Source of the DNA: Proteobacteria bacterium 005FR1
GTDB taxonomy: Bacteria; Pseudomonadota; Gammaproteobacteria; Pseudomonadales; Cellvibrionaceae
Length of the DNA stretch: 64,000 bases
Reading direction: 5' to 3'
Assembly (NCBI GenBank): GCA_026192395.1
Contig: WACF01000001.1
Coordinates: 2,726,309 to 2,790,308 of the forward strand
Both the position numbers and the translations under genes were made by a program. Shown piece by piece: positions 1-64,000 of the stretch; position 1 is the first letter of the stretch; each line of letters starts with the position of its first letter. Below the pieces are notes generated by a model, which made no database searches, was not told the DNA's origin, and saw only the letters and a program-made list of their open reading frames with translations.

Positions 1-41
1 GGCTTGTTTTCTTCAGAAGATGGTGTCGGTTTGTCCGTCAC
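1..41 (-). CDS. hemX: HemX N-terminus (partial, runs off the window)
   Basis: Thirteen codons read MTDKPTPSSEENK from a GTG at 41-39, with a GAGG Shine-Dalgarno a few bases upstream. The hydrophilic, Ser/Glu-rich beginning fits the cytoplasmic tail of HemX, the uroporphyrinogen-III C-methyltransferase-like membrane protein usually encoded after hemD. The assignment rests on gene order (hemC, hemD, then this) and this short stretch; the rest of the gene is outside the window. Confidence 0.55.
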   Translation of the reverse strand, partial: MTDKPTPSSEENK

Positions 42-116
42 TGGGACCTCAGTATCAGAATCGGTTGAATCGAGGGATTGGTATCGCTGACGTCGCTCGG
101 CCGGCTTCGCCCCTGC

Positions 117-908
117 TCAGAGACCTTCCAGCAGCGCCCGGGTCATGGCCTCGTCAGTCGCGTTTTCTGCCACCAGGATGTGGCGAAAACCCAGGCTGCT
201 TGCCAGCTCCGCGACGCGCGCGCCGGGGACCAGCAGCACCGCCGACTTCAGCTCAGCGTTGCCATTGCGTTTCAGAACCCGGCTGAGATTCTGCAGGCTT
301 TCGCCGCTGTGCACTGCGATGACGATCCGACTGCCCGCTTCCCGATTCCGGATCAGTTCCGGCGCCAGGCGCGCGACGTCGGCTTCGGCGCTGGCTGGCA
401 AACGCCGCTCGTAGAGTTCGCAATAGTCCACCTGAGCGCCGCGCTGGAACAGCTGCTCACCGAGATGGGTCCGCCCGCCGAGCCCGCGGCATATCAGGAT
501 CTTCTCATTCTCGACCGCTTGGAGTTCGGAAAGCGCCAAAAGTGCCTCGCTGTTCATGGCCTCATCGGCGGCCGTGATCTCGAGCCCCCACTCGCGCGCC
601 GCCGCCGCGGTGGCCCCGCCCACGGCGAAATAGCGGATGCCCACCGGCAGCTGCGGCCAATAGCGGTCGATCCAGTCCATGGCGTGCTGAACGGCGTTCT
701 GGCTGACGAAGATGATCTTGTCGTAATCGGCCAAGGCAAGAATGCGGGTCTTCACCGCTTCGACGGCGGCGGAGTCGGAGACCGGCGCGATCTCCAGAAT
801 CGGGAGCAAGTAAGTACTCGCTCCCATCGCCTGCAGGCCCTTTTGCCACTTCAGCGCCTGGGCCCGCGGGCGGGTGATGACGATTGCCAATCCCTGCAGG
901 TTGTTCAT
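117..908 (-). CDS. hemD: Uroporphyrinogen-III synthase
   Basis: 263 aa. HemD closes and inverts ring D of hydroxymethylbilane to give uroporphyrinogen III in the cytoplasm, the branch point to heme, siroheme and cobalamin. The N-terminus AIVITRPRAQA is the typical HemD start. FVSQNAVQHAMDWI and the ILICRGLGGRTHLGEQL segment, followed by VDYCELYERR, are the characteristic mid-protein blocks. HemD is poorly conserved overall, but the length and the position 7 bp after hemC make the call safe. It probably shares one transcript with hemC and hemX. Confidence 0.93.
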   Translation of the reverse strand: MNNLQGLAIVITRPRAQALKWQKGLQAMGASTYLLPILEIAPVSDSAAVEAVKTRILALADYDKIIFVSQNAVQHAMDWIDRYWPQLPVGIRYFAVGGATAAAAREWGLEITAADEAMNSEALLALSELQAVENEKILICRGLGGRTHLGEQLFQRGAQVDYCELYERRLPASAEADVARLAPELIRNREAGSRIVIAVHSGESLQNLSRVLKRNGNAELKSAVLLVPGARVAELASSLGFRHILVAENATDEAMTRALLEGL

Positions 909-915
909 GTTCGGG

Positions 916-1860
916 TCACCGGGGTGCCGAGGGGTTGTCCGCCAGGGCGGCGAGAATTCTGTCAGCGCCAGCGGCGATCAGCTCCTCCGCCAATTGCACC
1001 CCGATCTGGTCGGCCTTGCTGGCGGGGCCGCGGATTTCACGGGCGATAATCTCACTGCCGTCAGGCTGGCCCACCAGCGCGCGCAGCCATAGCCGGTCGT
1101 CGGACTCGCGAATCGCATAGGCGGCGATGGGCACCTGACAGCTGCCCTGCAGCCGCCGAACCACCGCCCGCTCCGCGTTGACGCAGTCAGTGGTGACCGG
1201 GTGATGGAGCACCTGGAGGCGGTCCAGCAGGTCCTGATCATTCATTCGGCATTCCACCCCCACAGCGCCCTGACCGCCGGAGGGCAGGCTCAGCTCGACC
1301 GGGATTTTCTGGCGGATTCGCTCCTCCAGCTCGAGGCGGATCAGACCCGCCGAGGCGAGAATAATCGCGTCGAAATCACCGGCATCCAGCTTTGCAAGTC
1401 TTGTCTGCACATTGCCGCGCAGGAATTCCACCACCAGATCCGGCCGGTGGGCCATGACCTGGCTCTGGCGGCGCAGACTGGAGGTGCCCACCTTCGCGCC
1501 CTGCGGAAGGTCGTCGAGGCTGGCGTAGTGATTGGAGACGAAGGCATCCCGCGGATCCTCGCGCTCGCAAATGACCGCAAGCCCCAGCCCTTCGGGAAAT
1601 TCCATTGGCACATCCTTCATTGAATGCACCGCGATGTCGGCCCGCCCCTCCAGCATGGCCTGCTCCAACTCCTTCACGAACAGCCCCTTGCCGCCTACCT
1701 TGGCGAGAGGGATGTCCAGCACCTGGTCCCCGCGGCTGGTTAGCGGGACCAGCTCGATGGTGAGGTCCGGGTGATGGGTTTCCAGCTGTTTTTTAACGTA
1801 TTCCGCCTGCCAGAGGGCTAGAAGGCTTTTACGGGTGGCAATGCGAAGAACCTGGGACAT
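916..1860 (-). CDS. hemC: Hydroxymethylbilane synthase (porphobilinogen deaminase)
   Basis: 314 aa, normal family length. It joins four porphobilinogen units into hydroxymethylbilane in the cytoplasm. Visible blocks: [18 protein letters not shown] at the start, [46 protein letters not shown] and the cofactor-binding region [11 protein letters not shown], where the Cys carries the dipyrromethane primer. First gene of a hemC-hemD-hemX unit. A sigma70-like promoter lies about 50 bp upstream of the ATG. Confidence 0.97.
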
Positions 1861-1908
1861 GACTTCATCCTGGTGGCAAGTGGCAAAGAGGGGGTGGGAA
1901 AGGCGGAC

Positions 1909-1937
1909 AGTCTAGCGGCGGCGGCGGTGATGGACAA
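1909..1937 (-). promoter_or_regulatory. Putative sigma70 promoter of hemC
   Basis: Reading the minus strand, TTGTCC (1937-1932) and TAGACT (1914-1909) are separated by exactly 17 bp. Start of transcription would be near 1902, giving a leader of about 40 nt before the hemC ATG at 1860. The spacer is GC-rich. Prediction from sequence only. Confidence 0.5.
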
Positions 1938-1992
1938 TGACCGGCGGCGGGAAGTGAGGAGCGGGTGGCCGCCGTTCACCGGCGGCCGGATA

Positions 1993-2727
1993 TCACATGG
2001 CGGTGAGGAGTTCTCGCAGATGCGCTACATGGCGACGGCTCACCACCGGCTTTTCCTCGATGTCCTTCAGACGTACCCGATACTGCCCCTGCGGATTGCG
2101 CTCCATGCCTTCGATGTGCCGGACAGCCACCAGGGCGTTGCGGTGAATGCGCACAAACAGGTTGGTGAATTCCTGCTCCAGATCTTTCAGGGTGTCGTCG
2201 ATCAGGGTTTCCCCGTCGGTATGGTAGACAGTCACGTATTTATGGTCGGCAATGAAAAACCGCACATGGTCGAGGGGGATCAGCTCGACGCCGCGGCGGG
2301 TCTTCGCACTGATGTGATTACGCTGGTCGGAAGGAGCCTGGCGCTCTGCGAGCGCGGCCAGTTGGGCTTTATTGATCCGTTGGGCTTTTTCGAGTGCCGC
2401 CTGCAGATCATCCTGCTTCACCGGCTTGAGGAGGTAGCCGACCGCCGCGGTGGCGAAGGCATCTACAGCATACTCGTCGTAGGCGGTGCAGAAGATCACC
2501 GCAGGGGCATCGTCCATGCTGGTGATTCGCTTGGCCGCGCTCAGGCCGTCTTCCTCCGGCATGCGCACGTCGAGCAAAATCACATCCGGATCCTGTTCCG
2601 CGATGAGCCTCATCGCCCGATCCACATCTTCCGCCAGCCCCACCACCTGGTAGCCCGGCAGCTTTTCCACCATACGCGCGAGCCGATCTCGCGCGAGCGG
2701 TTCGTCGTCGACGACTATCACATCCAT
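1993..2727 (-). CDS. algR: LytTR-family response regulator, AlgR-like
   Basis: 244 aa. Receiver domain at about residues 1-120, with the DDE acidic pocket near the start, the phospho-acceptor Asp in VILLDVRMPEEDG, the T/S position in IFCTAYDEYAVDAF and the Lys in LLKPVKQDDL. A LytTR DNA-binding domain fills the C-terminal half (FFIADHKYVTVYH ... VRIHRNALVAV). It follows its kinase gene by 36 bp. In Pseudomonas, AlgR controls alginate, twitching and virulence genes. The target set here is unknown, so the name rests on the family and on the algZ-algR-hemC order. Confidence 0.85.
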   Translation of the reverse strand: MDVIVVDDEPLARDRLARMVEKLPGYQVVGLAEDVDRAMRLIAEQDPDVILLDVRMPEEDGLSAAKRITSMDDAPAVIFCTAYDEYAVDAFATAAVGYLLKPVKQDDLQAALEKAQRINKAQLAALAERQAPSDQRNHISAKTRRGVELIPLDHVRFFIADHKYVTVYHTDGETLIDDTLKDLEQEFTNLFVRIHRNALVAVRHIEGMERNPQGQYRVRLKDIEEKPVVSRRHVAHLRELLTAM

Positions 2728-2763
2728 ATTGTTGTTACCTGACTTGCTTGCCCAAAGGAGCTG

Positions 2764-3846
2764 TCACGCTCCACGAATTATTCTGTATCGCCCACTGCCA
2801 GTGGACTGTTGTTGCGCAGGCTCGATGGCCACCGGACAGCGTATTACGGTGGTGAAGATTTCCCCTTGAGGCTCCGCCCGGACACTGGCCCGCTCTCCGT
2901 AGTAGGCGGCAAGGCGATTGCGGATATTCTCCATCGCCACCCGGTTGCCCGGTTTCACCGAGGGCTCATTGCGCTTCGGCAGAGGGTTGCGCACCACGAT
3001 CGTGAGTTGATTGTCTCTCGCTTCCACGGATATCTCAACTGTGCCGCCTTGCGCGCGTGGCTGGATACCGTGATAAATCGCGTTTTCGATTATTGGTTGT
3101 AGCAGCAGACTGGGAATCGTGCAATGTTCGGGCAAGTCTCCGACCCGCCACTGCAGTTCCAGTCGGGGACCCAGTCGCAACTGTTCGATGCGAATGTACT
3201 GCCGACAGAGATTCAGCTCCTGGGTAATGGGCACCTGTCCGGGTGCGGCCAGGCTCGCCCGGAACAGGTCGGAGAGATCCTCAACCACTCGCTCGGCCTT
3301 GTCCGGATCGGAGCCGATCAGACTGACGATGCTATTCATGCAATTAAAAAGAAAGTGCGGGCGAATGCGCGACTGCAGGGCCTGAATGCGGGCGTTGAGT
3401 TCTGCCTCTTCCTGGGTCAGCAGCTGCTGCTGGATGTAGAAGTAGCGCAGCACGATGCCGCCGAAAATCGCCGCCAGCAGCACATGGCTGCCCACTGCCC
3501 ACCAGTCCACCGCCGCGCCGCCCATCAGCCGCTGCCCGACGATGGAGGAACCGAGGGTTACCAGCAAAACAATGCTGTAACTGAGAAAGCCGGCCAGCAA
3601 CAGGGAATGGCGACTGAGAAACGGGCGCAGCGGACAGAGCAGTCCGGCACTGAGGAGAACGACCCATTGCACCAGGAAGGAGACATTACCCAGCTGCTCC
3701 CAGCTGAAAGGGTGCAGGCCGCTGTCGGCCAGCACCAGCGCGAGAGCCAGCAGTTCGCCGCCGATCACCAGCGTGAAGACTGCCTGGACCTTGCACAAGT
3801 CCGGGAGGAAGTCGCCCCGTTGTTCAATGGTGCGCAGTGATTTCAA
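2764..3846 (-). CDS. algZ: LytS/AlgZ-family sensor histidine kinase
   Basis: 360 aa. The N-terminal half has several hydrophobic segments (for example VFTLVIGGELLALALVLA and LLAGFLSYSIVLLVTLG), consistent with a membrane-embedded sensor. The C-terminal half has the His_kinase signature with the phospho-His in RIRPHFLFNCMNSI and a HATPase region with LLLQPIIENAIYHGI and NRVAMENIRNRL. This is the atypical AlgZ/FimS class, lacking the classical HisKA dimerisation sequence. It is the first gene of the pair with algR and is divergent from argH. Confidence 0.87.
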   Translation of the reverse strand: MKSLRTIEQRGDFLPDLCKVQAVFTLVIGGELLALALVLADSGLHPFSWEQLGNVSFLVQWVVLLSAGLLCPLRPFLSRHSLLLAGFLSYSIVLLVTLGSSIVGQRLMGGAAVDWWAVGSHVLLAAIFGGIVLRYFYIQQQLLTQEEAELNARIQALQSRIRPHFLFNCMNSIVSLIGSDPDKAERVVEDLSDLFRASLAAPGQVPITQELNLCRQYIRIEQLRLGPRLELQWRVGDLPEHCTIPSLLLQPIIENAIYHGIQPRAQGGTVEISVEARDNQLTIVVRNPLPKRNEPSVKPGNRVAMENIRNRLAAYYGERASVRAEPQGEIFTTVIRCPVAIEPAQQQSTGSGRYRIIRGA

Positions 3847-3941
3847 GATCGGCCTGACGGAAATGGCTGCTGCTCTCCCGAAAATGTCCCGAAAACTGAG
3901 GCGGCCAGGTGGGTCTTTCCACGCATCCGGGCAGCCTGGGT

Positions 3942-4153
3942 TATAATGCCGCGCTTATTTTCCGGAACGGGTTCCGGGATCAGGTTCTTGAGCCATCGGC
4001 TCGAGGCGAATCGGGTTCGGAAGCTAAATACCCGTACAGCATGGCCTTGCGGACCATCCTAGGATGGATGGTCAGGCGCCGTCAATTGGCTCCACCGCCT
4101 CGCGGCTGCCGCTCCCCTCTTACACCGTCAATCAATCTCCACGGAACAACAGA
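3942..4153 (+). promoter_or_regulatory. argH promoter and structured 5' leader
   Basis: A perfect TATAAT -10 lies at 3942-3947, with no strong -35. The predicted leader to the argH ATG is about 200 nt. It contains an imperfect stem TTGAGCC-ATC-GGCTCGA near 3987-4003 and a perfect 14-bp palindrome CCATCCTAGGATGG at 4054-4067, set inside GACCATCC...ATGGTC. No U tract follows either hairpin, so this is not a simple terminator. Role unknown. Confidence 0.45.
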
Positions 4154-5551
4154 ATGAGCAACAACAATAGCAGCGATAAGCCCTGGGGCGGTCGATTCAC
4201 CGAAGCGACCGATGCCTTTGTGGAGCGTTTCACGGCCTCGGTCGACTTCGACCGGCGATTTTACCGCCACGACATCCAGGGCTCCATCGCACATGCCACC
4301 ATGCTGGCGGAGTGTGGGGTGCTTACCGGAGAAGAAAAGCAGCAGATCATCGATGGCCTCACCGCCATCCGCGAAGACATCGAGACCGGCAACTTCAACT
4401 GGTCGGTGAGTCTCGAAGATGTGCACATGAACATCGAGGCGGAGCTGACCAAGCGGATCGGCATCACCGGCAAAAAACTGCACACCGGGCGCTCTCGCAA
4501 CGATCAGGTGGCCACGGACATTCGTCTTTACCTGCGCGATGCCATCGACGAGATCGCCGCGGAGCTCACCCGCCTGCAACAGGGCCTGCTGGATCTGGCC
4601 GCTCGCGAGGCGGATACGATCATGCCGGGCTTCACGCATCTGCAGTCCGCGCAGCCGGTAACTTTCGGCCATCATCTGCTGGCCTGGTTTGAGATGTTGC
4701 AACGCGATTACGAGCGACTGCTGGATTGCCGCAAGCGAGTGAACCGCTCACCCCTGGGTGCCGCCGCGCTGGCGGGGACCAGCTACCCCATCGACCGGGA
4801 ACTCACCAGCAAACTGCTGGGCTTTGACGCGCCCACCGGCAACAGCCTGGACTCGGTGAGCGACCGCGACTTCGCCATCGAATTCTGCAGCTTTGCCGCA
4901 CTGCTGATGACGCATCTTTCCCGAGCCAGCGAGGAAATTATCCTGTGGTCATCCGCGCAGTTCAATTTCATCGATTTGCCCGACCGTTTCTGCACCGGCT
5001 CCTCGATCATGCCGCAGAAGAAGAACCCCGACGTGCCTGAACTGGTGCGCGGCAAGACCGGCCGGGTCAACGGCCATCTGGTCAGCCTGCTCACCCTGAT
5101 GAAGTCGCAGCCACTCGCCTATAACAAGGACAACCAGGAAGACAAGGAGCCGCTGTTCGATGCGGTGGATACCGTTCGTGATTGCCTGCGCGCGTTTGCA
5201 GACATGGCTCCAGCTATGCTGCCCAAGCGGGACAAAATGCGCGCGGCAGCGATCGCTGGCTTCTCCACGGCAACCGATCTGGCCGACTACCTGGTTCGCA
5301 AGGGCATCCCTTTCAGGGATGCTCATGAGATCGTTGGCAAGGCGGTGGGATACGGCGTGCAAAGCAGCAAAGATCTGTCCGAAATGTCGCTCGACGAATT
5401 GAAGCAGTTCTCATCGGATATCGAAAACGATGTCTTCGACGTGCTGACTCTGGAAGGCTCGGTTGCTGCCCGCGATCATCTCGGCGGTACAGCACCCAAT
5501 CAGGTCCGTCAGGCAGTCGAAAGAAATCGCGCGCTGTTATCGGCGCGCTAG
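4154..5551 (+). CDS. argH: Argininosuccinate lyase
   Basis: 465 aa, the usual ArgH length when begun at ATG 4154 ([15 protein letters not shown]); an upstream in-frame start would add 30 non-conserved residues. It splits argininosuccinate into arginine and fumarate, the last step of arginine synthesis, as a cytoplasmic homotetramer. Key blocks: [52 protein letters not shown] and the superfamily signature [12 protein letters not shown], which carries the catalytic Ser loop. Divergent from algZ as in Pseudomonas. Confidence 0.97.
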
Positions 5552-5600
5552 AGCCACCATCGAAGTCGCCCAACGAGCTATTGGGCAGGAGAAAAACATC

Positions 5601-6056
5601 GTGAATCCTTTCCGCGTGCTTTTGCGAGTGCGCTATTACGAATGTGATGCGCAGCGGGTTGTATTCAACGCCCGCTATGGCGATTACGCCGACACGGCGG
5701 TTACCGAATTCTTCGGCTACACGGTAGGCGGTTACAAGGGCATGCTCGACCGCAACATCGACAACCAAGTGGTGCGCTTTGTCACCGAATGGAAGTCCCC
5801 GGCGCGCTTCGATGATGTGCTTGCCATAAGCGTCGCAACCGAGCGCGTGGGCAACACGTCATTCACAGTATCCGTGCATTTCCATCAGTATCCGAGCGGA
5901 AAGGAAGTGGCCAAAACGGAAATAACCTATGTAATGGTGACCGCCGACAGTCATCAGAAAATGGCGGTGCCGGAGGATTTTCGCGAGAAACTTCTGAAGG
6001 GCGCGCCGGGACGGGTAGTGAATTTCGCCGGCGTCACGTACAGCGAAGAAGAGTGA
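5601..6056 (+). CDS. Hotdog-fold acyl-CoA thioesterase (YbgC/FadM-like, 4HBT family)
   Basis: 151 aa from GTG 5601, chosen because AGGAGA sits 8 bp upstream; the longer open frame begins inside argH. It would hydrolyse acyl-CoA or acyl-ACP thioesters. The N-terminal RVRYYECDAQRVVFNARYGDYAD is the YbgC/FadM active-site block, with Asp at the catalytic position and the following hotdog helix. VRFVTEWKSPARFDDVL and the beta strands after it complete a single hotdog domain. It starts 49 bp after argH, so it may be cotranscribed. Substrate unknown. Confidence 0.85.
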   Translation: MNPFRVLLRVRYYECDAQRVVFNARYGDYADTAVTEFFGYTVGGYKGMLDRNIDNQVVRFVTEWKSPARFDDVLAISVATERVGNTSFTVSVHFHQYPSGKEVAKTEITYVMVTADSHQKMAVPEDFREKLLKGAPGRVVNFAGVTYSEEE

Positions 6057-6135
6057 TCGGCAGCAGATCGATTCCCCACGTGGCGCATCCGTTGCAGGAT
6101 GAGAGTCCTTGGACTCGGATTCACGGGAGGTTTGC

Positions 6136-6909
6136 ATGGCATCGAAAGACGGCGACGATGTGCAGGTACTCGAGCGCGGCCACATTTACTTTCTGTATCG
6201 GCCGCGAGTGGAAGAACATGAACCGAGCGGCCAGGGCGATCTGCAGCAGTTCTATATCGTACTGTCTCCTCACGGAAAGAAGCGCTATCGCCTCGGCGTC
6301 ATAGGCCGGGAGAAACTGCCGGATCCTTCAGCGAGCGGCAAGGAGCGCTTCTGGGGCTTCATCGATGCGGTGGAAAGTGATGGGCGCAAGCTCGTCGAAG
6401 GCCTCACAGAAGAGACTTATCAGACCAAGACCCGCGGCACTCGTCACCAGCCGGCGGCGCGTCCGGCCGGCGAAGGCAAGTACCAGATTCTGCGTCACGG
6501 CGATCACACCCATCTCATTTATGCGCTGGAACTGCCGCGCAAACCCGGCGATGTGCAAAAGCAGTTGAACATCGAGGAAGAAGGCAGCTATATCATCAGC
6601 ATTCGAAATCCCGACAAAGCCTCCCCTCCCCTCGCCGGCCTGCCCAGCCGGCAGCAGGCTCGCTTTCCAAAAAACCTGCAACGCGCTTTTCGCGATCGCA
6701 AATTCGCCGATGCCGACCCGCCCGAGTTTCTCGACCACGAGGGCGCAGAATTTGTAATGATCGCGGCAGCGGAAAGTCCGCGAGAAGAACTCGGGATACA
6801 CATCGAAACCGAGAGAGAAAGCCGCGACAAGGCGGATATTTTTCGGGACCTTCATCTGCACAAGTCCGAACACCCGATCGAACCTTTATTCAAAGGCGAG
6901 TGGCGCTGA
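6136..6909 (+). CDS. Conserved protein of unknown function
   Basis: 257 aa from ATG 6136, which has GGAGG 6 bp upstream; an earlier ATG at 6109 has no such site. No signal peptide or membrane segment, so cytoplasmic. Visible blocks that look conserved: HIYFLYRPRVEE near the start, YIVLSPHGKKRYRLGVIG, RFWGFIDAV, the linker PAARPAGEGKY and ILRHGDHTHLIYALELP, followed by QLNIEEEGSYIISIRNP. Two similar-looking beta-rich halves joined by the PAARPAGEG linker suggest a duplicated fold. I recall similar proteins of unknown role in other bacteria but cannot name a family. Its neighbours give no clear hint. Confidence 0.8.
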   Translation: MASKDGDDVQVLERGHIYFLYRPRVEEHEPSGQGDLQQFYIVLSPHGKKRYRLGVIGREKLPDPSASGKERFWGFIDAVESDGRKLVEGLTEETYQTKTRGTRHQPAARPAGEGKYQILRHGDHTHLIYALELPRKPGDVQKQLNIEEEGSYIISIRNPDKASPPLAGLPSRQQARFPKNLQRAFRDRKFADADPPEFLDHEGAEFVMIAAAESPREELGIHIETERESRDKADIFRDLHLHKSEHPIEPLFKGEWR

Positions 6910-6931
6910 GCCGGACTGCGCGGATCCACTG

Positions 6932-7570
6932 CTAGCGGGTTTTTGTCGGCCCCTGCACGTTGAGTTCCGCGCAGGCGATCGGCAGTGTCACCTTCGCGGG
7001 CACGTCTGGCAACGAACGCACGCTGTCAGGCAGCTTCGCCTTGTCCGTCACGCTGTGCACGTAGACCACCATCCGGCCGGGATTCAGTTCATCCATGCCA
7101 TATTTCTCTTTCACTGCAGTCTGGAGCTTCGAAAGATCGATGCTGTGCTGGTACTCGTAGCTGCCCTGCTGATTCGCCGTCGGGTAGGTATGGGTCTTGA
7201 TCTGCAGAGAGACCGGATCATCGTGCAGGGGAATCAGGGTTATACCGGAATAGGCCCGGCTTTCCGCCAGATCGATCAGGCCGTCGTCGTTGGTATCCGC
7301 CGCGGCCGGCGGACAGCGGGATTCCATGAAATCCCGCGAGCCATGCAGATGCTGTAAATGCATGGTATCCGGCGCCACCCCGCTCACCTGGATGCTGGCC
7401 AGCAGTTTTCCGTTCACCTCACGGAAGCTCGCCTCTCCCGACACGTCGCCGGTTATTGCCGGGTTGAGAGCCTGAAAGGGCGCCGCATACATCACCGCGT
7501 CGTCGGCATTCTGTGCCGCCGCCAGCGAGGACAAGCAGGCCAATCCAATTGCCAGTCGTCCAAAGTTCAT
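6932..7570 (-). CDS. Secreted CHRD-like protein with an EF-hand-type loop
   Basis: 212 aa. A short signal peptide (MNFGRLAIGLACLSSLAAAQ) with likely cleavage after AAA predicts a periplasmic or exported protein. The segment LLASIQVSGVAPDTMHLQHLHG resembles the CHRD beta-sheet domain with its HLH motif. Inside it, DTNDDGLIDLAE is a canonical 12-residue EF-hand/calcium-binding loop (D-x-N-D-D-G-x-I-x-x-x-E). A strong AGGAGGTGGCAA precedes the ATG. It follows the reductase gene by 31 bp and is probably cotranscribed. Function unknown. Confidence 0.75.
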   Translation of the reverse strand: MNFGRLAIGLACLSSLAAAQNADDAVMYAAPFQALNPAITGDVSGEASFREVNGKLLASIQVSGVAPDTMHLQHLHGSRDFMESRCPPAAADTNDDGLIDLAESRAYSGITLIPLHDDPVSLQIKTHTYPTANQQGSYEYQHSIDLSKLQTAVKEKYGMDELNPGRMVVYVHSVTDKAKLPDSVRSLPDVPAKVTLPIACAELNVQGPTKTR

Positions 7571-7602
7571 TTGCCACCTCCTTGTATGCTTTTCTGCTCA
7601 GC

Positions 7603-8841
7603 TCAATTGCTGTGTGAAAGCAGCTTGAAACTCACCCCCGCCCGTTCTTCGAGACGGGGAATCAGCTTGCCGTCGAGCGCCGAAGCGGGCGTCCAGAAGC
7701 CACCGCGAACGCTCTCGCGGTCCACGTCGAAGGCCAGACACATGGCCGCCTGGCCGAGCATCTTCGCGGTTGAGCCGTAACCCGGATCGCGGTCACCGCT
7801 GACCAGCGCATGGATTCGCTGACCGCTTGCCAGGTGGCCGATGAAGTCCAGCTCCCAGTAGCCGGATTCCTGCGCGCGGGGGCTGGGCCCTTCTCCAGGT
7901 TTCGGCAGTACGAATCGCTCCAGCGCCCAGCGCGTGGGTGGCAGCGCTACACCTACGCCGAACAGACCCATTCCCGCCTGCATTCCTCTGGCCCGCAGCA
8001 TGCCCCTATTGCCCTCGCCAGTGAGACTTGCTTCGTCGTAGCGGAAGTCCTTGCCGTAGGCGTCGTTCTGCAGAGCGTTGCTGCGAAAGACCACGCGGGT
8101 GTTGATGCTGCTCATGATGAAAGGTGCGGCCCAGCTGTGGAGATCCTCATCGTATTCCACCTGAGGGCTGTGCTGGCGGACCCAGTAGCCGTGCTCCGGG
8201 GGGCAAAGGGCGTAGGGATCGCGCAGCAGGCGGCGCAGGTCAGCATCGGCCATCGCCTCCCGTGCGCCGTTGATCATGCTGGCCACCGTCCCGCCGGACA
8301 GGCCACCGCGCATACGCCGCACCCGCATTTTGATCTGCTGGCAGTTTTGGCCGAACTGCTCCCGCGCCTGCTGTTGGCAATACCATACCCCCAGGTCGGA
8401 AGGAATCGAGTCGAAGCCGCAGGCATGCACGATGCGCGCACCCGAGTTTTGTGCCGCGCCGTGGTAGCGCTCGATCATCCGCTTCATCCACTGCACTTCC
8501 CCGGTGAGGTCGCAGTAGTCGGTACCGGACTCGGCACAGGCCTTGACCAGGCCCTCGCCATACAAGGCGTAGGGGCCGACCGTGGATATCACCAGACGAG
8601 CCTGATCGCAGAGGTGCCGCAAGCTGGCTTCGTTGCGCGCATCGGCGATGACCACGGGTAAGGTGGCCGCTTCGGCGCTCCCCAGTGAGTGCTTGAGTTG
8701 ATCGAGCTTCTCTGAGGAGCGCCCGGCGATCGCCCAATCCAGGTCCCGCAGACCGTATTGCTCCCACAGATAACGCGTGAGGATTTGTCCCACGAAGCTG
8801 GTTGCGCCGAATACAACGATGTCGTACTGCTGGGTAGCCAT
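7603..8841 (-). CDS. Saccharopine-dehydrogenase-family NAD(P)-binding oxidoreductase
   Basis: 412 aa. The N-terminal Rossmann fold is clear: IVVFGATSFVGQILTRYL, AGRSSEKL and VISTVGPYALYGEGLVKACA, then CDLTGEVQWMKRMI and HACGFDSIPSDLGV. This matches the membrane-associated saccharopine dehydrogenase-like (SCCPDH) group, which includes mycobacterial trans-acting enoyl reductases, not true lysine-pathway enzymes. The substrate is probably a lipid but cannot be read from sequence. First gene of a two-gene unit with the CHRD-like protein. Confidence 0.85.
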   Translation of the reverse strand: MATQQYDIVVFGATSFVGQILTRYLWEQYGLRDLDWAIAGRSSEKLDQLKHSLGSAEAATLPVVIADARNEASLRHLCDQARLVISTVGPYALYGEGLVKACAESGTDYCDLTGEVQWMKRMIERYHGAAQNSGARIVHACGFDSIPSDLGVWYCQQQAREQFGQNCQQIKMRVRRMRGGLSGGTVASMINGAREAMADADLRRLLRDPYALCPPEHGYWVRQHSPQVEYDEDLHSWAAPFIMSSINTRVVFRSNALQNDAYGKDFRYDEASLTGEGNRGMLRARGMQAGMGLFGVGVALPPTRWALERFVLPKPGEGPSPRAQESGYWELDFIGHLASGQRIHALVSGDRDPGYGSTAKMLGQAAMCLAFDVDRESVRGGFWTPASALDGKLIPRLEERAGVSFKLLSHSN

Positions 8842-8991
8842 GTTCGTTTTTCCTGCTGTGTTGTTTGGGAGTTTGGAAGCCGTCAGGGCAAGTTAAAGCT
8901 GAGGCGATGCGGGCCGAATAAGTACGGTGGCCAGTAATTTCGTCTCAAATGGCTATACTGAATGTAGGCCTATAAAAAGAATACTCTCCCT

Positions 8992-10616
8992 ATGCGATTT
9001 CTGTTCCCACTGATTGCCGGCTGGATCGTCGGTCTCGCCTGCACGGCCCCCGCCAGCGCCCTCGATATCGATCCGGCAAGAACCACTTCGGTGATGGTGA
9101 CGCGGGACGCCATGCATTATCACCAGTCCTCGAAGGAGGCCGGCTGGGAAGAGGTTGCCGCCGCCAATAATACCGGGTGGTCAGCGCCGCGGGCCGACAC
9201 CGTCGACAACTTCGCCCCCGACCACGCTCAGTGGTTACGGATTCCGGTCAGCAATCCCAGCGACGTCCGCGGGGAATACCGCTTGGAAATCCGCTGGCCC
9301 TTTACCGAGTCTCTGCAAATGCGGATGCTGCGCCGGGAAGGATTCGGGCCCCTGTTGGGGACCGGCAGCGCCTCCGCTCAAGACCCGCTGCGTACCATCA
9401 ACAAGAATGTTGGCTTCCCCTTCGAACTAGCACCCGGCGAAACAGCTTCCATTTATCTGCGCATCGTCGACCCGTACTTCCAGTATCTTCCCATGTTCGT
9501 CTGGACCGCCGATGACTATCACCGGCATGCGGAAACGCGGCTGATCTTGCTCAGCATCGCGGTGGGCGTGCTCGCGGTGATGGTCTTGTATAACGCATTT
9601 CTATTCCTGTTCACCCGCGATCGCATGTATCTCGCCTACACCAACACGGTATTCAGCACGCTTTTCCTGGCGCTGGCCTTCAGCGGTCTCGGACAGCGGC
9701 TGATCTGGAGCGAGTTCGATTGGTTGGCGGACAATGCCTATCCGATTGCCGCGTCCTACGCGTTTTTCTCGGTCACTCTGTTTTTCCGCTTGTTTGTCGG
9801 GCTGAAGCAACACGGCGGCTGGGTTCTCAAGGCCAATAACTTCATTCTCTGCGTCTGGCTTGTTTCACTGGTCGCCAATTTGATTGGTTTACATGGTGTG
9901 GGGATGGGAATCGCCGGTCTATTTGGTCCGTTCATGACGGCGGTCGGGATGATCAGTGTGGTCTATGTGTGGCGACGGGGTAACGTCACGGCCAAGTATT
10001 TTGTTATCGCCTGGACGCCGGTAACGCTGTCGACCACCTATTCGATTTTGCCATTTTCGCCTTGGCGCCTTATTTGGAGGTGCTGGACTATGGAATGATT
10101 TACGGCTTCGTGTTCGAGGTGATTGTGCTAGCGGTCGCACTGGCCGAACGCATCAATCGTGAACGGGAGGCGAAGGAGCAAGCTCAGGCCCTCGCGCTGG
10201 CCCAGCAGCAGTCAATCCTCGAGTTAAAGGATCGGACCAACAACGAACTGGAAGAACAGGTCCAGAAACGAACCGAAGAACTGCGTTCGGCGATGGCGGC
10301 TCTGGGCGAAGCGAACCAAGAACTGGCGGCAATGACCCGGACGGATCCGCTCACGGGTTTGTCGAATCGCCGGCACTTCGACGAAATGCTGGATGCGGAA
10401 ACCGCCCGGGCAGCGCGAGCCGGATTCCGCCATGACGACCGGCTAATCAGCACCACGGCCAGCATCGGGCTGATGAGCGGCAAGCCGGGTCGGCTTCCGG
10501 CCGCCGAAGAGCTCGTGGCCGCCGCGGATCGCGCCCTTTACCTGGCCAAACAGAAGGGACGCAATCGCACGGAAGTTGCCCGCGAGATGGCGGTGCTGGA
10601 AAACGCCGCCGTCTGA
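8992..10616 (+). pseudogene. Decayed 7TMR-DISM sensor diguanylate cyclase
   Basis: The first frame (8992-10098) encodes a signal peptide, a 7TMR-DISM extracellular beta domain (QWLRIPVSNPSDVRGEYRLEI) and most of a seven-helix membrane region (LILLSIAVGVLAVMVLYNAF onward). It then loses frame near 10040-10060. The next frame continues with LEVLDYGMIYGFVFEVIVLA, a coiled coil and TDPLTGLSNRRHFDEML, the start of a GGDEF domain. After AARAGF the sequence jumps to STTASIGLMSG...AADRALYLAKQKGRN, the end of a GGDEF domain. About 75-90 residues are missing, including the GG(D/E)EF loop and metal sites. With a frameshift and a gutted catalytic domain it cannot be an active cyclase. The membrane half alone could still be made. 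Confidence 0.82.
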
Positions 10617-10620
10617 GCCA

Positions 10621-13116
<2,496 letters not shown>

Positions 13117-13378
13117 GAATAAGGGCCTCCGGGTGCGAGTCGGCTGTGGGGGATTCCGACAGCCTGGCAGTATTCTTCTCAGCCACGCTGTGAAATGTGG
13201 CGCCAATCTTACAGTATCGATCCGAAGACGCCATCAGTGATGGTTGATGCAGATCCAAGGCGATCACGTTTTCATGGCTCCAGCGCACAAATAGCGCTTG
13301 AACAGTCATTCAATGCGGCACAAAATCGGCGCATCACTGCCGCACAGAACGGCGGAAACATGACCGGGAGGTACGCAA

Positions 13379-14608
13379 GTGGACCTGATTCAGTTGGCGG
13401 TTCCGTTTTTCATTCTCGCAATGGCGCTGGAGTTCTTATACGGGCGGGTGCGGGGAAAGCAAAGCTATCGACTCAACGATACGGTCAACAGTTTGTCGGT
13501 CGGCGTGATCAGCACCATTATGGATCTTCTGCGGCTCGGCTTTGCCACGGTGGTCTTCGCCGCGGTGGCAAAATGGATGGGTGTGTCGCCGTGGTCCATG
13601 GATAGCGCCTGGCAGTGGGTGGCGGCTTTCGTCGCTTACGATTTCTGTTATTACTGGAAGCATCGTTTCGGGCATGAATGGCGCATCATGTGGGCCTCTC
13701 ACGTGGCTCACCATCAAAGCGAGGAATACAACCTCAGTACCGCGCTGCGCCAGACCGGCACCGATTACATCGGCTTTGTTTTTTACTTGCCGCTTTATGT
13801 GGCTGGGCTTCCGGCGGCTGCGGTGCTCACCGTCGGCAGTCTGAATCTGATCTATCAGTTCTGGGTGCATACCAAGCACGTGGACAAACTGGGTTCGCTG
13901 GAATGGCTGCTGATCACGCCCTCCAACCACCGCGTACATCACGCGCGCAATCCGGAGTATCTGGACAAGAATTACGGCGGCGTCTTTATCCTCTGGGACC
14001 GGCTGTTTCGCACATACCAGGAAGAGCTGCCAGATCGCCCCTGCGTGTACGGCATCACCACGGGATTGCACAGCTGGAATCCGCTGTGGGCGAATTTCCA
14101 TGTCTGGCTGGAAACGGCACAGCTTGCCTGGCGAACACGCTCCTGGCGCGACAAGCTGACGATCTGGTTCCGCTCCCCCGGTTGGGTTCCCGCCGATCTC
14201 GAACAACCGAAGAGTCCCGACTGGCAAGCGCCGAAGTTTGATCCCGCAGTGGATGGCTGGACCAAGGGCTATGTGTTCCTGCAGTTCTGGATCGTTACGC
14301 TGGTTTCGATCTGGACGCTCGCAGTACAGAACGAGCTGGCGCGGCCGATCGTCATCGCGCTTTTTGTCTGGATGGTGTGTTCCCTCTGGATCATCGGCGC
14401 TTTCCTTGAAGGTCGCCCCTTTGCCCGCAAGGCCGAAAGCCTGCGCTTGGCCAGCTGCCTCATGGCGGCCGGCGTTCTGGCGGTCGCGTTTCCCGCCGAG
14501 TATGCCGTCGCGTCAGTCGTGATCGCCACCTACGCAGGGGTATCCGTGCTTGCTTTGCTGTTGCGCCGAAATCCCGCCACGGGCCCCAGCCCGGAGGTCA
14601 TCGGCTAA
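13379..14608 (+). CDS. Fatty acid hydroxylase / sterol desaturase superfamily membrane enzyme
   Basis: 409 aa from GTG 13379, with GGGAGG 7 bp upstream. The histidine boxes of the di-iron hydroxylases are present: KHRFGHEW, SHVAHHQSEEYN and SNHRVHHARN. About four membrane helices flank them, and the C-terminus adds several more (for example FWIVTLVSIWTLAV). This layout resembles alkylglycerol-monooxygenase-like (TMEM195-type) members. It would hydroxylate or desaturate a lipid in the inner membrane. Substrate unknown, and the neighbours do not help. Confidence 0.9.
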   Translation: MDLIQLAVPFFILAMALEFLYGRVRGKQSYRLNDTVNSLSVGVISTIMDLLRLGFATVVFAAVAKWMGVSPWSMDSAWQWVAAFVAYDFCYYWKHRFGHEWRIMWASHVAHHQSEEYNLSTALRQTGTDYIGFVFYLPLYVAGLPAAAVLTVGSLNLIYQFWVHTKHVDKLGSLEWLLITPSNHRVHHARNPEYLDKNYGGVFILWDRLFRTYQEELPDRPCVYGITTGLHSWNPLWANFHVWLETAQLAWRTRSWRDKLTIWFRSPGWVPADLEQPKSPDWQAPKFDPAVDGWTKGYVFLQFWIVTLVSIWTLAVQNELARPIVIALFVWMVCSLWIIGAFLEGRPFARKAESLRLASCLMAAGVLAVAFPAEYAVASVVIATYAGVSVLALLLRRNPATGPSPEVIG

Positions 14609-15270
14609 GCGCTCGGCGGCGATGTTCGGGAGTTTCGCAAGTTCCGCAATGTCGGGCTTTCTCCCTGTCGCTCCTTCACCCACCGGGGCAGTCCTGGTCC
14701 CGGCCGCTGCATGCTTGCAGCTAACCTACTGCCAAACTGCATTCGTTTTGCCTCGCAGCGAACCCTGCTGCGGCAGGGCGGATGGGCATGACCTGAATCA
14801 ATGAGCGCATCCGTGCCGGAGCTGGCGGGGAACGCGCTTTATCCGGGCTCCGGCGCACTGGGCGAAGCCATCTGAGCAGATCGACCACGCGAATCGATTG
14901 ATCGAGTAGTTGAGCGAAATCATGGATTGCAGCGATTCACACCCGGCGCAGCGCGGACGCGTCATTTTGCCGTGGATGTGAGAGCGACTCACACCTATAC
15001 TCGGGCCCGCGCTTGAAGAAAATCACAACAAGGACGCTCACTCGCGGGGAAATCGCTGCTTTCAGGTTTTCATTGACCATCAGATGTAAGGGGTCTGCCG
15101 TTGAAACCGTCCATTATTTCTTTCACCACTCTTTATCCCACCCGTTCATCTCAGCACTCCGATCGATGCACCACGAAAGCGTCAGCCTGCCGGGTTAATG
15201 GCTGAGGCCTTGCCGCCCAGTTGCTCTCTTTCACATTCTTACGAAATTCGATTATCAACGGAGTACAGCA
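14609..15270. other. Long intergenic region with an operator-like repeat
   Basis: 662 bp without a convincing gene. Short open frames here start at weak codons and have unremarkable composition. The one clear element is TGTGAG-N5-CTCACA (14977-14993), placed just before a TATACT -10-like hexamer (14996-15001). This reads as a possible repressor site on a plus-strand promoter, about 260 bp before the PAS-GGDEF-EAL gene. No U-tract terminator follows the upstream gene. Confidence 0.35.
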
Positions 15271-17082
15271 GTGCATTGGCTCAGTGGTATGGAGCTTTTA
15301 GGCGAAAACGGACCAGGAGCCGCCGCGCTCGCGGCATCGCTGGTGGGTGTGTCGGTTGCCTGGGCCGGATTTCGGCCCGTATTGGACCAACGCGCAGCTC
15401 TGCGCAAATCCAACGACGATTTGCGCACCCGCCAGGAGCAGCTGCGGATGATCTTCGAGCATTCGCCCAGCGGCTTGATGGTCACCAATTGCAGCGGCGA
15501 AATCGTGATGACCAATTGCGCGCTCGAGCGACTGCTCGGCTACGGACGCGGTGAACTTATCGGCAGCAAGATCGAAGTGCTCCTCCCCGAACGCTTTCGC
15601 GCGGCGCATGTGGATTTCCGTGAGGACTTTCACCAGGATCCCGTCATCCGCCAGATGGGCCAGGGCCGCGACCTGCTTGCCCGCTGCAAGGATGGTCACG
15701 AGATAGAAGTTGAAGTGGGACTCAGCCCCATGGCCGGCGACGATGCCTCCCTGGTACTTTGCTCAGTGGTCGACATCAGCGAGCGCAAGCGCCTGCAGAA
15801 CGAACTGGCCCGGCAGGCCCGCTACGACGCACTCACGCAGCTGCCAAACCGCCGAACGGTCCAGGCGGCAATTCAAAGCGCGATCGAATCGGCCAAAGCG
15901 AACGGCAAGCTGTGCGCCGTACTGTTTGTGGATCTCGACCGCTTCAAAGACATCAACGACGGTTGGGGTCATCTCATCGGCGACCGGGTCATCCAGGAGA
16001 CCGCGCAGCGCCTTGCCCGGGTCATTCGGCGCGAGGATGTTATCGGCCGTCTCGGTGGCGATGAGTTCGTCGTGGTGGCCCGCGATCTGTCTGACCGGCA
16101 GGAAGCAGGCATGCTGGCCCAGCGCCTGGTCGAAGCGATGCAGTCGCCCACGCGGGTGGAGAAGGAATCGTTCAACGTCGCCGTCAGCATCGGCATCGCC
16201 CTCTATCCCTCGGATCCAGGCAGTAGCGGCGAAGACCTGCTGGGCAACGCCGATGCCGCACTCTATCAAGCCAAGGAGGCGGGGCGCGGCCGGTGGAGTT
16301 TCTACTCACCCGAGCTGACCGTTCGCGCCATGGAGCGCGCCTGGATAAGGGCACAGCTGCGAGAAGCACTCAACCAGCAGCAGCTGGAAGTCGCGCTGCA
16401 ACCGGTGGTTTCGCTGGACGATCATCGACCGCTCAGCTACGAAGCCCTGGTGCGCTGGAACCACCCGGAGCGCGGACCCATTTCCCCGGCGCTGTTCATT
16501 GCTGCCGCCGAGCACAGTGAGATGATCGAGGCGCTGGACAACTTCGTGTTGCGACGAAGCTGCCATCTGGCTGCGGAACTCGGATTGCCGATCGCGGTGA
16601 ACATCTCACCTCGACACCTGCGCAGCCCGCACTTCATGAATGAAATTTCCAGTGCGCTGGCAAGTGCAAAGCTTTCGCCGCGCCTGCTTCAGCTGGAAAT
16701 TACCGAGAGCGCCTTTGTGGGGGATTTCGACAACACCAGTAAGCGATTGCAGGCATTGCGCGGCATGGGTATAGAAATCGCCATTGACGACTTCGGCACC
16801 GGGTATTCATCGCTACAGTATCTGAAACGACTCCCGGTGGACCGGCTGAAGATCGACCAGTCTTTTATCCGGCATCTGCCTGACGACGAGGACAGCCGCG
16901 ATTTGGTCGCCACCATCGTTTCCCTGGCGAAGCGTTTCGGTCTGCGCACGACCGCCGAGGGCGTGGAGACTGCGGAGCAATTGGCGTGTTTGAGGGCGAT
17001 GGGATGCAATACGGGGCAGGGTTATTTTTTTGGTCGGCCGGAGATTCAGGGGAGCAGGCGATCGGAGCTTGAGCTCGTCTGA
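15271..17082 (+). CDS. PAS-GGDEF-EAL cyclic-di-GMP signalling protein
   Basis: 603 aa from a GTG preceded by CGGAG. A short hydrophobic N-terminus (AAALAASLVGVSVAWAGF) may anchor it in the membrane. It is followed by a coiled linker, a PAS domain (about 50-165, IFEHSPSGLMVTNCSGEIV), GGDEF (LTQLPNRR, DLDRFKDINDGWGH and an intact GGDEF loop) and EAL (YEALVRWNHP, VNISPRHL, ITESAF, DDFGTGYSSLQYL, KIDQSFI, TTAEGVET). Both catalytic domains keep their signature residues, so synthesis and hydrolysis of c-di-GMP are both possible. Which dominates cannot be told. Confidence 0.93.
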   Translation: MHWLSGMELLGENGPGAAALAASLVGVSVAWAGFRPVLDQRAALRKSNDDLRTRQEQLRMIFEHSPSGLMVTNCSGEIVMTNCALERLLGYGRGELIGSKIEVLLPERFRAAHVDFREDFHQDPVIRQMGQGRDLLARCKDGHEIEVEVGLSPMAGDDASLVLCSVVDISERKRLQNELARQARYDALTQLPNRRTVQAAIQSAIESAKANGKLCAVLFVDLDRFKDINDGWGHLIGDRVIQETAQRLARVIRREDVIGRLGGDEFVVVARDLSDRQEAGMLAQRLVEAMQSPTRVEKESFNVAVSIGIALYPSDPGSSGEDLLGNADAALYQAKEAGRGRWSFYSPELTVRAMERAWIRAQLREALNQQQLEVALQPVVSLDDHRPLSYEALVRWNHPERGPISPALFIAAAEHSEMIEALDNFVLRRSCHLAAELGLPIAVNISPRHLRSPHFMNEISSALASAKLSPRLLQLEITESAFVGDFDNTSKRLQALRGMGIEIAIDDFGTGYSSLQYLKRLPVDRLKIDQSFIRHLPDDEDSRDLVATIVSLAKRFGLRTTAEGVETAEQLACLRAMGCNTGQGYFFGRPEIQGSRRSELELV

Positions 17083-17093
17083 TCACTTCCAAA

Positions 17094-17127
17094 AAAAGGG
17101 GGCACACATCGCCGTGTGCCCCCTTTT
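17094..17127. terminator. Bidirectional rho-independent terminator
   Basis: Perfect stem AAAAGGGGGCACAC / GTGTGCCCCCTTTT around a 6-nt loop, with U tracts on both strands. It separates the end of the PAS-GGDEF-EAL gene (plus, 17082) from the end of the convergent minus-strand gene (17143). Confidence 0.9.
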
Positions 17128-17142
17128 CCATTTGCGATGTCT

Positions 17143-17985
17143 TTACTGAGTTACTTCGATCAGCACAGCCAGACCGAGAGCTGATGGCAGTCCACCAGTC
17201 GGGTTCATGCGGGTCTGGAACACGCCAAACGAAGCGTCCTCATTGAAAAAACCTTCCAGAACCAGAGTTGCGGCACCGTCGGTTGCTGTGAACGTTGCCG
17301 CGCCGTTGCTCGCCACCGATACGCTGACGGGCACATCTGCTTCAGAACCAGTTTCCATTACCAACATTGGAGCCTGGGCAGGATCGAGGTCAAGATCCGC
17401 CCAGGTAAGGTCCGGTGAACCCTGAGTTTCGCCCGCCATTGTCAACAGACTGGAAGGCCGCGCCATGTTCAATGAGAGCTGACTGTTCCACTCGTTTTCC
17501 ACCTGGATCACCCGATACACTTTGCTGCCAATGGTGGGGGCGCCGGTGGTTGGCAATTTCACCATGACGGTCAGGCTGTGGCTGCGTCCTTCGATGCCTG
17601 ATACTCCGTCTTCATCGATCGCGAAGAACTCGGTTCCGGCCAGGAAATCGAAGTCATCGTTGACGAAGATGTTCGGTCCTGTGGCACCGCCGATCTCGCC
17701 GAAGCTGCCATCGCTGTTCAAGGTGTAGCTGATGCCGCTTTCCGCTGCGGCACAATCAACTGCATCAGCCTGGCACGAACTGCTGGAGGTCACGCCCTCG
17801 ACGTTTCGATTGATGACGTACTGCGCTGCTGCGCTGCTATCCAGTGAACCGGCGCCGTCGAAGGTGATGACGTTCTGCTCGGACTCAAGCTCCATCCATC
17901 CAGCATCGAAAATCGATGTGCCGATGTAAACACGGCCGAAGGCTCCTTGCAGACTCGCGTTAGTCGCGGCGGAAGGCTTCTTCAT
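17143..17985 (-). CDS. Beta-rich protein of unknown function, N-terminus uncertain
   Basis: 280 aa from ATG 17985. It begins MKKPSAATNASLQGAFGRVY with no signal peptide, though its beta-rich, Thr/Ser/Asp-rich composition and CQADAVDC pair look like an exported protein. The frame stays open upstream to 18121 and reads LTNGDGTTDGETVTGQQAF before the ATG, which looks like coding sequence without a start codon. The upstream small gene stops at TGATG on this ATG. Either the two genes are translationally coupled or a frameshift has split one longer gene. No family recognised. Confidence 0.6.
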   Translation of the reverse strand: MKKPSAATNASLQGAFGRVYIGTSIFDAGWMELESEQNVITFDGAGSLDSSAAAQYVINRNVEGVTSSSSCQADAVDCAAAESGISYTLNSDGSFGEIGGATGPNIFVNDDFDFLAGTEFFAIDEDGVSGIEGRSHSLTVMVKLPTTGAPTIGSKVYRVIQVENEWNSQLSLNMARPSSLLTMAGETQGSPDLTWADLDLDPAQAPMLVMETGSEADVPVSVSVASNGAATFTATDGAATLVLEGFFNEDASFGVFQTRMNPTGGLPSALGLAVLIEVTQ

Positions 17986-18227
17986 CAGGAACTCAAGGCC
18001 GCGGAAGGCTTGTTGTCCGGTGACAGTTTCGCCATCAGTTGTGCCGTCGCCGTTGGTAAGTGATAGATGACTGAATGGAGGCTGACGTCCAACTGCCGGG
18101 CGAGACCTTCGCGAAAAGCGTCACACGCTGTCACCTGCCGGAGGCTTTCATAAAGATGGGAGACAAGCTCGTAGGCCGGATCGAGTGCCGGGAAGGAACT
18201 GCCTAATCGTTCTTTGTCTTCTGTCAC
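17985..18227 (-). CDS. Small protein of unknown function, possibly the 5' part of the next gene
   Basis: 80 aa from GTG 18227, with only a weak ribosome-binding site. The helical N-terminal part (ALDPAYELVSHLYESLRQV) looks protein-like. The C-terminal 25 residues lie opposite a plausible reading of the neighbouring frame, so they may be frameshifted sequence. It overlaps the next ATG as TGATG. No family recognised. Confidence 0.35.
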   Translation of the reverse strand: MTEDKERLGSSFPALDPAYELVSHLYESLRQVTACDAFREGLARQLDVSLHSVIYHLPTATAQLMAKLSPDNKPSAALSS

Positions 18228-18308
18228 TGCTCGCTAATCACAGCTTTTTGTTAAGCGCGATTATAGAATGCCGGGGGAATCAAGCGAGCTTGAGGAATGA
18301 CCGCCCTG

Positions 18309-18815
18309 TCAGAGTTTCCGCTGCCAGTAGCCTACGTCGAGCCACTCACCGAGCTTGTAGCCCACCTCCTTGAAGTGAGCGACTTTTTCAAAGCCGCAAC
18401 GTTCGTGCAAAGATACGCTGGCCGGGTTCGGAAGCGTAATGCCACCAATCGCCAAGTGCATGCCGCAAGCTTTCAGGTCGGTCAGCAGCTGGTTGTAGAT
18501 GAGCGTACCGATGCCGCGATTGGCAAATGCCGGATGCAGGTAAATGGTGGTTTCCACCGAAAAGCGATACGCAGAACGCGTTCGCCAGGGAGCCGCATAG
18601 GCGTATCCGGCCAACGCACTGTCGTCTTCTACCACCAACCAGGGCAGCCCGGCTTTTTGTACATCGGCAATGCGCCGTTGCATTTCGCCGGTGGTGATCA
18701 CTTGCTCTTCAAAGGTAATCACCGTGGTTTCGATGAAGTGATTGTAGATAGCGACCATCGCTTCGGCATCGGCAGCTTTGACGGGTCGAAGCTTGAACTT
18801 GTCTTGCGTACTCAT
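18309..18815 (-). CDS. GNAT N-acetyltransferase, phosphinothricin/methionine-sulfoximine type
   Basis: 168 aa. Whole-length GNAT fold like the Pat/MddA subgroup: RPVKAADAEAMVAIYNHFIETTVITFEE at the start, VVEDDSALAGYAYAAPWRTRSAYRFSVETTIYL in the middle, the acetyl-CoA loop NRGIGTLIYNQLL (Q/R-x-x-G-x-G/A type) and the ending VSLHERCGFEKVAHFKEVGYKLG. Such enzymes acetylate glutamine-synthetase inhibitors such as methionine sulfoximine or phosphinothricin, or related amines. The true substrate is unknown. AGGTGAG precedes the ATG. Confidence 0.88.
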   Translation of the reverse strand: MSTQDKFKLRPVKAADAEAMVAIYNHFIETTVITFEEQVITTGEMQRRIADVQKAGLPWLVVEDDSALAGYAYAAPWRTRSAYRFSVETTIYLHPAFANRGIGTLIYNQLLTDLKACGMHLAIGGITLPNPASVSLHERCGFEKVAHFKEVGYKLGEWLDVGYWQRKL

Positions 18816-18854
18816 TGATTTCGCTCACCTAAAAAGCTGTGACCAAGTGACAGC

Positions 18855-19142
18855 TTATTCGGGATATTTGTCGGCGCACTCGGCACCGGCTCCCCAGTTT
18901 TCCTTTGCCACTTCGTCGATGACGACGTAGACGGAGCTTTCATCGCAACCAGTGATTCGCGCAGTGCTCGCAGCACTCGCTTTTCACCAGTTCTCGCTTT
19001 TGTTCGATGCAAGTGTCCTGTTCGGCTGACTCGCGTCATATCAGGGCCTGTGTCAGGCTCCTCGGAGGGAGCGCTGATGTGATGCGTGTTAACTGGACAG
19101 CACACTCGGTTCCTTTCCCATTTCCACCCGGATGATAGGCAT
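18855..19142 (-). pseudogene. Remnant of a 4-oxalocrotonate-tautomerase-family gene
   Basis: Three collinear pieces in different frames add up to a small tautomerase. ATG 19142 gives MPIIRVEM, with the catalytic Pro after Met, but runs into a TAA at 19091-19089. EQKRELVK follows about 120 bp later. After one extra A in the run GTGAAAAGC, the frame shifts to ITGCDESSVYVVIDEVAKEN and on to the TAA at 18857-18855, which matches the family's VxVxIxEVxxENWG block. A segment of roughly 70-90 bp inserted after the start, together with the frameshift, makes it a pseudogene. Confidence 0.72.
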
Positions 19143-19200
19143 CTTATGAATCCCTGTTTTTGCTTGCTGTGGCGACTTGATCTCAACTGGTCCTGCTGAG

Positions 19201-19387
19201 TAATGAAGGAGGTGGTGGCGAGCGCGGCGATGCTTAACTGCACAACCATCGCCAAGCTGGTGCCTGCGACGGTTTGCAAACCGCGTCGAAGCCCGTGTGC
19301 GATGCTGGTGGAAACGATCACCAGCACATTAGGGCCCGGCACGATGATGATCGCCGCGGACACGACAATGAATGTCAGCAATTCCAT
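19201..19387 (-). pseudogene. 5' fragment of a LysE/RhtB-family exporter gene
   Basis: The first ~62 codons read ELLTFIVVSAAIIIVPGPNV and then SIAHGLRRGLQTVAGTSLAM, the first two membrane helices and GPN motif of the LysE/RhtB amino-acid exporters (about 200 aa when intact). After TTSFI the homology stops, and the open frame continues as low-quality sequence through the tautomerase remnant to 18812. The 3' two thirds of the gene are gone. Confidence 0.8.
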
Positions 19388-19408
19388 AGCAACAGTCCCG
19401 GAGTGTTA

Positions 19409-20014
19409 TTACCCAGCAGCCGTTTCGGTCCAGAGGCGTGCCCGCTTCAGGAGCTCCACGAACAAGGGCCATTCCTGCAAGCGGGTCTGATACTCGCCGG
19501 CCGCCCCGCCGAATCGGATGCCGTAATTACTCAGACGGCAGGCCATCACTGCGTAGAAGGCGTCGGCCATCGACGGCTGCTCATAATAGAAAGGCCCTCG
19601 TGCCTTGCCCCAGATTGAGTCCAGCCGCTGGCATTCCCGTTCGGCTTCGACGGGCAAGGTGGCCACCGGCGCTGGATTCCAGGCGAAGGGCATGGTGGTG
19701 CGGATGCGCGAAAAGCCTGCATGCAGTTCGCAAACGAGGCTTCTGCATTCCGCCCGCTGGCGTACATCGCGCGGCAACAAATTGCCGCCAGCGATCTCGT
19801 TGCAATACTCAGCGATGGCGAGCGAATCATGCACCTTGAATTCGCCGGTATTGAGCACCGGCACCAGACCAGAGTCGGAATAGCGGACCAGCAACTGTCG
19901 CGAGTCCGGCCGATCGAGGGGGACGATAACTTCACTGAATGAGATATCCGCCATTCGCAAGCACAGCCAGGCTCGCATGGACCAAGTGGAGAAATCGCCG
20001 ACGATGAGTTCCAT
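19409..20014 (-). CDS. Glutathione S-transferase family protein
   Basis: 201 aa from ATG 20014, chosen for the AGGAAG 8 bp upstream; an in-frame start 66 bp earlier lacks one. The thioredoxin-like N-domain has LIVGDFSTWSMRAWLCLRMA, with Ser at the usual catalytic position, then GLVPVLNTGEFKVHDSLAIAEYC, the glutathione gamma-glutamyl site with its cis-Pro and Asp-Ser. An all-helical C-domain follows, with PSMADAFYAVMACRL as the N-capping block. It resembles the bacterial GST group seen in many gammaproteobacteria. Substrate unknown. Confidence 0.85.
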   Translation of the reverse strand: MELIVGDFSTWSMRAWLCLRMADISFSEVIVPLDRPDSRQLLVRYSDSGLVPVLNTGEFKVHDSLAIAEYCNEIAGGNLLPRDVRQRAECRSLVCELHAGFSRIRTTMPFAWNPAPVATLPVEAERECQRLDSIWGKARGPFYYEQPSMADAFYAVMACRLSNYGIRFGGAAGEYQTRLQEWPLFVELLKRARLWTETAAG

Positions 20015-20182
20015 TGCAATTCTTCCTTGTGTTGAATGAAGAGGGCGATTATGCGCCATCTGGCCAGCACGGCGATACATTACTTAACGGGTCCGGGGGT
20101 GAAACTCTGCAGTCATTGGCAGTACACTCGGCTTCCGTCCGAAAAAAGGCGGACTTCAGGAATCCACAAGAGGGAGTTGAAA

Positions 20183-21352
20183 ATGATAAAGAACGTGAAA
20201 CGGACTCTGGCGCTCAGCGGCTTGCTGGCCTTGAGCTTCCCGGGCGCGAGCTTCGCCGAAGGTGCGAAGGAGATCGACTACAGCAATAAGGACAACTGGC
20301 TGTGTCGCCCCGACAACCTCCGCTACTGTGACATCGACATGACCACCTCTGTGGTGATGGGTGATGGCACCCTGCTCAAGGAAACCTGGTCGCGCGCGAA
20401 GGACCCGCAAATCGACTGCTTCTACGTCTACCCCACGGTATCGCGCGACACGACGTCCAACAGCGACATGGAACCGGGCGTGGGTGAAATCAATGTGATC
20501 CGGCAGCAGTTTGCCCGCTTTGGATCGAAGTGCAGGGTCTTCGCCCCGATCTATCGTCAGATCACATTGACCGCCCTGCGGGCGAACATGTCGGGTCAGG
20601 GCCAGGGCATGGCGATCGACCGCGCACTCGGTTACAACGACGTAGTGAACGCCTGGAACCATTACCTGCAGCATCACAATAACGGCCGCGGCGTAGTGCT
20701 CATTGGGCACAGTCAAGGATCCGGGGTCCTGAGCCAGCTGATTCCCGCTGAAATCGAAGGCAAGCCGATCCAGGATCAGATCATTTCCGCGCTGATCATC
20801 GGCAGCAACGTGCAGGTGCCGAAGGGCAAGCTGGTTGGCGGTACCTTCAAAAAAATGCCCCTGTGCCGGTCCGGGGAAGATCTGGGCTGTGTAGTGGCCT
20901 ATGCCTCCTTCCGCTCCACCGTTCCGCCACCCGCGGGTTCGCTGTTTGGTCGCGGCGGACAGGACACCGTGAGCGCCTGCACCAATCCCGCTCAGCTCGC
21001 TACCGGCAGCAATGACCTGCACGCCTACCTCGCCAACGACGTGAGCGAAGACAGCTCCTCCGCCGAACCGCCCACCTGGGTGGAGGGCAAGAAGGTGCAA
21101 ACTCCCTTCGTCAGCGTTCCCGGTTTGCTCTCGGCGGAATGCGTCTCGGGTGAACGCGGCAGCTATCTGCAAGTGAATGTCCATGCAGATCCCAAGGATT
21201 CCATCACCGACGATATCGCCGGCGATGTGATCAGCAACGGCGAGGTGAATGCCGGCTGGGGACTGCACCTGATCGATGTGAACCTGGCGATGGGCAATCT
21301 GGTGGATTTGGTGGGTCAGCAGGCCAGCAACTACCTGGCTCGTCAGAAGTAA
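20183..21352 (+). CDS. DUF3089-type exported alpha/beta hydrolase
   Basis: 389 aa from ATG 20183 with AGGGAG upstream. The signal peptide is VKRTLALSGLLALSFPGASFA. The family blocks DCFYVYPTVSRDTTSNSDM, CRVFAPIYRQITL and DVVNAWNHYLQHHNNGRGVVLIGHSQGSG are present. The Ser in GHSQG is the nucleophile, and late His residues (LHLIDVN region) could complete a triad. Related proteins are described as lysophospholipase-like hydrolases. The substrate is not known. It ends just before a strong terminator. Confidence 0.85.
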   Translation: MIKNVKRTLALSGLLALSFPGASFAEGAKEIDYSNKDNWLCRPDNLRYCDIDMTTSVVMGDGTLLKETWSRAKDPQIDCFYVYPTVSRDTTSNSDMEPGVGEINVIRQQFARFGSKCRVFAPIYRQITLTALRANMSGQGQGMAIDRALGYNDVVNAWNHYLQHHNNGRGVVLIGHSQGSGVLSQLIPAEIEGKPIQDQIISALIIGSNVQVPKGKLVGGTFKKMPLCRSGEDLGCVVAYASFRSTVPPPAGSLFGRGGQDTVSACTNPAQLATGSNDLHAYLANDVSEDSSSAEPPTWVEGKKVQTPFVSVPGLLSAECVSGERGSYLQVNVHADPKDSITDDIAGDVISNGEVNAGWGLHLIDVNLAMGNLVDLVGQQASNYLARQK

Positions 21353-21378
21353 GCGCAAGCTCTGTAGCCAAGCTCGAA

Positions 21379-21413
21379 GCCGCCGCTGCGCAAAACAGCG
21401 GCGGCTTTGTTTT
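21379..21413 (+). terminator. Rho-independent terminator after the DUF3089 gene
   Basis: Perfect 10-bp stem GCCGCCGCTG / CAGCGGCGGC with a 7-nt loop, followed by TTTGTTTT. It lies 26 bp after the stop codon. Confidence 0.92.
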
Positions 21414-21447
21414 ATGCGTTGCAAGGCCATCGCCGCCGGGCTATTTA

Positions 21448-21477
21448 TTGAGCCGGGCAGGCCAATCCCGGTATACT
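21448..21477 (+). promoter_or_regulatory. Putative sigma70 promoter of the lptM-lysA-dapF operon
   Basis: TTGAGC (21448-21453) and TATACT (21472-21477) are separated by 18 bp. Start near 21484 gives a leader of about 70 nt before lptM. Confidence 0.6.
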
Positions 21478-21551
21478 CTCTCGCTTTACTGACGGGCCGC
21501 CTCGCGGACGCCGATTCGGTTCTCCACCACCACCAGCCGAGCGTAAGGACG

Positions 21552-21716
21552 ATGATCAAGCTGCTTTCGGGCCCCAAGCCACGCTGGAACCGCGCCTGCC
21601 TCGCATTGAGTCTGTTGCTGTTAGCGGCACTGACCGGCTGTGGCCAAAAAGGCCCTTTGTATCTTCCCGAACCCGCGCCGGCTGAACCCGCCGAGGAAGC
21701 TCCCCCCGGCCGATAA
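21552..21716 (+). CDS. lptM: LptM-type small lipoprotein
   Basis: 54 aa from ATG 21552 with AAGGAC upstream. A short membrane signal (ACLALSLLLLAALTGC) has the lipobox LTGC. The mature protein begins CGQKGPLYLP, the hallmark of the LptM (YifL/LppL) family, then a Pro/Glu-rich tail. In Enterobacteria, LptM helps mature the LptDE outer-membrane LPS translocon. Position before lysA is the usual one. Confidence 0.9.
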   Translation: MIKLLSGPKPRWNRACLALSLLLLAALTGCGQKGPLYLPEPAPAEPAEEAPPGR

Positions 21717-21753
21717 GCGGCCCCGCCTCAAACGAATCTTTGAAAAGGCCAGC

Positions 21754-23007
21754 ATGAACCCTTTTGAATACCGCAATGGCGAGTTGCATGTCGAAGACGT
21801 TCGGCTCTCGCAAATCGCCGATCAGGTGGGCACGCCCACTTACGTTTACAGCCGACAGGCCCTGCTGGATGTTTACCAGCGGTATGTGGACGCACTGGGC
21901 GATCACCCGGGCACCGTCTGCTATGCCGTGAAAGCCAATTCCAATCTCGCGGTGCTGAATCTGCTGGCGGAAGCGGGAGCGGGCTTCGACATCGTCTCCG
22001 GCGGTGAGTTGGAGCGCGTGCTGAAAGCAGGTGGCAAGCCCGAAAAAATTATCTTCTCCGGAGTGGGCAAGACTCGCGACGAAATCCGCCGCGCGCTGGA
22101 AGTGGGCATCGCCTGCTTCAATGTGGAGTCCATTTCCGAAATCGATCATTTGGCGGAAGTGGCGGCGGAGTGCAGCAAAATTGCCCCGATATCGCTGCGG
22201 GTCAACCCGGACGTGGATGCGAAAACCCATCCCTATATCTCTACGGGGCTGAAGCAAAACAAGTTCGGCATCGGCATTCAGGTGGCCGAAGAAGCCTACC
22301 TTTACGCCAACAGCCTGCCGAGTCTCTCGGTCAAAGGCATCGACTGTCACATCGGATCACAGCTTACCGATGTCAGCCCTTTGCTCGAGGCCTGTGATCG
22401 CCTGCTGGAATTGCACGATCGCCTGGTCCAGCAGGGAATCGCCATCAGCCATCTGGATCTGGGTGGCGGCATCGGTGTGGTTTATCGGGATGAAACCCTC
22501 CCCTCCATCGCCGATTATTTCGCTCAGGTGAAAGAAAAATTTGGCGATCGCCAGCTGGCGATCTTCTGCGAGCCGGGTCGCTCCATCGCCGCGAATGCCG
22601 GCGTCCTGTTGACCCACGTCGAATACCTGAAGATGACCCGGCACAAGAATTTCGCCGTCGTGGATGCAGCAATGAATGATTTGCTACGCCCGGCCCTATA
22701 CCAGGCCTGGCAGAACATCCAACCGGTGCTGCAAGCAGCGGACGACGCGGAAGTAAAAAGCTGGGACATCGTCGGACCCGTTTGCGAGTCCGCGGACTTC
22801 CTCGGTCACGATCGGGAACTGGCGCTGCAAGAAGGCGACTTGCTGGCGGTGATGTCGGCGGGTGCCTACGGTTTTGTAATGAGCTCCAACTACAACACTC
22901 GCGGCCGGGCGGCCGAGGTGATGGTGAGCGGCAGCCGCTTCCAGGTGGTGCGGCAGCGGGAGAGTTTCGCGGACATGATTCGCGGCGAATCGGTTTTTGC
23001 AGGTTAA
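21754..23007 (+). CDS. lysA: Diaminopimelate decarboxylase
   Basis: 417 aa from ATG 21754 ([16 protein letters not shown]). A PLP enzyme of the alanine-racemase fold that decarboxylates meso-diaminopimelate to lysine. The PLP Lys lies in [40 protein letters not shown] and the active-site Cys block [11 protein letters not shown] are all present. Second gene of the operon, 37 bp after lptM and 2 bp before dapF. Confidence 0.97.
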
Positions 23008-23009
23008 AC

Positions 23010-23840
23010 ATGCGTTTGCGATTCACCAAGATGCACGGCTGCGGCAACGACTTCGTCATGATCGATGGCGTCACGCAGAACGTGAAGCTCTCGCCGGAGA
23101 AAATCCGCTCGCTGTCCGATCGCCACTTCGGAATCGGCTTTGATCAGCTGCTGGTGGTGGAAGCTCCCACCAGACCGGACATGGATTTTCGCTACCGCAT
23201 TTTCAACAGCGACGGCGGCGAAGTGGAAAACTGCGGCAATGGTGCGCGCTGCTTTGCCAAGTTCGTGCGCGACCGGCGCCTGACCGCCAAGCAGGTGATC
23301 CAGGTCGAGACCATGAAAGGGTCCATGATCTTGGAAGTTCAGGCGGACGGGCAGATCGCCGTCAACATGGGCGTGCCGGTACTTAACCCCGCCGATATCC
23401 CCTTCGTTGCCGAAAAACAGGCTCCGCTGTATTCGCTGGAAGTGGATGGCCAGCCCGTCGAGCTATCGGCGGTTTCCATGGGCAACCCCCATGCGGTGAT
23501 TCTGGTTGACCGCACTGCAGACGCTCCGCTGGAAACACTCGGACGCAAGCTGCAGCAGCACCCGCGCTTTCCGCAAGGTGTCAATGTCGGCTTTATGGCG
23601 GTATTATCCCGACAGGAAATCGATCTGCGGGTACTCGAACGCGGTGTGGGGGAAACCCTGGCCTGCGGCACGGGTGCCTGCGCAGCGGTGGTTGCCGGTC
23701 GGCTGCGCGGTCTGCTCGATGAGGAAGTCGCCGTCAATCTTCCCGGCGGGCGCCTGCGCATTCGCTGGGCGGGAGAAGGTGAGCCGGTAATCAAAACCGG
23801 TCCGGCGACCAGCGTTTTCCAAGGTCAGATCCATCTCTAG
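23010..23840 (+). CDS. dapF: Diaminopimelate epimerase
   Basis: 276 aa from ATG 23010 ([19 protein letters not shown]). It converts LL- to meso-diaminopimelate for lysine and peptidoglycan. The two catalytic cysteines are visible in [13 protein letters not shown] and [14 protein letters not shown]. The frame is open much further upstream, inside lysA, but conservation and family length fix this start. Confidence 0.97.
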
Positions 23841-23869
23841 CAGGCTGTTAACGGGGCGAACGTCAGCGT

Positions 23870-24568
23870 ATGACCGAGCAAGCATCCGAAAATAAAAAGA
23901 AGACTGTCAGCGAAAAGGACGTGCGCGCTTATCTGCGCGAGAACGGCGACTTCTTCGTCAATAATCCCGACCTGCTGGAAGAAATCAATTTGCCCCACCA
24001 GCGTGGCGAAGCGATTTCGCTGGTGGAGCGCCAGGTGGCCCTGCTGCGCGAGCGCAATATCGACATGCGCCATCGTCTCGGCAAACTGCTCGACAATGCG
24101 CGCGAGAACGACAAGTTGTTCGAGAAAACCAAGCGACTCGTCTTGCAGCTGTTGGAAGCCCGCTCGCTGCAGGAATCAGTTGACGCCTTGCTGCTGAGTT
24201 TCGATCGCGACTTTAACATCCCCTTTACCAGCGTTGTGCTCTTCGGTGATGCATCCCGGCTCCCCCAATGCGCCGCGCGCATCTGCGCCATTCACGAAGC
24301 GCGGGAATCGATCGGTCGCATTCTCGGAGCCAACAAGGCGGCTTGCGGGGCCTTTCCTGCCGAGGAGTTGCAGTTCCTGTTTCCCGGGCAGGCGGAACAG
24401 CTTGGCTCGGCCGCTGTGGTGCCGCTGCTGCACGGCAACTGCTATGGCCTGCTCGCTATCGGCAACAGTGATCCCGACTACTATCGTTCGAGTATGGGCA
24501 CGCTGTTTCTCGGCTACATCGCCGAAGTGCTCAACCGATTGCTGCCGAAGTATCTGGTCCTTCCCTGA
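23870..24568 (+). CDS. DUF484 family protein
   Basis: 232 aa. The N-terminal helical part (VSEKDVRAYLRENGDFFVNNPDLLEEINLPH) is the DUF484 signature, followed by a coiled coil and a GAF-like domain ending SAAVVPLLHGNCYGLLAIGNSDP and the run to FLGYIAEVLNRLLPKYL. It lies between dapF and xerC as in Pseudomonas. Role not established; possibly a sensor or scaffold. Cytoplasmic. Confidence 0.9.
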   Translation: MTEQASENKKKTVSEKDVRAYLRENGDFFVNNPDLLEEINLPHQRGEAISLVERQVALLRERNIDMRHRLGKLLDNARENDKLFEKTKRLVLQLLEARSLQESVDALLLSFDRDFNIPFTSVVLFGDASRLPQCAARICAIHEARESIGRILGANKAACGAFPAEELQFLFPGQAEQLGSAAVVPLLHGNCYGLLAIGNSDPDYYRSSMGTLFLGYIAEVLNRLLPKYLVLP

Positions 24569-24593
24569 GTCGCCACGACCGGGGGCGCCGCCA

Positions 24594-25523
24594 ATGGCCG
24601 TAACTGCATCCGATCGCCCGCTTGCCGCCGCCGTCGATGAATTCCTTCGCTATCTGGCGGTAGAGCGTCAGATGTCCGCTCACACGGTTTCCAATTATCA
24701 GCGCGATCTGCGCAAGCTGCTGGACTATGCCGAGGGCGCTGCGGTCTCGGGTACCCGCTCGCTACAGACCCATCATCTGCGTCATTGCCTTGCTCAGCTA
24801 CATCGCAGCGGGCTGGCTCCGCGCAGCTTGCAGCGCTGGTTGAGCGCCTGCCGGTCGTTTTTCGATTTCGCCATATCCCGGCACTGGATGAGCAAGGATC
24901 CGGCTGCCGGTATCCAGGCTCCGAAAACCGCCCGCCCGCTTCCCAAGGTGCTCGACGTGGATCAGGTAGGACAGCTGATGACGCTCCAGGGTGACGAGTT
25001 TCTGCAGGTGCGCGACCGTGCAATGCTGGAGCTGATGTATTCTTGCGGGCTTCGCCTGAGCGAAATGGTCGGCTTGAATGTCCGCGACCTGGACATGGGT
25101 GGCGCGGAGCTGCGAGTGACCGGCAAGGGCAGCAAGACCCGGGTGCTGCCGGTGGGCAGACTCGCGCTGACCGCTGTAAAGGAGTGGCTCAAGCTGCGGG
25201 GGGACGGCATCCAGGGGGAAACCCATGCGATGTTCGTCAGCAAGCGCGGCGGCCGACTGCAGGCTCGCAGCGTTCAGAAGCGTTTTGCCCGCATTGGCTT
25301 GGTACAGGGCGTGGATACGCCGGTCCACCCCCACATGCTTCGTCATTCATTCGCCAGTCACATCCTGGAGTCCAGCGGTGATTTGCGGGCCGTGCAGGAG
25401 CTGCTGGGCCACGCCAACCTTTCCACTACCCAGATCTACACCCATCTGGACTTCCAGCACCTGGCGAAGGTTTACGACAGCGCGCACCCTCGGGCGCGAC
25501 GGCGCAAAGACGAGTCCGATTGA
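24594..25523 (+). CDS. xerC: Tyrosine recombinase XerC
   Basis: 309 aa from ATG 24594. With XerD it resolves chromosome dimers at dif. The SAM-like DNA-binding N-domain (FLRYLAVERQMSAHTVSNYQRDL) precedes the catalytic domain with Arg in SCGLRLSEMVGL, Lys in GKGSKTRVLPVG, HxxR in HPHMLRHSFASHILE, His in LLGHANLSTTQ and the nucleophilic Tyr in IYTHLDFQHLAKVYD. Last gene of the operon and convergent with the SutA-like gene. Confidence 0.95.
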   Translation: MAVTASDRPLAAAVDEFLRYLAVERQMSAHTVSNYQRDLRKLLDYAEGAAVSGTRSLQTHHLRHCLAQLHRSGLAPRSLQRWLSACRSFFDFAISRHWMSKDPAAGIQAPKTARPLPKVLDVDQVGQLMTLQGDEFLQVRDRAMLELMYSCGLRLSEMVGLNVRDLDMGGAELRVTGKGSKTRVLPVGRLALTAVKEWLKLRGDGIQGETHAMFVSKRGGRLQARSVQKRFARIGLVQGVDTPVHPHMLRHSFASHILESSGDLRAVQELLGHANLSTTQIYTHLDFQHLAKVYDSAHPRARRRKDESD

Positions 25524-25534
25524 GCTCAGACTCC

Positions 25535-25777
25535 TTAAATCGGGCGACCGCGATACTCGCTGCTCGGCTTGCGCGGCAGATCGGTGCGCAGCAGCGGTTC
25601 GACTTCACTAATTTTGCCTCCGCCGGACAAAAAGGCCTGAACCTGGTCTGACAATGCACTGCGGATATGTGCCCGGGAGCTGACACTGCGGTCTTCCGGT
25701 CGGTCCTCATGACTGCCGAAGAACTCCCGCTCGAGTCGCTCCGGCTCGGCGGCCGAAACAGGTGTTTTGTATATCAT
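25535..25777 (-). CDS. SutA-like small RNA-polymerase-binding protein
   Basis: 80 aa from ATG 25777. The C-terminal part, VQAFLSGGGKISEVEPLLRT and then DLPRKPSSEYRGRPI, matches what I remember of Pseudomonas SutA (FLSRGGKVQEIEPNVVADPP...YGSRPI). SutA binds RNA polymerase and supports slow-growth transcription. The N-terminal part is short and only mildly acidic, unlike the long acidic arm of Pseudomonas SutA. Position near xerC, glnK and amtB is also as recalled. The ribosome-binding site is weak. The 300 bp upstream of it hold no other gene. Confidence 0.68.
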   Translation of the reverse strand: MIYKTPVSAAEPERLEREFFGSHEDRPEDRSVSSRAHIRSALSDQVQAFLSGGGKISEVEPLLRTDLPRKPSSEYRGRPI

Positions 25778-26082
25778 CGTTGTTATGCTCTTTCGTACTC
25801 GTAAGCCGTGCTTTGCTGTTGATCCCGCGACTTCGCGCAATCCGCCAATTGCCCCAAGCGAACTGACCAGCGGCGTTATTTATAGCTGCAGGATTTTTGA
25901 GACGCTAGTCACATAAACGGCTCATTTCAGGTTGATTTGTTCTTATTTCTGCCACTTCGATCGGTTTTTGTTATGTCGGCCTGTTTTTGGATTCAAAAGC
26001 GCGGCTACCGGGATATAGCGCCAAGTTTTTGGCGTCGCTCGGCGGCTCAACCGAGGGGCTCTTAGTGCCGCCGGGCCGTAGA

Positions 26083-26775
26083 ATGCCGCTGATCGGCATC
26101 AGCGCCTGTTTGGGCGGGGAATCGGTGCGCTATGACGGGGGCCACAAACACCAGCCGCTGATTCTGGCGGTGATGTCCGCGCATGCCGAGCTGCGAGCCT
26201 TCTGCCCCGAAATGGCCGCCGGCTTGGACGTCCCGCGACCGCCGGTGCAATTGATCGGGAGCGACAGTGGACCAGTTCATGCGAAGGGCGTGGAAAATCG
26301 GGAGCTGGACGTGACCTCGGCACTGGAGACTGCGGCGGACAGTTTCTTCAGCAATGGCTTGCAAGGCCTGAGCGGATTCATCCTTAAAAGCCGTTCACCG
26401 AGTTGTGGACTGGGCAGTACGCCAGTCCACGACCAGAGCGGCACCGTGCTGCGCCTCGGTAGCGGTGTGTTTGCCGATCGGCTAGCTCGCGCCGCGCCCT
26501 GGCTGCCGCTCGCGGAAGAAAGCGCACTGGACAGCGAGCAGAAATGCCTGCGCTTTCTCAGCGCCTGCGCGATCGTCGGCTCGCATCGGAACGGACTGTG
26601 CGATCACGCGGATTTGGAAGGAGTGCTCGGCGCGGCTCTGAGTGTGGCGACCATGGCGCCCGAGCAGCGCTCAAGAACCATCGTCGCTCGATTGCTCGCG
26701 AGCCTGTCGATGGACCACGAAAAAACCGCTCTGGACGAGCGGCTTTCCCGATATTGGAGCGAAAGAGAGCAATAG
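26083..26775 (+). CDS. DUF523 family protein
   Basis: 230 aa from ATG 26083. GTG 26065 with GAGGGG 6 bp upstream is an alternative start adding six residues. Family blocks: IGISACLGGESVRYDGGHK, FCPEMAAGLDVPRPPVQLIG and LKSRSPSCGLGSTPV. The three Cys in ISACLGG, FCPE and SPSCG are the invariant ones and suggest metal or iron-sulfur binding. A helical C-terminal extension of about 80 residues follows. Function unknown. It ends convergently 5 bp from glnK. Confidence 0.87.
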   Translation: MPLIGISACLGGESVRYDGGHKHQPLILAVMSAHAELRAFCPEMAAGLDVPRPPVQLIGSDSGPVHAKGVENRELDVTSALETAADSFFSNGLQGLSGFILKSRSPSCGLGSTPVHDQSGTVLRLGSGVFADRLARAAPWLPLAEESALDSEQKCLRFLSACAIVGSHRNGLCDHADLEGVLGAALSVATMAPEQRSRTIVARLLASLSMDHEKTALDERLSRYWSEREQ

Positions 26776-26780
26776 AAGAG

Positions 26781-27197
<417 letters not shown>

Positions 27198-27218
27198 TCA
27201 ATTTCAGCTGCACCCGTC

Positions 27219-27246
27219 AAAAAAAACCCGGCGCATAGTCGCCGGG
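27219..27246 (-). terminator. Rho-independent terminator after amtB
   Basis: On the minus strand the stem CCCGGCG / CGCCGGG has a 6-nt loop and is followed by eight Ts. It lies about 105 bp after the amtB stop and about 100 bp before the second glnK. A separate inverted repeat GTGCCAC-N6-GTGGCAC at 27318-27337, with no U tract, lies between amtB and this site. Confidence 0.88.
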
Positions 27247-27350
27247 CGTGTCACAGGATGTGTGGCAAACGAGAGTGGAGGGAAATCCGTTTGCTCATAC
27301 CAGCCGCAGGGCTGGCGGTGCCACGTCCGTGTGGCACGCTGGCCCGCTAC

Positions 27351-28619
27351 TTACGCGGATTTGGTGAACTCCGGGTACGCTTCCATCCCACATTCGGAAA
27401 TGTCCACGCCTTCGTACTCCTCTTCTTCGCTGACCCGGATACCCATCACCTTTTTGATGACCAACCAGGTGAGCAGGCTTGTGCCGAACACCCAGCCGAA
27501 GATAGTGAGTGCACCGATGAGCTGGCCCATGAATGTGGCTTCGGCATCGGTGATCAGCACCGCGAAAATGCCCCAGAGGCCGACCACGCCATGGACCGAG
27601 ATAGCGCCAACCGGGTCGTCGATTTTCAGCTTGTCCAGAGCGACGATGCTGAAAACCACCAGTGCGCCGCCGAAGCCGCCGATCAGGGTCGCCGTCAAAG
27701 CGCTGGGATCAGCTGGCTCCGCAGTGATCGCAACCAGACCGGCCAGCGCACCGTTGAGGGCCATGGTCAGATCCGCCTTGCCAAACAGCAATCGCGCTAC
27801 CAGCAGTGCCGCGATCAAACCGCCTGCCGCCGCGGCATTGGTGTTGACGAAGACGTTGGCCACTTCGTTCGCCACGGCGATACCACCGAGCTTCAAGGTG
27901 GAACCGCCATTAAAGCCGAACCAGCCCAGCCACAAAATGAAGGTACCCAGCGTTGCCAAAGGCAGGTTCGCACCCGGGATCGCGTTCACCTCACCATTGG
28001 GACCGTACTTGCCCTTGCGCGCGCCCAGTACCAGCACACCCGCGAGGGCCGCTGCCGCGCCCGCCATATGCACGATGCCAGAGCCTGCGTAGTCGCTAAA
28101 GCTGAGCTCATACAGGCCGAACACAGAGTTGCCGCCCCAGGTCCAGCCGCCTTCCATGGGGTAGATAAGCCCGGTCATGACCACGGCGAAAACGAGGAAG
28201 GCAAACAATTTCATGCGCTCTGCAACGGCACCGGAAACAATCGACATCGCGGTAGCGACGAAGACCACCTGGAAAAAGAAGTCGGATGCGCCGGAATATA
28301 CCGAGTCGCCACCGAAACCGTTTTCCGCGGAAGTGGCGAGCGCAGCTTCAACATCAAGTGTCGCTACGGTTTCCACACCGGAGAGGAACCAACCCCCCCC
28401 GTACATGAAGTTGTATCCACAAACCAGGTACATGGTGGAAGCCACCGCAAACAGGGCCACGTTCTTGGTGAGAATCTCCGTGGTATTCTTGGCGCGGACC
28501 AGACCCGCTTCAAGCATTGCGAAGCCTGCCGCCATCCACATTACCAGTGCGCCACAGACCAGGAAGTAGAACGTGTCCATGGCGTACTGAAGTTCGAATA
28601 TTTGGTTTTGTAGTTCCAT
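27351..28619 (-). CDS. amtB: Ammonium transporter AmtB
   Basis: 422 aa, trimeric ammonium channel of the inner membrane with 11 predicted helices. There is no cleaved signal peptide: the start MELQNQIFELQYAMDTFYFL leads straight into helix 1. Family blocks: GFAMLEAGLVRAKN, GAVAERMKL, GSGIVHMAGAAAALAG (first pore His), LWLGWFGFNGGS, NTNAAAAGGLIAAL, AITAEP and GAISVHGVVGLWGIF (second pore His). Flanked on both sides by PII genes that would gate it. Confidence 0.97.
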   Translation of the reverse strand: MELQNQIFELQYAMDTFYFLVCGALVMWMAAGFAMLEAGLVRAKNTTEILTKNVALFAVASTMYLVCGYNFMYGGGWFLSGVETVATLDVEAALATSAENGFGGDSVYSGASDFFFQVVFVATAMSIVSGAVAERMKLFAFLVFAVVMTGLIYPMEGGWTWGGNSVFGLYELSFSDYAGSGIVHMAGAAAALAGVLVLGARKGKYGPNGEVNAIPGANLPLATLGTFILWLGWFGFNGGSTLKLGGIAVANEVANVFVNTNAAAAGGLIAALLVARLLFGKADLTMALNGALAGLVAITAEPADPSALTATLIGGFGGALVVFSIVALDKLKIDDPVGAISVHGVVGLWGIFAVLITDAEATFMGQLIGALTIFGWVFGTSLLTWLVIKKVMGIRVSEEEEYEGVDISECGMEAYPEFTKSA

Positions 28620-28661
28620 AGAAATTTCTCCGACGTGTCTATGGCATGTTCATTGGAATGG

Positions 28662-29066
<405 letters not shown>

Positions 29067-29075
29067 TCAGCGCTT

Positions 29076-29780
29076 TCATTCCAGGGGAATCGAGTAAGAC
29101 ACAATGAAGTTGGCGTCGTGCTCGATTTCGTCTTCATCGGCGACGAACTTGCTGACCATGAAGCTCAGGTTGTCGTTGTAGGCATAGCTGAGGTTCAGGT
29201 GCACCGGATCGTCACCGGTTTCCATGTCGTGCCGGCCGATGAGAATGCCGAAGGGTCCGAAGCCCGCAGAGGCGGTAAAGTAGCTGTAGTCTTCACCCAA
29301 TGCGTAGCTGCCCTCTTTCGCTTCGATGGTGTCGAAATAAGTAAAACTGAGCGGGCCCCAACCGAGCGTGAGAGCCGCTTCGACCCAGTCACCGATGTCA
29401 TTACCTTGGTTTGGGATACTGGGATCCGGCTCGATGGGGAAACGCGGAAAGACATAGCTGATTGCCGACAGGCCAACCGAGAAATCACCGAACTCGTGGC
29501 CGTAGCCAACGATGAGATCGTATTCCTGCCCTGCGGTGGCATCACCGCTGGACGTCCATACCTGACCGTAAAAACCACCGACGCTTGCGGTGATATCACC
29601 GAACACAGCCGCGTCGCCATTGCCGACGTCGAAACCGCGCCACAGGTACATATTGGCCACGCCGACAGACGCACTTACGTCAACACCGCCGAACTCTTCG
29701 GCATTCGCAGACGAGCTAAAGGCGGAAGCAGTCAGCGCAGCTGCGGCGAGAGAAGCGCTCAGAGTTTTGAATCGAATCAT
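29076..29780 (-). CDS. TorF-family putative outer-membrane porin
   Basis: 234 aa with a signal peptide (LSASLAAAALTASAFSSSANAEE). The mature protein starts VDVSASVGVANMYLWRGFDVGNGD, the block typical of the Gcw_chp/TorF family. Alternating amphipathic strands end with NFIVSYSIPLE, a beta-barrel-like C-terminus. Such genes often stand beside glnK-amtB, so nitrogen-source uptake across the outer membrane is a reasonable inference. First gene behind the sigma54-like promoter. Confidence 0.85.
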   Translation of the reverse strand: MIRFKTLSASLAAAALTASAFSSSANAEEFGGVDVSASVGVANMYLWRGFDVGNGDAAVFGDITASVGGFYGQVWTSSGDATAGQEYDLIVGYGHEFGDFSVGLSAISYVFPRFPIEPDPSIPNQGNDIGDWVEAALTLGWGPLSFTYFDTIEAKEGSYALGEDYSYFTASAGFGPFGILIGRHDMETGDDPVHLNLSYAYNDNLSFMVSKFVADEDEIEHDANFIVSYSIPLE

Positions 29781-29897
29781 GTCTTAATCTCCGGAAGTAT
29801 CACTTTGGTATTCGTGTGCTTGCACTTCCTCGATCATGCGTTGGCGTGGTGCGAAGGTCGTGGCAAGCTCATGCATTGTGGTTGCGCCCTGACCCAT

Positions 29898-29913
29898 AGC
29901 ACGCTGTGTGCCA
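29898..29913 (-). promoter_or_regulatory. Putative sigma54 promoter of the porin-glnK-amtB operon
   Basis: The minus strand reads TGGCACACAGCGTGCT, matching TGGCAC-N5-TTGCW at all but one position. The GG and GC doublets have the required 10-bp spacing. Start of transcription would be near 29888, about 108 bp before the porin ATG. Confidence 0.75.
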
Positions 29914-29932
29914 GCCGATGAAATGACCGCCT

Positions 29933-29945
29933 TATCAAACACTTA
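29933..29945. promoter_or_regulatory. IHF consensus site
   Basis: TATCAAACACTTA fits WATCAANNNNTTR exactly. It lies 20 bp upstream of the sigma54 -24 element, between promoter and putative NtrC site, where IHF bending usually assists activation. Confidence 0.6.
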
Positions 29946-30018
29946 GGTCGTTTTTGGGGCAAAAAAAGGGCTGTTTGAAACAGGGCTGAAGCCCCAACAT
30001 AGGGCGGGGAAAAAAGGA

Positions 30019-30035
30019 TGCACCAGCACCGCGCA
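30019..30035. promoter_or_regulatory. Possible NtrC enhancer site
   Basis: TGCACCAGCACCGCGCA has one perfect TGCACCA half-site and a weaker second half (4 of 7 of TGGTGCA). It is about 105 bp upstream of the -24 element, a normal enhancer distance. No other better NtrC-like dyad was seen in the 450-bp region between the porin gene and ubiK. Confidence 0.4.
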
Positions 30036-30230
30036 TCACACTTGCGCCGAGCACTGAAGGATGTCTATCGCGACTGCAGCGCATTTGGCACGACAGCAAA
30101 TTACCGCTGCAGAGTTTGCGAGACGTCGACGTGATGGGTAGGCGTGAACGGTGGCTCACGTTAAACTAGGGCGACACCAACTTTTGTTTTTGCTCGATGG
30201 CCTGCGCCAACGATTTCCGGGAAACCAAAC

Positions 30231-30476
30231 GTGCCGAGACCTCCCTTCGAAAATTTCTTTGATCGCGCCAGCGAATTCTTCAGTCATACGACACCAGAGC
30301 TGGAGCGTCGGCTGAAGCAAATGGTGCAATCCGCTCTCGCCAGGATGGACCTGGTTACCCGCGAAGAATTCGACGCGCAAAGTCGCGTGCTACAGGCCAC
30401 CAGAGCGCGGCTGGAAGCTCTCGAAAAGCAGATCGATGAAATGGAAAGCCCGGAACAGAAACGTCAGCCGGATTGA
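30231..30476 (+). CDS. ubiK: Ubiquinone biosynthesis accessory factor UbiK
   Basis: 81 aa from GTG 30231. The BMFP family pattern is clear: FFDRASEFFSHTTPELERRL, then MVQSALARMDLVTREEFDAQ and a C-terminal coiled coil RLEALEKQIDEME that trimerises. UbiK helps organise the aerobic ubiquinone biosynthesis complex. It lies between the amt region and comM as in Pseudomonas. The N-terminus is a little unusual and the ribosome-binding site is weak. Confidence 0.85.
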   Translation: MPRPPFENFFDRASEFFSHTTPELERRLKQMVQSALARMDLVTREEFDAQSRVLQATRARLEALEKQIDEMESPEQKRQPD

Positions 30477-30529
30477 TCAAGCGCTCGGGCAGCAGCAAAA
30501 AATAACAAGGAAGAAAAGCAGGAACGCTT

Positions 30530-32047
30530 ATGTCTCTCGCGATCGTTTATACGCGTGCGCAATTCGGTGTGGATGCGCCGCTGGTGACAGTCGAGGTCCA
30601 CTTGTCGAATGGATTGCCAGGGCTGTCGATCGTCGGCCTGCCCGAAACGGCTGTCAAGGAAAGCAAGGATCGGGTGCGAAGCGCCCTCATCAACAGCCAC
30701 TTCGAATTTCCCGCCCGCCGAATCACCGTCAATCTCGCTCCCGCCGATCTGCCCAAGGAAGGCGGCCGCTACGATCTCGCCATTGCCTTGGGCATTCTCG
30801 CCGCCTCCGAGCAGATACCGCGTGAGTCCTTGCAAGGCAGCGAGTTTATGGGCGAGTTGGCTCTGTCAGGTGAACTCAGGGGAATCCGCGGCAGCCTGCC
30901 TGTGGCGATGGCCTGTGCCCAGAGCCGTCGCACTCTGGTGCTGCCCGAGCAGAATGCTGACGAAGCATCGCTGTGCCGCGGAACCCTAATCTACCGGGCT
31001 CAGAATCTGCTGCAGGTCTGCGCACATCTCCACGGCAGAAGTGAACTGCCCATCGTGGAATCGCCGGAGCCACTGAATCGCTACGATTACCTGGATTTGG
31101 CCGAGGTGAAGGGCCAGGCCCAGGCCAAGCGAGCGCTCGAAGTCGCCGCCGCCGGCGAACACAACATTCTTTTCTACGGCCCGCCCGGAACGGGTAAAAC
31201 CATGCTCGCCAGCCGACTTCCCGGCATTCTGCCTCCGCTGCAGGAGAGCGAAGCGCTCGAGGCGGCGGCGGTCGCATCAGTGGCCACTGGGGAGCTGCCA
31301 GATAACTGGCTGCAGCGGCCGTTTCGGGCACCCCACCACACCGCCTCGGCTGCCGCCCTGGTTGGCGGAGGCAGTAATCCCCGGCCGGGGGAGATTTCGC
31401 TGGCGCACCGCGGGGTGTTGTTTTTGGATGAGCTTCCCGAGTTTCAGCGCCAGGTGCTGGAAGTGCTCAGAGAACCGCTCGAGTCCGGGTCCATCTGTAT
31501 TTCGCGAGCCAATGCCCAGGTGGAGTTTCCCGCGCGCTTTCAACTGATTGCGGCGATGAATCCATGCCCCTGTGGTTACCAGGGGAGCGGGGATGGCCGC
31601 TGCCACTGCTCGCCTGATCAGGTGGCCCGTTATCGCCGGAAGATTTCAGGCCCGCTGCTGGATCGCTTCGACCTGCACGTGCCAGTCAATGCGGTGAATA
31701 CACGCGAGTTTCAGGGAAGAGGAGCGGAGGAAAGTTCAGCAACGATCCGTACGCGGGTGATTGCCAGTCGGGAACGCCAGTACCAGCGTCAGAACAAGCC
31801 CAATGCGCGACTGAGCGGCAGAGAGCTGGACCGAATCTGCGAGCTGGACGATGCGCAGAAAGATTTGCTGGAGCATGCGATGGAGAACCTCGGCCTGTCC
31901 GCACGCGCCTATCACCGCATCTTGCGAGTAGCGCGAACCCTGGCCGATATGGAGGGGAGCGAAAAGCTGACCACGCGCCACATCGCCGAAGCGCTTAGCT
32001 ATCGAAGTCTGGATCGGAAAAAGACTACCGGAACAGTTATGGTCTGA
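30530..32047 (+). CDS. comM: YifB/ComM family AAA+ ATPase
   Basis: 505 aa. A magnesium-chelatase-like AAA+ protein; ComM is a bidirectional helicase that extends heteroduplex during natural transformation. The N-terminal domain has VEVHLSNGLPGLSIVGLPETA. The ATPase has Walker A YGPPGTGKTMLASRLPG, PFRAPHHTASAAALVGGGSNPRPGE and Walker B GVLFLDELPEF. The C-terminus has a zinc-ribbon-like CPCGYQGSGDGRCHC and the Mg_chelatase_C domain. Full length. Confidence 0.95.
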   Translation: MSLAIVYTRAQFGVDAPLVTVEVHLSNGLPGLSIVGLPETAVKESKDRVRSALINSHFEFPARRITVNLAPADLPKEGGRYDLAIALGILAASEQIPRESLQGSEFMGELALSGELRGIRGSLPVAMACAQSRRTLVLPEQNADEASLCRGTLIYRAQNLLQVCAHLHGRSELPIVESPEPLNRYDYLDLAEVKGQAQAKRALEVAAAGEHNILFYGPPGTGKTMLASRLPGILPPLQESEALEAAAVASVATGELPDNWLQRPFRAPHHTASAAALVGGGSNPRPGEISLAHRGVLFLDELPEFQRQVLEVLREPLESGSICISRANAQVEFPARFQLIAAMNPCPCGYQGSGDGRCHCSPDQVARYRRKISGPLLDRFDLHVPVNAVNTREFQGRGAEESSATIRTRVIASRERQYQRQNKPNARLSGRELDRICELDDAQKDLLEHAMENLGLSARAYHRILRVARTLADMEGSEKLTTRHIAEALSYRSLDRKKTTGTVMV

Positions 32048-32067
32048 ATGTTCTGGAGATTACGGGC

Positions 32068-32100
32068 AAAAAAAAAAGCAGAGCGCTTGCTCTGCTTTTT
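32068..32100. terminator. Bidirectional rho-independent terminator
   Basis: Stem AGCAGAGC / GCTCTGCT with GCTT loop, flanked by A10 and T5 tracts, between the convergent comM and cold-shock genes. Confidence 0.92.
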
Positions 32101-32119
32101 CGTAGGCGATTCGCTACGC

Positions 32120-32329
32120 TTACAGCGCAGTGATGTTCTCTGCCTGCGGGCCTTTTTTGCCCTGGGTCACGGTGAACTGCACCTTTTGACCTTCGACCAG
32201 AGTTTTGAAGCCCGTGCCGGTAATTGCGCTGAAGTGGGCAAAAACGTCCGGGCCGGATTCCTGCTCGATAAAGCCGAAACCCTTGGATTCGTTGAACCAC
32301 TTAACGGTGCCTTTGGATACGTTTGACAT
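32120..32329 (-). CDS. Cold-shock domain protein
   Basis: 69 aa from ATG 32329 with AGGAAAAG upstream. It has both nucleic-acid-binding motifs: KGFGFI (RNP1) and VFAHFSAI (RNP2), within [18 protein letters not shown]. It binds single-stranded RNA/DNA as a chaperone. An RNA leader of about 140 nt is typical for thermoregulated csp genes, but whether this one is cold-induced is unknown. Confidence 0.95.
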
Positions 32330-32476
32330 AGTCTTTTCCTGTTTCAATCAGAAGTAAAATGGATCCGCTCGGAACGGCGGTTGGCTGGAAGTGTTGCGAT
32401 TACTTATGGAGAACCGGACAAGACAGGACGTCTAGGAGGGTGTGCATAAACAAGGCGTACATTCAAGCTGCGCGTC

Positions 32477-32504
32477 AGTCTACCCGTAACCGAGCCGTTG
32501 TCAA
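32477..32504 (-). promoter_or_regulatory. Putative csp promoter with long 5' UTR
   Basis: On the minus strand a perfect TTGACA (32504-32499) and TAGACT (32482-32477) are 16 bp apart. Start near 32470 gives about 140 nt of leader before the ATG at 32329, the length seen in cspA-type thermosensing leaders. Confidence 0.62.
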
Positions 32505-32528
32505 AGCATATTTTGAGTTTTTTAACGT

Positions 32529-33494
32529 TCAAGACGCGCGGCTGAAATCACCAGATTTCGTGAGGGAATAGCTGGCGAAATCTTCGGCGAGCTGAAGATT
32601 TCCAGAGTAGTGTTTCCGCGCCTCCAGCTCCAGCTCGACAATCCCTGGATTCCCGTCGCTGCCTGTTTGCTGATAGCGCGGGCTGAAGTGCGTGAGAATG
32701 AGGTTGGGCACACCGACCCGTTCGGCAAAGCGAGCCACACCGGCCGCGTGGCTATGCTGCCGGCTGGGCCCAAGTTTCTGGGCGACGGCTTCCGTAAAGG
32801 TCGATTCATGTATCAACAGATGAGCGCCGTCGCAGGCTTGTGCAAGCAAGCCCGGGTCGTCGTTGTCGCCGCCGATCACGGACCGGCGCGGCTTGCGCGG
32901 AGGCAAAAAGAAGTCTTGCTCCCGAATCGGACTCCCGTCGGAACGGTACGCTGGCTCACCGGCCAGCAATTTGCCCCAGGCTGGTCCCGGTGGAATGCCC
33001 GCGGTGATGAGCTTGTCCCTGTTTAGCTTGCGTTCGATATTTGTCTCGGTGAAGGAGTAGGCGTAACTCGGTACCCGATGGGATAGCGGCCATGCTTCCA
33101 CGGACACATTTCCTCCCGACCACTGCTTGAGAGTTTCCACCGGAAGGAACGACAGAGGAAATGGCAGGTAACTGTCGCTCAAGGCCAGCGACTTGCGGAC
33201 GAACTCTTCGAGTGGTGCCGGCCCGACCAGTGTCAGCGGTTCGGACCGGTTTCCCATGCCGGCACTGGCCAGCAGGCCGGGGAGACCGAAACAATGGTCG
33301 CCGTGCATATGGGTGATGAACACCGCCGCGAGACGATGCAGGGAAAAGGGAGTCCGCAAGAGCTGATGCTGGGTGCCCTCGCCACAGTCGATCAAGTACC
33401 AGGACTTTTCTTCCGGTCCGCGTAGCGCCAGCGCCGAAACGTTGCGTTTTCTGGTGGGAACCCCCGACGAGGTACCAAGAAACGTGAAATCCAC
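32529..33494 (-). CDS. rnz: Ribonuclease Z
   Basis: 321 aa. Metallo-beta-lactamase-fold endonuclease that matures tRNA 3' ends. DFTFLGTSSGVPTRKRNVSAL at the start, IDCGEGTQHQLLR, the zinc motif THMHGDHCFGLPGLL, PLSHRVPSYAY, HESTFTEA and HSHAAGVARFA are all in order, as expected for the short form (RNase Z-S). It may be cotranscribed with the upstream DUF523-DUF1722 gene (13 bp away). Confidence 0.93.
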   Translation of the reverse strand: MDFTFLGTSSGVPTRKRNVSALALRGPEEKSWYLIDCGEGTQHQLLRTPFSLHRLAAVFITHMHGDHCFGLPGLLASAGMGNRSEPLTLVGPAPLEEFVRKSLALSDSYLPFPLSFLPVETLKQWSGGNVSVEAWPLSHRVPSYAYSFTETNIERKLNRDKLITAGIPPGPAWGKLLAGEPAYRSDGSPIREQDFFLPPRKPRRSVIGGDNDDPGLLAQACDGAHLLIHESTFTEAVAQKLGPSRQHSHAAGVARFAERVGVPNLILTHFSPRYQQTGSDGNPGIVELELEARKHYSGNLQLAEDFASYSLTKSGDFSRAS

Positions 33495-33507
33495 GACAGT
33501 GCCGTTC

Positions 33508-34476
33508 TCAATACAAGTGGCTGCGCAAAGCGAGTTCGTCCGGATAGGGTCGCATGAAAACCTGCCGTTCGATGTAAGGATCGGGGGAGCGCTCGAAATG
33601 ATGCTTCAGCAGGGTCATCGGGGCAATCAGGGGAACGATGCCTTTGCGATACTGATCGATTAACTGCTGCAGTGATCGCTTCTCTTCAGCACTCAACTTG
33701 TTTTTCAAATAGCCCTGGATATGTTGAAGGACATTCGCCTGTTGTCCGGGTGTCACCACCTTCTTGAAAGCCGTCATCATCAGGTGGATCACTTCGTCAG
33801 CAAGCTCATCGAGCTCCTTTTGTTTCCCGTTCGCAAGCAATGGACCCAATTGCTGGTAAATGGGCACGCTGTGCGCCATCACCAGATACTTGTAGTCTGC
33901 ATAGAAGTTCACGAGACGGCTGAAGGTCAGATCTTCAGCCAGCAGAGATTTCCATCGGCTGTACAAGTAAACACGACTCACGAAGCTCTCGCGCAAAGCA
34001 TGGTCGTGAAGTCGGCCATCCTCTTCGACCGGCAGCAAGGGATCGTTTTCCAGGAGCCGGCGCGCATAGATGCCGGATTGATCGCTGGCAACCTTGTTGC
34101 CGCGCTCATTGTAGTAGGCGACACGTTCCATTCCGCAGCTTGGTGAGCCCTTCACCAAGATGTAACCGCAGAGCTGCGGCATTTCCTTCTGTTGACGGTC
34201 GGCGTAGCCTTGCAGGGCGTCCGTTACGTCGTTTTGCTGCGTTTTGCTGTCACGAGCCCGCATCTCTCCGCCGACCTCGACAAGGCGAATGGTTTCCCTG
34301 GGAACACCGAGGCCGATCCCCACCTCAGGACAGATGGGTATGAGCTCGAGATGATCTTTGAGATGTTCGATATGAGGATTGCGGCGCTTGTGTTCGCCAT
34401 TGAATCGCACGGGTTCACCTACCAGGCAGCTGCCCACGGCGACTACCGGTTTTTTTTCGGATTGCATTGCCAGCAA
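33508..34476 (-). CDS. DUF523-DUF1722 protein (YbgA-like)
   Basis: 322 aa. The N-terminal DUF523 domain has VAVGSCLVGEPVRFNGEHKR, ICPEVGIGLGVPRETIRLVE and LVKGSPSCGMERV, with the conserved Cys. The C-terminal DUF1722 helical domain runs from FSRLVNFYADYKYLVMAHS to YIERQVFMRPYPDELALRSHLY. In other gammaproteobacteria such proteins stand near photolyase or redox genes, but their role is unproven. A second, DUF523-only protein is encoded at 26083-26775. Confidence 0.9.
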   Translation of the reverse strand: MLAMQSEKKPVVAVGSCLVGEPVRFNGEHKRRNPHIEHLKDHLELIPICPEVGIGLGVPRETIRLVEVGGEMRARDSKTQQNDVTDALQGYADRQQKEMPQLCGYILVKGSPSCGMERVAYYNERGNKVASDQSGIYARRLLENDPLLPVEEDGRLHDHALRESFVSRVYLYSRWKSLLAEDLTFSRLVNFYADYKYLVMAHSVPIYQQLGPLLANGKQKELDELADEVIHLMMTAFKKVVTPGQQANVLQHIQGYLKNKLSAEEKRSLQQLIDQYRKGIVPLIAPMTLLKHHFERSPDPYIERQVFMRPYPDELALRSHLY

Positions 34477-34752
34477 TAACTCCAGCTAATCGGCAAAGAA
34501 GACTTGTACCCTATTTGATCAAGATATAGGGAATAATTCCGGAACGGAATCTAAAGGAGATGCGCGCCCCCCCGCAAGCGCAGGGGCTGGTCAGTGAGGA
34601 GAATGTAGCGACGCTGGTGGATGGCCGCCGTGCGCTGGCTGACGTTGGCTCCGAACTCCCGGGTGTGACCTGAAACCAGGCGACAGCGCCAACATGTCAC
34701 GCAAAGAGTAGAGTCTGAGGGAGCCGCTAATTCAGGACAAGAAGCGGCATGG

Positions 34753-35682
34753 CTAGTATTCGCGTCGAGAGATCCTTCCCCACCTGGCGACTCTCAAGGC
34801 CATGCGCCATAAATGCGCTTTCAAACGTGGGCCAAGGCTGCCGTTCAGCGCCAGTGCTTTGTCAAAGCAGACCTGTGCGTCCGCCATCCGGCCAGCAAGA
34901 TAGTAGGCTTTTCCCAGTGAATTGTATTTGCGCTGCATGATCGTCTTGAAACGCTGACCGAGTTGTTCGGGCAGTTCCGGGTTGTTCGCCAGCATGTCTT
35001 GAAGGATCTTCACCTTGGACTCGCGGTTGGCGAGCTTGTCGCGGGTAGTATTGTTGCAGTGAATACGGTAGCGATGCAGCGGTTCGTCCACGTAATAGTA
35101 GTCGTAGTCGCGTGTTATCCGCATCCACAATTCGTAGTCTTCACCGATCACATAGTCAGGATTGAACAAGCCACTTTTGTCGAGGCATTCTCGACGGGTC
35201 ATGGCGTTGATAGAAAGGAGGCATTTGCCGGCGATGTAATCGTAGAGACTGACATGTCCCTGTCGGGTCTTCTTGCGATTCTTTCTTCGCGGTGAACTTC
35301 GGTCGTTCTCGTCAATCAGTTCGGCACCTGTGACGACCAGTCCTGCGCGGGGATGCTGTCGGAAGACGGCCAACTGCCGTTCGACTTTTTCAGGCAACCA
35401 GATGTCGTCGGCATCAAGGAAAGTAACGAAGTCGCCCGTGGAATTTTCTATCCCGATATTCCTGGCCCTGGCCACACCGCCGTTGCCAGAGAGCAGAATC
35501 GGTTTTATCCGCTTATCCTGTGCGGCGTAGTGCTCGATCACTTTCTTCGAGTCGTCTATGGAACCATCATCTACGATGATATATTCGATTCGATCATGAC
35601 TCTGATTGAGAACACTCTCGATTGCCCGGGCAAGGAAGCGGCGGCCGTTGTAGTTCGCTGTTATGACTGTGACGTTTTCCAA
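34753..35682 (-). CDS. Family 2 glycosyltransferase
   Basis: 309 aa. GT-A fold: VTVITANYNGRRFLARAIES, YIIVDDGSIDDSKKVI, GVARARNIGIENSTGDFVTF and the metal-binding FLDADDIW (DxD), then GLFNPDYVIGEDYELWMRI with the catalytic-base ED. A helical C-terminal tail includes a TPR-like stretch (LGKAYYLAGRMADAQVCFDKAL). Likely adds a sugar to a surface polysaccharide. It shares strand and spacing (117 bp) with the upstream methyltransferase, and base use is more AT-rich than around. Confidence 0.88.
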   Translation of the reverse strand: MENVTVITANYNGRRFLARAIESVLNQSHDRIEYIIVDDGSIDDSKKVIEHYAAQDKRIKPILLSGNGGVARARNIGIENSTGDFVTFLDADDIWLPEKVERQLAVFRQHPRAGLVVTGAELIDENDRSSPRRKNRKKTRQGHVSLYDYIAGKCLLSINAMTRRECLDKSGLFNPDYVIGEDYELWMRITRDYDYYYVDEPLHRYRIHCNNTTRDKLANRESKVKILQDMLANNPELPEQLGQRFKTIMQRKYNSLGKAYYLAGRMADAQVCFDKALALNGSLGPRLKAHLWRMALRVARWGRISRREY

Positions 35683-35799
35683 CTCTCACCCATTATCGAT
35701 TGCGCTGCGTATCGAAGGCATCCCGCCTGCACAGCCATCCCTGTTAAGTCGCTTTCTCGCCTGGGGATGTTTTGGAATGATCCAGACGAGTGCCTCCAC

Positions 35800-36450
35800 T
35801 CAGTCTGCTTTTTCGATGACGGCCACAAGGGTCCCTGAGAAATAAGGGCGCAGCCACGTAAAGAATTTGGGCATCTGGTATCTGAATATTTTGTAGAAAT
35901 AACGCGGGCGATACCACTTTTCCTTGTTAGTAAAATAAAGTGCTTTGACCCGCAAGCGAAATCGACCAACCAACTGATTCAGGGTCACAGGGTCGTACCA
36001 ACATGTATGATCCGGGTGGACCTTGATCCTATTTTTCTTCAGGATACTGATGGTATTGCTGATGCTACATGCATTCGGGGTAGTGAGAATCAGTACTCCG
36101 TCGTCGGCCATGTGCTCACGCATTGTCTCAAGAAACAGGCCAGCGTTGTTCAAATGCTCTATAAGTTCTCCTGCGACGATACAGTCGAATTTTTCGCCCA
36201 GACGCATGCTCTCGGCACTGTCGCAAATGACGGTGTAGCCATTCCGGCACATTTCCTCGACGCCGGCGCCATCAATGTCGACACCCACCACCGAATTCGC
36301 TTTGGACAGGATAAACTTGTGAAGTCCGGTGCTCTCATACTTCCGAATGCCGCCCGGTCGACAATCAACGCAACCGATATCGAGAACTTTCTTCTGATCG
36401 ATATAGGGCCCAATCACGTCGAGCCGGTTTCTTATTCTGGGATAGGTCAT
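35800..36450 (-). CDS. Class I SAM-dependent methyltransferase
   Basis: 216 aa. Rossmann-type motif I VLDIGCVDCRPGG, motif II NSVVGVDIDGAGVEEM, FDCIVAGELIEHLNNAGLFL (motif IV) and LILTTPNACSISN. This matches the methyltransferase_23/11 type found in surface-glycan clusters. The C-terminus is basic and aromatic (KEKWYRPRYFYKIFRYQMPK). Substrate unknown; with the adjacent glycosyltransferase it probably modifies an envelope glycan. Confidence 0.85.
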   Translation of the reverse strand: MTYPRIRNRLDVIGPYIDQKKVLDIGCVDCRPGGIRKYESTGLHKFILSKANSVVGVDIDGAGVEEMCRNGYTVICDSAESMRLGEKFDCIVAGELIEHLNNAGLFLETMREHMADDGVLILTTPNACSISNTISILKKNRIKVHPDHTCWYDPVTLNQLVGRFRLRVKALYFTNKEKWYRPRYFYKIFRYQMPKFFTWLRPYFSGTLVAVIEKAD

Positions 36451-36679
36451 GAAGAATCCAGGGTAGCGGGGATCAGCAGCGATTATACGTTTGCGCTGAC
36501 TTCGGCCTCAACCGGAATCGGTGTGACGAGGTCAGCGCGCTGCTGCGTCGCTCATGGGTGCGCGGCGGCCGGGGCGAGAACATTGCCACAATGATTGGCA
36601 TGGTCCCGATTCAACGGCCATAATGCCTGCCGAACGTTGCTACAATGCAACGACACTCATACGACCTCCAGTAGTTTCC

Positions 36680-38689
36680 GTGAACCAACTCAACGCCCCC
36701 CAAGCCCGCGCAGTCCGCTTTGTGGACGGCCCCTGTCTCGTTCTCGCCGGTGCCGGAAGCGGGAAGACCAGTGTAATTACCCGCAAAATTGCCTATTTGA
36801 TCGAAGATTGCGGGATTCCGGCCAGGAATATCGCGGCGGTCACGTTTACCAACAAAGCCGCTCGAGAGATGAAGGAACGCGCCTCGAAACTGGTCAAGGG
36901 CAAGGCGTCCCGGGGGCTCATCGTCTCCACCTTCCATAATCTGGGCTTGCGAATCATTCGAGCGGAGTATAAGAAGCTGGGGTTGAAAGCCGGCTTCTCG
37001 ATTTTCGACAGCGAAGATGCGCGCGCAGTGTTGAAAGAAATCATGCTGAGAAACAATGATCTGGATACCGATCTGCTGGATCGGGTACAGAATCAGATTT
37101 CAACATGGAAGAACGATCTGGTCACACCGGAACAGGCGCTACAGATGGTCCAAAGCCCGGGCGAGGAGGCTTTTGCGCGTATTTATCTGGGCTACGACCA
37201 GGCGCTCAACGCCTACAACGCGCTGGATTTCGATGACCTGATCGGACGGCCAGTACAGCTTTTCTCCGATCAGCCAGACGTCATGGCTCGCTGGCAGCAA
37301 CGCGTACGCTACCTGTTGGTGGACGAATACCAGGACACCAATAACAGTCAGTATCGCTTGGTCAAGCAGCTCGTTGGCGATCGCCATAGCCTGACCGTTG
37401 TAGGTGACGATGACCAGTCGATTTATGCCTGGCGGGGCGCAAACCCGGAAAACCTCAATCAGCTGCAGCAGGATTTTCCGACGCTGACCGTGATCAAGCT
37501 TGAGCAGAATTACCGGTCTACCAGCCGGCTGCTCAGAGCCGCGAACCACCTGATTCAGTTCAATCCGCACGTGTTCGACAAGACGCTCTGGAGTGATTTG
37601 GGGCTCGGTGAACCAATACGGGTTTTGCGTTGTGCGAACGACGAAGTGGAGGCGGAAAGAGTCGCCACCGAGATCCTCCACCAACGCTTGGGCCGAGGTA
37701 TCAAATTCCGTGACTTTGCGGTGCTCTATCGAGGCAACCATCAGTCCAAACTGCTCGAATTGAAACTTCAGCAGCATCAGATTCCTTATAACATCAGTGG
37801 CGGAACCTCGTTTTTCGCGCGCAGTGAAATCAAAGACATCATGGCCTACCTGCGGCTGGTGGTGAACCCGGATGACGACAATGCCTTCCTGCGCATCGTC
37901 AACACGCCCCGTCGACAGATAGGCACCTCCACACTACAGACACTCGGTCAATACGCGAGTCAGCGGGAAATCAGCCTGTATGCGGCTGCTCACGAATTTG
38001 GGCTTCAGCAGCAGCTGCCGGCCCAGGCCATGCAGCGCCTGCAGAAATTTGTAGATACGCTGGAAAACACCCGGCGCGCCTGCGAGGAGCACGACCCGGT
38101 CAGAATCCTCCGAGAACTTGTCGATGAGATCGATTACGAAGGCTGGCTGCACCAGAACGCGAGCAGCGGAAAGGTCGCGGAACGGCGGATGGAGAACGTT
38201 CATTTTCTGCTCGGCTCCATTCAGAAGATGCTGGACAAGGATGAAGACGACAGCATGGATTTGCAGGCGGCTATCTCCAAGCTCATTCTCCAGGATCTGC
38301 TCGATCGTCAAGAAGAGGAGGATCTTAGCGACCGGGTGCAGCTGATGACGCTGCATGCGGCAAAAGGGCTGGAATTCCCCCACGTGTTTGTCCTGGGACT
38401 GGAAGAAAACATCCTGCCCCACGCCAACGCGGTGGCCGAAGGAAATGTGGAAGAGGAACGGCGGCTGGCCTATGTGGGCATCACCCGCGCGCAAAAGACC
38501 CTGACGCTGACTCTGGCTGCCAAGCGCAAACAGTTCGGCGAGGTGCTGGAGACTACCCCCAGCCGCTTTCTGGACGAACTGCCGCAGGAAGATCTGATTC
38601 GCGAAGGCTTTGGCGAAGAGAGTTCACCGGAGCGCAACAAGGATCGCGCCAGCGCGACCCTCGCAAACCTGCGGGATCTGCTGGCCTGA
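36680..38689 (+). CDS. rep: ATP-dependent DNA helicase Rep
   Basis: 669 aa from GTG 36680 (VNQLNAPQARAVRF), which matches the E. coli Rep N-terminus; the open frame extends 42 codons further with no conservation. UvrD/Rep superfamily 1A motifs: GPCLVLAGAGSGKTSVI (I), VTFTNKAAREMKER (Ia), LLVDEYQDTN (II), VVGDDDQSIYAWRGA (III), LEQNYRST (IV), MTLHAAKGLEFPHVFV (V) and ERRLAYVGITRAQ (VI). It moves 3' to 5' and clears proteins ahead of replication forks. A strong terminator follows. Confidence 0.96.
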   Translation: MNQLNAPQARAVRFVDGPCLVLAGAGSGKTSVITRKIAYLIEDCGIPARNIAAVTFTNKAAREMKERASKLVKGKASRGLIVSTFHNLGLRIIRAEYKKLGLKAGFSIFDSEDARAVLKEIMLRNNDLDTDLLDRVQNQISTWKNDLVTPEQALQMVQSPGEEAFARIYLGYDQALNAYNALDFDDLIGRPVQLFSDQPDVMARWQQRVRYLLVDEYQDTNNSQYRLVKQLVGDRHSLTVVGDDDQSIYAWRGANPENLNQLQQDFPTLTVIKLEQNYRSTSRLLRAANHLIQFNPHVFDKTLWSDLGLGEPIRVLRCANDEVEAERVATEILHQRLGRGIKFRDFAVLYRGNHQSKLLELKLQQHQIPYNISGGTSFFARSEIKDIMAYLRLVVNPDDDNAFLRIVNTPRRQIGTSTLQTLGQYASQREISLYAAAHEFGLQQQLPAQAMQRLQKFVDTLENTRRACEEHDPVRILRELVDEIDYEGWLHQNASSGKVAERRMENVHFLLGSIQKMLDKDEDDSMDLQAAISKLILQDLLDRQEEEDLSDRVQLMTLHAAKGLEFPHVFVLGLEENILPHANAVAEGNVEEERRLAYVGITRAQKTLTLTLAAKRKQFGEVLETTPSRFLDELPQEDLIREGFGEESSPERNKDRASATLANLRDLLA

Positions 38690-38715
38690 CCACGGGATCT
38701 GCTTGCGCGAAAACG

Positions 38716-38749
38716 AAAACGGCCCGAAGGTTTCCCTTCGGGCCGTTTT
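38716..38749. terminator. Bidirectional rho-independent terminator
   Basis: Stem AAAACGGCCCGAAGG / CCTTCGGGCCGTTTT (15 bp, perfect) with a TTTC loop between the convergent rep and cytochrome c5 genes. Confidence 0.94.
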
Positions 38750-38771
38750 CAGTGACTACACGGTGGGGGAA

Positions 38772-39188
38772 TCAGGTGCTTTCGCTTACCATCCACTCCA
38801 CTGTGCTGCGGATTTCCTCTTCAGAGCAGTCCATGCAAATGCCTCGGGGCGGCATAGCATTGAAGCCTTCCCACGCATTTTTGAACAGCGTGTCCATACC
38901 TTTCTCAATACGAGGAGCCCACGCTGCTTTATCGCCAACCTTCGGAGCACCGCCTACGCCAGTGTTGTGACAGGAGAAACACTTGGTCTGGTAGATCTCC
39001 GCCGGATCGCGCGGCTCACCCGCCGCAACGGTAATCGCTGCGCCACCGGTACATTCGTCGCCTGCCATGCAGATTTCGCCAACCGGCGCCAAACGATCGG
39101 CGATGGCTTCAGTGCGCTTGCTTGCCATTGCGACTGCTGCTGTAGCCATCAAAGCCACGGCGGCAATACCCGCTACTACTCGTTTCAT
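38772..39188 (-). CDS. Cytochrome c5
   Basis: 138 aa from ATG 39188 with an N-terminal signal/anchor (VVAGIAAVALMATAAVAMASK). One c-type heme site, CFSCHNTGVGGAPKVGD, and the typical ending FNAMPPRGICMDCSEEEIRSTVEWMV, where Met is the axial ligand and Cys-x-x-Cys a structural pair of the c5 family. Periplasmic electron carrier, probably to the terminal oxidases. Confidence 0.93.
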   Translation of the reverse strand: MKRVVAGIAAVALMATAAVAMASKRTEAIADRLAPVGEICMAGDECTGGAAITVAAGEPRDPAEIYQTKCFSCHNTGVGGAPKVGDKAAWAPRIEKGMDTLFKNAWEGFNAMPPRGICMDCSEEEIRSTVEWMVSEST

Positions 39189-39314
39189 CTCCACTGTCAA
39201 ACCCTCATCATTGCGAATCGACGGCCCTGGGGCCAAAAGGGCGCTCATTATAAGCGCAAACTGTATAAGGTGAAATCGCTTCTTTCCTTCACCAGGAATG
39301 CGGGGCGCAGAGTG

Positions 39315-39953
39315 TTAACCGCCCCGCTCTTCTCTGATCTGCTCTACGAGATAATCGGCAACTTTCAGCATGGTCTCGTGATCGACGCTGGCGCTGGGAT
39401 CTATCACATAGCGGCCGTCCACGATCAGGCTCGGCGTGCCACTGATCCGGGCACCGGCGATCTTCGACTCACCTTGCTTCAACTGACTGGTAATCCCGAA
39501 GGAATTGAAGGTCTTGTTGAACGCTTCACGATCCACGCCATGCTGAGCAAAGAAGTCGGCGAGCTGCTCCTGAGTCTGCAGTCGCTTGCGTTCTACATGC
39601 AAAGCTCTGAACAGCGGCGTATGGACCTTGTCCATCACGCCCAGAGCCTTGGCGGTGTACAGCGCTCGAGCCAGATTCTCGGTGGTACGGTCCCACTTCA
39701 CGTGCAGCTGCACGAAATTCACGTCCTGCGGCATGTCCTGCTTCCACTTCTGCAGCAGTGGCTCGAAGTTGAAGCAGTGTCCGCAGGCGTAGGAGAAAAC
39801 CTCGGCCACCTCGATCTTGGATGGCTGACGCACCGGCACAGGATTGTCGAGGCGCTTGTAGTGAGTGCCTTCCTCGTAGGTCTGGGCCACGACCGGCAGT
39901 GCCAGCACCATTGATGCCACTAGCGCCGTGGCGATTTTGCTAAATAGATTCAT
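39315..39953 (-). CDS. dsbA: Thiol:disulfide interchange protein DsbA
   Basis: 212 aa with signal peptide (IATALVASMVLALPVVAQ). Mature start YEEGTHYKRLDNPVP. Active site FSYACGHCFNFEP (CGHC) and cis-Pro loop RISGTPSLIVDGRYVI. It introduces disulfides into periplasmic proteins. It lies directly downstream of a second DsbA (56 bp) and of cytochrome c4 on the same strand. Confidence 0.95.
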   Translation of the reverse strand: MNLFSKIATALVASMVLALPVVAQTYEEGTHYKRLDNPVPVRQPSKIEVAEVFSYACGHCFNFEPLLQKWKQDMPQDVNFVQLHVKWDRTTENLARALYTAKALGVMDKVHTPLFRALHVERKRLQTQEQLADFFAQHGVDREAFNKTFNSFGITSQLKQGESKIAGARISGTPSLIVDGRYVIDPSASVDHETMLKVADYLVEQIREERGG

Positions 39954-40009
39954 AGTGTTTGCCTTTCTCTTTGCCTTTCTCTTGCTGGAATCATGCTGCT
40001 GTTCGCGTG

Positions 40010-40666
40010 TTATTGCGCTTTCGACTTTTCCGAGCGGACCTTGTCCACCAGAAAGTCGGCGACCTTGAACATCTCGGTTTGCGGCACCTGCTGATTCGCT
40101 TCGATCCGGTAGAGGCCATGAACGATCAACTGGGGAGTGCCGGTGATCCGGTAAGCGCGCGCCCGGGCATCCATTTGTTTGAGGTACGTGGTCGCGTCCG
40201 CGGACTTGAACAACCGGATCACCTCTTCCTTCTTAGCTCCGTATTCCGCAAACAGTTCGGCTATCGATTCAGCCGTATCGAGGCGCTTCCGATCAATGTT
40301 GAGCGCATTATAGATAGCCTGGTGAACATCTTCCTTGATGCCCAACTGCTTCGCCACATAGTAGGCACGAGCGTGGCTTTCCATGAGGCTGTTCCACATG
40401 GCCGGAATCTGGACAAAGTTGACATCGTCCGGCGTGCTCTTGGACCATTCCAGAACCCGGGGCTCGAAGTGGTAGCAATGGCCACAACCGTACCAGAACA
40501 CCTCGGTCACTTCGATTTTGCCGGGATCATCTACTGCGACCGGCTCGGGAAGCGTATGGTAGTGCACGCCTTCGCGATATACCGGGGTGGACTGCGGCTT
40601 GGCCGCAAAGCTGGGTAAGGAGAGGAAAACACTGGCGGCGACCGCCAGCGCGAATGGGATACGCAT
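40010..40666 (-). CDS. Second DsbA-family thiol:disulfide interchange protein
   Basis: 218 aa from ATG 40666 with AGAGG upstream. The signal peptide is FALAVAASVFLSLPSFA. Active site FWYGCGHCYHFEP and cis-Pro loop YRITGTPQLIVHGLYRIE. Same layout as its neighbour, diverged at many positions, so a tandem duplication is the likely origin. In Pseudomonas-type genomes dsbA lies next to the c4/c5 cytochrome genes and engB. Confidence 0.94.
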   Translation of the reverse strand: MRIPFALAVAASVFLSLPSFAAKPQSTPVYREGVHYHTLPEPVAVDDPGKIEVTEVFWYGCGHCYHFEPRVLEWSKSTPDDVNFVQIPAMWNSLMESHARAYYVAKQLGIKEDVHQAIYNALNIDRKRLDTAESIAELFAEYGAKKEEVIRLFKSADATTYLKQMDARARAYRITGTPQLIVHGLYRIEANQQVPQTEMFKVADFLVDKVRSEKSKAQ

Positions 40667-40827
40667 GTCTGACCTCTTGCGGCGAATGTTCAGTGCGGCC
40701 TGGATCATCCGGAGATGCGGACCACAAACCACTGAAGGGGCTGGGCATACCTGCGACGGTACGTCCCAGCCCGGCAAGACATCGGCATGGAGGCGCGAGG
40801 GGAGCTCAGTGGTCCCGCTAAAGACCT

Positions 40828-41514
40828 TTATTCCGATGCCATGTTCCGGTCGCCCGCTTCACCGGCGTGCAGACCTGCGATGTAGTTCGCAACGCCGAGG
40901 ATCTCCGCCTCGCTCATGTGCTCGGCAACGGAGCGCATGATTTGCTGCTTGTCGTTGGTGCGATTGCCAGCGCGGAAATCGCGAAGCTGCTTGGCGACGT
41001 AATCAGCAAACTGTCCACCAACGCGCGCGTAACCAGCGGGCGCATTCCCGCGGCCGGTTGGCGAGTGGCAGCCACTGCAGGCCGGAACGCCGGTTTCGGG
41101 GTTGCCGAAGCGGTAAATCGACCGTCCCAGCTCGAGAGAATTTGCCTTTGCGCCGCTGTTCAACTGCACTTCGGCTTCCTGCGCGCCTGACAGCTGCATT
41201 TCCTGATCGGCATAGTAGGCGGCGATGTCCTGCAGGTCCTGATCAGACAGTCCGGCGAGCATTCCGGTCATCTCCGGGACAACGCGCTCGCCGCTCTTGA
41301 TTTCTCCCAGCTGCTTGTAAAGATACTGCTCTCCCAGGCCCGCCAGCTTCGGGTAGGTGGGAACGCCGCTATTGCCATCCTGACCGTGACAGGCCGAACA
41401 GACGGCTGTTTTCTCCGCGCCAGCTTCAGCATTTCCCTGGAACTGGGCCTGAGCGCCCTGCGCCAACGCAAATACTCCCAGGAGAATAGCCGCAGGTTTG
41501 GTGAAATTCTTCAT
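40828..41514 (-). CDS. cc4: Cytochrome c4 (diheme)
   Basis: 228 aa from ATG 41514 with signal peptide (AAILLGVFALAQGAQAQ). Two heme sites, CSACHGQDGNSG and CSGCHSPTGRG, each at the start of a similar half-domain that ends with YKQLGEIKSGER or AKQLRDFRAGNR. This is the symmetrical two-domain structure of c4. Periplasmic, donates electrons to cytochrome oxidases. Divergent from engB. Confidence 0.95.
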   Translation of the reverse strand: MKNFTKPAAILLGVFALAQGAQAQFQGNAEAGAEKTAVCSACHGQDGNSGVPTYPKLAGLGEQYLYKQLGEIKSGERVVPEMTGMLAGLSDQDLQDIAAYYADQEMQLSGAQEAEVQLNSGAKANSLELGRSIYRFGNPETGVPACSGCHSPTGRGNAPAGYARVGGQFADYVAKQLRDFRAGNRTNDKQQIMRSVAEHMSEAEILGVANYIAGLHAGEAGDRNMASE

Positions 41515-41733
41515 CGTGTAATCCGTCGTGAACATAGGGTAAGACGATTCTGCGGACCGCAATTTCCACCCTGCGGGGAGGGGGACGGTCGCAAAGGCGG
41601 CACATTATATACTAACCACCCGAATATACTAATCTCTGCGCCGCCCGGAATGGCGATTGGTCACCCTCTCAGCCCTTTTTCCGCATAGAATGGCCGGCCC
41701 CATGGACTGCCTGAAGAGAGCCGGGAGACAGCC

Positions 41734-42378
41734 GTGCAGAAAACCATCGATTTCCGTCGCGCCGAGTTCAGTCAGAGTGCGCCGAGTCTCGCCCAATGTC
41801 CGCCGGATGAGGGCGCCGAGGTGGCCTTCGCCGGCCGCTCCAACGCCGGCAAGTCGAGCGCCATCAACGCCTTGACCGGCAACAGCAAGCTCGCACGGAC
41901 CAGTAAGACGCCGGGCCGGACTCAGCTGATCAATTTTTTCGAGCTGGGCGAGGAGCGGCGCCTTGTGGACCTGCCCGGCTACGGCTACGCCAAGGTGCCG
42001 CTCGAAACCAAGCAGCGCTGGCAGCGGCATCTTTCGGAGTATCTGGAGAAGCGGGAAAGCCTGCGCGGCCTGGTATTGCTGATGGATATCCGGCATCCGC
42101 TGCAGGAATACGACACCAATCTGCTGAACTGGGCCGTGCAGGCAGAAATGCCCGTCCATATCCTGCTCACCAAAGCCGACAAATTGAAAAGCGGGCAACG
42201 CAAGAACACGCTGCTGCAGGTGCGGCAACATATGCGCGAAGCGGAGGTGGATGATCTTGTCAGCGTGCAGACCTTCTCTTCATTGAAAAAGGAAGGGCTG
42301 GCGGAGTTCGTGGTAGTTCTGGAAGGCTGGCTACGGGACTCTGAAGAAGTCGCATCGGCGGAACAGCCGGAGGGTTAA
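41734..42378 (+). CDS. engB: Ribosome biogenesis GTPase EngB (YihA/YsxC)
   Basis: 214 aa from GTG 41734. G1 [19 protein letters not shown]2 [14 protein letters not shown]3 [12 protein letters not shown]4 [12 protein letters not shown] and G5 [14 protein letters not shown] are all intact. EngB is an essential GTPase in 50S subunit assembly. Together with polA it brackets the sRNA region, as in E. coli (spf) and Pseudomonas (ersA). Confidence 0.96.
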
Positions 42379-42462
42379 ATCAGAGCCCTCGCGGCGCGAA
42401 TTTCAACTATACTCTGGCTCAAGAGTCAGCTGGCATCAAAATCAGCGCGTCAGACGCAAGAC

Positions 42463-42567
42463 AAAAAAAACCCGACAGCTTGGGGCAACCGCCGGGTTCA
42501 AATACCAGCACTCTTGGGGCCGAGCACTGGAAGTCTCACTGAAACACATTGGGCATATGCTTCAGTC
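42463..42567 (-). ncRNA. Candidate sRNA with three GCCC(C)A-loop hairpins
   Basis: On the minus strand, three consecutive stem-loops: 42566-42538 (12-bp stem with two G-U pairs, loop GCCCA), 42530-42505 (9-bp stem, loop GGCCCCAA) and 42498-42469 (12-bp stem, loop GCCCCA), the last followed directly by eight Ts. A sigmaE-like promoter ends about 6 bp before the first hairpin. The hairpins and the promoter-to-terminator length of about 105 nt are seen in the sequence; transcription is inferred. Repeated C-rich loops suggest binding to G-rich Shine-Dalgarno regions. Confidence 0.68.
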
Positions 42568-42572
42568 GTTCA

Positions 42573-42599
42573 TAAGACTGGACTGCACAAGGAATGTTC
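42573..42599 (-). promoter_or_regulatory. SigmaE/AlgU-like promoter of the three-hairpin RNA
   Basis: GAACAT (42599-42594), 16 bp, TCTTA (42577-42573) on the minus strand, against the GAACTT-N16/17-TCtgA consensus. It would start the RNA at about 42567. Confidence 0.5.
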
Positions 42600-42644
42600 C
42601 GAGTCATTCTCTGTGCGACATAAAAAATTCCATTCAGCACAGGT

Positions 42645-42757
42645 AAAAAAAAGCCCTAACCAAATTTGGTTAGGGCTGCTTTGCTATCGAGTAAAAGCAA
42701 GGCTCGGCTTACTACAAGCCAGTAAATAGGAGAGTAAGACACCAATCGAATTGGTAA
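42645..42757 (-). ncRNA. Candidate sRNA at the Spot 42/ErsA locus
   Basis: The minus strand from about 42757 contains ACCAAT-TCG-ATTGGT (42755-42741), a pyrimidine-rich unpaired stretch including CTCTCCTATTTACT, the hairpin GGCTT-GTAGT-AAGCC (42720-42706), TTGCT...AGCAA (42700-42681) and a perfect 13-bp palindromic terminator (42677-42652) with eight Ts. Like E. coli spf and Pseudomonas ersA, it lies downstream of polA and on the same strand, opposite engB. The CUCUCCU stretch is complementary to Shine-Dalgarno sequences. I see no primary sequence identity I can cite with ErsA. Confidence 0.72.
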
Positions 42758-42761
42758 CTCC

Positions 42762-42788
42762 TAGGACTAGCTCAGCCAATTAAAGTTC
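42762..42788 (-). promoter_or_regulatory. SigmaE/AlgU-like promoter of the Spot 42/ErsA-locus RNA
   Basis: GAACTT (42788-42783), 16 bp, TCCTA (42766-42762) on the minus strand. The -35 is a perfect match to the extracytoplasmic-stress consensus, and ErsA of Pseudomonas is known to depend on sigma22 (AlgU). Confidence 0.62.
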
Positions 42789-42865
42789 TCATCTGGCCAC
42801 AAAATTGCGTGGCCTTCGTCACACTTCCGATCGACTTCACGCGGAAAGACACCATTCTGAGGGCC

Positions 42866-45613
42866 TCAGTGCGCCTGATCCCAGTTGGCGCCACGACCCG
42901 CTTCCACAACCAAGGGCACCTGCAGCTCGGCGGCCTCCGACATCAGCTTGCGCAGTGTTCCAGTCACCTGTTCGACGGCCTCCGATTTCACCTCGAGCAC
43001 CAATTCATCATGGACCTGCAGGATCACTGCAGCTGGAATCCGCTCGTCCGTGATCCACCGATCCACCTCGATCATCGCCCGCTTGATGATGTCGGCGGCA
43101 CTGCCTTGCATCGGCGCGTTGATGGCGGTTCGCTCCGCGGCCTGGCGGCGCATACCGTTCCGATCGTTGATCTCCGGCAGGTAGAGCCGACGCCCCATAA
43201 TGGTTTCCACGTAGCCCTGATCCCGCGCCAGTTGGCGCGTATTGTCCATATAGCGACGTACGCCCGGGTAACGTTCGAAGTACAGATCAATGTACTGCTG
43301 CGCCTCCTTGCGACCAATCCGCAATTGCCTGGCCAGGCCGAACGAAGACATGCCGTAGATCAGCCCGAAATTGATGGCTTTGGCGCTGCGGCGCTGCTCA
43401 TGACTGACGTCTTCGAGACTGACACCAAAGACCTCTGCCGCCGTCGCCTGGTGGATATCCAGGCCTTCGGCAAAGGCGCGCAGCAGACCCTCGTCACCGG
43501 ACAGATGAGCCATGATCCGCAATTCGATCTGCGAATAGTCCGCGGCGACAATCTGGTGGCCCGGTGCGGCGATAAAGGCCTGGCGGATTCGCCGGCCCTC
43601 CTCGGTGCGGATCGGGATGTTCTGCAAGTTCGGATCAGAGGACGACAGACGCCCGGTTGCGGTTACCGCCTGATGGTAGGAGGTGTGCAGGCGTCCTGTT
43701 CCAGCATTGACCATCTGCGGCAGCTTGTCCGTATACGTGGACTTCAGCTTGAAAAGCCCGCGGTGATCCATGATCAACTTCGGCAGCGGATAATCCAGAG
43801 CCAGCTCCTGGAGCACCTCTTCCGCGGTGGAGGGGGCTCCTTTAGGGGTCTTCTTGAGAACGGGCAGCTGCAATTTCTCGAACAGGATTGCGCAGAGCTG
43901 CTTGGGCGAACTGAGGTTGAACACTTCGCCTGCCAGATCGCAGGCTTCTTCCTCGATCTGCTTGAGCTTGTCGCCGATCTCCCGGCTTTGGGCTCCCAAG
44001 GCCTCGCGATCGATCAGCGCCCCTCGCCGTTCGATGCGGGATAGCACCGGCACCAGCGGCACTTCCAAATCCTCGAAGACACGGCGCAGCGGCGGGGTCG
44101 ACTCCAGCTTGGGCCAGAGTGTCTCGTGCAGCCGAAGCGCAATATCGGCGTCTTCTGCGGCGTAATGAGCCGCTTCTTCCAGTTGGATGGCGTTAAAGGT
44201 CAGCTGCTTGGCGCCCTTGCCGGCGATGTCTTCGAAACGCACGGTGGTGTAGTTCAGATAGCGACTGGCGAGGCTGTCCATATCGTGGCGACTGGCCACT
44301 GAGTTCACCACGTAGGATTCCAGCATGGTGTCGAAGACAACGCCCTGCAGATCAATGCCGTGGTTGGCAAGAACGTTCTTGTCGTACTTGAGGTTCTGGC
44401 CCAGCTTTGCCTTGTTCGGGTTCTCCAGCAGAGGCTTGAATCGCTCGAGCACAGCCTCGCGGGATAGCTGTACAGGCGCTCCCTCATAGTCGTGCGCCAG
44501 GGGCACATAGGCGGCGCGGCCCGGCTCCAGCGCAAAGGAGAGTCCCACGATGCGCGCTTCCATGTAGTTCAGACTGGTGGTTTCGGTGTCGAAGGCGAAG
44601 ACTTCGGCTTTCTCGAGCCGCTCCAGCCATTGGTCCAGATGGGCCTGTTCCAAGATGACTTCGTAGTCCGCCTTCGCGACCTCCGCGCCAGAAGCCGGGC
44701 TTTGGCCTTCCCCCTCGAATCCTTGCTGCTCAGAGCCAAGCTCCGACAGCCAGTGTTTCAATTCGTAGATGCCGCAGAGCTCCAACAGCTTTTGGCGATC
44801 GGCGGGAATCGTCAGCAGGTCAGCCGGACCCATATCCAGCGGGACGTCGGTCTTGATGGTCGCCAACTGGTGGGAGAGGTAGGCCTGCTCCTTGTATTCC
44901 TCCAGCTTCTTCGGCAGGGACTTGGCGCCGCGAATCGGCAAATCCGCCACGGCATCCAGGTTGGCGTAAATGTCGTCCAGCCCTCCGAGCGACTGGATCA
45001 ACGCCTGAGCCGTTTTTTCCCCCACCCCGGGGACGCCGGGAATGTTGTCGGACTTGTCACCGAGCAGCGCCAGATAGTCGATGATCCGCTCCGGCGGGAT
45101 GCCGAACTTGTTGATCACCCCTTCCCGGTCCAGCAGGGTGTCCGTCATAGTGTTCACTAACGTGACGTGAGGACTTACCAACTGAGCCATATCTTTGTCG
45201 CCGGTGGATACGACGATGTAATGACCTTGGCGAGTGGCCTCGCAGGCGAGAGTGCCGATCACGTCATCGGCCTCAACCCCCTCGATCATCAGCAGGGGCA
45301 GACCCATGGCGCACACAAAGTCATGAACCGCCTGCACCTGGCTGCGCAGATCATCGGGCATCGGCGGCCGGTGCGACTTGTACTCCGCATAGATTTCATC
45401 GCGGAAGGTTTTGCCTTTGGCATCAAATACCACCGCGATCTGGCTATCGGGGTAATCCTTTTGCAGGCGACGCATCATATTGGTCACAACCAGGATCGCG
45501 CCGGTAGGCCGGCCATCGTGAGTCCGCAGATTCTGCCTGAGCATGGCATGGTAGGCGCGGTACAGGTAGGAGGAGCCGTCCACAAGGACCAAAGGAGCTG
45601 TTTTTGAATTCAT
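42866..45613 (-). CDS. polA: DNA polymerase I
   Basis: 915 aa, full-length three-domain enzyme. 5'-3' exonuclease ([44 protein letters not shown]), 3'-5' exonuclease with the active Asp/Glu in [11 protein letters not shown] and ALEPG...YVPL, and polymerase with [17 protein letters not shown] (motif A region: [17 protein letters not shown]), motif [22 protein letters not shown] and motif [12 protein letters not shown]. All catalytic acids are present. Replication repair and Okazaki maturation. Confidence 0.98.
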
Positions 45614-45975
45614 ATTCGCTTTTCTTGAGTAAACATTTTGCAGCTAATGCCGGCCGCCATTGGCACTTAGGATATCAACCCTGACATCCGGATGAACGAT
45701 CGTAAGCGCTCACTCGCACGGAAAAATGCCGTGGCACCTTCGATGGATGTGGCGGATGGCGTCGGGAATGTGAGACCGGGCAGTCGATTTCATCGACAGT
45801 ATTCACACTTTAGTAACAAAAGCTAAGCCAAGCTCTTCCATTGCCGGTGCCTGAGATACACTTTTTTGCGCGAATCTCGAGGCTGAGCATTTGCTGGTTC
45901 AGGACCAGCGAACTTCCCGAGAGAGTTGTGTCGGTCCGCAAGATCCATCGGCCTGCAAGAACAAGGAGAACAACA
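45614..45975. other. Divergent intergenic region between polA and a small unknown gene
   Basis: 362 bp holding the polA promoter area and the leader of the plus-strand small gene. I see no clear -10/-35 pair, repeat or RNA-like hairpin with a U tract. The plus-strand frame that opens at 45841 lacks a ribosome-binding site until ATG 45976. Confidence 0.3.
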
Positions 45976-46245
45976 ATGGACAAGATCATCTTTTCGCAGT
46001 CGGGCGTTTATCGACTCCAGCAGCTCGCCAGCCAGGTCCGAAATATCACCGGCATTCGCCACAGGTTGTCAGACGAATCCGCGATGCTCGAACTGCTGCG
46101 CTGCTGCGCCAGCTCCAACCATAAAGTGATCAAAACCTATTTCGCTGCCTTTACCTCGGAACTCGACGAGCGACAGCGGATTTCGCTGCAGGCGAGAGGC
46201 GTTCGGGCGCATCAGGGAGAACATCCCCAACCGCAGGCCTGCTAA
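45976..46245 (+). CDS. Small protein of unknown function
   Basis: 89 aa from ATG 45976 with a strong AAGGAGAA upstream. The N-terminal two thirds are well-formed helix-prone sequence (FSQSGVYRLQQLASQVRNI, then SDESAMLELLRCCASSNHKV), with no signal or membrane segment. The tail is His/Gln-rich and polar. Its stop overlaps the convergent znuA stop by 4 bp. I do not recognise a family. Confidence 0.65.
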   Translation: MDKIIFSQSGVYRLQQLASQVRNITGIRHRLSDESAMLELLRCCASSNHKVIKTYFAAFTSELDERQRISLQARGVRAHQGEHPQPQAC

Positions 46246-47141
46246 GGAGCAGGCTGCGCAAGACAGTCCTTCACATCCCCCGTGAGCTGACGTATCAGCT
46301 GCCCATAGCTCTGCGCATTATGACCCAATATGTCCAGCGGTTGGGCCCGGAGTTCCAGCTGTCTCGCCAGATTGCGGGCGCCGTCCGATTGATGGGAGTA
46401 CTCCACGAACAAACAACGTGCGCCTGCATTGCGCAGCCGCTTCTCCAGCTCGTACAGATGGCGCGCACCAGGTGGCTGCTCGGGGGTGGCTGAAATCCAG
46501 CCGAGCTGCCTCAATTCGAATGCCTCGACGAACAGGTCATAACCGCGATGCTCGACAACAAAGCCCACCTCCCGAACTGGAGCGAGCTGCTGGTGGGCAT
46601 CCTTATAGAGGCGGTCGTAGCTGAGAAGCTGCTCCTGTAGCCGTTGCTCTATTGACTCGCTCAGGGCCGGATAGAGGGCCTGCAAGCGCCCGGCCATAGT
46701 CTTGGCCATGATCTTTGCCAGCCGCGGATCGAGCCACTGGTGGAGGTCATGATCGTGATCCCCGGATTCGCTGTTTTCAAGGCGGTTGGCCAGCGGGAGC
46801 ACAGTCTGCCGCGGCAGACCGGCCAGTGGTTTTTCCAGGAAGCGCTCCATCTCCGGCCCCATCCATACCGCCAGATCTGCGGCACGCAGCCGCTGAACGT
46901 CGGAGACTCTCAGGGAGTAGTCATGAGGCGAAGCTCCGCCGGGCACCAGGACCTCGATTTTAGCGAGAGGGCCGAGCAGATCATTGGCGATCAGGGCGAG
47001 AGGGCGGATGCTCGCCACTACCCGGATTGTCTGCCCGTCGGCGGCTCCCTTCGCTTGCTCCGCCGCCGACTGCGCAAGGGCCATCGGTGAAAGCGTACAG
47101 AGAAGCAGCGCGAACATGCGCAGAAGATATGCTGCCGCCAT
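46242..47141 (-). CDS. znuA: Zinc ABC transporter substrate-binding protein
   Basis: 299 aa from ATG 47141; frames open further upstream run into the zur region. The signal peptide is LLRMFALLLCTLSPMALAQ. Zinc ligands: His in GGASPHDYSLRVSD, a short His/Asp loop ESGDHDHDLHQWLDP, and VVEHRGYDLFVEAF and EYSHQSDGARNLA for the others. The acidic-His loop is shorter than in E. coli ZnuA. Divergent from zur-znuCB with a Zur box between. Confidence 0.93.
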   Translation of the reverse strand: MAAAYLLRMFALLLCTLSPMALAQSAAEQAKGAADGQTIRVVASIRPLALIANDLLGPLAKIEVLVPGGASPHDYSLRVSDVQRLRAADLAVWMGPEMERFLEKPLAGLPRQTVLPLANRLENSESGDHDHDLHQWLDPRLAKIMAKTMAGRLQALYPALSESIEQRLQEQLLSYDRLYKDAHQQLAPVREVGFVVEHRGYDLFVEAFELRQLGWISATPEQPPGARHLYELEKRLRNAGARCLFVEYSHQSDGARNLARQLELRAQPLDILGHNAQSYGQLIRQLTGDVKDCLAQPAP

Positions 47142-47162
47142 GGGGTGAATCCTCGAGTAAGG

Positions 47163-47177
47163 TGTTATAGAATAACA
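47163..47177. promoter_or_regulatory. Zur box between znuA and zur-znuCB
   Basis: Perfect dyad TGTTAT-AGA-ATAACA at the middle of the 63-bp gap between the two divergent starts, fitting the gammaproteobacterial Zur consensus. Repression of both arms when zinc is sufficient is the expected effect. Confidence 0.85.
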
Positions 47178-47204
47178 TAACATTTTTCTTGATTTCGCCC
47201 CCCT

Positions 47205-47687
47205 ATGGATCTGCGCGCCTGCCACAATCACGATCACCAGCACTGTATCGATGTCGCGATTGCCAGCGCTCGGTCTGTGTGCGCACGCCGGGGCGCTCGC
47301 CTGACGCGGCAGCGCGAACAGGTTCTCCGGCTTATCTGGCAAAGCCACAAACCTCTGGGTGCCTATCCGCTGATGAACATGCTGGCCGAAGCGACCAGCC
47401 GGCCAATTGCGCCACCCACTGTTTACCGCGCGCTGGACTTTCTCTGCGAACAGGCGCTGATTCACAAGATCCACTCGCTCAACGCTTTCGTCGGCTGCTC
47501 GACACCGGGCGGCGAACATCAGAGTCAGTTTCTGATTTGCAAGCACTGCGGTGTGGCGGTGGAGTGCGGAAGCGCGCAGCTTGATTCGGCGTTGGCCAGT
47601 ACCGCTTCGATGGCCGGTTTTTCTGCGGAACAGCGGTCAGTGGAAATCGTCGGGCTCTGCCCGGCGTGCAGGGACCTGTCTCGATGA
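47205..47687 (+). CDS. zur: Zinc uptake regulator Zur (Fur family)
   Basis: 160 aa. His-rich start (HNHDHQH), winged-helix block GARLTRQREQVLRLIWQSHKP followed by AYPLMNMLAE and PTVYRALDFLCEQALIHKI, structural zinc CxxC motifs in ICKHCGVAVEC and LCPAC, and sensory His in GGEHQSQF. First gene of zur-znuC-znuB and overlapping znuC by 4 bp, so it probably regulates its own operon. Confidence 0.95.
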   Translation: MDLRACHNHDHQHCIDVAIASARSVCARRGARLTRQREQVLRLIWQSHKPLGAYPLMNMLAEATSRPIAPPTVYRALDFLCEQALIHKIHSLNAFVGCSTPGGEHQSQFLICKHCGVAVECGSAQLDSALASTASMAGFSAEQRSVEIVGLCPACRDLSR

Positions 47688-48421
47688 CTCAGCTACTCGT
47701 CAGCGCCGAGCACATCTACCTGCGGCGCAGTGGCCGTGATTTGCTTGCGGATGCCAGCCTGTCAGTGGCGGCCAACGAGGTGGTCACTTTGATCGGTCCG
47801 AATGGCGCTGGCAAGTCCACCCTCATCCGGGTGATTCTCGGTCTGATCAAGCCCGACCGGGGTAAGGTGCGCCGCAGCGAGCGGCTGCGCATCGGCTACA
47901 TGCCTCAGCGCATCGCCATTGACCCGAGCTTACCGCTGACCGTGGAGCGTTTTCTTTCTCTGCTTGGCAAAGACAAGGGTCGTCTGCAGCACTGCCTTGA
48001 GCTGACCGGCACGGCGCGATTGCGCCAGCAGGCCGTGCAGTCTCTTTCCGGCGGCGAGCTGCAGCGGGTGTTATTGGCGCGTGCGCTTTATCGCGATCCT
48101 CAGTTGCTGGTGCTGGACGAACCCGTTCAGGGCGTCGATGTGTCCGGCCAGGCGGCGCTTTACAGATTGATCCAGCAGATCAAGGGCGAAACCGGCTGTG
48201 GAGTGCTGATGGTGTCGCACGATCTGCATCTGGTGATGGCTTCCACGGACCGGGTGGTTTGCCTGAATCAGCACGTGTGTTGCGAAGGGAGCCCGGAAAG
48301 CGTCAGCAGCAATCCCGCCTATCTGCAATTGTTTGGCGAGCAGACGCCAGATGTTGCCATATACACTCACCAGCATGATCACAGCCATGATCACGGTGAC
48401 TCGACGGATTGCCAGCGATGA
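47684..48421 (+). CDS. znuC: Zinc ABC transporter ATP-binding protein
   Basis: 245 aa from ATG 47684 (ATGA overlap with zur). Walker A IGPNGAGKSTLIRVI, Q-loop MPQRI, signature LSGGELQRVLLARALY, Walker B LVLDEPVQGVD and switch VSHDLHLVM. The C-terminus ends in HQHDHSHDHGDS, a His-rich zinc-binding tail typical of ZnuC. Confidence 0.96.
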   Translation: MTQLLVSAEHIYLRRSGRDLLADASLSVAANEVVTLIGPNGAGKSTLIRVILGLIKPDRGKVRRSERLRIGYMPQRIAIDPSLPLTVERFLSLLGKDKGRLQHCLELTGTARLRQQAVQSLSGGELQRVLLARALYRDPQLLVLDEPVQGVDVSGQAALYRLIQQIKGETGCGVLMVSHDLHLVMASTDRVVCLNQHVCCEGSPESVSSNPAYLQLFGEQTPDVAIYTHQHDHSHDHGDSTDCQR

Positions 48422-49206
48422 TAATCCCGGAATTTCTCCTGAACGCGGTTCTCGCTGGTCTCGGTGTGGCGGCAGTGGCTGGGCCGCTCGGCTCCTTCGT
48501 GGTCTGGCGAAGAATGGCCTATCTGGGTGATACCCTCGCCCACTCCGCACTGCTGGGCGTGGCACTTGGGCTGGCCCTGGCAGTCAGCATCAATATGGCA
48601 GTGGTAGTGGTATGCGCCGGCCTGGCGATTTTCTTCGTCATGCTGCAGAACAATCAGACACTCGCCACTGACACCTTACTCGGCATTCTGGCGCACTCGA
48701 GTCTGGCGCTCGGATTAGTGGCCGTCTCCCTGCTTAGCGACAACACCGTTGATCTATACAGTTATCTGTTTGGGGATTTGCTGGCAGTCTCGACCCGCGA
48801 CGTGCTGACCATCTTTGCTGTTAGTGCCACGGTACTGGTGCTGCTCGGTATCTTCTGGCGCCGATTGCTTGCGATGACTGTTCACGAAGAGCTGGCTCAA
48901 GTGGAAGGCGTCAATGTGGCTCTGGTAAGGACAATGCTGATGCTGATCATGGCGCTGGTGATTGCTATCGCCATGAAAGCCGTGGGAGTACTGCTTATCA
49001 CCGCCCTGATGATAATCCCTGCGGCGGCCAGCCGGCGTCTGGCTCGCAGCCCGGAACAAATGGCCGCGTTTGCCGCGCTGCTGGCGAGCATCGCGGTGAT
49101 TGGCGGCCTCGCGGTTTCGTTCTACTGGGATACACCGGCGGGACCGTCGGTGGTTTTGTGTGCCAGCGCGCTATTCCTGCTCTCGCTGGCAAAACCGCAG
49201 CACTGA
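48418..49206 (+). CDS. znuB: Zinc ABC transporter permease
   Basis: 262 aa from ATG 48418 (ATGA overlap with znuC). Several membrane helices of the ABC-3 family, with the RRMAYLGDTLAHSALLGVALG block near the start and the coupling-helix region AMTVHEELAQVEGVNV. VGVLLITALMIIPAAASRRLA is the typical late block. Last gene of the zinc operon, convergent with the SCO gene. Confidence 0.95.
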   Translation: MIIPEFLLNAVLAGLGVAAVAGPLGSFVVWRRMAYLGDTLAHSALLGVALGLALAVSINMAVVVVCAGLAIFFVMLQNNQTLATDTLLGILAHSSLALGLVAVSLLSDNTVDLYSYLFGDLLAVSTRDVLTIFAVSATVLVLLGIFWRRLLAMTVHEELAQVEGVNVALVRTMLMLIMALVIAIAMKAVGVLLITALMIIPAAASRRLARSPEQMAAFAALLASIAVIGGLAVSFYWDTPAGPSVVLCASALFLLSLAKPQH

Positions 49207-49232
49207 ACAACGCGATCAGCTCAGGGGTGACG

Positions 49233-49886
49233 CTAGTTACTCAGGACGATGGACTGGTAGGTGGTTTTCAGGCGCGCCAGCGTGAAGGGTGGCTTGAAGA
49301 AGCCGTGGTATTTGCCCTCGGGGTTGATCAGTACGATCTGCTCTCCATGATCCACCTGGTAGTGGTCCCCGTGAGCACTGCCCTCGGCGGTGCTCTTCTG
49401 GAAGCCGATGTGGAGTTGGTTTGAGAACAGCTTGATTGGCAGGAAGTCGCCAGTCACCCCGACGAATTCGGGATTGAAGCGCGGAACATATTCCGCCAGC
49501 ACTTGCGGCGTGTCCCGTGCGGGATCCACAGAAACCATCACCACCTGAGTTTGCTCTCGGATCTTCGGCTCCAGCTGCCCGTACAGTGAATCCAGCAAGG
49601 CCAGCGTGGCCGGACAGAAGCCATCGCAGTGGGAGAAACCGAAAAACAGCAATGTCCACTGGCCAGTCAGGTCTTCGCGGGTGAAAGCCTCGCCCGTATG
49701 CGCCACCAGTTGGAAGCCCTCGATCGGCTTGGGCTCTTCGAAGGTGATGGCGCCGTTGTTGACCAGCTCCTTCACCGACATGATCCGCGGCTGGGTCATG
49801 GTGTAGACGAAGGCGGTGAGCACAAGGGCTATCAGCCCCAGTACGATGAGAACGGTTTTCAGAATACCGCGTTGCGTGTTGTCCAT
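49233..49886 (-). CDS. SCO1/SenC family copper chaperone
   Basis: 217 aa. An N-terminal membrane anchor (TVLIVLGLIALVLTAFVYTM) then a thioredoxin fold with copper ligands in FGFSHCDGFCPATL (CxxxC), MVSVDPARDTPQVL and late His in YQVDHGEQIVLINPEG. It delivers copper to the CuA site of CoxB or reduces its Cys. Last gene of the assembly part of the cox cluster. Confidence 0.94.
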   Translation of the reverse strand: MDNTQRGILKTVLIVLGLIALVLTAFVYTMTQPRIMSVKELVNNGAITFEEPKPIEGFQLVAHTGEAFTREDLTGQWTLLFFGFSHCDGFCPATLALLDSLYGQLEPKIREQTQVVMVSVDPARDTPQVLAEYVPRFNPEFVGVTGDFLPIKLFSNQLHIGFQKSTAEGSAHGDHYQVDHGEQIVLINPEGKYHGFFKPPFTLARLKTTYQSIVLSN

Positions 49887-49928
49887 GGACTTACTTCTTC
49901 GAAAAATCAGACGGGCTAATACGGTCAG

Positions 49929-50861
49929 CTATGATGCGGACAGTGCCAGGGCCTGGCCCTGAATCGGCAGCAGATAATGGTCGAGTAACATGATGACGAA
50001 TAGGGCCATCAGGTAGACGATGGAATACTTGAAAGTATCCATGCCAGCGCTGCGCCGCTCTGTCAGCAGCATCACCAACGACCAGTAGATGAAGCCGATT
50101 CCCAGAACCACAGCGCCCAGAAGATAGAGCCAGTTCAACATACCGGTGGCATACGGCAGCAAAGTGACCGCGAACATGATCATGGTGTACAGAAAGATAT
50201 GCACCTTGGTGTAGCGGATGCCGTGAGTAACCGGCAGCATCGGTATGTCGGCCTTGGCGTACTCATTTTTCCGATGTACCGCCAGTGCCCAGAAGTGAGG
50301 CGGTGTCCAGGCGAAAATGATCAGGACCAGCAGCAAGGCGTGACCACTGATTTCACCGGCTACCGCAGTCCAGCCAAGCAAGGGCGGCGCCGCGCCGGCG
50401 AGACCGCCGATCACGATATTTTGAGGCGTCGCCCGTTTCAGGAACATGGTGTAAATGAAGGCGTAGCCCACCAGAGAAGCCAAGGTCAGCCAGGCGGTAA
50501 GCGGGTTGATGAAGACCAGCAGAACTGCCATGCCGAGCAACCCGGTCGCCAGCGCAAATATTGCGGCCTGCATCGGCTCGACGCGCCCCTTTGCCAAGGG
50601 CCGGTTGTGGGTGCGTGCCATTTGCTGGTCCACATGGCGGTCGACCAAATGGTTTACTGTTGCCGCCGAGCCAGCGCAGAGCGCGATACCGATGTTACCC
50701 AGAATGAGGACATCCAGCGGCACCATCCCGGGAACCGCCAACAGCATCCCGATCACCGAGGTGAGAATCATCAGCGCCACTACCGTGGGCTTGCACATTT
50801 CCAGGTAGTCTCGCCAGCTGGCTTGGATGCCTTCTTCCATTGCTAACTCTTGCTTGCTCAT
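49929..50861 (-). CDS. ctaB: Protoheme IX farnesyltransferase (heme O synthase)
   Basis: 310 aa, about nine membrane helices of the UbiA superfamily. The first Asp-rich motif NHLVDRHVDQQMARTHNRPL and the loop FAWTPPHFWALAVHRKNEYAKADIPM are intact. It adds the farnesyl chain to heme b to give heme O. The gene for heme A synthase (ctaA), normally adjacent upstream, is absent: only 27 bp separate this gene from the next one. Confidence 0.96.
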   Translation of the reverse strand: MSKQELAMEEGIQASWRDYLEMCKPTVVALMILTSVIGMLLAVPGMVPLDVLILGNIGIALCAGSAATVNHLVDRHVDQQMARTHNRPLAKGRVEPMQAAIFALATGLLGMAVLLVFINPLTAWLTLASLVGYAFIYTMFLKRATPQNIVIGGLAGAAPPLLGWTAVAGEISGHALLLVLIIFAWTPPHFWALAVHRKNEYAKADIPMLPVTHGIRYTKVHIFLYTMIMFAVTLLPYATGMLNWLYLLGAVVLGIGFIYWSLVMLLTERRSAGMDTFKYSIVYLMALFVIMLLDHYLLPIQGQALALSAS

Positions 50862-50888
50862 AAATATCTTTGCCCGTCGGAATGGCGC

Positions 50889-51518
50889 TTAGTTCGAGGT
50901 TTTGATCAGAAATTCCAGGTCGTCCAGCAACTGGTTTCCGCTATGTTGCGGGCCATAGGCCAATCCAAGCGCGCCGTAACGATGGAGTACGTAGTAAGCC
51001 TCTCCATCGAAATTCGCCGGAAGTTCCGGGCGGGCATCGAAAGCCTCGCGCCATTGTTCCGCGTCGCCCCGCAAGTAAATTAGGTCCGGATGTTCTTCGG
51101 AGAGATATTGCTTGAAATCTGCTCTCTCGCCCTCTCCGAGCTGCACGAATACCCGCTCCAGTTGTTCACGGTCCCCCGCCAGCCGCGTCCGGACCTGCCG
51201 GGTGATGTATAGGGTTTCACGACAAGCGTCGTCGCATGCTCCAGCCACCGGGATCATCAGTCGGAACTTGGGCTCCTGCTCGGCCAGCGCCCAGGGGCTG
51301 CCGCCTTCGGTTTGGAACTCGAATTCGGTCATCACCACCGGATCCCTGACCAGTATGCCCTCGTTGGTAGTCGCCTCAGGGATGCCGAATCCGGTGTAGT
51401 ACATGATGTAAGGTACTATCGTGGCCAGTATTGCGATCGCGATGATGATCAGCAAGGGCCTGGCGTTCTTGGCTCTGGAGACAGTTTGCTCGGTCACGTT
51501 CTTACCAGTATCTCTCAA
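50889..51518 (-). CDS. Membrane-anchored Sco-like protein of the cox cluster
   Basis: 209 aa. One N-terminal helix (LLIIIAIAILATIVPYIMYY) followed by a periplasmic domain. It has a CxxxC in VAGACDDACRETLYITRQVR, as in SCO proteins, but I see no matching late His ligand. Proteins of this kind are encoded between surf1 and ctaA/ctaB in Pseudomonas-type cox clusters. A copper or thiol role in oxidase assembly is inferred from position and motif. Confidence 0.8.
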   Translation of the reverse strand: MRDTGKNVTEQTVSRAKNARPLLIIIAIAILATIVPYIMYYTGFGIPEATTNEGILVRDPVVMTEFEFQTEGGSPWALAEQEPKFRLMIPVAGACDDACRETLYITRQVRTRLAGDREQLERVFVQLGEGERADFKQYLSEEHPDLIYLRGDAEQWREAFDARPELPANFDGEAYYVLHRYGALGLAYGPQHSGNQLLDDLEFLIKTSN

Positions 51519-51533
51519 TTTGACAATCGTTCT

Positions 51534-52268
51534 TTATCGCCGCCGGGCAACGGCCCTCAGTACCTGAGCCAAATTGGTGTTGGCGAAGACAAACCAGATC
51601 ACCAGGGCTATTGCCATGGCAAACCACTGTACAGCGTAGCCCAGATGTTTTTCGGGCTGCACGTTAATCGGCTCCCAGCTGATTTGCAATGCGCCAGGCG
51701 CATTTTCGTCCAGGCGAATCACATACGGGAAAATCTCACGGCTCAGTGCGTCGGCGAACTTGTCCATCTCGACCGCCTGTGCGACAAGCGGCCAGCTCGC
51801 ATCGGTGAAATCCTGCTCCGCCAGCAGGAAAGGGTCCCCTAGCGGCACATAAACGGAGCCGGTTGTCGTAACCGGACCGTCGGGAACCGGCACCTCGGGC
51901 AGCGCGCGTCTATCCGGCTGACCCTTTATCCAGCCCCGATTCACCAGCACCCAAATTTCTTCCTCAGTGCGGAACGGCATCAATACTTCATACCCGACCT
52001 GTCCGGCCCGCACCCGGTTGTCGAGAAGAAAATACCGCTGACGGTCGAATTGCCCGGTGAGCTTGATCGGCGTAAAAGCCAGATCGTGTTCGGCCTCGAC
52101 TGCATCGATGGGGACCGGCTCTTGCTGTTGGCGGGCGAGAAAACTTGCCTGAATCGCTCTCTTGTCATCGGCTCGCTGTAATTGCCAGTTACCAAGCGCG
52201 AGGAGAACCGGCAGCACCAGGACAGCAAGGATGGTGACTTTGATGTTAAGACTGAGCGCAAGCCGCAT
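51534..52268 (-). CDS. SURF1 family cytochrome oxidase assembly protein
   Basis: 244 aa. Two membrane helices, one at each end (ILAVLVLPVLLALGNWQLQR and VQWFAMAIALVIWFVFANTN), enclose a periplasmic domain with RYFLLDNRVRAGQVGYEVLMPF and VLVNRGWI, the SURF1 pattern. It helps insert heme a into subunit I. The usual Pseudomonas-type position, next to DUF2909. Confidence 0.92.
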   Translation of the reverse strand: MRLALSLNIKVTILAVLVLPVLLALGNWQLQRADDKRAIQASFLARQQQEPVPIDAVEAEHDLAFTPIKLTGQFDRQRYFLLDNRVRAGQVGYEVLMPFRTEEEIWVLVNRGWIKGQPDRRALPEVPVPDGPVTTTGSVYVPLGDPFLLAEQDFTDASWPLVAQAVEMDKFADALSREIFPYVIRLDENAPGALQISWEPINVQPEKHLGYAVQWFAMAIALVIWFVFANTNLAQVLRAVARRR

Positions 52269-52364
52269 CGTTCAGTTTATCCTCGCAGTCGTTTCCGACA
52301 GACCACTGAGCTAGAATGGCCCTTCGATTCACAGCCTGTTAGGCACCGACAGCGGATACTCAGT

Positions 52365-52586
52365 ATGTGGCTGAAAATCATCATCGTCCTGTTGTTTCTA
52401 GCGATCGTGGCCAGTCTCAGTAGTGGTCTGGTCTTTCTGCTGAAGGACATGGGCTCGTCATCCAAGCGAACCCTCTACGCACTTGGAGTCCGGATCACGC
52501 TTGCCGCTTTGCTCCTGCTCTGTATTTGGTATGGATACTATTCTGGCATTCTGTCCAACACGGCGCCTTGGGCGGGCCAGTACTGA
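52365..52586 (+). CDS. Small twin-transmembrane protein (DUF2909)
   Basis: 73 aa from ATG 52365. Two helices, LKIIIVLLFLAIVASLSSGL and LGVRITLAALLLLCIWYGYY, joined by a short loop with KDMGSSSKRTLYA, the DUF2909 pattern. It is the only plus-strand gene inside the cox cluster, between surf1 and coxC. Role unknown; oxidase assembly or stability is a guess from position. Confidence 0.87.
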   Translation: MWLKIIIVLLFLAIVASLSSGLVFLLKDMGSSSKRTLYALGVRITLAALLLLCIWYGYYSGILSNTAPWAGQY

Positions 52587-52619
52587 TTAACTCAAAGTCT
52601 TCATTTTTCTCGCTAAGAT

Positions 52620-52647
52620 AAAAAAGCAGGCCGAAGCCTGCTTTTTT
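52620..52647. terminator. Bidirectional rho-independent terminator
   Basis: Stem AAAAAGCAGGC / GCCTGCTTTTT with a CGAA tetraloop, extendable by one A-T pair. It ends both the minus-strand coxBA-ctaG-coxC transcript and the plus-strand DUF2909 gene. The downstream assembly genes therefore probably have their own promoter. Confidence 0.93.
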
Positions 52648-52674
52648 ATTGTTTTTCGATGCTGCAGCGAGTCG

Positions 52675-53574
52675 CTATGATCCGAGGATATAGACGAAGA
52701 TAAACAGACCCACCCAGACAACATCCACGAAGTGCCAGTACCAGCTCGCCGCTTCGAAGCCGAATGCATCATCGTGCTTGAAATGGCCTTTCAGGCCACG
52801 CAGCCACATTACCAGCAGCATAAAGGTACCCAGCGTTACGTGCGCACCGTGGAAGCCAGTCAGCATGAAGAAGGTCGTTCCGTAAACACCCGCATTCAGT
52901 GTCAGTCCCAGTTCCTCGTAGGCGTGAACATATTCTTCCACCTGCAGAATCAAGAACGCGATGCCCAATGCAACAGTGGCCCCCAACCAGATGTTGAACA
53001 TCTTGCGGTTGGCATTCTTCAGCGCAGTATGCGCGAAGTGCACGGTGAAGCTGGATGTCAGCAGAATGATGGTGTTGATCAGCGGAAGCCCTGCCCAGCC
53101 CATCGGTTCATGAGCGCCGATGAAGCGAGCTGCAGCTTCGCCTTCGCGCACCTGTTCCGGCGTAGTCAGCAGTGGCCATTCGTTTTCGAAGCCTTTCCAC
53201 AGCAACTCGTTGGTCATAGCGCTGTGACCCTCGCCGGCCAACCAGGGCACGGCGAACTGTCGCAGATAGAACAGAGCGCCAAAGAAAGCCGCGAAGAACA
53301 TGACTTCGGAGAAAATGAACCAGCCCATGCCCCAGACGTAAGAACGCTTCAGCTGGTCGTTGTTGAGCCCGGCAAGGTTTTCCTTGATGACCGTACTGAA
53401 CCAGGTCCACATGACCGACGCAAGCACCAGCGCGCCGGCAAAGAAAACGGTCATTCCCGATTCGCTGCCATTGATCCATCCCGCGGCCCCGAATACGGTG
53501 AGGAACATGCCCAAGCTGGCAAACAGCGGTAGTTTGCTCTGCTCAGGAACGTAATAGCTGCCTTGAGTCGCCAT
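52675..53574 (-). CDS. coxC: Cytochrome c oxidase subunit III
   Basis: 299 aa from ATG 53574 (MATQGSYYVPEQSKLP); an in-frame start 24 bp upstream is also possible. Seven membrane helices. Conserved blocks GWFIFSEVMFFAAFFGALFY, SSFTVHFAHTALK, FMLTGFHGAHVTLGTFML and SWYWHFVDVVWVGLFIFVY, where the last holds the conserved His. It stabilises the proton-pumping core. Confidence 0.95.
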   Translation of the reverse strand: MATQGSYYVPEQSKLPLFASLGMFLTVFGAAGWINGSESGMTVFFAGALVLASVMWTWFSTVIKENLAGLNNDQLKRSYVWGMGWFIFSEVMFFAAFFGALFYLRQFAVPWLAGEGHSAMTNELLWKGFENEWPLLTTPEQVREGEAAARFIGAHEPMGWAGLPLINTIILLTSSFTVHFAHTALKNANRKMFNIWLGATVALGIAFLILQVEEYVHAYEELGLTLNAGVYGTTFFMLTGFHGAHVTLGTFMLLVMWLRGLKGHFKHDDAFGFEAASWYWHFVDVVWVGLFIFVYILGS

Positions 53575-53645
53575 TATGTACTTTCTCCACTTTAGCAATC
53601 AGTGGTATGCCCACTGTAGTCAGATTTAATGCTGTAATCGTCAGG

Positions 53646-54215
53646 CTAGCGCTGAGTCATCTTTTGTTCGTTCGCCACTTCCGTGATATCGAAAATAGTA
53701 TAGGAAGCGGTAATATTGGTAATGCTCTTGGGCAGGTTCGGATCAACATAGAACTGCAGCCCCATATCCGCACTTTCGCCCGGAGCGAGTGGCTGGCTCT
53801 CGAAACAGAAACACTGCACCTTCTTAAAATGTTCGGCCGACGAGCTGGGTACGAAGCTTGGAACAGTCCGAGATACCATGTGCTTGTCGGTGGTGTTCTT
53901 GGCGAAATAGCTCGTGTAGGCAACTTCTCCCGGATGAACTTCGATTACCGCATCATTGGGCCGAAATTCCCACGGCATTCGCTCGTTGTTGGTGGCCATG
54001 AAAGTGATTCGAATCGTTCGGCTGGTATCAACTTCCATCTCCGAATTCTCATCCACGGCGACCAGCGAGCCCCGGGGATCGATGCCCAGGATATCGCAGA
54101 AGACGTAGTAGAGTGGCGGCATCACGTAAACAGCAAAGGCGAACATCGCAACTGCGAGGACCACCAGCTTAGCCGCTGTCTTGGCAACACTGCTGTTTGA
54201 TTCTGTCTCTGCCAT
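53646..54215 (-). CDS. ctaG: Cytochrome c oxidase assembly protein CtaG (Cox11)
   Basis: 189 aa. One N-terminal helix (LVVLAVAMFAFAVYVMPPLYYVFC) and a periplasmic beta domain. The copper-binding CFCFESQPLAPGESADM (CxC) and FYVDPNLPKSITNITASYTIFD are the family signature. It loads the CuB site of subunit I. Between coxA and coxC as usual. Confidence 0.96.
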   Translation of the reverse strand: MAETESNSSVAKTAAKLVVLAVAMFAFAVYVMPPLYYVFCDILGIDPRGSLVAVDENSEMEVDTSRTIRITFMATNNERMPWEFRPNDAVIEVHPGEVAYTSYFAKNTTDKHMVSRTVPSFVPSSSAEHFKKVQCFCFESQPLAPGESADMGLQFYVDPNLPKSITNITASYTIFDITEVANEQKMTQR

Positions 54216-54297
54216 CGCCTTTACCTCTCTGGCGGAAGCAGCCTGGTGCCACCTCCCTAAGGAAGCGGCACCGGAGCTGGGCTTACTTTACTTACTC

Positions 54298-55851
54298 TTA
54301 CTTCACCTGCGGGGGCGTGCTGAAGGTGTGGTAAGGAGCCGGTGACGGCACGGTCCATTCCAGACCTTCTGCACCGTCCCAAACCTTGTCCTTCTCAGCT
54401 CGCTTGCCAGCAAGAATCGTGTTGATGACATTGAACAGCAGCATCAACTGGGACATACCGAACATGAATGCACCGATGCTGGACAGCATGTTGAAGTCGG
54501 CGAACTGCAGTGCGTAGTCGGGAACCCGTCGCTGCATGCCCGCCAGACCAACGAAGTGCTGCGGGAAGAAGGTCAGGTTGAAGCCGATGAAGGCAATCCA
54601 GAACTGCGTCTTGCCCAGCGTCTCGTTGTACATCTTGCCGGTCCATTTGGGCAACCAGTAGTAGATGCCCGCGGTGAGACTGAAGATCGCACCGGCCACC
54701 ATGGTGTAGTGGAAGTGAGCCACTACGAAGTAGCTGTCGTGGTACTGGATGTCGGAGGGAGCGATACCCAGCATCAGACCGGTGAAACCACCCATGGTGA
54801 ACAGGATCACGAAGGCGATCGCAAACAGCATGGGCGTCTCGAAGGTCATGGAACCACGCCACATGGTGGTAATCCAGTTGAACACCTTCACACCGGTGGG
54901 TACCGCAATCAGCATGGTGGCGTACATGAAGTACAGCTCACCAGCCAGCGGCATGCCCACGGTGAACATGTGGTGAGCCCATACGATGAAGCTCAGGAAG
55001 GCGATACTGGCGGTTGCGTAAACCATTGAGGAGTAACCGAACAAGGGCTTACGCGAGAAGGCCGGAATCACCTGAGAAACCACACCAAAACCAGGCAGAA
55101 TGATGATGTATACCTCGGGATGGCCGAAGAACCAGAATACGTGCTGGAACAGTACCGGATCACCACCACCAGCAGCGTCAAAGAACGATGTGCCGAAGTG
55201 GATATCCATCAGCATCATGGTCACCGCACCGGCCAGTACCGGCATAACCGCAACCAGCAGGAAGGCGGTGATCAGCCAGGTCCAGACGAACAGCGGCATT
55301 TTCATCAAGGTCATGCCAGGCGCGCGCATGTTAAGCACCGTGGCGATGATGTTGATGGAGCCCATGATGGACGATGCACCCATGATATGCACGGCGAAAA
55401 TAAAGAATGTCACCGAGGGTGGAGCATAGGTGGTCGACAATGGAGCGTAAAACGTCCACCCGAAGTTAGGCGCACCGCCTTCCATAAAGAAGGTTGATGC
55501 CAACATCAGGAAGGCGAATGGCAGAATCCAGAAGCTCCAGTTGTTCATGCGCGGCAGCGCCATATCGGGCGCACCGATCATCAACGGGATCATCCAGTTC
55601 GCCAGACCCACGAATGCGGGCATGATCGCACCGAACACCATCACGAGGCCGTGCATGGTGGTCATCTGGTTGAAAAATTCCGGCTCTACGAGTTGCATGC
55701 CGGGCTGGAACAATTCCGCGCGGATGACCATCGCGAAAGCGCCGCCCAGCAGGAACATCGCAAAGCTGAACCACATGTACATGGTTCCGATGTCTTTGTG
55801 GTTGGTAGTAAACAACCACCGACTGATGCCTTTAGCAGGACCGTGTGCCAT
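54298..55851 (-). CDS. coxA: Cytochrome c oxidase subunit I
   Basis: 517 aa, twelve membrane helices. Heme ligand TTMHGLVMVFGAIMPAF; CuB/Tyr cross-link block FQHVFWFFGHPEVYIIILPG; IVWAHHMFTVGM with two CuB His; HDSYFVVAHFHYTMVAGA with the heme a3 and a ligands. The K- and D-channel residues look present. An aa3-type (or heme O-bearing) proton-pumping terminal oxidase. Confidence 0.97.
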   Translation of the reverse strand: MAHGPAKGISRWLFTTNHKDIGTMYMWFSFAMFLLGGAFAMVIRAELFQPGMQLVEPEFFNQMTTMHGLVMVFGAIMPAFVGLANWMIPLMIGAPDMALPRMNNWSFWILPFAFLMLASTFFMEGGAPNFGWTFYAPLSTTYAPPSVTFFIFAVHIMGASSIMGSINIIATVLNMRAPGMTLMKMPLFVWTWLITAFLLVAVMPVLAGAVTMMLMDIHFGTSFFDAAGGGDPVLFQHVFWFFGHPEVYIIILPGFGVVSQVIPAFSRKPLFGYSSMVYATASIAFLSFIVWAHHMFTVGMPLAGELYFMYATMLIAVPTGVKVFNWITTMWRGSMTFETPMLFAIAFVILFTMGGFTGLMLGIAPSDIQYHDSYFVVAHFHYTMVAGAIFSLTAGIYYWLPKWTGKMYNETLGKTQFWIAFIGFNLTFFPQHFVGLAGMQRRVPDYALQFADFNMLSSIGAFMFGMSQLMLLFNVINTILAGKRAEKDKVWDGAEGLEWTVPSPAPYHTFSTPPQVK

Positions 55852-55861
55852 TGTTTACCTC

Positions 55862-57028
55862 CTATTGATTCTGCTGCTGAACGACGTCCACAGGCTGGAC
55901 CTGGTCGCCCATGTTGTTGCCGAACGCGTTACGCTGGAAGGTCACCACGGCGGCGATGTCCACCGGAGACAGCTGGGCACCGAAGGCCTGCATTGCAGTC
56001 CCGGGAACACCATTGAGTACCACATCCAGATGCGCTTCGAGCGGGCCGGTAGCAACCGCACTGCCGGCAATCGCCGGGAAGGCTCCCGGTACGCCCTGAC
56101 CCTGAGCGCCGTGGCACGCTGCACAGGAACGGTTGTAAACGCCTTCGCCGCGCTCATAGAGGTCTTCAAACGTGAAAGTCTGAGCGGCCAGTTCGCGCAG
56201 TTCGGCGGCAGCGGCTTGCTCCTGAGCGATCCACTCGTTGAATTCTGCCTGCTCTACCGCCTGAACGACGATGGGCATGAAACCGTGATCGCGGCCGCAA
56301 AGCTCGGCACAGACACCGCGATAAATGCCCGGCTCTTCAATGTAGGCCCAGCTCTCGCGGACGAAGCCCGGAATCGCGTCGCGCTTGATACCCAGCGCAG
56401 GCACCCACCACGCGTGAATCACGTCGTTGGCAGTCACCAGGAAGCGGATTTTCTGCTTCACGGGCACAACCAGGGGACGGTCCACTTCGAGGAGGTAGTT
56501 CGGAATAGTGTTGACGTCGACACCTGAACCCAGCTGACGGGCGGCATTACTGTCTTCGTGCAGGTTGGAGAAGAAGCTGACTTCCTTTCCGAGGTACTCG
56601 TACTGCCACTTCCACTGATATCCGGTCACGACCACATCGAGATCTACCTCGGTATCGGTATCGTACATGTGAATCAGGGAGCGGGTGGCTGGGATGGCCA
56701 TTACCACAAGGATGAGGAAGGGAATCGCGGTCCAAAAGATTTCCAGTCCCAAATGCTCATGGAAAGTGGACGGCTCGCGGTTCTTGGAACGGCGGTGTGC
56801 GTAGATGGTGTACGCAAGAGCGCCGAATACGATTACGCTGATTGCCACGCAGATCCAGAAAATCAGCATGTGCAGGCCGTAAATCTCCTGGCTGACGGGT
56901 GTCACCCCAGGAGTCATGTTCACCTGCCAACGCTCCACCTCGTCCGCTACCGCCTGATGGCCGAGCATGCCCATCAAGATCGCGGAACCAAGCAGTTTGT
57001 GGAAAAGCGGTTTTGCTCTTCTCAACAT
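55862..57028 (-). CDS. coxB: Cytochrome c oxidase subunit II with C-terminal cytochrome c domain
   Basis: 388 aa. Signal peptide and two helices, then the cupredoxin CuA domain with DVIHAWWVPALGIKRDAIPG, CAELCGRDHGFMPIVV (CuA ligands C-x3-C-x3-H-x2-M) and then a linker to a c-type heme domain with CAACHGAQGQGVPGAFP. This caa3-like fused subunit II is common in marine gammaproteobacteria and Pseudomonas. It starts the coxB-coxA-ctaG-coxC operon. Confidence 0.96.
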   Translation of the reverse strand: MLRRAKPLFHKLLGSAILMGMLGHQAVADEVERWQVNMTPGVTPVSQEIYGLHMLIFWICVAISVIVFGALAYTIYAHRRSKNREPSTFHEHLGLEIFWTAIPFLILVVMAIPATRSLIHMYDTDTEVDLDVVVTGYQWKWQYEYLGKEVSFFSNLHEDSNAARQLGSGVDVNTIPNYLLEVDRPLVVPVKQKIRFLVTANDVIHAWWVPALGIKRDAIPGFVRESWAYIEEPGIYRGVCAELCGRDHGFMPIVVQAVEQAEFNEWIAQEQAAAAELRELAAQTFTFEDLYERGEGVYNRSCAACHGAQGQGVPGAFPAIAGSAVATGPLEAHLDVVLNGVPGTAMQAFGAQLSPVDIAAVVTFQRNAFGNNMGDQVQPVDVVQQQNQ

Positions 57029-57744
57029 CGCCCGTTGTCTCCGTATTGCTAAATAAAAACTGATGTACTGATGTCAGCAGAGAGCCCGAGGCATCTACTT
57101 CTATCGTTACTTTTTTTGCTGTTCTGGCTTTCGCTTGCTTTCACTCGTTGGCGAGAGCGCTTGGCCGCGAACCGTCCCCGCCCGCATTCTGCACATGCGG
57201 AGACAACACCCCGCCTGTCTGCGGAAGTGCAAAAAACGTCCATTACCCGTCGAAGTTTCTTGCTGTGGGGCCACCCGGAAGGGAGGAGCGGTCTGCAAAG
57301 CGCGCATAGAGGGCCATACAACCCTATGCAAGTCAAGGTCTTGGAAGGCTCTGCACCGCGTTAAAGCCTCTTTGCTTGATCTGGCGCATGCCGGATCTCG
57401 TCGGGGCTGGGGCTGGAGTCTCCACTAACTACCGTGACATTGATCCAAGTCGACTCGGGCGCACATTTTACAGAGTTCGAAAAAAATTTCAGCAGTTCAG
57501 AGGGGAGGAAATAGTAGAAATAACCAACTCTTATGAGTGAAGGCTTCCCGGTCGGTCGCCTGATCCGGACAGTTCGCCTCTGGTCGGCGGAGTCTCACTT
57601 CTGAGTGAGCTCACCCGAGTGGCACTTGTTTTTGCAGAGCTTTAGTTTACTTTTAATGAGAAGCGGCTGGGAAACCAGCCAAAAGCACGAGAAATGGTTC
57701 ATTTTACTAGAATTCCCCCTGACTAACGGTCAAGAAAGAGCTTT
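57029..57744. other. Long intergenic region upstream of coxB and a divergent gene
   Basis: 716 bp. It carries the promoters of the divergent coxB and the plus-strand gene at 57745. Small dyads are visible: CTCACT-N4-AGTGAG near 57593-57608 and GGCTGG-GAAA-CCAGCC near 57666-57681. A plus-strand frame opens at 57071 with a hydrophobic start (LLLSLLFLLFWLSLAF), but it is low in coding character later. A TGGCAC...TTTGCA near 57617-57633 resembles sigma54 but with spacing one base too long. I see no gene I can support. Confidence 0.35.
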
Positions 57745-58434
57745 GTGAGAACGAACAGGATCAGAGAGATCATCCGGCACATCCGGGCGGAAAGCGGGCA
57801 GCTGGCCCGACTGCGCAATCTGGTGAGAGAGAGTATTCCCCGTTTGCATGGAGCCATTCAGCTACCCGCCCGGAATGGAGAGGCGGTATTGGCTGATTTT
57901 ATTTTTCGCTACATAGAGCACGTACCCAACTTCATCGACGCGCTGCGGGGCCTCACTCGGGAAGCGGGGATCTATGATTACGCGTCGATTTTTCTCCTCC
58001 AGGCCGAGGATTTCTTTCTGCATCCACCAGCCATGGTGGCAAGCCGACCCGGGGTGGATTCGCTGCTCCATGAGGCCTATCTGGCCCACCGACTCATAGA
58101 AGAAGTGAACGATAGGGTTGTGGCGCGCTGCGGTATTCCGCTGGCGCCCATGGATATGACGCGAGCGAATCTTGTGGTGCACCAGCTGATCGGAGAGCCC
58201 TTTGCCAACGATCTCGATTTCGTGGTGCTTTACAGCACCGAATCGCACATCAACAAAGAAGCCCTGATGGAAAATGAGGCCTTTCACCGCTTTGTCCACG
58301 AACGCAAAGCGCGCGGCTGGCAGACGGAGCTGAACCGCTGGCCCTGCCTGGCCGAAGACCTGTCTATCAGCCTGCTATTCCGTGCGGATATGGCACTGTT
58401 GCTGGAAGAAGCGCAGCCTTCGGCGATCCACTGA
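57745..58434 (+). CDS. Conserved protein of unknown function next to the cox cluster
   Basis: 229 aa from GTG 57745. Soluble, mostly helical: IIRHIRAESGQLARLRNLVR, FIFRYIEHVPNFIDALRGL, DYASIFLLQAEDFFLHPP and RLIEEVNDRVVARCGIPLAP, then LVVHQLIGEPFANDLDFVVLYS. No catalytic motif is obvious. Proteins like this sit beside coxB in other gammaproteobacteria as I recall, but I cannot name a function. Confidence 0.8.
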   Translation: MRTNRIREIIRHIRAESGQLARLRNLVRESIPRLHGAIQLPARNGEAVLADFIFRYIEHVPNFIDALRGLTREAGIYDYASIFLLQAEDFFLHPPAMVASRPGVDSLLHEAYLAHRLIEEVNDRVVARCGIPLAPMDMTRANLVVHQLIGEPFANDLDFVVLYSTESHINKEALMENEAFHRFVHERKARGWQTELNRWPCLAEDLSISLLFRADMALLLEEAQPSAIH

Positions 58435-58444
58435 TCTCCCGGCC

Positions 58445-58705
58445 TTATTTCTTCTTGCTCGGGTCCAGGATTCTTACCACCTGGAGATTGGGATCAGGAG
58501 CAGCCGGCTCGGCGGGACGGTGAACCCGTGTTGTCAGCTCCTGCTCCGCGGGCGTGAAGTTGGCCCGATCCACGAAGTCACAGCTCACGCATGCCCGGTG
58601 ATCGACCCCCTCCTCCCGATAAACCACGATCGTGTCCATTTCCTTGCAGCGGGGACAGACCGCGCCGGCGATAAAACGCCGTTTGCTCTTGCCCGACTCA
58701 TTCAT
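58445..58705 (-). CDS. yheV: YheV-family zinc-ribbon protein
   Basis: 86 aa from ATG 58705. Two Cys pairs, AVCPRCKEMDTI and RACVSCDFVDRA, form a zinc ribbon. The remainder is Pro/Glu-rich and basic at the end. It overlaps the prlC stop by 8 bp, as in Pseudomonas and E. coli relatives where yheV follows prlC. Function unknown; a nucleic-acid or protein-binding adaptor is only a guess. Confidence 0.88.
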   Translation of the reverse strand: MNESGKSKRRFIAGAVCPRCKEMDTIVVYREEGVDHRACVSCDFVDRANFTPAEQELTTRVHRPAEPAAPDPNLQVVRILDPSKKK

Positions 58706-60803
58706 AGGCCTGTTCTCCGTGCTCTTCAACACCCGAGTGCCGCAATAGTGCGTCGATTTTTGGCTCTCGCCCCCTGAATTTCACAAACAGATCCATGGCC
58801 TCCTCAGAGCCGCCTTTTTCGAGGATGTTGTGCAGAAAGTTGTCTGCCGTCTCGCGGTCGAATATTCCTTTCTCTTCAAACAGCGAAAACGCGTCGCTGG
58901 AAAGAACTTCGGCCCATTTGTAGCTGTAATAACCAGCTGCATAGCCGCCAGCAAAGATATGCGAGAAGCTGTTCTGAAATTTGTTGAAAGCTGGAGGCGT
59001 GACAACCGCTACCTGGGCTCGGACTTCGTCGAGCAAATCCTGAATGTCCCGGGGGTTTTCGGGATCGTATTCACGATGCAGGCGAAAATCGAAAATGGAA
59101 AACTCAAGTTGACGCACCATCTGCATCGCCGACTGATAATTCTTCGCCCGCAGCAATTTGTCCAGCAGCTCCTTCGGCAAGGGCTCGCCGGTCTGGTAGT
59201 GTCCGGAGATCAGCGGGATCACTTGCTCCTGCCAGCACCAGTTTTCGAGAAACTGGCTGGGCAGTTCCACTGCGTCCCACGCGACACCATTGATACCGCT
59301 CACTGCGGGACAGTCGATCTGTGTCAGCATGTGATGCAGGCCGTGACCGAATTCATGGAACAACGTTGTCACGTCTGAGTGAGTCAGCAAGGCCGGGCGC
59401 GAGCTCGTGGGTGGCGAAAAGTTGCAGGTTAGATAGGCCACAGGCAGCTGGAGTCCACCAGCCATCTTGCGACGCACCCGACATTCGTCCATCCAGGCTC
59501 CGCCGCGTTTGTTGTCGCGCGCGTAAAGGTCGAGGTAAAAGCCCGCTATCTGTTTGCCGTCACGCTCCACCCGATAGAACGTTGCGTCCTTGTGCCAGGT
59601 GACTACCTGGGAATCTTCCTTTATGTCTACCCGAAACAGCCGCTGTACAACATCGAACAAGCCGGCCACCACCTTTGGTGCCGGGAAGTAAGGGCGTAAC
59701 TCTTCTTCGGAAAGATCGAACACCGCCTGTCGACGCTTCTCGGAATAGTAAGCCACGTCCCAGGCGGCGAGATCGCGCATCCCGTATTCCTGCTCGGCAA
59801 ATTGCTTGAGCTCCGCGAATTCCCGCTCGGCGGCCGGGCGAGCGGTTGCCGCCAATTGGTTGAGGAAATTCGTTACCTCCTCTGGATCGGCTGCCATCTT
59901 GGTGGCCAGGGACCGCTCGGCGTAGTTGGCAAAGCCAAGCAATTGCGCGAGTTCATAGCGGAGTGAAAGCGTTTCTTCCATTACCGGCTGGTTGTCCCAC
60001 GCTTTGGGATCCTTGCCTTCGACCGCAACACCTTCATTGGAAGCTCGGGTGGTAAAAGCGCGATAGACCTCGGCGCGCAGATCGCGATCATCTGCGTAGG
60101 TCATGACCGCGATGTAAGCCGGTGCGTCAAGCGTGATGACGTAGCCGCTCTTGCCCCGCGATTCGGCGGCCTGCTTGGCGTTTTCCAGGGCGGAATCGGG
60201 CAGCCCCTGCAATTGCTCTTTGCCCACTTCCTTGTACCAGCTCTGAGTCGCGTCGAGCACGTTGTTGGCAAACTGTGTGGAGAGCTCGGAAAGACGCTTT
60301 TTGATTTCACCATAACGTTTCTTTTTCTCCTCGGGCAAATCAACCCCGGCCAGACGGAAGTCGCGCAAGGCGTTGGTCACGGTTTTCTTCTGTGCGCTAC
60401 TCAACTGCGCAAACTCGGGACTGGCAGCAAGGGAGTCATATGCGCGAAACAGCGCTTCATTTTGCGCCACTTCGGTGCCGTACTCGGTGAGCTTTTGCAA
60501 GGCCTGGGTATATACCTCACGCAAGGCGGGCGAATTCATTACCGCATTGAGATGACCGACCGGCGACCAGGCGCGCGAGAGTCGATCTTCCCTCGCCTCA
60601 AACACTGCCGCCACGTTGTCGTAGTTGGGCTCTCGCAAATTACTCAGTTGCACGCGCAACGCTTCCCGGTTCTCGCCGATGATCGCCTCCACCGCCGGCA
60701 CCACGTGCTCCGGTTCAATCCGGTCGAAAGGCGGCAGCGAAAACTCGTTCGATCCTTCTTCCAACAAGGGATTGCTCTGTTGCGATTGCTTTGCGTCAGT
60801 CAC
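58698..60803 (-). CDS. prlC: Oligopeptidase A
   Basis: 701 aa, M3 thermolysin-like metallopeptidase of the cytoplasm that degrades signal-peptide fragments and oligopeptides. The zinc site is VTTLFHEFGHGLHHML, with the third ligand in the SGINGVAWDAVELPSQFLENW helix. FYLDLYARDNKRGGAWMDEC and the C-terminal block FAGGYAAGYYSYKWAEVLSSDAF are family signatures. Full length. Confidence 0.96.
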   Translation of the reverse strand: MTDAKQSQQSNPLLEEGSNEFSLPPFDRIEPEHVVPAVEAIIGENREALRVQLSNLREPNYDNVAAVFEAREDRLSRAWSPVGHLNAVMNSPALREVYTQALQKLTEYGTEVAQNEALFRAYDSLAASPEFAQLSSAQKKTVTNALRDFRLAGVDLPEEKKKRYGEIKKRLSELSTQFANNVLDATQSWYKEVGKEQLQGLPDSALENAKQAAESRGKSGYVITLDAPAYIAVMTYADDRDLRAEVYRAFTTRASNEGVAVEGKDPKAWDNQPVMEETLSLRYELAQLLGFANYAERSLATKMAADPEEVTNFLNQLAATARPAAEREFAELKQFAEQEYGMRDLAAWDVAYYSEKRRQAVFDLSEEELRPYFPAPKVVAGLFDVVQRLFRVDIKEDSQVVTWHKDATFYRVERDGKQIAGFYLDLYARDNKRGGAWMDECRVRRKMAGGLQLPVAYLTCNFSPPTSSRPALLTHSDVTTLFHEFGHGLHHMLTQIDCPAVSGINGVAWDAVELPSQFLENWCWQEQVIPLISGHYQTGEPLPKELLDKLLRAKNYQSAMQMVRQLEFSIFDFRLHREYDPENPRDIQDLLDEVRAQVAVVTPPAFNKFQNSFSHIFAGGYAAGYYSYKWAEVLSSDAFSLFEEKGIFDRETADNFLHNILEKGGSEEAMDLFVKFRGREPKIDALLRHSGVEEHGEQAYE

Positions 60804-60929
60804 AGTACATCTTCCTCGTTTGTTGTCCGTGGTCGGGGCTGCGGTCCGGGTGTGCCGGGGGCGCTATGGTACACTCCCGCCCATTAAGTTGAACCCTGCA
60901 AGTTTCCTTTCTGAAAAACCGAGACAGTT

Positions 60930-61463
60930 GTGAACAATATTCGTGCCTTTGACACTCAAGAGCCCAAGCTGGACGAAGGTGTTTACGTCGACCCTGCCGC
61001 CGTGGTGATCGGCGACGTGACCATCGGTCGCGATTCTTCGATCTGGCCCTTCGCTGCCTTGCGCGGCGACGTCAATCACATCCGCATCGGAGAACGCAGC
61101 AGTATCCAGGACGGCACCGTTTGCCACGTGAGTCATAAGAGCGACGCCTTGCCGGAAGGCTGGCCGCTGATCATTGGTGACGATGTCACCGTGGGCCACA
61201 AGGTGACACTGCATGGCTGCCGGATCGGCAATCGGGTGTTAGTGGGGATCGGGTCCATCGTGCTGGACGGCGCGATAGTGGAGGACGACGTGATCATCGG
61301 CGCCGGCAGTCTGGTGCCGCCGGGTAAAGTGCTGGAAAGCGGCTATCTCTATCTCGGCAGTCCCTGCAAACAGGTGCGGCCCTTGAAAGACTCGGAGCTG
61401 AAGCACCTGCCCTATTCTTCTCACCATTATGTGCGATTGAAAGACCGCTATCTTCAGCGCTAA
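60930..61463 (+). CDS. Gamma-carbonic-anhydrase-like hexapeptide-repeat protein (YrdA type)
   Basis: 177 aa from GTG 60930. Left-handed beta-helix with repeated hexapeptides, for example IGDVTIGRDSSIWPFAALRG, DVNHIRIGERSSIQDGTVCH and IGDDVTVGHKVTLHGCRIGN. The three zinc His of the family appear in CHVSH and GHKVTLHGC. Such proteins bind zinc, but activity as a carbonic anhydrase is variable. Divergent from prlC. Confidence 0.9.
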   Translation: MNNIRAFDTQEPKLDEGVYVDPAAVVIGDVTIGRDSSIWPFAALRGDVNHIRIGERSSIQDGTVCHVSHKSDALPEGWPLIIGDDVTVGHKVTLHGCRIGNRVLVGIGSIVLDGAIVEDDVIIGAGSLVPPGKVLESGYLYLGSPCKQVRPLKDSELKHLPYSSHHYVRLKDRYLQR

Positions 61464-61473
61464 GCGCCTCAAC

Positions 61474-62298
61474 TCAGGACTTGCGCAATGCCTCGATGAC
61501 CGGCGCGGTTTCAGGCGACACGCCGCGCCACAACCGGAAGGATTCCGCCGCCTGCTCCACCAGCATCCCCAGGCCGTCGGCGCGGGCCTTCACCCCCTGA
61601 GCCTCGGCCCAGCGCAGAAAGGCTGTGGGCTCCCGCCCGTAGGCCATGTCGTAGCAAGCGGTCTCCGAAATCAGCTGAGCCGCTGTAATCGGTGGCGCTT
61701 CGCCCTGCAGGCTCATGGAGGTGCCGTTGATAATCAGATGAAAGCCTTGCTCCGGCAGGGCGTCAAAGCCGGACCCCGTGACCGCCCCCCGCTGAGAGAA
61801 TGCCTTGGCGAGTAGCTGAGCTTTTTCCGCAGTGCGGTTGGCAATCCAGATGCCCTCGGGCTGCTCTGCCAGCAAGGGTCCCAGCACGCCGCGCACCGCG
61901 CCGCCCGCACCAAGGATAAGGATCCGCCGATCTTTCAGGGCCCAGCGCTGATTGTCGAGAAGATCCCGTACCAGTCCGCAGCCATCGGTGTTGTCGCCGA
62001 GAATGCTGCCGTCTTCTTCCAGTTTCAGGGTATTGACTGCCCCGGCTGACTGCGCCCGATCAGTCAGGCGATCGGCAAAACGAAAAGCGAGCTCCTTCAA
62101 AGGGAGGGTGATGTTCAGACCGCTGCCGCCCAGCTCAAAGAACTCCCGGCAGGCCTGCTGGAATTCTTCGGGCTTCACTTCCTGCCGCGTGTAGATGAGA
62201 TCCTGCCCGGTCTGCTCCGCGAACATGCGGTGAATATCGGGCGAGCGGGAGTGAGTGATGGGGCTGCCGAATACGGCATAGACATGAGGCTCGAACAT
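61474..62298 (-). CDS. aroE: Shikimate dehydrogenase
   Basis: 274 aa. NADP-dependent reduction of 3-dehydroshikimate to shikimate. Substrate site YAVFGSPITHSRSPDIH and NITLPLKELAF (Lys is catalytic), GAVNTLKLEEDGSILGDNTD, the NADP-binding RRILILGAGGAVRGVLGPLL with IANRTAEKAQ, and YDMAYGREPTAFL. Normal length and order. Followed upstream by hemF as in Pseudomonas. Confidence 0.96.
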   Translation of the reverse strand: MFEPHVYAVFGSPITHSRSPDIHRMFAEQTGQDLIYTRQEVKPEEFQQACREFFELGGSGLNITLPLKELAFRFADRLTDRAQSAGAVNTLKLEEDGSILGDNTDGCGLVRDLLDNQRWALKDRRILILGAGGAVRGVLGPLLAEQPEGIWIANRTAEKAQLLAKAFSQRGAVTGSGFDALPEQGFHLIINGTSMSLQGEAPPITAAQLISETACYDMAYGREPTAFLRWAEAQGVKARADGLGMLVEQAAESFRLWRGVSPETAPVIEALRKS

Positions 62299-62352
62299 GG
62301 CGTGCTCTTGCTGGGGGCGGCAGCTGTCTATCAGCCCCGCCCGATTTGCGAT

Positions 62353-63336
<984 letters not shown>

Positions 63337-63903
63337 TCAGCCCTTGCGAAGGACGACCCCGGTCAACAGATCGCGGATTTCCGAAGGTCTTTCCGACTTG
63401 CCGATCCGCCCGGGGGCGATGGCTTCGAGCGCGGAGCCGAACTGGCGACGCACTGTGGTGGAATCCCGCGCCTCGCGCATGCCGGCACGATTTGCCGAGG
63501 TGGATACCAGCGGGCCGCCGAAGGCGCGGCATAGGCCTGCGACGACGGGGTGAGCACTTACTCTCAGTGCAACTGCCGGATGGTGGCCTCGAACCCAGGC
63601 TGGCGCACGACCCCCGTCGGGTACCAGCCAGGTGACCGGACCGGGCCAGGAGGTTTCGAGAGCCTGCCGCTGAGCCTCGGTCAGCAGGGAGAGATAGGGA
63701 GCAAACTGCTCAATGCTGGCGGCCACCAGGATCAGGCCTTTGCTCATCGGCCGCCCCTTGAGCTCCAGAATGCGCTCCACCGCCGTACGATTGGCCGGAT
63801 CACAGCCGAGGCCCCAGACCGCTTCGGTGGGATACGCGATGACCGCCCCCTCGTGGAGCTTCTGAGCGATTCGGCAAATCTGCGGGTTGTGCGCCCAGTC
63901 CAT
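63337..63903 (-). CDS. tsaC: L-threonylcarbamoyladenylate synthase (TsaC/YrdC)
   Basis: 188 aa. First enzyme for t6A tRNA modification: condenses threonine, bicarbonate and ATP. Blocks: GAVIAYPTEAVWGLGCDP, LELKGRPMSKGLILVAAS, WPGPVTWLVPDG and PLVSTSANRAGMREA. Single YrdC domain (TsaC type, without the Sua5 extension). It is the first gene before hemF on this strand. Confidence 0.95.
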   Translation of the reverse strand: MDWAHNPQICRIAQKLHEGAVIAYPTEAVWGLGCDPANRTAVERILELKGRPMSKGLILVAASIEQFAPYLSLLTEAQRQALETSWPGPVTWLVPDGGRAPAWVRGHHPAVALRVSAHPVVAGLCRAFGGPLVSTSANRAGMREARDSTTVRRQFGSALEAIAPGRIGKSERPSEIRDLLTGVVLRKG

Positions 63904-63936
63904 GCTGACCTGCGGGTGACGATGAGTGGGGCCGGC

Positions 63937-63965
63937 AAGTTAACCGAAGTCGGGGTTTGCCTCAA
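63937..63965 (-). promoter_or_regulatory. Putative sigma70 promoter of tsaC
   Basis: TTGAGG (63965-63960) and TAACTT (63942-63937), 17 bp apart on the minus strand. Start near 63930 would leave about 27 nt before the tsaC ATG. Confidence 0.5.
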
Positions 63966-64000
63966 GCGCACCGTCAAGCTCTTTGGGGCTTCGCGGCTGT

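Follow-up and report, generated by a model that had tools for sequence, protein, structure and literature searches.

Which RNAs the gap between the convergent genes polA and engB encodes was the question raised by this locus. In the window, meaning the whole analysed stretch of 64,000 nt, polA (DNA polymerase I; 42866-45613, minus strand) was recognized from its open reading frame and translation, and engB (ribosome biogenesis GTPase of the YihA/YsxC type; 41734-42378, plus strand) from its open reading frame. Two sRNA-like units were located in the gap, both on the minus strand, with polA as the upstream neighbour on the same strand and engB as the convergent downstream neighbour. In enterobacteria, Spot 42 likewise lies in a gap adjoining polA. 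The polA-engB gap is the site of ErsA in Pseudomonas (PMC8575079), and sX13 of Xanthomonas is encoded downstream of polA (PMC3771888). In relatives, polA was located by its C-terminus, and an engB homologue was present in 100 of 100 family genomes. Beyond engB, two neighbouring minus-strand genes (39315-40777) were judged by eye from their translations to encode DsbA-like thiol:disulfide interchange proteins, and the gene preceding this pair (40828-41562), read in the same way, a two-haem cytochrome c-like protein.

Structure and promoters of the two units

The unit described in the first-pass annotation, here called unit 2, is a predicted sRNA of ~105 nt (42463-42568, minus strand), its start site being placed from the -10 element. 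Direct reading of the minus strand found the hairpins, loops, T8 run and GAACAT-N16-TCTTA element of that annotation all in place. Hairpin 1 (HP1, 42538-42566) has a stem of 12 bp and a GCCCA loop and forms the variable 5' part. Hairpin 2 (HP2, 42505-42530), the conserved core, has 9 bp and the loop GGCCCCAA. Hairpin 3 (HP3) together with its U8 tail (42463-42499; stem-loop 42498-42469, T8 42470-42463) forms an intrinsic terminator with 12-13 bp and the loop GCCCCA. Both the minimum-energy fold and the centroid consisted of exactly these three hairpins. The 105-nt segment folded at -49.2 kcal/mol compared with -27.6 +/- 3.2 kcal/mol for shuffled sequences (z = -6.7), and none of the 200 shuffles was as stable. 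In a 1.2-Mb part of the genome, 84 strong terminators were counted and only two had a CCCC apical loop, indicating that C-rich loops are unusual here. A small peptide was also considered as a product of unit 2 and rejected; the sole frame seen, ATG-CCC-AAT-GTG-TTT-CAG-TGA, sits in the unconserved HP1.

Upstream of unit 2 lies a putative sigma-E/AlgU-type promoter, GAACAT-N15-GTCTTA (42573-42599, minus strand), of a class common to the homologous gaps. Its -35 element, GAACAT (42599-42594), has one mismatch to GAACTT, and its -10 element is GTCTTA (42578-42573); the TCTTA within it (42577-42573) is separated from GAACAT by 16 nt and lies 6 nt 5' of HP1. The pattern GAACWT-N14-16-GTCYTA matched twice in the 64 kb, both times in the polA-engB gap, where 0.04 matches were expected in the window.

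The other match belongs to a second sRNA-like unit just upstream (unit 1), which is absent from the first-pass annotation and spans 42788-42645 with its promoter. This promoter, GAACTT-N15-GTCCTA (42762-42788, minus strand), was assigned to the same sigma-E/AlgU type by motif match and aligned with those of relatives. The predicted sRNA itself (42645-42756, minus strand) is suggested by its fold and by homologous promoter and terminator units in relatives; its terminator ends with T8 (42652-42645), and the fold of 42648-42745 gave a z of -4.4. Near its 5' end, the motif TGTCTTACTCTCC (42729-42741, minus strand) occupies invariant alignment columns and, in the form TGTCTT(A/G)CTCTC, was unchanged across seven aligned sequences. 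It has complementarity to Shine-Dalgarno type sites reading GGAGAG, a sequence that peaks upstream of gene starts.

In relatives of the same family, the polA-engB gap usually contains two head-to-tail units. The promoter pattern occurred 46 times in polA-sense orientation in 29 family gaps, against 2 antisense occurrences and a mean of 1.7 in shuffles. At least one promoter-terminator unit was present in 27/29 gaps and at least two in 17/29. This conservation of the sigma-E-type promoter in related gaps favours the earlier proposal of a separate sRNA gene, and on sequence grounds unit 2 is, very probably, a genuine gene for a small regulatory RNA. In one relative (locus L111, 1042-1108), unit 2 is inverted as a block within the gap together with its own promoter, which points to a self-contained transcription unit. 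Downstream of polA in another (L084), two near-identical tandem copies of the unit-1 type RNA are the mark of a recent duplication.

Conservation of hairpins and loops in relatives

The homologues of unit 2 were compared by covariance models. With MAFFT, the stems of 15 diverse homologues were misaligned and no consensus structure emerged. The alignment for model R1, comprising HP2 and the terminator, was therefore seeded with five sequences of uniform geometry, all from relatives with the window left out, followed by alignment to the covariance model. The best R1 match in the 64-kb window was 42467-42534 (36.4 bits, E 1.4e-7), the next best having an E of 1.8. Across the 4.34-Mb genome, unit 2 was the sole confident match (E 9.5e-6; next best 9.55). 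Unit 2 also fell within the group defined with model R2, in which a match to HP2 and the terminator lies at the polA-engB gap and shows covariation.

Covariation was scored on 29 rows of family matches; the window is one of them, and the lowest few rows are weak. In this alignment, 94.8% of the cells were paired, a percentage that is partly built in because the model structure guided the alignment; with the partner shifted by one column, pairing fell to 37%. Two-sided compensatory changes were observed in 18/18 pairs of HP2 and HP3 (9/9 each), with 115 compensatory two-sided cells compared with 29.8 in shuffles. Fitting to the model structure does not account for the presence of two-sided changes at every pair.

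The HP2 loop CCCC was kept in all 25 close homologues. In the terminator loop, CCC was retained in 14 of the 25 and the C run was lost in the other 11. HP1 was not conserved as a hairpin, the 5' leaders of the homologues differing in both sequence and structure, and a third C-loop hairpin recurs in some relatives (L112, L128, L130, L092 and L115). The expectation that stems would differ around a constant loop was thus borne out for HP2; the three hairpins as one conserved unit did not survive the comparison, owing to HP1. Relatives lacking the stems and GCCCA-type loops, named beforehand as the result that would speak against the unit, were not encountered for HP2 and HP3.

Relationship to ErsA, sX13 and other RNAs

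At curated cut-offs, Rfam gave no match in the 64-kb window, and all matches from a permissive search of the gap lay below cut-off. The ErsA (Pseudomon-1, RF01719) model scored 27.2 bits on unit 2, below its cut-off of 50, and had no match in genome G000 at E 0.001. The features common to ErsA and the window are the polA-engB gap (the site of ErsA at loci L218-L226), a C-rich hairpin preceding a terminator whose loop is likewise rich in C, and a U tail. ErsA depends on sigma22 (PMC7565897). The promoter GAACTT-N-GTCnnA was present in all nine genomes with an ErsA match above cut-off, and the window promoters are of like type; going by the sequence motif alone, both window units carry the sigma22/AlgU-type promoter that marks ErsA. 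The ErsA leader, CTCCT-TGTGTTTAGTGTTGGCA, which also occurs in families f8 and f35, is absent from both window units. Unit 2 has the GCCCA hairpin in place of this leader, and a second unit upstream.

Like sX13 (RF02232, Xanthomonadaceae), unit 2 is situated downstream of polA, has C-rich loops on its three stem-loops and possesses an intrinsic terminator; the lengths are ~115 nt for sX13 and, as predicted, ~105 nt for unit 2. The stem sequences differ, the sX13 model (cut-off 50 bits) had no match in the window region or in G000, and the two true sX13 loci examined (L333 and L334), both adjoining polA, were without a sigma-E-type promoter. Weaker sX13 matches at L339-L341, L344 and L346 lay away from polA and were set aside as apparent chance matches or repeats. 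By description, unit 2 also resembles the alpha-r7 sRNAs, which belong to a different class of bacteria, the alphaproteobacteria, and have three stem-loops with apical C-rich motifs at the polA locus (PMC3771888). The first-pass annotation, which knew of no described family with such an arrangement, can therefore be corrected, as sX13 (three C-rich-loop stem-loops, downstream of polA) and ErsA (polA-engB gap, AlgU/sigma22, C-rich hairpins) are both known. In sequence terms, unit 2 is below the curated cut-offs of ErsA, sX13 and Spot 42, yet it has location, promoter class and architecture in common with ErsA, and location and the three-C-loop layout in common with sX13; it is very probably a distant cousin of both.

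Could unit 1 be a true relative of spf, and the locus the functional counterpart of Spot 42 in carbon control? The locus is the same, and the Spot 42 model (RF00021, enterobacteria and vibrios) scored 28.7 bits on 42645-42781. This is far under its cut-off of 80 bits, however, and the unrelated NsiR1 and VrrA models matched the same terminator about equally. Spot 42 is also without the C-rich triple hairpin, and both window promoters are of the sigma-E type whereas spf is cAMP-CRP-repressed, leaving this explanation hardly credible.

Beyond the family, model R2 gave strong matches of up to 52 bits in f28, a different family within the order; the majority of these lay in the polA-engB gap. Family f20, presumably Pseudomonadaceae, was the only one in which the ErsA model exceeded its cut-off; scores in f2, f8, f35 and f44 fell short of it, and some f8 genomes had two tandem ErsA-model matches. 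In a genome from another gammaproteobacterial order (G503; L328, ~1075-1815, minus strand), a single polA-engB gap contained four head-to-tail units, all of which have three C-loop hairpins and a sigma-E-type promoter, GGAACTC/A-N-GGTCTGACC. One of these units scored 48.3 bits with the sX13 model (cut-off 50) and another 37.1 bits with the ErsA model, so that the array bridges both families; single units also matched the anti-hemB and ar14 models below cut-off.

C-loop units were also seen away from polA. In genomes G238, G154 and G261 (loci L251, L254, L255 and L264), units combining a GAAC-N-TTCTTA promoter with a C-loop terminator were present in up to 11 dispersed copies per genome and appear to be an amplified sRNA family. 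Extra C-loop terminator hairpins outside polA at L262 (G018:C12:153177-153220) and L263 (G004:C1:1840086-1840147) may be paralogues or chance matches.

A common origin can be postulated for these RNAs, with the chances for and against it evenly balanced. ErsA, sX13 and the window RNAs would then be branches of one old gammaproteobacterial polA-engB sRNA gene, ancestrally sigma-E-driven and with C-rich loop hairpins. Repeated local duplication, to two units here and four in G503, and divergence of the paralogues in their loops or seeds would have built up a whole set of envelope-stress RNAs at this single site.

Possible mode of action and significance

Taken as a whole, the gap is best read, with a probability of about 0.72, as a tandem pair of sigma-E-type sRNA genes whose C-loop RNAs act in trans on G-rich ribosome-binding sites. 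Structure, covariation, the kept loops, promoters, terminators, synteny, the tandem arrangement and the presence of RpoE and Hfq genes are seen in the sequence; that units 1 and 2 are transcribed and controlled by sigma-E, how they pair and with which targets, we infer, the pairing mechanism by analogy. The genome encodes one RpoE above the cut-off (328.8 bits), and GAACTT-N15-GTCTAG lies upstream of the rpoE gene itself. Envelope stress would free RpoE, and this RpoE/AlgU-type sigma factor would transcribe both units independently. Unit 2 would yield a stable RNA of ~105 nt that ends at its own terminator and exposes C-rich apical loops. Its CCCC loops would pair in trans with G-rich ribosome-binding sites and so hold down the translation of a set of mRNAs in the manner of sX13, and unit 1 would probably do a related job through its exposed CUCUCC segment. 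The earlier suggestion that the C-rich loops bind G-rich Shine-Dalgarno sites has an experimental precedent in sX13, where both the 4C loops and the 4G motifs of the targets are needed for repression (PMC3771888), and is carried over to unit 2 by analogy. This mode of repression by sX13 does not require Hfq.

The target scans covered 1.2 Mb of the genome and ~940 crude gene starts. In the duplex scan at -16 kcal/mol, the real loops gave 48 hits and the reversed and shuffled controls 30 and 63, respectively; with no excess over the controls, no target set is supported. The motif scan upstream of gene starts in the 1.2 Mb found nothing beyond a generic Shine-Dalgarno enrichment, and the start chooser itself favours such sites. 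The best single predicted sites belonged to a FimV-like and a TonB-dependent-receptor-like gene, both named by eye from their N-termini, and serve as leads only.

Pairing mode is the least certain step, since ErsA, unlike sX13, reportedly uses an unstructured leader, binding amrZ, algC and anr through a U-rich stretch and not through its C-rich loops. The same sigma-E-driven gene could accordingly produce an RNA that pairs with Hfq's aid via a single-stranded leader or spacer, its C-rich loops serving stability or protein contact. Hfq is encoded in the genome, and a U8 tail would suit it. Unit 2, however, has almost no conserved single-stranded stretch; conservation is greatest in the HP2 loop, whereas the leaders vary, which makes leader pairing unlikely. 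The loops might instead titrate a protein. Titrating RNAs such as CsrB/RsmZ are built in this way, repeating the same loop within a molecule and across tandem units; unit 2 would then bind a C-rich-loop-binding protein rather than mRNAs. The loops are nevertheless without the GGA motif of the CsrA/RsmA class, and we know of no protein preferring C-rich loops in these bacteria. Given also that sX13, the closest RNA in layout, represses via 4C-4G pairing (PMC3771888), titration appears very improbable.

An equally improbable explanation is that the hairpins are mere terminators or polA 3' UTR structure with no regulatory function, as might be supposed from the position of unit 2 behind polA and the intrinsic terminator that closes it. 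Against it, unit 1 upstream already finishes with a strong terminator, both units are preceded by conserved promoters of their own, the L111 inversion took the promoter along with unit 2, and an invariant CCCC loop in a separate hairpin would be superfluous for termination. The tandem pair of trans-acting C-loop sRNA genes is accordingly preferred.

ErsA and sX13 have been treated in the publications considered here as genus- or family-bound RNAs, and the authors of the 2013 sX13 paper raised the question of similar RNAs being encoded at polA in other bacteria (PMC3771888). The comparisons made here answer it in the affirmative for many Pseudomonadales families, in which duplication of these sRNAs is common and most of them have a sigma-E-type promoter. 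New here are the tandem pair, the conservation throughout the family, and sequences that bridge ErsA and sX13 by scoring on the models of both. The covariance model can be used for annotating polA-locus C-loop sRNAs, and a sigma-E sRNA branch becomes testable in bacteria without a described RybB/MicA-type RNA.
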